A stretch of DNA of 23,779 nucleotides from a virus. Positions within the stretch are counted from its first letter, which is position 1. Each line of letters starts with the position of its first letter. Below are positions 1 through 23,779 of this stretch, in pieces. A program made the translations under genes and the position numbers. The notes under the pieces are model-generated. The model was given only the letters and a program-made list of their open reading frames with translations. It ran no database searches and had not been told where the DNA came from. The stretch lies in the IMG/VR virus record IMGVR_UViG_3300020474_000113, positions 1 through 23,779 of that record, one strand, 5' to 3'.

Positions 1-710
1 CTACAGATATCCTCTGCTTGGAACTCAATGGTTTCAAAGGATGGCATGTTATTAATGACCCTCATGAAGTCTACAATACCATTCTTCTCAGCTGTCTTTG
101 TGAGGTCAGTTTGAGTAGCGTCACCACAGAAGTAAATCTTAGAATTCTCACCCACCCTAGTGATAATACTATCAAGTTCATGGAAGTTCAGATTCTGAAA
201 CTCATCGATGATCAAGATGGCGTTATCAAATGTAGTACCACGAATGAATGATGTACTCCAGAAACTAATAGTTCCTTGTGCCTTGAGATTGGCATACAAC
301 ATCTCAAAAGAATTATCATCTGGCATCTCGAACATGTACTTCACCATATTTTTATATGGTATCTGGTACAGAGATGACTTGTCCTCATGGTCACCTGGAA
401 GGAAACCGATCTCCCTGGTAGCCACAAGGGATCTGACGATATAGATCTTCTCGTAGGGTGTCTTAGGGTCTAGAACGTCCAGAAGGGCGTTGTAGAGGGT
501 GATAAAGGTCTTACCTGTACCAGCCACACCATAGGCTACAAGATTCTGATCCTTCCCATACTCCTTGAAGAACTTTTCTTGATTGTCCGTGAGTGGTTCA
601 ATCTTTTTAATATAATCAAGGTTGATTGGTTTCTTCCTTTTCATTGCCCTATTACTTGTACCAAATGGAACAGGGTTTGTACCAATACCGGACTTACTCT
701 TTCTAGGCAT
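1..710 (-). CDS. phoH: PhoH-like ATPase (3' end beyond window)
   Basis: The frame starts at ATG 708-710 and stays open to the window edge, giving 236 residues of the N-terminal part. Residues 61-68 read GVAGTGKT, a Walker A motif, and ILIIDE at about 165-170 is a Walker B motif. FCGDATQTDL near 194-203 matches the conserved motif after Walker B in the PhoH family (P-loop ATPases related to the SF1 helicase fold). phoH is among the most common genes of T4-like cyanophages. It carries the name of an E. coli phosphate-starvation gene, but its role in phages is unproven. Only six bases separate it from the next gene upstream, so it is probably the last or near-last gene of a polycistronic transcript. 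No odd residues are seen in the visible part. The C-terminus cannot be judged. Confidence 0.93.
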   Translation of the reverse strand, partial: MPRKSKSGIGTNPVPFGTSNRAMKRKKPINLDYIKKIEPLTDNQEKFFKEYGKDQNLVAYGVAGTGKTFITLYNALLDVLDPKTPYEKIYIVRSLVATREIGFLPGDHEDKSSLYQIPYKNMVKYMFEMPDDNSFEMLYANLKAQGTISFWSTSFIRGTTFDNAILIIDEFQNLNFHELDSIITRVGENSKIYFCGDATQTDLTKTAEKNGIVDFMRVINNMPSFETIEFQAEDIC

Positions 711-716
711 ATTCAA

Positions 717-968
717 TCAATCGTAATGTTTCAGGTTTGACCCTGGTTGTTGCTTAGCTTTTCCAATAACATCTTTCCACCCAGGATGTTTAGTATAAAG
801 TTTACCAAGTGGATCTCCCATTTCAATTCCAAGTTTGGGAGAATTCTCTGGAGTATAATATCTCGACCAGTCTGGATTATCTTTTCTCCACTGGTCCCAA
901 TCATGAATACTCATCACAACTTCTTTGGTTTCCCCAGTTTCGTTGTGTTTCACAGGATATGTAGCCAT
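717..968 (-). CDS. Small conserved cyanophage protein, FmdB-like family without zinc knuckles
   Basis: An 83-residue soluble protein. Its N-terminal pattern (ATYPVKHNETGETKEVVMSI, then DNPDW) follows the layout of the small FmdB-like phage proteins: a short beta hairpin, then a helix starting MSI. The Cys pairs that bind zinc in the bacterial members are absent. The C-terminal part (KLYTKHPGWKDVIGKAKQQ) resembles the GFRDVLKHMKKK-type tails I know from T4-like phage relatives. The ATG has a good ribosome site (GAGG five bases upstream), and an AATAAATA late-promoter-like motif lies 22 bases upstream. It could therefore be made late and be a minor virion or assembly protein. Family membership is from recalled sequence patterns, and the function is unknown. 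Confidence 0.8.
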   Translation of the reverse strand: MATYPVKHNETGETKEVVMSIHDWDQWRKDNPDWSRYYTPENSPKLGIEMGDPLGKLYTKHPGWKDVIGKAKQQPGSNLKHYD

Positions 969-989
969 TACTACCTCATAGTGTTTTTA

Positions 990-997
990 TATTTATT
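990..997 (-). promoter_or_regulatory. Candidate late promoter (AATAAATA)
   Basis: The minus strand reads AATAAATA 22 bases before the ATG at 968. This is the T4 gp55-type late element TATAAATA with the first T changed. The same octamer recurs at other gene boundaries in this window, always 20-46 bases before a start codon, and the stop codon of thyX overlaps it. Confidence 0.5.
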
Positions 998-1649
998 ACC
1001 AGTCCATAGCCTCTGCAATGGAAGGGAATTGATCAATAAAGATCTTCTTACATCCATTTGCAATGTCCATGTGTTCTTTCTGAGTTCCATTAGAGGCTCT
1101 CAGATCGATATAATGTAACCAACTGCGAACTGATCCTGTCATGTAAAGTTTAGTTGGTGTAGCCAAAGGTAATACAAAACGTGCACATTCCTTTGCCACG
1201 CCTGCCTCTAACATCTGTTGGTAAAGAGAGTTGGCTGAACTAAACAGAGTAATCATCTGTCTGTTCAGTTTGTCTACAATCTCAGGATCAAGATCATCAA
1301 TAGAGTTCTGACGATTCTTATCATCCTGACGACGAAGTTCTGGTAGTTCAATCTCACCTAAGAAGGATGTTGATGCATACCTCTGTGAAAATTCTTGAAA
1401 TGTAAACGAACGGTGGCGCAGGATCTGTGCTGCTATACCACGATTGGTAGTGATCTCAAGAGTCATGAACGCCTGTTCAAAGATACTCCAGTGTTGATGT
1501 TTGATACAATACTTAAGTAGACCAGAAAACTTTTCATTATCCTGGTTGTTTGGATTACTCACCCTAGCACAATATGCTATATGTTTTTCAGCATCGGGTG
1601 TAACCGATACCAATTTAGCTCCGGGTTTCATCTTCTCTTTTGGTTCCAT
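996..1649 (-). CDS. thyX: Flavin-dependent thymidylate synthase
   Basis: ThyX makes dTMP from dUMP using methylene-tetrahydrofolate and FAD. The signature RHRx7S is intact: RHRSFTFQEFSQR, at residues 78-90 with this start. The conserved C-terminal block (LPLATPTKLYMTGSVRSW...IDLR) is also present. The frame is open to 1733, but the first 28 residues there run through the upstream zinc-ribbon frame and look non-family. The ATG at 1647-1649 has AGAAGGA about six bases upstream and gives 217 residues, a normal ThyX length. A second ATG (1629-1631, MKPGAKLVSV) is also possible. The gene is widespread in cyanophages, where it supports phage DNA synthesis. It overlaps the preceding frame by 35 bases, consistent with coupling. 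Confidence 0.95.
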   Translation of the reverse strand: MEPKEKMKPGAKLVSVTPDAEKHIAYCARVSNPNNQDNEKFSGLLKYCIKHQHWSIFEQAFMTLEITTNRGIAAQILRHRSFTFQEFSQRYASTSFLGEIELPELRRQDDKNRQNSIDDLDPEIVDKLNRQMITLFSSANSLYQQMLEAGVAKECARFVLPLATPTKLYMTGSVRSWLHYIDLRASNGTQKEHMDIANGCKKIFIDQFPSIAEAMDW

Positions 1650-1893
1650 TGGGTTTCCTTCTCGAATCACAGTTGTTACACCAGTATGAATAATTATACT
1701 TGAATCCTTCAACAATTTGAAAGAAGTTTTCATCTAATGGATATTCCGTTTTGCATTTAATGCAAACCCTTGTCTTCGGTTTTCCTGATTCTTTTAACTG
1801 ATTTGAGTTCTGACTTAATCCTTTGGTAAGCTTCTTCGGGAGTAATCCTACCAGCCAATTCCATTGCACAAATAATTTCAACTTGAATACCAA
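1615..1893 (-). CDS. CxxC-CxxC zinc-ribbon frame, start uncertain or frameshifted
   Basis: The convincing part is the C-terminal half: Cys44-x2-Cys47, 24 residues, then Cys72-x2-Cys75, with PLDENF between the knuckles and a basic tail. This is the layout of small phage zinc-finger proteins (CxxC..KPLDxF..CxxC), often found near HNH endonucleases. It has no ATG. The listed 5' end is a TTG, and upstream of about 1800 the frame overlaps the whole second half of the 59-residue gene 1757-1936, which looks like the real coding frame there. Either translation begins at a weak TTG or GTG inside that gene, or the two frames are one protein joined by a +1 frameshift (programmed, mutational or sequencing). 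The 3' end overlaps the thyX start. Confidence 0.5.
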   Translation of the reverse strand: MVFKLKLFVQWNWLVGLLPKKLTKGLSQNSNQLKESGKPKTRVCIKCKTEYPLDENFFQIVEGFKYNYSYWCNNCDSRRKPNGTKREDETRS

Positions 1894-1936
1894 ACAATCT
1901 TAGAGCCTTTTCGTAATCATTATTTAAATTGTACAT
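1757..1936 (-). CDS. 59-residue conserved-looking small protein
   Basis: The frame begins at ATG 1934-1936, sharing bases with the stop codon of the preceding gene (TAATG overlap). The product is acidic and helical: YEKALRLFGIQVEII, then a short turn, then ITPEEAYQRIKSELK. It has no Cys-pair motif or TM segment. The helix-turn-helix-like spacing and the ITPEEAYQRI segment look natural, and I believe similar short proteins occur in T4-like cyanophages, but no function is known. Its last about 45 codons overlap the zinc-ribbon frame in a different phase, so the two may be an overlapping pair or halves of one frameshifted gene. Confidence 0.65.
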   Translation of the reverse strand: MYNLNNDYEKALRLFGIQVEIICAMELAGRITPEEAYQRIKSELKSVKRIRKTEDKGLH

Positions 1937-2154
1937 TAATTAATATTTGAAAAATAAGTCTTAAAATAAGAATCTATACCATGGTGAATTTTATTTCCCT
2001 GACTCACCCAGGTATGAACACATTCGTAAATATCCTTGGTCGAGTAAGGTGCCTCTTCAATCCTTGCTCCACCATACTTATTTAGTAATATTGATAGGCA
2101 CTTCTGCCTAAGTTCCATTCGGTCATCAGAATACCGCCAATCTTTATTCATCAT
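1936..2154 (-). CDS. Hypothetical protein, 72 residues
   Basis: The frame is open to 2256, but the sensible start is the tandem ATG at 2149-2154 (MMNKDWRYSD). It overlaps the end of the preceding small gene (stop at 2144-2146), which suggests translational coupling. The product is soluble, with a helical middle (RMELRQKCLSILLNKYGG) and an aromatic C-terminal half (DIYECVHTWV..., SYFKTYF). No known domain is recognised. It sits in a run of short overlapping genes typical of cyanophage early or middle regions. Confidence 0.65.
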   Translation of the reverse strand: MMNKDWRYSDDRMELRQKCLSILLNKYGGARIEEAPYSTKDIYECVHTWVSQGNKIHHGIDSYFKTYFSNIN

Positions 2155-2305
2155 CTTCGAATACCTCGTCGTAATCTGGGAGTGGAGGAAGATCTTCTTC
2201 AAGTCTTGATGTGTATGCAGTCGTATCAGAGTACACTTCAGACTCCAAAGCATCAACTAAAAGTTTTAGATTTCTTACAATCATTTTTAGTTTGTCTTTA
2301 TCCAT
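2144..2305 (-). CDS. 53-residue acidic small protein
   Basis: Read from ATG 2303-2305: MDKDKLKMIVRNLKLLVDAL, then SEVYSD, an acidic proline-rich stretch and a FEDDE end. The basic amphipathic N-terminal helix followed by a strongly acidic tail matches a short hypothetical protein I associate with T4-like cyanophages. The function is unknown. The start codon directly follows the U-tract of the terminator at 2306-2331, and no Shine-Dalgarno sequence is possible in that tract. Translation must rely on read-through or processed transcripts and a weak initiation context, so the gene may be poorly expressed. The next gene starts inside its end. Confidence 0.65.
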   Translation of the reverse strand: MDKDKLKMIVRNLKLLVDALESEVYSDTTAYTSRLEEDLPPLPDYDEVFEDDE

Positions 2306-2331
2306 AAAAAAAGGGGGAGCTACCTCCCCCT
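2306..2331 (-). terminator. Rho-independent terminator
   Basis: On the minus strand GGGGGAG, loop GTAG, CTCCCCC is followed directly by seven T. The stem is perfect and GC-rich. It closes the two-gene transcript from the promoter at 2803-2831, 30 bases after the stop of the gene at 2361-2528. There is no T-tract on the other strand. Confidence 0.9.
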
Positions 2332-2360
2332 AGTATATCAGACATTTAAAACAATGTCAA

Positions 2361-2528
2361 TTATTTGATGTAAGTACGACCACGATAGCAAAAGGTGCCA
2401 TGGGTTTCACTTGACTTCACACAACGTGTAACATACTCAACACCACGATATGCGGTATGAGTAATCTGTGCGTCATGAAGAGCAGATGCTTTGTTGATCT
2501 GCTTCTTGATCATCTGAAGTGTGTTCAT
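2361..2528 (-). CDS. DUF4278-like small protein, 55 residues
   Basis: Read from ATG 2526-2528 with a strong ribosome site (AGGAG, seven bases upstream). The C-terminal half shows the two YRG boxes of the cyanobacterial/cyanophage DUF4278 type: TAYRGVEYVTR and HGTFCYRGRTY, joined by a short loop. The N-terminal part (LQMIKKQINKASALHDAQIT) is a helix. DUF4278 proteins are common in cyanobacteria and their phages and have no known role. It is co-transcribed with the gene just upstream and ends shortly before a strong terminator. Domain assignment rests on the visible YRG repeats, not on a search. Confidence 0.82.
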   Translation of the reverse strand: MNTLQMIKKQINKASALHDAQITHTAYRGVEYVTRCVKSSETHGTFCYRGRTYIK

Positions 2529-2570
2529 TGTGATACTCCTAAAGTAGTTGGTTTTTTAAGACCCGTTCCT

Positions 2571-2738
2571 TTAGTCGTTTGCGTCCCAATACCAATCACA
2601 TTGTGGTACAGAGTCCTTTATGGTCTCAACAAGCTCAATCTTAACATTATTGGAGAGACTTGCATTTGAATCAATTCTCAACATAATGGCATCGGCTTGC
2701 GTACATGTGAGTGTTGAATAGAATAGAAATTCAATCAT
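2571..2738 (-). CDS. Conserved small protein, 55 residues
   Basis: Starts at ATG 2736-2738 about 60 bases downstream of a consensus sigma70-type promoter. It reads MIEFLFYSTLTCTQADAIML, then NNVKIELVETIKDS and a CDWYWDAND end. The hydrophobic start with an early Cys could be a short export signal, and the rest is soluble. A similar short protein (MIEFL..LTC.QAD) is familiar from cyanophage genomes as a hypothetical. It is the first gene of a two-gene transcript with the DUF4278-like protein. Confidence 0.75.
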   Translation of the reverse strand: MIEFLFYSTLTCTQADAIMLRIDSNASLSNNVKIELVETIKDSVPQCDWYWDAND

Positions 2739-2796
2739 GGGATGAACGCTCCGTTCCGCGACTTACTTGCGTCAGACCTATGGTCTGATGAACGAC
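2739..2796 (-). promoter_or_regulatory. Structured 5' leader with two hairpins
   Basis: Between the inferred start of transcription and the ATG at 2738 the minus strand holds TCAGACC-ATA-GGTCTGA (plus 2772-2788, a perfect 7-bp stem) and GAACG-GAG-CGTTC (a perfect 5-bp stem). The GGAG ribosome site sits inside or beside the second loop, so folding could control initiation or protect the 5' end. Confidence 0.45.
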
Positions 2797-2802
2797 AGGT
2801 AC

Positions 2803-2831
2803 ATTATATACCCTCATTATTATTTAGTCAA
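2803..2831 (-). promoter_or_regulatory. Sigma70-type promoter TTGACT-17-TATAAT
   Basis: The minus strand carries TTGACT (2826-2831), exactly 17 bases, then a perfect TATAAT (2803-2808). Transcription would begin near 2796 and read the two short genes down to the terminator at 2306-2331. This is the form expected of an early phage promoter read by the unmodified host RNA polymerase. Confidence 0.88.
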
Positions 2832-2835
2832 GTCT

Positions 2836-3069
2836 TCATAAAAATCCACATTGACCTAGGTGTTGTAGTGTTTCTTTCATACTACCAATATGTTCATACC
2901 CAATAGAAACCTGTGGGTATGTTGCCTCTTCTCCAAACTCAGATACAAAGGCTCTCTGATCAAAATCTACATCCAAAATATACTCATGGAATTCACCATC
3001 AAGTGATCTGAGAAGAGAGGCCATCCTCTCACACTCTTGACTTCTGTTTGAATAGATTACTGCCTGCAT
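2836..3069 (-). CDS. Glutaredoxin-like protein lacking the first active-site Cys
   Basis: A 77-residue thioredoxin-fold protein of glutaredoxin size. The first strand (QAVIYSN) and helix, the cis-proline loop ATYPQV (Pro52) and the end segment HIGSMKETLQHL match the canonical glutaredoxin at 5465-5701. The redox motif aligns to Ser10-Gln-Glu-Cys13 in place of CPFC: the nucleophilic first Cys is Ser and only the second remains. It should not do normal dithiol chemistry. A binding or scaffolding role is possible, or divergence after duplication. Its start shares bases with the upstream stop (TGATG). Confidence 0.8.
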   Translation of the reverse strand: MQAVIYSNRSQECERMASLLRSLDGEFHEYILDVDFDQRAFVSEFGEEATYPQVSIGYEHIGSMKETLQHLGQCGFL

Positions 3070-3263
3070 CAGTTTTTCTCCTGTTGGTAGTGTTTGATTA
3101 TCCTTTCAGCTTGTTTCTTGTCTATACCACAAGGTGCATTCTTTAAACAGATAAGAATACATTCCTCATCCGTGATAGTAGGTTTAATAGTAAACCCCCA
3201 CTTATCATATTCGACACCAGAGGGAGCTTCTACATCATTAGCAATTCTAAAAAGGTCAGTCAC
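3069..3263 (-). CDS. Hypothetical protein, 64 residues, GTG start
   Basis: The frame is open to 3359, but the upper part lies inside the upstream gene. The GTG at 3261-3263 has GGAG six bases upstream and overlaps the upstream stop (GTGACTGA), so it is the likely start (TDLFRIANDVEAPSGVEYDK). A beta-rich middle is followed by TITDEECILICLKNAPCGI and a basic helix with QAERIIKHY. It has three Cys but no CxxC pair. No family is recognised. It is coupled at both ends to its neighbours. Confidence 0.72.
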   Translation of the reverse strand: MTDLFRIANDVEAPSGVEYDKWGFTIKPTITDEECILICLKNAPCGIDKKQAERIIKHYQQEKN

Positions 3264-3570
3264 GTTGTCTCCAGTCGTCAGGTTTGTCTTGTTGAAACCA
3301 GTTCTTAATATCGTCAGCACTATCGAATCCCGTTCTATGATTGGATGGGTCGGGATCACCTAGTCCCATCCGATTCATAAAATCATCCATACTACCTTCT
3401 TCGATACTCTGAGAGTGTTGGCGTCTTGCCATCTTCAACATTTCATTAGCAGATGTATTTGCCTTAGCCAGTTTCTGTGCCCAAACCATATCATCTAACT
3501 TTACTTCTTCACCATTAGCAATACACTTACAGATGAATTCTAATTTTAGTCTATACTGAGTAGAAAGCAT
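3256..3570 (-). CDS. Conserved T4-like cyanophage protein, 104 residues
   Basis: Soluble and charged, mostly helical at the N-terminus (TQYRLKLEFICKCIANGEEV, then WAQKLAKAN), followed by a GDPDPSNH turn and a C-terminal FNxxDxIxxWF-like helix ending DDWRQRD. The pattern ...WAxKLAKAN...GDPDPSNH...WF...DDWRQRD is one I associate with a conserved hypothetical of cyanomyoviruses. The function is unknown. An AATAAATA element lies 20 bases upstream of the ATG, so it may be a late gene. Confidence 0.8.
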   Translation of the reverse strand: MLSTQYRLKLEFICKCIANGEEVKLDDMVWAQKLAKANTSANEMLKMARRQHSQSIEEGSMDDFMNRMGLGDPDPSNHRTGFDSADDIKNWFQQDKPDDWRQRD

Positions 3571-3573
3571 ATA

Positions 3574-3774
3574 CTATTTCTCTTTCCAATATTTATTTGT
3601 AGAAAAATACAATTTATAGTATCTCTTCTTCATCTCCTCTAGAGTTTTCATATCCTCACCAAACCCCATATACTTTAGAAGTTGATAGGATCCTTCCAGA
3701 TCACTAATCAACCTCAGGATATTAGCAGGATGTTTTTCCAGTCCACCAAATTGATAATCAGAATCCTGACTCAT
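3574..3774 (-). CDS. Hypothetical protein, 66 residues
   Basis: MSQDSDYQFGGLEKHPANIL starts at the ATG just inside the end of the upstream gene (stop at 3758-3760). An in-frame ATG four codons earlier is possible. The middle (LRLISDLEGSYQLLKYMGFG) and the C-terminal basic-aromatic stretch (KKRYYKLYFS) look like a two-helix protein. There is no recognised domain. The last codons contain the AATAAATA motif that may promote the next gene. Confidence 0.65.
   Translation of the reverse strand: MSQDSDYQFGGLEKHPANILRLISDLEGSYQLLKYMGFGEDMKTLEEMKKRYYKLYFSTNKYWKEK
3590..3597 (-). promoter_or_regulatory. Candidate late promoter (AATAAATA) in the end of a gene
   Basis: The octamer AATAAATA on the minus strand lies 20 bases before the ATG at 3570, inside the last codons of the preceding gene. 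The spacing equals that of the other copies (990-997, 4691-4698, 6500-6507). Being in coding sequence makes it less certain. Confidence 0.38.
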
Positions 3775-3946
3775 GAGCTTCATCAATCATCTTAGATACA
3801 ATCTCTTCATTACCATCCATAGTCTTGACTGCAAACAGACTTGACTTCTGATACTTCTTAATCTTCTTATACTTCTTGACGAGTGCCTGAACCTCATCAG
3901 GATTCATATTAAGACCTTCGAAGTTGATATCAAAACCATTACTCAT
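3758..3946 (-). CDS. Hypothetical protein, 62 residues
   Basis: Start chosen at the ATG overlapping the upstream stop region (MSNGFDINFEGLNMNPDEVQ); earlier in-frame Met codons lie inside the upstream gene. A very basic helix (VQALVKKYKKIKKYQKSS) is followed by a short beta segment (LFAVKTMDG) and an acidic helix. It could bind nucleic acid, but only the charge suggests this. It is part of the coupled small-gene string. Confidence 0.65.
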   Translation of the reverse strand: MSNGFDINFEGLNMNPDEVQALVKKYKKIKKYQKSSLFAVKTMDGNEEIVSKMIDEAHESGF

Positions 3947-4193
3947 CTGTCTTACCATTCCATAGTTTAGGGTTCGCTGTTCCAGCACTCTGAGTAATAC
4001 TAATCAATCCTTTCTTGTACTTGTCGTAGTACCGATCAAAGATATCTACGACCTTGATGGACTGGACAACATCATACTTTGTCTCACCACCTTCCACATA
4101 AGTTACAAGATAGGCATTGTTAGGGAGACTCCTATCTTTTGCCTTGGTTGAATCACAATTCTCGAAAATGAATCTCACCTTCTCTTTAGTCAT
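3939..4193 (-). CDS. Hypothetical protein, 84 residues
   Basis: The frame is open to 4211, but the ATG at 4191-4193 (MTKEKVRFIFENCDS) shares bases with the upstream stop (TGATG), and a GGGGAGG ribosome site lies about nine bases before it. The product is alpha/beta and soluble: NNAYLVTYVEGGETKYDVV, then a lysine/tyrosine-rich helix (FDRYYDKYKKG) and a polar tail. No motif of a known enzyme is seen. Co-expression with the DUF6433-like gene upstream is strongly suggested by the overlap. Confidence 0.75.
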   Translation of the reverse strand: MTKEKVRFIFENCDSTKAKDRSLPNNAYLVTYVEGGETKYDVVQSIKVVDIFDRYYDKYKKGLISITQSAGTANPKLWNGKTDE

Positions 4194-4660
4194 CAAGAGC
4201 GGCCTCCCCATTGGATGTCAGGAAATGCTTTTGATACATTGTCCTTAGTAATTTTGTATTTGGATGTAAGGTTACCATCCTTAACCAAACAGATGATTTC
4301 TGCCTCGTCAGGATGTAGTCCCTCCAACATCTGAATAAACATTGACTCACGACGAGTCTTACTCAGTTTATCATTACCACCTTTCACAAAGTGATAAAGG
4401 TTTTTCCATTCTTTACGAAGTGATGTGTGATCTGTACCGATAGGTACTTCATTCTTATTGAAGGGTACTTCACCTTCTGGTAACAAACTCAAAACAGTTT
4501 CGTCAAAGTTCCAGATCAAAATAGAAGTAAGTCCATCGTTACGATACTTCTGAAGTACTTCTACTTTCTTTGCAACACTTTTCTGTTTCGATGCTTCCGC
4601 AAGAATCTCATGAACGAAAGCGTTAGCTGGAAGCTCTTTAGTCTTTGTTGATGTAGCCAT
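4193..4660 (-). CDS. Conserved cyanophage protein, DUF6433-like, 155 residues
   Basis: Soluble and mostly helical. N-terminal residues about 10-40 (ANAFVHEILAEASKQKS, KKVEVLQKY), a central LIWNFDETVLSLLPEGEVPF, a basic KLSKTRRESMF helix, and the C-terminal signature LEGLHPDEAEIICLVKDG...YKITKD...AFPDIQWG. This signature is the one I recall for the DUF6433 family of T4-like phages of marine cyanobacteria. The function is unknown. It follows one of the few real gaps in the region, which carries an AATAAATA late-promoter-like motif 31 bases upstream, so it may be produced late and be a head or assembly factor. The family name is from memory. Confidence 0.82.
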   Translation of the reverse strand: MATSTKTKELPANAFVHEILAEASKQKSVAKKVEVLQKYRNDGLTSILIWNFDETVLSLLPEGEVPFNKNEVPIGTDHTSLRKEWKNLYHFVKGGNDKLSKTRRESMFIQMLEGLHPDEAEIICLVKDGNLTSKYKITKDNVSKAFPDIQWGGRS

Positions 4661-4690
4661 AGTAATTAGGTTTCTCGTTTCAGTATAGTA

Positions 4691-4698
4691 TATTTATT
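4691..4698 (-). promoter_or_regulatory. Candidate late promoter (AATAAATA)
   Basis: AATAAATA on the minus strand, 31 bases before the ATG at 4660 and directly after a stop codon. The surrounding ATACTATACTG also gives a weak sigma70 -10 (TATACT), but no good -35 lies 17 bases before it. Confidence 0.5.
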
Positions 4699-4932
4699 TC
4701 ACTCGTTCAATGGTCCGTCACTGCTGTTAAAATCCTCAGGGTTTTCAAACCTAAGGGCAAATATCTCATCAGCAATAATGTTTCCATGTTCATCAAACAT
4801 CTCTGGGTGCATTGGAACAAACTTTGAATCTCTCTGTATTACATACTCTTTTGCAATCCATCCAACGATAGACCCGAGTACCAAGAACATTAGTGAAAAT
4901 AGTGCACTGAATGTAAGTGTGATTGCCAACAT
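4699..4932 (-). CDS. One-TM membrane protein, 77 residues
   Basis: The ATG at 4930-4932 has an excellent ribosome site (AGGAGG, six bases upstream); the longer open frame would start inside the preceding gene. Residues about 1-26 form one TM segment (ITLTFSALFSLMFLVLGSIV) followed by GWIAKEYV. The soluble part has HPEMFDEHGNIIADEIFALR and an acidic end. This pattern (TM, GWIA, then HPEMFDxxGNxIADE) is a conserved hypothetical of T4-like cyanophages. It probably sits in the inner membrane with an outward N-terminus and cytoplasmic tail. Its role is unknown; lysis control or membrane attachment is conceivable but not shown. Confidence 0.85.
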   Translation of the reverse strand: MLAITLTFSALFSLMFLVLGSIVGWIAKEYVIQRDSKFVPMHPEMFDEHGNIIADEIFALRFENPEDFNSSDGPLNE

Positions 4933-4933
4933 T

Positions 4934-5152
4934 TTATTCCTCCTGTTTTTTGATATCAAATATTATATCAAATGATAGATAGAAATCCCTTTTGAAAAGA
5001 GAAACCATCTTACCAAAATTAATTTGAAAAGTTTTTGGTTCTGGTTTTCTTCTCCTTCTTAGCAAAAGTTCTGCCCCTCTATCTGGATGAGGTTCATTGT
5101 TGATCTTGTTATTTAGAAGTTTTTCTCCTCCCTGATCTTTTTTCTTTTCCAT
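4934..5152 (-). CDS. Hypothetical basic protein, 72 residues
   Basis: Begins MEKKKDQGGEKL at the ATG at 5150-5152, 44 bases inside the end of the upstream gene, and stops one base before the next start. It has a hydrophilic lysine-rich N-terminus, a run of four Arg (LLLRRRRKP) and a C-terminal amphipathic beta segment (INFGKMVSLFKRDFYLSFDI). The alternating pattern at the end looks natural and could be a membrane- or protein-binding strand. No family is recognised. The long overlap makes the exact start uncertain. Confidence 0.55.
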   Translation of the reverse strand: MEKKKDQGGEKLLNNKINNEPHPDRGAELLLRRRRKPEPKTFQINFGKMVSLFKRDFYLSFDIIFDIKKQEE

Positions 5153-5465
5153 ACTGCCAGCAATCCTGTAAAATTTGCTCAAGAAAATTCTTGATCTTTC
5201 TTGCTTCTGGTTTACCTAAGTGTCCATAAGCCTCTCTCAATTGTTTGTGTTGATCATCGCTACCACCTTCAAGATAGTCTTCAAGATCATATATGGTTAG
5301 AGTGATACTCTTAGCAGTTTCACTCTCCAAAAAAGCATCAACATCTTTCTTTGTTGCTTTATTTGATTTTAATAGATCATACATGTTGAGCATAATCTTT
5401 CCATTCTTGAATACACAATCAATGGAACTCTCAACAATACTCTCTACTTCCCATATGTTATCCAT
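5109..5465 (-). CDS. Conserved cyanophage protein, 118 residues
   Basis: Soluble. N-terminal NIWEVESIVESSIDCVFKNG looks like a beta hairpin, followed by helices (MLNMYDLLKSNKATKKDVDA). The signature is LREAYGHLGKPEARKIKNFL, which I recall from a hypothetical protein family of cyanomyoviruses. The helix that follows (EQILQDCWQY) ends in a basic tail. Its start codon is adjacent to the stop of the glutaredoxin gene (stop at 5465-5467), so the two are coupled. Function is unknown. The RKIKNFLEQIL region is compatible with a nucleic acid or protein-binding helix. Confidence 0.78.
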   Translation of the reverse strand: MDNIWEVESIVESSIDCVFKNGKIMLNMYDLLKSNKATKKDVDAFLESETAKSITLTIYDLEDYLEGGSDDQHKQLREAYGHLGKPEARKIKNFLEQILQDCWQYGKEKRSGRRKTSK

Positions 5466-5701
5466 TATAGTAGTTTATTCTCCCTAAGATACTGTACAGT
5501 TTCATTACATCCACCGAGTAATGTTTCGTTATTTAGTAAAACTCTTGGGAAAGTTGTCTTTCCGAACCTACTAATGAATTCTTCACGAGTAAAGTCAGTA
5601 TCAAGTTTGAGTTCAACATACTTAACCTCCGCTAGTTCTAGAGCTCTAATAACTTTAACACAGAAAGGGCAGGATGGTTTTGAATATACAGTATATGTCA
5701 T
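5465..5701 (-). CDS. nrdC: Glutaredoxin
   Basis: A 78-residue canonical glutaredoxin: first strand TYTVYS, active site Cys11-Pro-Phe-Cys14, cis-proline loop TTFPRV, and GGCNETVQYLREN near the end for the glutathione-binding GG(C/S)xE segment. It reduces disulfides with glutathione and can supply electrons to ribonucleotide reductase, the usual reason for phage nrdC genes. The start ATG overlaps by four bases (ATGA) with the stop of a 33-residue membrane peptide, so the two are translated together. A divergent relative without the first Cys is at 2836-3069. Confidence 0.93.
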   Translation of the reverse strand: MTYTVYSKPSCPFCVKVIRALELAEVKYVELKLDTDFTREEFISRFGKTTFPRVLLNNETLLGGCNETVQYLRENKLL

Positions 5702-5799
5702 AATAATATAAGAAGTGGTATTAATACAATAAAAGTAGATACAGAAATACCCCCAACAACATTAAGAAGTTGAGGGATGATACTAACGGGTTCAGTCAT
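5698..5799 (-). CDS. 33-residue single-TM peptide
   Basis: Read from ATG 5797-5799: MTEPVSIIPQLL, a glycine turn, then IVLIPLLILL to the stop. Roughly the last 22 residues form one membrane segment and nothing follows it. It overlaps the upstream gene's stop by eight bases and the glutaredoxin start by four. That coupling at both ends makes a real peptide more likely than chance. The length resembles small photosystem or cytochrome subunits of cyanobacteria, but the sequence does not match any I know, so no role is assigned. Confidence 0.6.
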   Translation of the reverse strand: MTEPVSIIPQLLNVVGGISVSTFIVLIPLLILL

Positions 5800-5986
5800 T
5801 AAGTGCTGTGAGATAATCTAAAGAACAAAGTTTACTCTCATAACCAGGATAAAACTCTTGAACTTTCTGAGGTACAGCCATCACTGTTGGGAAACCACTG
5901 GATACATGTGTGTATACAGTTTTGGTTTCTTCATTAACATAATGAGGCCAAGGATACTTGAGTCTCTTACGTGGGTTACTGATCAT
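5792..5986 (-). CDS. Hypothetical protein, 64 residues
   Basis: The start ATG at 5984-5986 (MISNPRKRLKYPWPHY) overlaps the upstream stop (5976-5978). The longer open frame upstream reads through the preceding gene. The product has a basic start with KYPWPHYV, a TVYTHVSSGFPTVMAVP middle that looks beta-rich, and a Tyr/acidic end (LDYLTALND). It resembles a small DNA- or protein-binding domain only by composition. No family is recognised. Confidence 0.65.
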   Translation of the reverse strand: MISNPRKRLKYPWPHYVNEETKTVYTHVSSGFPTVMAVPQKVQEFYPGYESKLCSLDYLTALND

Positions 5987-6476
5987 AATTTTCGTAGGTA
6001 AATGTTTTGTTTTTAATCTTGGTATCGAATTCACCAGTCTTACCAGGCTTCATCTTACCAGTTTTCATCCTCTTATTCATACCAGGGAAGTCACTTTTAT
6101 TAGTGCCTACCAGAGCGGCATCTCCCTTAGATTTCTTCTTGAGGAGTACACTATCCTGATCGTACTTCTTACCAAGTTTCTTCATTGTTTTGGAGAAACG
6201 TTTCTTACCCATCTTACCAGAGGAGACCACATGTGACCTCTCTCCGACCTTCCTTTCACCCTTCTGTCCTTTGTTCTCTGTGTATCTACCATCTACTTTG
6301 GTAGCACCAGGAAGACCAGCTCCACGAATGTCCTTATCTAGTTGTTTAGATCTGGCTGCATTCTGTTTCTTGGTCATATCTCCACGTTGAGCAGACATGA
6401 TACCCATACCACCTTTAGAATCTTTCTGACGGATTCTATTAAGTGAAGACTCCTGCATGAATTCTAGGAAAGTCAT
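5976..6476 (-). CDS. Basic conserved cyanophage protein, 166 residues (DUF3293-like pattern)
   Basis: Very lysine-rich and predicted soluble. Residues 1-15 (MTFLEFMQESSLNRI) form a short acidic-hydrophobic helix of the kind that starts many T4-like phage virion proteins. The central order N-x2-R-x3-L.., ERSHVV, KLGKKYDQDSVL and LVGTNKSDFP follows the spacing I recall for DUF3293-type proteins, in which an E-S-V strand, a helix and a YGQD segment occur. The C-terminal half is basic (MKTGKMKPGKTGEF) with a final KTFTYE strand. It might be packaged with DNA or act in the head. No catalytic motif is seen. It follows an AATAAATA late element, so late expression is likely. The domain match is from memory and weak. 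Confidence 0.7.
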   Translation of the reverse strand: MTFLEFMQESSLNRIRQKDSKGGMGIMSAQRGDMTKKQNAARSKQLDKDIRGAGLPGATKVDGRYTENKGQKGERKVGERSHVVSSGKMGKKRFSKTMKKLGKKYDQDSVLLKKKSKGDAALVGTNKSDFPGMNKRMKTGKMKPGKTGEFDTKIKNKTFTYENYDQ

Positions 6477-6499
6477 TTGAAATATTAACTCTATTGAGT

Positions 6500-6507
6500 T
6501 ATTTATT
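6500..6507 (-). promoter_or_regulatory. Candidate late promoter (AATAAATA)
   Basis: AATAAATA on the minus strand, 24 bases before the ATG at 6476 and overlapping the upstream TAA stop. It lies in a 26-base gap, one of the few real gaps in this run of overlapping genes. Confidence 0.48.
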
Positions 6508-6646
6508 TTTCTGGATAAGTGATGGAAACTCTACGATAAGTTGTGGGTTCTTCGTGAGTATAGTGTACTACATACTCCTCAACAAGTTCACCTCCAAGAT
6601 CATTGGCTATTTCCTTCAGTTGTTTCTCGTACTTCTGGTGTTGCAT
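6503..6646 (-). CDS. Hypothetical protein, 47 residues
   Basis: The frame is open to 6721, but its upstream part overlaps the preceding gene heavily. The ATG at 6644-6646 gives MQHQKYEKQLKEIANDLGGE, a charged helix, followed by a beta segment (EYVVHYTHEEPTTYRRVSITY). It still overlaps the upstream gene by 47 bases. Either both frames are used there or the start is an even later one. No domain is recognised. The regular amphipathic helix and the clean end support a real gene. Confidence 0.5.
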   Translation of the reverse strand: MQHQKYEKQLKEIANDLGGELVEEYVVHYTHEEPTTYRRVSITYPEK

Positions 6647-6905
6647 AAGTGTTCTCTTTAGGGGATCGTGATAGGTTTTTGATAACAATGAAAGCATCTT
6701 TGTTATATACTCTCTCACCAAACTGACGAGACCACCTAGGATTTACACCCTCAGCCTGATGGATGCCAGAGATGGCAGTTCCTCCAACCTCAACTTTAAC
6801 ATCATCCTCAATACTCCATCCAAGAGTATCAATCAGTTTAGAGAGTTGTTCGACAATGGTTGGTTCTGACATGATACGATCCTCAGGTTCAAGATTACCA
6901 TTCAT
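6600..6905 (-). CDS. Hypothetical protein, 101 residues
   Basis: Starts at ATG 6903-6905, which shares ATGA with the stop of the TM protein upstream; GAGGAGG about ten bases before supports it. A second possible start is MSEPTIVEQL at 6870-6872 with its own GAGGA. Visible features are a helix EQLSKLIDTLGWSIED, a beta stretch VKVEVGGTAISGI, PRWSRQFGE and a final DAFIVIKNLSRSP strand. It looks like a small alpha/beta protein of unknown function. Its last 40 codons overlap the next frame. Confidence 0.68.
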   Translation of the reverse strand: MNGNLEPEDRIMSEPTIVEQLSKLIDTLGWSIEDDVKVEVGGTAISGIHQAEGVNPRWSRQFGERVYNKDAFIVIKNLSRSPKENTYATPEVRETTEGNSQ

Positions 6906-7075
6906 TCTTCAGTAGCCTCCTCAATGATTGATTGAATACGTGAACTACGTGATACCTCACGGGTATTCACTTTTCTAAATGCAGAATTTAGAACGATACC
7001 TACAGACACAAGACCGACAAATCCAATGACTGCCAGAATGATGTCAGAGTTAGTAAAGAGGTTCCAGGTTTCCAT
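6902..7075 (-). CDS. One-TM small protein, 57 residues
   Basis: Read from ATG 7073-7075. Residues about 11-32 form one TM segment (DIILAVIGFVGLVSVGIVL), followed by a basic stretch with RKVNTR and RSSR and an acidic tail (SIIEEATEE). The basic side after the TM segment points to an outward N-terminus and a cytoplasmic tail. It is the first gene after the promoter at 7101-7129, about 20 bases from the expected transcription start, and couples to the next gene by ATGA overlap. No homologue is recognised. A small membrane regulator or superinfection protein is possible but not shown. Confidence 0.72.
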   Translation of the reverse strand: METWNLFTNSDIILAVIGFVGLVSVGIVLNSAFRKVNTREVSRSSRIQSIIEEATEE

Positions 7076-7100
7076 TGGTTGGTTTGTTTTCTACCCTTCT

Positions 7101-7129
7101 AATATAGGGGAAACCTGGAGGAAAGTCAA
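7101..7129 (-). promoter_or_regulatory. Sigma70-type promoter TTGACT-17-TATATT
   Basis: TTGACT at 7124-7129, 17 bases, TATATT at 7101-7106 on the minus strand, in the gap between the 55-residue gene and the TM protein gene. Transcription would start near 7094 and run into the small-gene series below. The -35 hexamer is identical to the one at 2826-2831. Confidence 0.82.
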
Positions 7130-7145
7130 TAGGCAGTGGACAGTT

Positions 7146-7313
7146 TCAATTCCGGCTCTCACACCAGAAGATCACATCCTGATTTGGATACAGATCATTC
7201 CAAGTTTTTACATACTCATTGGCATCTTGCCTTGTTTTAAATACACCTTCCAGATGAGCACCATACCCTGCTTCTAATGCATCAGGGTTTCCTGAGTATA
7301 CTCGGTAGTTCAT
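7146..7313 (-). CDS. Hypothetical protein after talC, 55 residues
   Basis: Starts at ATG 7311-7313, sharing ATGA with the talC stop. MNYRVYSGNPDALEAGYGA begins with a beta strand, then VFKTRQDANEYVKTWNDLYP forms a helix, and a QDVIFWCE strand closes it. The order beta-alpha-beta with a gap for an insertion looks like a small compact domain, perhaps a ferredoxin-like fold. No known family is recognised. The coupling implies expression with TalC. It ends 16 bases before the -35 of the next promoter. Confidence 0.72.
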   Translation of the reverse strand: MNYRVYSGNPDALEAGYGAHLEGVFKTRQDANEYVKTWNDLYPNQDVIFWCESRN

Positions 7314-7957
7314 GGCTTAATAATACTCTCACTATCTTTTTCAAAAATCTCCAAACCTTTATCGGTAAGGATGTGATCATACATCTGATCAAAGATCTTA
7401 GGTGGCATAGTAACAACCTCTGCACCATTGTACCAAGACCTCACTGCACGTTGCACAGTACGGATAGAAGCCGAGAGGATCTGTGTCTTGACACCATGGA
7501 TACGATAGAGGTCTGAGATACCCCTGACCACCTCTAAACCAGCCACCTGCTGGTCATCCAACCTACCCACAAAAGGACTGACGTAGGTGGCTCCTGCCTT
7601 CGCTGACAACACTGCCTGTGGTAGAGAGAAGATCAATGTTACATTGACCCTGATACCTTCATCAGATAGTGCCTTGCATACATCTAAACCTTCTCTAGTA
7701 CAAGGAACTTTGATGGTAGCAACATCACCAAACTTAGAAGCAAGTCTGATGCCTTCATTCAACATCTCATAGTAACCTCCCATCACTTCCATACTGATAT
7801 CTTTGACACCAATATCTTTGATCTGTTGATACACATCCTCAGGGTTACGATGACTCTTTGAGATCAATGTGGGATTAGTAGTCACACCATCTATAAGTCC
7901 TGTTGCAAAATATTCTCTGATTGCATACACATCTGCTGTGTCTAAAAAAATCTTCAT
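7310..7957 (-). CDS. talC: Transaldolase (TalC/FSA-type)
   Basis: A 215-residue class I aldolase-fold protein, the short transaldolase/fructose-6-phosphate aldolase form usual in cyanophages. Asp6 in FLDTAD, the GVTTNPTL segment (24-31), the Schiff-base lysine Lys83 in ATIKVPCT, NVTLIFS, and the SPFVGRLDD and GAEVVTMPP blocks are all in place, so it should be active. It moves three-carbon units between sugar phosphates. Published work on cyanophages links talC to diversion of carbon from the Calvin cycle to the pentose phosphate pathway for NADPH and ribose. It lies behind one hypothetical gene under the promoter at 8283-8311. Confidence 0.95.
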   Translation of the reverse strand: MKIFLDTADVYAIREYFATGLIDGVTTNPTLISKSHRNPEDVYQQIKDIGVKDISMEVMGGYYEMLNEGIRLASKFGDVATIKVPCTREGLDVCKALSDEGIRVNVTLIFSLPQAVLSAKAGATYVSPFVGRLDDQQVAGLEVVRGISDLYRIHGVKTQILSASIRTVQRAVRSWYNGAEVVTMPPKIFDQMYDHILTDKGLEIFEKDSESIIKP

Positions 7958-7964
7958 GATAGTT

Positions 7965-8255
7965 TTATTTGTCCTCTAGTTTGTTACAACCTCTTGGTTT
8001 TGTTCCAAAGGCTTCTGATCCTTGTCCATTATTATCAGTCCTAGGACTTCCTTCGTTTTTCTTTTTGGTCCTTTGATAACTCAATGATGGGTATCTATTG
8101 ATGAATATGTCAGGGCACCAATAGGTTATCAACCAATCTATTGTTGGATTCAACCTTATGTGCTCTTCTGCAGAATGAGGGAAAGACCCAATCTGAACAT
8201 ATCCATCATGACTTATACAATGATTGTCGTCACTATCAAAGATATACAGTGTCAT
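7965..8255 (-). CDS. Hypothetical protein upstream of talC, 96 residues
   Basis: Starts at ATG 8253-8255, about 20 bases after the expected start of transcription from the promoter at 8283-8311, with no clear ribosome site. The first half (MTLYIFDSDDNHCISHDGYV, HSAEEHIRLNPTIDWLITYW) looks like a folded beta/alpha domain with several His and Cys. After a SYQRTKKKNEGSP segment the rest is polar and low in structure. Seven bases separate it from talC. No family is recognised. The second half could be an extended tail. It could also be a decayed gene, since the low-complexity part looks unconstrained. Confidence 0.55.
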   Translation of the reverse strand: MTLYIFDSDDNHCISHDGYVQIGSFPHSAEEHIRLNPTIDWLITYWCPDIFINRYPSLSYQRTKKKNEGSPRTDNNGQGSEAFGTKPRGCNKLEDK

Positions 8256-8282
8256 GGGGAAAATATCGACAACACAAATAGC

Positions 8283-8311
8283 ATGATACCAAAGAAAAGG
8301 AAGTACGTCAA
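8283..8311 (-). promoter_or_regulatory. Sigma70-type promoter TTGACG-17-TATCAT (talC operon)
   Basis: TTGACG at 8306-8311, 17 bases, TATCAT at 8283-8288 on the minus strand. Both hexamers are one base from consensus. Transcription would start near 8276 and cover the hypothetical gene, talC and the short gene after it. It lies just downstream of the terminator that closes the fibre genes. Confidence 0.7.
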
Positions 8312-8356
8312 TATGAGTAACATCTGTTAAGGTGTTAACTATACTATTTTAGGCAT

Positions 8357-8380
8357 AAAAAAAGAGGGAGTAAACCCTCT
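8357..8380 (-). terminator. Rho-independent terminator after the fibre genes
   Basis: Minus strand: AGAGGG, loop TTTACT, CCCTCT, then seven T. It begins 24 bases after the stop of the 929-residue gene and separates the virion genes from the talC operon. Confidence 0.88.
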
Positions 8381-8403
8381 GTGTTGATATCATAACCTAT
8401 AAT

Positions 8404-11193
8404 TTAATTAGTAGTAGTAGCGATACTCACATCGCCACCACCAAAGAAGACATCACCGAATATGGTTGGTCCAACTTCATTATTGAATGCACTAGCGATG
8501 AATATGGGATTACCATCCTGTGCACTATCTACAGTTGCAATAACCTCAGAGTTAGTAAAGTCATATAGATCTACAGTATCGTTATTATGATATCTCAATC
8601 CAATTTGAGTAGAACCAGGATTTGGATTAACCCATTCTTGGTCAGAACCACCAACATAATTTGAGTTGCTGGTATTAATAGTCATACCATTCATATCAGG
8701 ACCATCAATATCTTCATCTCCACCAGTTTGATAACTCCAGTCCCATGGCGCAAACGCTTGTGTATCAAGATCATCACTATAAGGAGGATTACTGGTTTTC
8801 CATATTCCAACTCTATGGTTTCCAGTAACAGCTGAAGAGGTACTCCACTTCATTTGATATCCCTTAGGGAGACCATCTTTGTGTCTTAGAACAGAATCTC
8901 TTTCAATTCTGAGTGTATGTGCGTCTGCGTGCTGACCAGTTGAAAGACCAACTACAGTGCTAGGGAATCCATTGACTCTCCACTGACCCCATGGGTTATA
9001 CCATGGCTCACCTCTATTGTGTTTTATGTTATTATGGTAAACATACTCCCAACCATAAACTTGAACACCAGTGGCAGTAGGAACATATGATCTTTCACCA
9101 CCAAGAGTAACGAAGATTGGATTACCATCTAAAGTAGCATCAGCAGTAGCAATAAGTGTTCTCACACTATTGATCACAGTAAAATATTTTAACTTATTAG
9201 TTCCATGTTCATATCTAATTCTGAAATCTGTACCACTATAATCGGTTGACAAATCAGCACCAGTATTCAGTGTGACTGCAGAAGTTTGTTCTGATTGTGG
9301 TCTAAGAGTTCCATTTCTATGGAACTTCAATCCAATCAAAGTGGTATTATCACTAGCAACATATCCAATAGTAAAGTTTTGGTAACTACTATGAGAAGAT
9401 GTAAGGGTAGGTACAGTCCATTGGAACTCGTGTCCAGGTCTCATCTTCTCACCCCAAGTAACTCTCCAGACAGAACTGTTAAGTACAGATTCATTAGCAT
9501 CAACCCATCGCGTAAATGGTTTTACTTTATCACTTGTTGCGGTCCATGAAAGTCTTGACGATCCTATTGTCCAATCACGATGATCACAATACCATTGAGC
9601 CCCATTCCAATCAGGTTCAAATTCAAATGACAGAAAACTTAAATTTGATGAACTACCGACTGGGAGAATGTATGGGCAGACATCATTACCATCATAATCA
9701 TTATCACCAGTAACGATTACTTCATCAGTATCTTCATCAAAGATATCCCATGAGTTATCCAAATGATATCTCCAAGAAAGATTTCTAGCAGGAATAGGTC
9801 TTGTTTCAGTCATATCATCATACAGAGAGGTATAACTAGTGTTCATACCACATATTTCATATGCATGAATCTTCTCAAACTGTGAGATTCTCCAAGTCAT
9901 ATCACCATTAGTATAATTATTGGAATCTGGATTGGTCAGAGTACCAGGACCAGTGTAATCATTGGAATAGTAAATGTTTTGACCGTTTGTAGGAACACTA
10001 AACTTAAGTTTCATTCCAGGTCCGAAACCATAGTTGTGTTTCCATACATCAGCGCCTTTAAACCCGTCACGAATATGGAGTGATCCAGCAACATAGGGAC
10101 TAGATCCTGCTGAAATCTTTGTATATTCTGATGTTCTCTTTTCACTAACTCCACCAGGTTCATAACCATCTGTATGAGAAGTAAAGTGAATATAAGTTTC
10201 TGTTACTCCCATGCCTACAGTAGCACTATCAATATGCCAACTGTGTGGACCATCAATTTCCCACAACTGAATCTTGTTAGTTTCATAATCCCATCTAAGA
10301 GAATGGGTTAATGAACTTCCTGAGAGATCAATACTTCTGCCCAGTTGAATACCTGTAATACCATAAGAGGAATCACTATCATTTGATATAACACTATTTG
10401 GTTTAAAGTACCACTTAGCTGTCCACTTACTAGGACTAGTAAGAGTACCAGTTTCAGTTGTACCACTATTCCAAATACCAACTTGCCAGTGGTGTGTTCC
10501 AGCAGTAAGGATTAGTTCATCACCCTTCTTCAGTTTCTCACCATAGAATAATGGACCACTACTCCAATTGTGAATACTAGTAGCTGCTGCCCCAGTATTG
10601 TGGTAGAACATTTTAGCTGATGAAACTCCAGCAACCCCCATCAGGTTACTCATATCTACATCAACAAATGATGCATCATTTAGAGTAAGTCTAAGAGTTG
10701 TATTTCCAATACCAGTTACAATACCACTAGTGACAGGATTTCCTGCACCGCCTCCACCAGAGGTAGGAGCTATAAGGGATAGTGTCTTGCTAGATCTAGT
10801 TACTGTAGCAAACCCAACAAAGTCAAGAATATTGCCCTTACCTAGGGATACACCATCCTTCTTAAGTTCAATATCATTAGGAGATGAGGTTCCCAATCCA
10901 TTGATATAATTAATGACTTGGGTCATATCATACCCAAGACCACTTACTAGTCTTGTACCACCTTCATTTTCAATAGAAGAAATACGAAGTCTTCTAAAAA
11001 TTCTTCTGGGAGTTATACCATCTCTCTTTACTTTGTCAATTCTACTAATGGTAATACGAGAAGTAGATGTGACACCCTTACGAACATATACAGATGCCTG
11101 CACAACACCACCAAGGGGTGCTGATCTTACTCTTCTACCAGTATCAAAGATAACTCTACCTTTGTCGCCATCTTCGTAAATCTTAACTCCCAT
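8404..11193 (-). CDS. Large modular virion/tail-fibre protein A2, 929 residues
   Basis: Paralogue of the 1183-residue gene at 16191. The N-terminal 100 residues share the order VIFD.GRRV..APLGG, TPRRIFRR and QVINYIN, followed by a Gly-rich hinge (GGGGAG, about residue 146). The rest is about four repeats of a 160-170-residue beta-rich module. Each begins with a line like WGEKMRPGHEF and a W/I-rich strand, continues through LRYHNND-type strands and closes with DGNPIFV or its relic. Order matches modules 2-5 of the paralogue. No enzyme motif is seen. Long length, Asn/Ser/Thr/Gly/Trp-rich composition and location with the other fibre genes indicate a trimeric tail-fibre or adhesin. It is the last gene of the block. 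Confidence 0.75.
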   Translation of the reverse strand: MGVKIYEDGDKGRVIFDTGRRVRSAPLGGVVQASVYVRKGVTSTSRITISRIDKVKRDGITPRRIFRRLRISSIENEGGTRLVSGLGYDMTQVINYINGLGTSSPNDIELKKDGVSLGKGNILDFVGFATVTRSSKTLSLIAPTSGGGGAGNPVTSGIVTGIGNTTLRLTLNDASFVDVDMSNLMGVAGVSSAKMFYHNTGAAATSIHNWSSGPLFYGEKLKKGDELILTAGTHHWQVGIWNSGTTETGTLTSPSKWTAKWYFKPNSVISNDSDSSYGITGIQLGRSIDLSGSSLTHSLRWDYETNKIQLWEIDGPHSWHIDSATVGMGVTETYIHFTSHTDGYEPGGVSEKRTSEYTKISAGSSPYVAGSLHIRDGFKGADVWKHNYGFGPGMKLKFSVPTNGQNIYYSNDYTGPGTLTNPDSNNYTNGDMTWRISQFEKIHAYEICGMNTSYTSLYDDMTETRPIPARNLSWRYHLDNSWDIFDEDTDEVIVTGDNDYDGNDVCPYILPVGSSSNLSFLSFEFEPDWNGAQWYCDHRDWTIGSSRLSWTATSDKVKPFTRWVDANESVLNSSVWRVTWGEKMRPGHEFQWTVPTLTSSHSSYQNFTIGYVASDNTTLIGLKFHRNGTLRPQSEQTSAVTLNTGADLSTDYSGTDFRIRYEHGTNKLKYFTVINSVRTLIATADATLDGNPIFVTLGGERSYVPTATGVQVYGWEYVYHNNIKHNRGEPWYNPWGQWRVNGFPSTVVGLSTGQHADAHTLRIERDSVLRHKDGLPKGYQMKWSTSSAVTGNHRVGIWKTSNPPYSDDLDTQAFAPWDWSYQTGGDEDIDGPDMNGMTINTSNSNYVGGSDQEWVNPNPGSTQIGLRYHNNDTVDLYDFTNSEVIATVDSAQDGNPIFIASAFNNEVGPTIFGDVFFGGGDVSIATTTN

Positions 11194-11200
11194 GATTCTC

Positions 11201-12913
11201 CTAGTTGTCTACTGATACGGTTACTGCTTTCATCTCAAGTTCTCCCTCATCACTTGGTTTTGCCTCAATGTGGAAACTTCCTGCATCTGATGTTGATATA
11301 CCTGTTAAAGTAGCACCAACAAAGAAAGGAATCAAAATCTCACCAGGATACACTTCAGCAGCACCCTGTGTAACGAGCAAGGCCTGCTTATCAATACTAA
11401 AGTTAGTTAGCCCAGTTCCTTGAGTGGATGTATTGGTAGTGAAGAACAATCTAATGTCCAGGTCACTATCATCAACGTCAGGAGTCCAATCGAATGCAAT
11501 TCTGACAAGACAATTAGCACCAGCACTCATACCTGCCAGAGAGAATTCTGTTTGACCAGTACCAATAGTAGCACCTGAACCAACATATGGATTACCATTA
11601 TTACCAGCTGTCATCTGGTGTGTTTGATGGTTATATGTTGCTGCTACTTGAGGCTGAAGAAGACTCCACACATCCTCAGGTAATTCCTGTACAGTGTTAG
11701 CAACACCAACTGAATATGCATCAGTAGTGTATGCATAATAACCTTGAGAGCAATCTGTTACAAAGTTGGAATATGCTACAGATGATATACCAGTAACAGA
11801 AGTACCATCATGAATAAGAAGCTCACTGGTTGTAGCAGAACCTACAGTAACAATACCAGCAAGTGATGTACCATCGCCAACAAATGAAGTTGCAGTTACA
11901 ACACCAGTTGCAACGATTCCACTACGAGCAGTAATAAGACCAACCGAATCAATATTCTTTACATCTTCTTTTGTTAGTGTACCACCAATAGAAATATTAC
12001 CAGTGATTTCAAAATCACCAACAACCTTACTGGTAACAAAACCTACATCATTAGTCAGTTCACTTAATGAATTAAGTGTGTTACCTCCAACACCACCAGT
12101 CCAGATACCGGCAACTGCATCATACTGAAGAACTCTACCGTTAATAAGAGCAGTGGACCTATCAACATCATCAAGGTATTGTAACAATACCTCACCACCA
12201 CCTCCAACGGTAGCCATCTGTTGTTGAACCCTGTTCACAAACACTTTGTAGTGTTGTTGAAGTTGATCAAAGGTTACAAAGTTCTTATCCAGTGGAGTAA
12301 GAGTATCACTATTATTAGTAGAAGGAGGTTCATTTAGAAGCCCTTCTTGAAGAACCTCATACTCATATCCAATCTTATCTAACTTCTCTTTAATTAACTC
12401 TTCGTTCGCATCAGCACTCTTTCTCAGCTCTTTAAATACTTGTTCTCTGAGTTCAAAGATAGTGTTAGGAGTCTTCTTAATGTACTCCTCTACAGCAATA
12501 ACACTTGATCTCAGTTTGTTGAGATCCTTCACTTCCTCTCTGAAGAATACCTTAATGGTTTCTTTAGTCTCTTCTAGTCTCTCTTCAAGAGTTTCATATA
12601 ACTCTACTTTGAGTTCTCTAATTCTTGATTCAGTTCTAAGATCAGACTGAAGGACTTCCTTCTTATACTTAGGAAGTTGATTCTCTTTGATGTCATTACA
12701 AAGATTGTAAACTTCAAGTACTTGATCTTTATATGCAGACAGTTCTTTCTTATTAGAGGAGAGAATTTGTTCCTGAATATTTCGGAAAGCACCATCAATT
12801 AAAGACACTGAATGAGTAATCTCCTCTTCCAGGACTTGTTTGTCTTCAATAGATTCTTCTACAACATCAATGACTTCTTTCGTCTCATTAAAAAGTTGGG
12901 ATGGTGTAATCAT
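11201..12913 (-). CDS. Coiled-coil fibre protein B3, 570 residues
   Basis: Residues 10-190 are charged coiled coil (EEEITHSVSL, SRIRELKVELYETLEERLEE and similar). Residues 204-260 are the linker shared with the 675- and 529-residue genes: LTPLDKNFVTF, HYKVFVNRVQQQ, GGGGEV, YLDDVDRSTALINGR. Residues about 300-352 hold the beta-repeat string common to cyanophage fibres (GNISIGGTLTKEDV, LITARSGI, ATSFVGDGTSL). Residues 448-570 are a C-terminal head that closely matches the end of the 675-residue protein (IGTGQTEFSLAG, QGTGLTNFSI). This suggests a trimeric tail fibre with stalk, shaft and tip. Start at 12911-12913, 46 bases after GATAAATA. It ends seven bases before the 929-residue gene, making a pair with it. 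Confidence 0.82.
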   Translation of the reverse strand: MITPSQLFNETKEVIDVVEESIEDKQVLEEEITHSVSLIDGAFRNIQEQILSSNKKELSAYKDQVLEVYNLCNDIKENQLPKYKKEVLQSDLRTESRIRELKVELYETLEERLEETKETIKVFFREEVKDLNKLRSSVIAVEEYIKKTPNTIFELREQVFKELRKSADANEELIKEKLDKIGYEYEVLQEGLLNEPPSTNNSDTLTPLDKNFVTFDQLQQHYKVFVNRVQQQMATVGGGGEVLLQYLDDVDRSTALINGRVLQYDAVAGIWTGGVGGNTLNSLSELTNDVGFVTSKVVGDFEITGNISIGGTLTKEDVKNIDSVGLITARSGIVATGVVTATSFVGDGTSLAGIVTVGSATTSELLIHDGTSVTGISSVAYSNFVTDCSQGYYAYTTDAYSVGVANTVQELPEDVWSLLQPQVAATYNHQTHQMTAGNNGNPYVGSGATIGTGQTEFSLAGMSAGANCLVRIAFDWTPDVDDSDLDIRLFFTTNTSTQGTGLTNFSIDKQALLVTQGAAEVYPGEILIPFFVGATLTGISTSDAGSFHIEAKPSDEGELEMKAVTVSVDN

Positions 12914-12932
12914 AATATCATTCTTATGTTTT

Positions 12933-12944
12933 CCATCTAGATGG
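12933..12944 (-). promoter_or_regulatory. Perfect 12-base palindrome in the leader of B3
   Basis: CCATCTAGATGG is a perfect inverted repeat between the GATAAATA element and the start codon at 12913. It has no loop as RNA, so it is more likely a protein-binding site than a hairpin. At this length a chance palindrome remains quite possible. Confidence 0.25.
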
Positions 12945-12958
12945 GTTTGTCCTTCTAG

Positions 12959-12966
12959 TATTTATC
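12959..12966 (-). promoter_or_regulatory. Candidate late promoter (GATAAATA)
   Basis: GATAAATA on the minus strand, one base from the T4 late consensus TATAAATA, 46 bases before the ATG of the 570-residue fibre gene. It lies in the only sizeable gap inside the fibre block, so it could start a shorter late transcript for the last two genes. Confidence 0.55.
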
Positions 12967-12980
12967 AATAGTATTATACC

Positions 12981-14600
12981 TTATGGAGAGTCAGATACAA
13001 AGTTAGAGGATGCCATATTAGTCATTGTCTGGTCTGCGTTTCCGACATTATCCTCAATAGTTGGGAAGGTATCACCATCACCCATCCTATAAACATGAGC
13101 AGCTGATGGACTGAAGGCAGTAAGGTCAGTTGGTACTCCAGAGTTGTAGAGACTGGAAACTTGAGTTGATGTAAGTTCTTGATTCCAATATCCAAACTCA
13201 TCAATGAGAGAACCTTTCAGGTGGAAACCAGATGGGTTACGACCAAACCCAACAAATATAGGTTCAATAGGTCCAGCACTAGCAGGAACTCCCACTACAG
13301 GATCTCCATCACTAAAGTCAGTTCCAGTAGTTGCTACTTCTGAACCATTGATATAAATTTTCAAAGTATATGGAGCATTTAATTCCAAACCATCAGTGCT
13401 ACCATCATAAGTCACAACAATATGATGCCAACCATTAGAAGAAGCAACTGTTCCTACAGCTGTTTGAATAGTCAATCTATTACTACTACCTGAAACAGCA
13501 TACTGTAATCTAAGTCTTTGCCTACTATTGGCATCACCCTTCCATCTTAAATCAATATAACTTGTTCCACTAAATGTTCCTAATTGACTAAAGGCAAAGA
13601 AAATGGATTGATTGGAAGTAGTATCGGTATTTGGTTTAAACCACATAGAATAACTATGGGCAGGCATTGCCTGACCACTTGACTTCTGAAGGTTTGTAAA
13701 TTCACCACTCTGTCTTGTTCTGATGGTATATTCAGTGTCATCAAACTGTGTGGATTTTGAGTTTGTATAATCTTGAGTTACATTCAGTGTAATGGTAGTC
13801 TTTGCCATCCCAACATAGTTGTGTGCTCTCAGGGTCATATTGTATGTACCAGCATTCAAATCAGAACCACCAATAAGTTTCTGTGGGTGGTTGGTGACCT
13901 GACAGACACCCTCTGGTAAGTTAGTCCATTCAAATGCAGACACCTCACCACCAGTTGTGGTTGCCTCATAGTTGATGATAGTTCCCACACCAACAGTAAT
14001 GGAACTGGCAGAAGAAATGACTGGAGGTTGTGCTCCACCAGTCTGAGTGAAGAGAGAGTTTAGATCATTAACTACACTTGCTTGTGTAGTTCCAAGACCA
14101 ACACCACCAATGGTTACATTTGCAACTCTCAGTCCCTCATAGATGGTAATATCTGATGATGCCTGTCTAGTTGTGATATTGATATTTTCTCCACTTGCTG
14201 ATGCCTTGAGATAATCAGTAGGGTACTGATCACCATTGTCCAACAGAATGGTACTGAATGAGTCATCAACCTTGAAATCAATAGTGTCTGAATCACTCAT
14301 AATAAATCTACCAGTCTGACTGATAGTATTAGCAGCATCATTGATATAATTTACAGCACCCTGAGCACTGGAGAACCCAACATTATCAGCATCAACAAAT
14401 AAAGTATATGGTACTCTAAAGAACTCGTAGATACTACTACCAGCACCAACATCCCTAATATTATTTTCAATATTAATTCTATCTGTTGTTCCAGCAGAAA
14501 CACTTGCACTCAAACAACCATTCCAAAATACAGGTTGTGTTGAGTTATAGAAGTTGATGCAGTTACCTGCGTGATTATGTACTACTCTAATTGTATTCAT
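12981..14600 (-). CDS. Virion protein with Ig-like and LamG/concanavalin-like domains, 539 residues
   Basis: Residues 1-190 are beta-rich and of unknown fold (MNTIRVVHNHAGNCINF; DIRDV-like turns; VTIGGVGLG). Residues about 191-275 look like a putative Ig/cadherin-type domain (PPVISSASSITVGVG to AGTYNMTLRAHN.VG.AKTTITLNVT). Residues about 283-505 fit a LamG/concanavalin-A-like jelly roll (SMWFKPNT; NGWHHIVVTYDG; LKIYINGSEVATTG; GSLIDEFGYWNQELT; a final LYNSG). LamG domains bind sugars or proteins, so a receptor- or surface-binding decoration of the tail or head is likely. Similar LamG virion proteins are known in cyanomyoviruses. Four bases of overlap with the upstream stop couple it to the 529-residue gene. 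Confidence 0.85.
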   Translation of the reverse strand: MNTIRVVHNHAGNCINFYNSTQPVFWNGCLSASVSAGTTDRINIENNIRDVGAGSSIYEFFRVPYTLFVDADNVGFSSAQGAVNYINDAANTISQTGRFIMSDSDTIDFKVDDSFSTILLDNGDQYPTDYLKASASGENINITTRQASSDITIYEGLRVANVTIGGVGLGTTQASVVNDLNSLFTQTGGAQPPVISSASSITVGVGTIINYEATTTGGEVSAFEWTNLPEGVCQVTNHPQKLIGGSDLNAGTYNMTLRAHNYVGMAKTTITLNVTQDYTNSKSTQFDDTEYTIRTRQSGEFTNLQKSSGQAMPAHSYSMWFKPNTDTTSNQSIFFAFSQLGTFSGTSYIDLRWKGDANSRQRLRLQYAVSGSSNRLTIQTAVGTVASSNGWHHIVVTYDGSTDGLELNAPYTLKIYINGSEVATTGTDFSDGDPVVGVPASAGPIEPIFVGFGRNPSGFHLKGSLIDEFGYWNQELTSTQVSSLYNSGVPTDLTAFSPSAAHVYRMGDGDTFPTIEDNVGNADQTMTNMASSNFVSDSP

Positions 14601-16186
14601 CGTTGGATAGTAAAAAGAACACCAATAGGATTAACAAGAATTGGATTATCTGCCTTGATAGCAACAAGAGATCTAGAATTGACATCCTGTTGGTTTGCCA
14701 TATATGCAGTGATGGTTGGTCTTAAAAGGAAACCTTTTCCAACACTTCCACTACCGTAAAAGAAAGGTGTGATTGTAAGTGGGAATGTGAAGGTGACGTT
14801 ATCATTAGCATCACGGTTAGCATAGATGAGAGCAAGCTGTACAGTTGTATTGGTGACCATAGGCATGACATTGAAGTCAAATCTTGCCAGAACTAAATCA
14901 CCTACCTGACACTCCTTCAGACTGAATGAACCAAGTGCCTGTGTGTATTTAAGACTTCCAGAAGTCTGTGCATTATTGAATGCTGTATTTTCACTGAAGT
15001 CAAAGAAGTGATCTACACCAGCAGGGGCAGTGAGTCCACCAAAGAGACCTTTTGTGTTGTCGTATTGAGGATTAGTTTCTCCCCACCATTGATTATCTCT
15101 GGCTTGGTTTCCTGCAGTGGACATACCAAACCTGTACCAGGTTTCCGAATCTGCTAGTTCCTGTGTGTATTCTATGTAATCAGAAGGGTCTTGTGAAGCT
15201 TCAGTTCCAGTTTGATAATCAACAAAGGAACTTGATCTATCATATCCACCCTGAGACTTAATTGCTCTTGGGACTGCACCACCAGTGATATACTCTGGAT
15301 AGGTGAAGGTGTTTGCAATACTTACATTAGTTGCAGATGAAATACCAGTAGTTAGAGTACCATAGTCAGTGGTTTCAATTCTCTTTACATTATCGTGATA
15401 CAGATCTACCGAACCATTATTATTGAAGAAAGCATAGTCTTCACTAGTGGCAGAATTAAGAAGTCTGATTTGATTACTACGAAGTTGTAGTTGACCAGTT
15501 CCAGCGTTCTGAATGATACCTGTTCCAGCAGTTGTGTGCTGAATCTGCAAGTCATCATTATCACCAAAGTTCAGTTTCTGATTATCTGCAAACTGAGTAC
15601 CAATGCCACCACCTGAGATAACTTCCCATGCCTGGTTTCTTCTAGCATAAGGACCACCTGTCTTAGGTGCATCCTCAATACCACCTCCACCAAGTGAAGA
15701 CAACTGAACAGAAATCCTATCAAGGAATAGTTGATAGTGTTCCTTTAGGTCATCAAAGGTTGCAAACTTTGTGTCATTGAGAGGATCAGTTTCTTCAGTA
15801 ATCTCATCAAGGATCTTGATTGATTGATCAATAACACTTGGAGTTGGTTTGAGTGGTTCTGGTTTGATGAGATCTTCTGTTTCAATCTCTGTTGGAACAT
15901 AGTCATCTCTCCAGTCAGTTGCATCAACTTCTTCTATGAAGTCTTCTGCAACTTCTGCAACAATCTCTTCCTTCTCTTCCTCTGTCTCAGAGAACAACCA
16001 AGATTCAAAGGCAGCTGCTTGTTTCTCAACCTTTTCTGAATTGACTTTATCCTTTTTGATCTCTTCTTTAACCTCTGAGAAGATTGAATTTATATCAATC
16101 TCCCCGACAAGTTCTCTAAACTCATCTTTCTTTTTCTTCTTATCTTCAGCAATAATCTTGAAGAAATCGCCTAACCCTTCACTCAT
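14597..16186 (-). CDS. Coiled-coil fibre protein B2, 529 residues
   Basis: The N-terminal 90 residues are acidic/basic coiled coil (DKKKKKDEFRELVGEI, IFSEVKEEIKKD). Residues 133-170 are a shorter copy of the shared linker (TDPLNDTKFATFDDL, HYQLFLDRISVQLSSLGGGG). Residues about 205-280 form the beta module common in cyanophage fibres (LNFGDNDDLQIQHT, QLQLRSNQIRLLNS, FNNNGSVDLYHDNVKRIETT). The C-terminal 190 residues differ from those of its two relatives (FSLKECQVGDLVLARFDFNV, TFTFPLTITPFFYGSG) but keep the same order of strands. It is a likely trimeric fibre with its own tip. It sits between the 1183-residue and LamG genes with almost no gap. Confidence 0.8.
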   Translation of the reverse strand: MSEGLGDFFKIIAEDKKKKKDEFRELVGEIDINSIFSEVKEEIKKDKVNSEKVEKQAAAFESWLFSETEEEKEEIVAEVAEDFIEEVDATDWRDDYVPTEIETEDLIKPEPLKPTPSVIDQSIKILDEITEETDPLNDTKFATFDDLKEHYQLFLDRISVQLSSLGGGGIEDAPKTGGPYARRNQAWEVISGGGIGTQFADNQKLNFGDNDDLQIQHTTAGTGIIQNAGTGQLQLRSNQIRLLNSATSEDYAFFNNNGSVDLYHDNVKRIETTDYGTLTTGISSATNVSIANTFTYPEYITGGAVPRAIKSQGGYDRSSSFVDYQTGTEASQDPSDYIEYTQELADSETWYRFGMSTAGNQARDNQWWGETNPQYDNTKGLFGGLTAPAGVDHFFDFSENTAFNNAQTSGSLKYTQALGSFSLKECQVGDLVLARFDFNVMPMVTNTTVQLALIYANRDANDNVTFTFPLTITPFFYGSGSVGKGFLLRPTITAYMANQQDVNSRSLVAIKADNPILVNPIGVLFTIQR

Positions 16187-16190
16187 ATCT

Positions 16191-19100
16191 TTATACCGCT
16201 GTAGTTGTTAACGCAATACCCACATCTCCTCCACTGAAGAAATCATCAACCATTTGTTGTGAATTGTTTGTAGCCCCACCAAATCCAGCACCTATGTAGA
16301 TTGGATTACCATCACAAGCAGCATCCTTGGTTGCAATGACCTCACCATTTGATTCATCAAAGATGTCAAGAGTATTGTCAGAATGATATCTAATAGAGAA
16401 CTTAGTGCTTCCAGGATTAGGATCATCCCACTTGGTAGCAGTATAGTTAGAGTTACTGGTATTGAAAGTCATTCCATCCAAATCCATTATCTCCTCAGAG
16501 GTATTTAATCTCCAACTCCAATCCCACATCCCAGGATTATTCTCTACATTAGTGAGACCAGATGAAGCATTACCAGTTTTCCATATACCAAAACGAGTAT
16601 TGGTAGCTGTAAGAGGAAGTTGCCAGTGCATCTTATATCCCTGAGCAAGTCCATCCTTATGTCTCCACACTTGATCTGCCTTGTGTGCAAGAACCTGACC
16701 AGTGGATGCAATACCAACAGAAAGAGAAGTGTTCTCTGGGAAGCTACCTATTCTCCAGTTCTCCCAAGGGTTGTAGTAGTTAGGTGGCTCATGAGCACAT
16801 TCCCAACCATATACCTGAACACCTTGAGTAACAGGAAGTCTGGTTGAGTCTCCACCCATAGAGATAAAGATGGGATTACCATCAAGTGCTGATGAAGATT
16901 CAGCAAGTTTAGTTCTTACACCTGCGTTCAAACTATAACATACAAGTTTGTTAGTTCCATACTCATACTGTAGTCTCATACTTGTGCCAGCAGTTGGGGT
17001 TAGAGTACTAGCAGTACCAACTTTAGTAAATCCAGCATCCTGATCTGCTGTATCTTTGAGATATCCACCTCTCCAGAATTTGACACCAGATGAGTAAGTA
17101 CTATATGAACTATCCAGAACACCAATAACCATATTATTCTTGGTGGAACCATTCTGGTTCTGGTTCAATTGAGTCCAGACAAACTCTTGTCCTGGTCTCA
17201 TCTTCTCACCCCAGGTTACATTATATAATCCATTACCATTACTATAATGACCATTACTAAAGGTAAGGCTATTAGTTGCTTCCTGCAATGCATGTCCATT
17301 AGCAGTCAGGACCAACCAAGCATTCGAATTAGAACTTGGGTCCCAATCACGATACTCCATGAACCAGGCTTTCTTGTTCCACTCCCATTCCCATTGACAA
17401 ATGTTTGTTTCGTAATTAGGAGCATCTGTTGCACCAAACAGATGAGGATAAATCTCACCACTGAGAGTATTATCACCAGTGAGGATTTGTTCATCAGTAT
17501 CCTCATCAAATAGATCCCATGTATTATCTGAATTATATCTCCAAGAGACATTTCTACCTGTCAAATTTAATGTAGTATTACCTGTATTGTATGCAGTGTA
17601 GTTGGTATTAATAGTAGCGTTCATCTGATTTGATGCTACGTTGCTACTATTAATTCTCCAAGAACCAGTGGCACTATTGTATGGGTTGTTAGGTCCATCA
17701 CCAAGACCAGTGGTTCCACCATATCCAACACCCCAGTATTGAAGTTTGGCAGTATCAACAAATGTTGTCTTAAGTTTCAGTCCAGATTTCAATGACCTAG
17801 TAGACTTCCACATCTCATCATCGACAACACCACTATGAACAGTCTTACCAGTTAGTGCATTTATATGAGATTTCAGTTCCCATTCTGATTGTCTGTGAGT
17901 AGGTGTTGGAAGGGAAGATCCACCAGTATTATCACCACCACGAGAGAGGTAGATGTATTGTGTTGTTACACCTACTAGTGCAGCATTGGCATTGGATAAC
18001 AACCAATCACCTGATCCATCGATTTCCCAGAGTTGTAGTTTGTTGGTATTATAATCCCATCTCACAGCATATGATCCATTGTCTACTTGGATATCTTTTG
18101 CCATCTGGACACCAGTAGGTCCAGCGGATGTAGTAGCAGCCTCCCAGTCAGTTCTATTGTGATTGTACTGCCACTTGGTTGACCAGTTAGATTTGTTTCT
18201 AACATTGTCACTACCAGTTACACCAGTACCACCATCCCATATACCAATATGGAAACTATTACCAGGGACTGAGAACTTAAGTTCTTCTCCCCTATGAAGA
18301 GGTTCACCCCAGTAAACAACACCCTGATCAATATCATGGGTACTATTTTCTAAGGATTTGTTTGAGTTGTGATACTTAAAGTTAGTTTGGTCTTGATAAT
18401 ATTGAACTGTGGTAATACCAGGAAGGTGTACATTAGCGTTATCTGATATAGCAAAACTGATGGTGATTGGATTTCCATCCTCTGCCAAGTTAGCAGTTGC
18501 AATACCAATAGGAGTATTAGAACCTCTGTATATCTCTAACTTATTAGTATCTCCATTATACCGGAGACGCATAAAGGAAGCGTTATTACTGATTGTAGTG
18601 TATTGAGTAACACCACTCCCAAATCCAAATCCTTGACTATCAAGCTCTGTACCAGCATTGTCGATGTGGTGACCATCAGCATTACTATTTCTGAACACTA
18701 GAACCCTTTCCCAGTTAGCAACATTACCTGATGTTGTTGGGTCATAAGTTGTATTGCCTCCCCACTTACCTACCCAGTATGCACCAGTACCACTCATTGA
18801 GTGAGTCCATACCATCTCTTGATACGGTTTCAACTGAACACCATAGTAGTATGGGTTGTTCTGTTCGGGTGGATTAGTGGATGTAATACCAGGACCAGCT
18901 GTAGAGAAACCTGCACCAGGAGTCAGATACTGCTGATACCAGTTGAAATCATTGATTGTTGTTACATGATCTGGAACACCAGTAAGAGCACTGTATGGTA
19001 AGCTGTGTGCATCTGTAAGATCAAATGCTGGTGTAGGATCAGAATCACCCAGAGTGAAATTAACTCCACCAAGTCCAGTAATATGTGGATTGAGTTTAGT

Positions 19101-19742
19101 GGAATCAATAAGTCCTGTGATCTTAGATCCATCTATACTGTCAATCTGACCACTAGTAACAAGACCAACAATATTAGATGAATTGACTACACCCATATTA
19201 AGAGTGATTGTTGATACACCTGCAGTTGGTGAAGTAACAGAAGAAACAACATCCCCTCTAAAATCAAATACGGTAACACCCGTACCAACATATCCACCAC
19301 TGGTTGTAATACCAATCTGATCAACACATATATTTGCAACATCATCAGCTACCGTAACAAAATCAATACCACCCTTAAAGTTAAGGGTAGTACCACCACC
19401 AACTAGTGCTCCATTCTTTTGAATATCAATTTCGTTAGACTTCTTATTGGCCTGGTCATTGATATAATCAATGACTTGTTGCAGACTAAATCCAAGATCT
19501 GCTACAAGAAACTGATTTGCTTTATTCTTGATTCTAGTAGGAAGAATTCTTTTAAAAAGTCTTCTTGGTGTGACACCATCTCTACTAAACTGATCACTTC
19601 TGGTAATCCTAATTTTACCTGGTCGAGAGGGGTTTTCAACTGCAGCAACAATACCACCCAGAGGTGCTGCAGGAACTCTACTTCCATCAAAAAAGATACG
19701 ACCTGCGGATACACCTGCATAAATTCTTACGTTTTTTGACAT
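16191..19742 (-). CDS. Very large modular virion/tail-fibre protein A1, 1183 residues
   Basis: Paralogue of the 929-residue gene. N-terminal domain (about 1-130): RIFFDGSRV..APLGG, TPRRLFKR, QVIDYIN. About 130-260: fibre-like strands (TVADDVANICVD, TGLIDSTKLN). From about 260 there are five modules of 160-170 residues, each starting with a line such as WGEPLHRGEELKFSVP or WGEKMRPGQEFVWT and ending near DGNPITI/DGNPIFI (clear in modules 1, 4 and 5; changed in 2 and 3). The C-terminal end is DDFFSGGDVGIALTT, like DVFFGGGDVSIATTT of the relative. It is probably a long fibre or adhesin shaft. It is the longest gene in the window and uses no obvious catalytic residues. Confidence 0.75.
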   Translation of the reverse strand: MSKNVRIYAGVSAGRIFFDGSRVPAAPLGGIVAAVENPSRPGKIRITRSDQFSRDGVTPRRLFKRILPTRIKNKANQFLVADLGFSLQQVIDYINDQANKKSNEIDIQKNGALVGGGTTLNFKGGIDFVTVADDVANICVDQIGITTSGGYVGTGVTVFDFRGDVVSSVTSPTAGVSTITLNMGVVNSSNIVGLVTSGQIDSIDGSKITGLIDSTKLNPHITGLGGVNFTLGDSDPTPAFDLTDAHSLPYSALTGVPDHVTTINDFNWYQQYLTPGAGFSTAGPGITSTNPPEQNNPYYYGVQLKPYQEMVWTHSMSGTGAYWVGKWGGNTTYDPTTSGNVANWERVLVFRNSNADGHHIDNAGTELDSQGFGFGSGVTQYTTISNNASFMRLRYNGDTNKLEIYRGSNTPIGIATANLAEDGNPITISFAISDNANVHLPGITTVQYYQDQTNFKYHNSNKSLENSTHDIDQGVVYWGEPLHRGEELKFSVPGNSFHIGIWDGGTGVTGSDNVRNKSNWSTKWQYNHNRTDWEAATTSAGPTGVQMAKDIQVDNGSYAVRWDYNTNKLQLWEIDGSGDWLLSNANAALVGVTTQYIYLSRGGDNTGGSSLPTPTHRQSEWELKSHINALTGKTVHSGVVDDEMWKSTRSLKSGLKLKTTFVDTAKLQYWGVGYGGTTGLGDGPNNPYNSATGSWRINSSNVASNQMNATINTNYTAYNTGNTTLNLTGRNVSWRYNSDNTWDLFDEDTDEQILTGDNTLSGEIYPHLFGATDAPNYETNICQWEWEWNKKAWFMEYRDWDPSSNSNAWLVLTANGHALQEATNSLTFSNGHYSNGNGLYNVTWGEKMRPGQEFVWTQLNQNQNGSTKNNMVIGVLDSSYSTYSSGVKFWRGGYLKDTADQDAGFTKVGTASTLTPTAGTSMRLQYEYGTNKLVCYSLNAGVRTKLAESSSALDGNPIFISMGGDSTRLPVTQGVQVYGWECAHEPPNYYNPWENWRIGSFPENTSLSVGIASTGQVLAHKADQVWRHKDGLAQGYKMHWQLPLTATNTRFGIWKTGNASSGLTNVENNPGMWDWSWRLNTSEEIMDLDGMTFNTSNSNYTATKWDDPNPGSTKFSIRYHSDNTLDIFDESNGEVIATKDAACDGNPIYIGAGFGGATNNSQQMVDDFFSGGDVGIALTTTAV

Positions 19743-19743
19743 C

Positions 19744-21771
19744 TTACGTTACTATGTTGATTGTTAGGGCCATCATTTGAAGATCACCTTCATCACTCGC
19801 TCTTGCAGAGATATTAAAGGATCCAGCTGTTTGTTTGGTAAGTCCATACAACGAACTACCAACATAAAAGTTGATCAGCGTCTCACTTATATATGGTTGG
19901 TCAGCACCCTCGTTACAGATAAGACCTTGCTCTCTTATAATACTAAAGTTAGTCAATCCAGTCCCTTGAGTTTCGGTATTTGTAGTAAAGTTTAAACCAA
20001 AATCAAGGTTGGTATTATCAATATCAGGGTCAAATTCAGCAGCAATTCTAACGATTACTGAGGAGCCTGGATCTAAACCAGCAAGTGAGAATTCTGTTTG
20101 ACCAGTACCAATTGTAGCACCAGCACCAATCCAAGGATCATTGCTGTTAGCAATGAGCATCTTCTCAGGTAAGAAATCATACTTATCTGATCTAACTGAT
20201 GGTTGAATCAATACAAATGTATCAGCAGGAAGAGTCTGAATTGTATTTGCTATGCCACTAGAGTAGTAATGAGTACTGTATCTGTAGTAACCTTGATGGT
20301 AATCATTCATGAAGGTTGCAATACCCACTGAAGTCACACCAACATATTCAGTACCATTGTGTTGGATCATGCTACCTGCAGTTCCAACAACACTAATACC
20401 ACCTCCTCCTCCACCACCACTAGCAGTGGCACCTACCCACTTATCAAGGGAAGAATCATACTTGAGGAACTTACCATTAACCTTTGCTGAATCTCTATCA
20501 ATATCATCAAGGAACTCAAGTCTGACTTCACCACCGCCACCAAGGGTAGAAAGTTGCTGTTGAATTCTATTCAAGAACAACCTGTAATGATTAGACAGGT
20601 CATCAAGTGTAGCAAAGTTCTTGTCTAATGGAGTCAGAGGATCTGTATTGTCCTCTGTGGGAGGAACAACTAAGATACTTTCTTTCAGACCTTCGATCTT
20701 TTTATTCAGTTTGTTTTCAAGAACCTCAACTAGATTCCTAACACTTTTAACTGAATCACTAACTTCACTGATCTGTTCATCATAATACCTAACCTCAGGA
20801 AGATTGTCAATCTCTTCCTTGAGTCCTCTCAGATAAACATTGACCTTTGAATCCTTTTGTTCCTGACTTTCTATAATCTCGTTAAGAGATTTACCAAGTT
20901 TCTTATATTGTGCTCCAAGTTCTTTCTTGAGTTTACTATCATCCTCCTGAAGTTCCTTCTTCAGGTTCCACACTTTAACAGAAGTATCTTTTATTTCCTT
21001 AAAAATCTTTTCCTTAGTCTCACCAATCGTTTCAATGAGAGTATTTTCAGATGATGTAAGTTTCTCATCAATAGACTTAATATACTTGGCGTCAACACCA
21101 GCTTCAAACTTGACAACATCAATCGACTCGACGAGATCATTGATCTCCATTTCGAGTTTACTCTTGATCTCAGTGAGATTACTAACTAGGTTCTCTTGAC
21201 CCTCATCAAGTTGAGAGAAAGTCTTGATGATCCATCTGAAGTCAGGGATATATCTATCCTTTACTTCATGAATACTTTCTTTCAGTTCTTTAATATCTTG
21301 ATCGTAATACTTGACTTCAGGAACTGAAGGAATACTATCTCTTAGTTCTTGGATCTCTTTATCATAGTATCTAACTTCAGGAACTGAAGGGATACTCTCC
21401 TTAATTTCTTTGATCTCTTGATCATAAGACTTGAACTCAGGAATATCTTTTCTGAGATCTTCAATCTGATGCACCAAGTCATACAATTCCTTGTCGTATG
21501 ACTTGACTTCTGGGATACTATTCCTCACACCTTCAATCAGTGTGATTACACTTGAGAGGTCAGCAGTAATAGGAGCTGGTTGTTCTACAACCTCCTCTTG
21601 AATAACCTCTTCTTCTAAAAACTCTTTATAGGATGGCAAATCAGCTTCAACACTCTCACTCAAAGGAGGAGGGGTTTTTTCGATGAAATCATTTACAGAA
21701 GGGAGTGTAGATGTATCCTTTATGAAATCATTTACTGACGGCAAATCCTCATTCATCAACTTACTAATCAC
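19744..21771 (-). CDS. Coiled-coil fibre protein B1, 675 residues
   Basis: First of the block. Residues 10-52 carry three spaced copies of a short motif (LPSVNDFI twice, then LPSYKEFL) that may be a docking peptide. Residues about 86-360 are coiled coil, with four 20-residue repeats at 86-169. Residues 376-430 are the linker shared with the 570- and 529-residue genes (LTPLDKNFATL, HYRLFLNRIQQQL, GGGGEVRLEFLDDIDR). A Gly-rich hinge (GGGGGGG, about 452) precedes a C-terminal head (555-675) that matches the 570-residue protein. It reads as a trimeric fibre or fibre hinge. The ATG at 21769-21771 lies 16 bases after an exact TATAAATA late promoter. Confidence 0.83.
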   Translation of the reverse strand: MISKLMNEDLPSVNDFIKDTSTLPSVNDFIEKTPPPLSESVEADLPSYKEFLEEEVIQEEVVEQPAPITADLSSVITLIEGVRNSIPEVKSYDKELYDLVHQIEDLRKDIPEFKSYDQEIKEIKESIPSVPEVRYYDKEIQELRDSIPSVPEVKYYDQDIKELKESIHEVKDRYIPDFRWIIKTFSQLDEGQENLVSNLTEIKSKLEMEINDLVESIDVVKFEAGVDAKYIKSIDEKLTSSENTLIETIGETKEKIFKEIKDTSVKVWNLKKELQEDDSKLKKELGAQYKKLGKSLNEIIESQEQKDSKVNVYLRGLKEEIDNLPEVRYYDEQISEVSDSVKSVRNLVEVLENKLNKKIEGLKESILVVPPTEDNTDPLTPLDKNFATLDDLSNHYRLFLNRIQQQLSTLGGGGEVRLEFLDDIDRDSAKVNGKFLKYDSSLDKWVGATASGGGGGGGISVVGTAGSMIQHNGTEYVGVTSVGIATFMNDYHQGYYRYSTHYYSSGIANTIQTLPADTFVLIQPSVRSDKYDFLPEKMLIANSNDPWIGAGATIGTGQTEFSLAGLDPGSSVIVRIAAEFDPDIDNTNLDFGLNFTTNTETQGTGLTNFSIIREQGLICNEGADQPYISETLINFYVGSSLYGLTKQTAGSFNISARASDEGDLQMMALTINIVT
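21265..21516 (-). repeat. Four 20-24-residue coiled-coil repeats inside fibre B1
   Basis: Translated, the units read like PEVKSYDKEL.., PEFKSYDQEIKEIKESIPS, PEVRYYDKEIQELRDSIPS and PEVKYYDQDIKELKESIHE. Three have exactly 20 residues, and the first carries four extra. A fifth, diverged copy (LPEVRYYDEQISEVSDSV) is at residues about 324-341. The equal unit length suggests duplication within the stalk. Confidence 0.85.
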
Positions 21772-21786
21772 TAAAACCTTACATAA

Positions 21787-21794
21787 TATTTATA
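21787..21794 (-). promoter_or_regulatory. T4-type late promoter (TATAAATA)
   Basis: An exact TATAAATA on the minus strand, 16 bases before the ATG of the first fibre gene and just after the pilin-operon terminator. This is the gp55-dependent late consensus and the best of the late elements in the window. It probably drives the whole fibre block. Confidence 0.8.
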
Positions 21795-21801
21795 ATACAA
21801 T

Positions 21802-21826
21802 AAAAAACCACCCTTGTTAAGAGTGG
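21802..21826 (-). terminator. Rho-independent terminator of the pilin operon
   Basis: Minus strand: CCACTC, loop TTAACAA, GGGTGG, then six T. One U-G pair is included in the six-pair stem. It lies 11 bases after the stop of the 59-residue gene. The GGGTGG-T arm resembles the psbA terminator at 23093-23118. Confidence 0.82.
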
Positions 21827-21837
21827 TGTGACAATTA

Positions 21838-22017
21838 TTAATCATCCCAAGTTTCAGGATGAAGATAAGGATTTAGATTTCGTTTCTTATTCATATATTC
21901 TCGATGAGCGGTAAGACGCTTTATCGCAAATTGTTTTCTATCAATAGAATGATTATAAGAAACATCTCTCAAGTGATTGAGATAAGAACTGAAAAACTCC
22001 TTTATTTTATCTATCAT
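21838..22017 (-). CDS. Third gene of the pilin operon, 59 residues
   Basis: Starts at ATG 22015-22017, sharing bases with the stop of the secreted four-Cys gene (CTAATG). The product is basic and polar (KEFFSSYLNHLRDVSYNHSI, AIKRLTAHREYMNKKRN) and ends LHPETWDD. It has no signal or TM segment and should be cytoplasmic. The function is unknown. Its overlap with the pilin-like genes and the shared terminator place it in the same operon, so it may regulate or act with them, or be a plain phage gene that was there before the pilin genes arrived. Confidence 0.7.
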   Translation of the reverse strand: MIDKIKEFFSSYLNHLRDVSYNHSIDRKQFAIKRLTAHREYMNKKRNLNPYLHPETWDD

Positions 22018-22580
22018 TAGTAATCAGGATGGTTGCCCCATCCATTGTGATTGTTTACATCATAGAGCCAAGCATCTGGATCTGAGAACTGATATTTGTT
22101 GTGGTTCCATACATCACGAGGAATACAAGCTCCACCAAGTGCAGAGTAGTATTGATCGTTGTAACCATAAACTCCCCACTGATCGTAGATAGGACACTGA
22201 TGACCAGAATACCGTGTTGGAGTTTCAAACTCAAACTGTCGTTCTACAACATCACCAACATCATCTAACCCCTGATCAGGAACAGCTAGACGGAATGCAC
22301 GAGTAACAGATTGAACATACTTACCAGACCCATAGGTACAAGTCACACTGTAAGCATTCTCAGTGTTTTCTCTAGCCTCTGATGTACAATTTTCAGTAAC
22401 TGTTGGTGGTGTTTCAGTACCACCTTCATAAGATGCTGCAAATACTACTGCTGCTGATTCAGAAACACCAAGATTTTTAGCTCTCAGTTGTGCTTCGTAG
22501 GGTGCTATGGACATCTGAGCAATCGTGGGAGCTGCCGCTCCCATAACGCTAAGTCCCACCAGTGAGGACATTAAGTTCAT
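22017..22580 (-). CDS. Secreted pilin-associated-like protein with four Cys, 187 residues
   Basis: The start ATG overlaps the stop of the prepilin gene (TAATG), so the two are translated together. Residues 1-22 (MNLMSSLVGLSVMGAAAPTI) are hydrophobic without a basic start, as in the pilin N-terminal helix or a signal peptide. It lacks a GFTLxE leader. The rest is exported-looking: Cys65 and Cys81, then Cys129 and Cys152, two likely disulfides; repeated Tyr/Trp/Asn/His in the last 60 residues. I recall similar proteins (MSSLVGL..AAAP...MS.AP) beside pilA in marine Synechococcus. It is probably a minor pilin or pilus-associated protein. The order and coupling with the prepilin are the strongest support. 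Confidence 0.7.
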   Translation of the reverse strand: MNLMSSLVGLSVMGAAAPTIAQMSIAPYEAQLRAKNLGVSESAAVVFAASYEGGTETPPTVTENCTSEARENTENAYSVTCTYGSGKYVQSVTRAFRLAVPDQGLDDVGDVVERQFEFETPTRYSGHQCPIYDQWGVYGYNDQYYSALGGACIPRDVWNHNKYQFSDPDAWLYDVNNHNGWGNHPDY

Positions 22581-22966
22581 TAGCTCTTAACAGGGTTACC
22601 AGGGATGCCATCGACCATTGTTACTGTGTGGGTATCACCACCACCAACAAATGCAAAGGCGGCTGTGTCTCCACAAGTGATAGCGGCATTGGTAATATCA
22701 CCTGTAGCTACTGCTGCAACATCACCTTCTGATGCAGTTCCACCAATGATTGCAATTGAACAAGTCTTGGCTGCGTTCACTGCGGTTGATTGAGCTGCTG
22801 CTGACTTAGCTCGGTCTTGTGCCTTAGTCAATTGAGGCAATGCCACTGCAGAAAGTACACCAACGATTGCCACAACGACCATCAATTCAATCAATGTAAA
22901 TCCGTTTTGTTTCCGGTTCTTCTTAGAAGAGATACGACGAAGAAGAGTGGATTGAAAGTTTGTCAT
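22580..22966 (-). CDS. Type IV prepilin (PilA-like)
   Basis: From ATG 22964-22966: a 22-residue basic leader (RRISSKKNRKQNG), then the prepilin peptidase site G/FTLIEL with Glu at mature position 5, and MVVVAIVGVLSAVALPQL as the N-terminal helix. The mature protein is about 106 residues, with a Cys pair (KTCSIAII and AITCGDTA) that should form the C-terminal disulfide. An earlier ATG (23012-23014) lies upstream of the weak -10-like element and adds 16 unlikely residues. The AQDRAKSAAAQSTAVNAAKT helix resembles picocyanobacterial PilA. It needs host PilD and PilB/Q machinery to be assembled. Its presence in a phage is unusual. A host origin is very likely. Confidence 0.9.
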   Translation of the reverse strand: MTNFQSTLLRRISSKKNRKQNGFTLIELMVVVAIVGVLSAVALPQLTKAQDRAKSAAAQSTAVNAAKTCSIAIIGGTASEGDVAAVATGDITNAAITCGDTAAFAFVGGGDTHTVTMVDGIPGNPVKS

Positions 22967-22994
22967 GTTGTTTGGGGTTGTTCCCTTGACTACC

Positions 22995-23009
22995 TTTATA
23001 ATATAGGTC
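22995..23009 (-). promoter_or_regulatory. Weak promoter-like element before the prepilin gene
   Basis: The minus strand holds CCTATATTATAAAGG, with overlapping -10-like hexamers (TATATT, TATTAT, TATAAA). No TTGACA-like hexamer occurs at 16-18 bases upstream. The psbA terminator lies upstream, so a promoter is needed here, and this is the only AT-rich block that could serve. Confidence 0.35.
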
Positions 23010-23065
23010 ATCAAGAGGCCGGATTCCAGTAGTAATCGATGAGGGGTTTCTGAGGGTTCTCTGAG

Positions 23066-23085
23066 TTGGTATCAAGGGATACCAA
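23066..23085 (-). promoter_or_regulatory. Perfect 8-bp inverted repeat between psbA and the prepilin gene
   Basis: TTGGTATC, four-base spacer, GATACCAA. It has no T-tract, so it is not a terminator. It lies upstream of the weak promoter element and could be an operator for the pilin operon or an RNA structure at the end of psbA read-through. Confidence 0.45.
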
Positions 23086-23092
23086 AAGGCAT

Positions 23093-23118
23093 AAAAAAAC
23101 CACCCTGTTGGGGGTGGT
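23093..23118 (-). terminator. Rho-independent terminator of psbA
   Basis: Minus strand: ACCACCC, six-base loop, GGGTGGT, then seven T (the stem's last T included). A perfect GC-rich stem 26 bases after the psbA stop. Confidence 0.92.
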
Positions 23119-23143
23119 GAGTTTGATGTTATAAAGTTTTATA

Positions 23144-23779
<636 letters not shown>

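Follow-up and report, generated by a model that had tools for sequence, protein, structure and literature searches.

The host-recognition proteins with which T4-like marine cyanophages meet Prochlorococcus and Synechococcus are poorly known, and six large adjoining fibre-type genes in one cyanophage sequence raise the question of what their products build together and how such an array has come about. The stretch analysed here (the window) is the whole 23,779-base IMG/VR virus record IMGVR_UViG_3300020474_000113. This fragment of a T4-like cyanophage genome contains psbA, talC, thyX, phoH and a gene for a type IV pilin-like protein, and at the DNA level it has matches in 415 cyanophage records, with many T4-like myoviruses among them.

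Layout of the array

Six minus-strand ORFs were found at 8404-21771, with exactly the lengths and the order given in the initial annotation, which had distinguished two families (A and B) and one gene for a laminin G-type protein (LamG). The features are listed in the direction of transcription:

21820-21792, minus strand: promoter-like site TTAACA-17-TATTAT, overlapping the hairpin upstream of B1 (consensus scan)
21807..21827, minus strand: terminator-like hairpin just upstream of B1 (consensus scan)
19744..21771, minus strand: B1, shaft protein, 675 aa with the GTG start as listed (domain searches)
16191..19742, minus strand: A1, partner or tip protein, 1183 aa
14597..16186, minus strand: B2, shaft protein, 529 aa (domain searches)
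12981..14600, minus strand: LamG protein, third partner or tip protein, 539 aa (Pfam and N-terminal homology to A)
11201..12913, minus strand: B3, shaft protein, 570 aa (domain searches, structure model)
8404..11193, minus strand: A2, partner or tip protein, 929 aa
8363..8380, minus strand: terminator-like hairpin with a T run just after A2 (consensus scan)

The true start of B1 is more likely the ATG at 21756, since its relatives align from about residue 5-6 (MNEDLPS). The genes lie head to tail with gaps of 1, 4, -4, 67 and 7 bp, and because of this tight packing and of the terminator-like hairpins flanking B1 and A2 they probably form a single transcription unit, the hairpin and promoter-like region upstream of B1 being its probable start and the hairpin after A2 its probable end. 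Switching by DNA inversion received no support; all genes are on one strand, and the search for inverted repeats returned a single imperfect pair of 26 nt (88%, 14234-14259 in LamG and 20346-20371 in B1, 6 kb apart), which is probably due to chance, and otherwise just one local overlapping palindrome.

The array lies near psbA and talC. The interval between psbA and the array (22017-23014) holds the type IV pilin-like gene, which has an N-methylation motif, and after it a conserved gene of 187 aa (phrog_3415). A search with the latter gene returned three loci only, with the array in none of them. The locus L083 keeps the psbA-pilin-phrog_3415 order with no adjoining array, and at L085:5451-6018 the phrog_3415 homologue is broken across two overlapping reading frames.

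Shafts, partners and the place of LamG

Domain searches of the B proteins and of the ORFs of the fetched loci (L numbers) resolved the B proteins into an N-terminus, a common linker and a C-terminal head. B1 comprises an N1-type coiled-coil N-terminus (1-360), the linker (377-418) and an alpha-class head (487-674); B2 an N2-type N-terminus (3-88), the linker (134-171) and a beta-class head (291-529); and B3 an N3-type coiled coil (1-195), the linker (203-244) and, again, an alpha head (384-569). B1 and B3 are homologous over 570 aligned columns (34%, E 3e-80, blastp). B2 shares with both of them the linker (70-95 aa, E 3e-8 and 2e-5) and gave no blastp match beyond it. The linker motifs on which the B family had been founded were accordingly confirmed in part: GGGG occurs in all three proteins, PLDKNF is exact in B1 and B3 but reads PLNDTKF in B2, and HYRLFLNR is exact in B1 only, with HYQLFLDR in B2 and HYKVFVNR in B3. 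The coiled-coil N-terminus of B1 also contains three adjoining imperfect 60-nt (20-aa) repeats at 21263-21442, with a fourth copy at 20741-20800.

No mutual homology of the N1, N2 and N3 N-termini was detectable by profile comparison, the N1-N2 and N2-N3 pairs being compared by profile score only, while the N1-N3 coiled-coil similarity was indistinguishable from column shuffles. Each type has relatives elsewhere, N1 in SynMITS9220M01, N2 in a tail-fibre gene of S-SM2 and N3 in S-B05 and S-H68. The similarity of the alpha and beta heads was likewise indistinguishable from column shuffles, of which 4 of 300 reached the score, and a wider profile still gave a weak match (E 0.0095). All three B proteins match cyanophage tail-fibre families of PHROGs (phrog_28263, 30742, 6942 and 8745), with best E values of 5e-22 (B1), 4e-15 (B2) and 9e-17 (B3).

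The A proteins are homologous over their full length (36% over 780 aa, E 7e-132, plus 34% over 196 N-terminal aa, blastp), and the motifs APLGG, TPRRxFxR and QVIxYIN ascribed to them are present in both. Each starts with an N-terminal domain, called here the joint domain (1-145 in A1, 1-139 in A2), followed by repeats of about 190 aa, five in A1 and four in A2; the repeat cores are spaced about 175-205 aa apart and the weaker copies reach only E 0.03 to 2e-4. A relative at L007 has, like A1, one repeat more than A2. No Pfam family was found for A at E 0.1 in 17 of 17 members scanned, and nine members scanned against PHROGs gave a single weak match. The joint-domain profile had no match in the PDB up to E 10, and PDB sequence searches with the A, B and LamG profiles returned coiled-coil or chance matches only. 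One A-type partner, at L027:11267-13822 (S-H68 QBP05869), is labelled a T4-like gp9 baseplate connector, which the domain matches do not bear out.

The C-terminal part of LamG carries a lectin-like Laminin_G_3 domain (314-482, PF13385, 48.4 bits against a cut-off of 27.6), which together with a weak PKD match makes up all its Pfam matches. A match of LamG to the PHROG "tail terminator" phrog_347 was judged to be a shared domain, because it spans only this lectin-like part. The N-terminus of LamG (1 to about 130) is homologous to that of A. In a narrower direct profile comparison the two N-termini matched at E 2.4e-4, a score reached by 0 of 300 column shuffles. Moreover, a search with the A N-terminus profile brought up distant relatives (L067-L077), and several of these match the A and the LamG profiles alike; the partner at L068 does so at 2e-30 and 8e-28, respectively, and bears a LamG C-terminal domain too. 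With these bridging relatives added, hhalign gave E 4e-7 and 93% probability, collinear over 126 columns. The N-termini of those that match both profiles, at once A-type and LamG-type, rule out that LamG is an unrelated insertion. Since its N-terminus is homologous to that of A, the array is, as judged by homology, made of three shaft-partner pairs, B1-A1, B2-LamG and B3-A2. The earlier observation that the fibre genes come in pairs thus extends to the whole array, each B being followed by a partner. Furthermore, a 197-aa protein encoded after fibre genes in S-CAM7 (L051:16073-16663) matches only the LamG joint domain (E 3e-4) and lacks a lectin tip.

That three pairs stand on one molecule rests on the metagenomic assembly of the window. 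Each pair is backed separately by independent contigs, and an N3 shaft next to an N2-beta-LamG pair occurs, independently of the window, at the locus L039.

Head class, partner class and the exchange of parts

Across all fetched loci, from both myo- and siphophages, 41 distinct pairs had a B head and a readable next gene, the three window pairs included, and without exception the class of the head predicts that of the partner (30 alpha-A and 11 beta-LamG). The gaps between head gene and partner gene range from -4 to +19 bp. The association gives a Fisher value of 3e-10, which is inflated, as the pairs come from related phages. Five phages fetched after the profiles had been made all fit the rule: S-CREM2, MA01, S-B68 and S-CRES1 as beta-LamG and P-SS2 as alpha-A. 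The L067-L077 partners, most of which match both N-terminal profiles, are in every case preceded by an alpha head. Within the alpha class the identities of head and A are correlated (r 0.56, reached by 0 of 5000 permutations), but the head tree and the A tree disagree in places, for example at L008; exchange has therefore also occurred between head and partner within a class, and the matching is by class and not by strict pairwise co-evolution.

Comparison of the loci further indicates that the B N-terminus, the B C-terminus and the partner tip are swapped between lineages. Alpha heads sit on N1, N3 and further N-termini. At L018 an N1 shaft carries a beta head and is followed by LamG, whereas the other N1 shafts have alpha heads and then A. 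In S-B05 and S-H68 the N-terminus of A is joined to a LamG-type C-terminus. At L039:8699-9877 the reading frame of an N3-type shaft runs on into the last repeat of A (its last ~130 aa), as a deletion between B3 and A might produce, and an N2-beta B gene and LamG come next. Whole pairs vary as well: at L019 LamG follows the end of B2, and talC and thyX come next in the window order, with no B3-A2 pair between LamG and talC.

It had been proposed that a B-A pair was duplicated and that B2 and LamG were inserted, and a recent local duplication of this kind, with redundant function of the copies, would agree with the clear homology of A1 to A2 and of B1 to B3. Trees and identities, however, show that B1-A1 and B3-A2 are not sisters and that each is closer to other phages, in separate supported groups: B1-A1 goes with L007 (its C-terminal head also with L005 and L006) and B3-A2 with L044. 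The N1 and N3 N-termini are without detectable homology, and LamG, the supposed insertion, is itself an A-type partner. Such an origin is thus very improbable. Assembly of the array from circulating, exchangeable parts, with gain and loss pair by pair, would fit the sequences better than local duplication.

A proposed two-protein fibre and its alternatives

The most probable reading of these data is that the array specifies three distinct host-attachment fibres, with two adjoining genes for each of them, one for a shaft and one for a lectin-like tip. The N-terminus of B, whose type differs between B1, B2 and B3, would probably dock on the virion, and its coiled coil would form a rod. The C-terminal head would act as the joint, that of the alpha class being probably trimeric and TNF- or C1q-like, and the N-terminal domain of about 140 aa of a partner of the matching class would plug onto it. 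Exposed at the tip, exchangeable lectin-like domains, namely the repeats of A1 and A2 and the LamG domain of the third partner, would then bind the host surface.

The structure models bear on the joint and on the fold of A with little weight. AlphaFold models of A2 and B3 were poor (mean pLDDT 50 and 52, with only the B3 head moderately confident), so their fold matches were used as hints only. The B3 model shows a helix over ~190 residues and a C-terminal sandwich with a pLDDT of about 80, for which the nearest folds are TNF-like lectins and C1q-like heads, the closest being the TNF-like lectin BC2L-C. Both TNF-like lectins and C1q-like heads are trimeric, and a trimeric joint is weakly suggested. 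The best folds for A2 in Foldseek, neurexin LNS, galectin and laminin G, are weak (pLDDT 50, no sequence match) and hint at most at a ConA-like lectin fold of the repeats.

The resemblance of the B3 head to a lectin might also mean that B alone is the receptor-binding fibre and that A and LamG are chaperones or caps, like Tfa or T4 gp38, the more so as chaperone genes typically lie right behind the gene of their fibre. This is unlikely. Known chaperones are far smaller than the A partners, which have 929-1183 aa with tandem repeats and reach up to ~1950 aa in relatives; no partner matched the tail-fibre chaperone families (Tfa, gp57A/gp38 type) in Pfam or PHROGs; and the L039 fusion bears an A repeat on the shaft itself. 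Homologous pairs have, moreover, been found in purified virions. In S-CREM2 the virion proteome includes ORF129 and ORF130 with 19 and 24 unique peptides (PMC10665884), and in P-SS2 ORF067 and ORF068 were detected with 9.5 and 6 peptides on average (PMC2784084). Both members of the pair are therefore virion parts in these relatives, with one detected pair per phage, which argues against a partner acting purely during assembly.

Presence in the virion would also suit decorations of the collar, baseplate or head that enrich the phage near host surfaces without being the decisive receptor-binding fibres; in S-CREM2 a giant long tail fibre has a gene of its own (ORF85), apart from the ORF129/130 pair, and nothing places the pair on the baseplate. 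We regard this too as improbable, given that PHROGs classes the B-type genes as tail fibre and that fast module exchange suits host recognition. The genomic sites point the same way: N1-alpha-A pairs are commonly found among structural genes, where the neighbours, assessed from their sizes and against annotated records, fit the gp16-gp17 interval, and both this interval and the vicinity of psbA, where the window array lies, are named hot spots of variable cyanophage genes (PMC3037559).

For the preferred shaft-and-tip fibre, the best reading by analogy is that it may work like the T-even gp37-gp38 system (T2/S16 type), where a fibre gene is likewise followed directly by its partner gene, parts are exchanged in modules, and the fibre C-terminus is matched with a partner thought to sit at the tip, as would be the case here. 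No homology to gp38 was detected in Pfam, and the joint domain has no PDB match. The present partners are 2-7 times larger than gp38, with lectin-like repeats where gp38 has glycine-rich loops, and they come here in three tandem pairs, with two joint classes never seen crossed and with siphophages included. Among cyanophages, P-SS2 ORF067-ORF068 (alpha-A) and S-CREM2 ORF129-ORF130 (beta-LamG) differ from the window in having one such pair in the stretch examined and longer partners (1740 and 1640 aa); the proteins have been described only as hypothetical, unknown structural or fibre, without the concept of a pair. S-B05 (QCW23021-QCW23022) and S-H68 (QBP05868-QBP05869) share with the third window pair an N3-type shaft and an alpha head followed by an A-type N-terminus, but have a LamG-type partner C-terminus and one such pair in the stretch examined; the annotation of their partners reads carbohydrate-binding module or T4 gp9, of which T4 gp9 is probably wrong. 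The branched tailspikes of Ackermannviridae such as CBA120 similarly provide one phage with several receptor-binding proteins and specificities (PMC11414711, PMC7506556). They are single-protein tailspikes joined by N-terminal domains, whereas the window fibres would consist of two proteins each; the comparison at sequence level is a Pfam scan.

The initial annotation had also envisaged several receptor-binding fibres in one virion. Several candidates do occur in one genome, and three fibre types might be present together on each particle. More broadly, it can be put forward, tentatively, that host recognition in several kinds of marine cyanophage relies on one shared plug-in system of three levels, with interchangeable virion-docking shafts, two mutually exclusive joint classes and interchangeable lectin tips, from which the window phage, with three fibres, would draw several specificities per particle. 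The pair reading suggests a function for hypothetical or unknown virion proteins in two published proteomes, and the A partners have no Pfam and almost no PHROG family. With the class rule, shaft-tip pairs could be sought in the genomes and metagenomes of cyanophages, compatible parts predicted, and broad host range tested against the number of pairs. Swapping of such parts would explain how cyanophages change or widen their host range.
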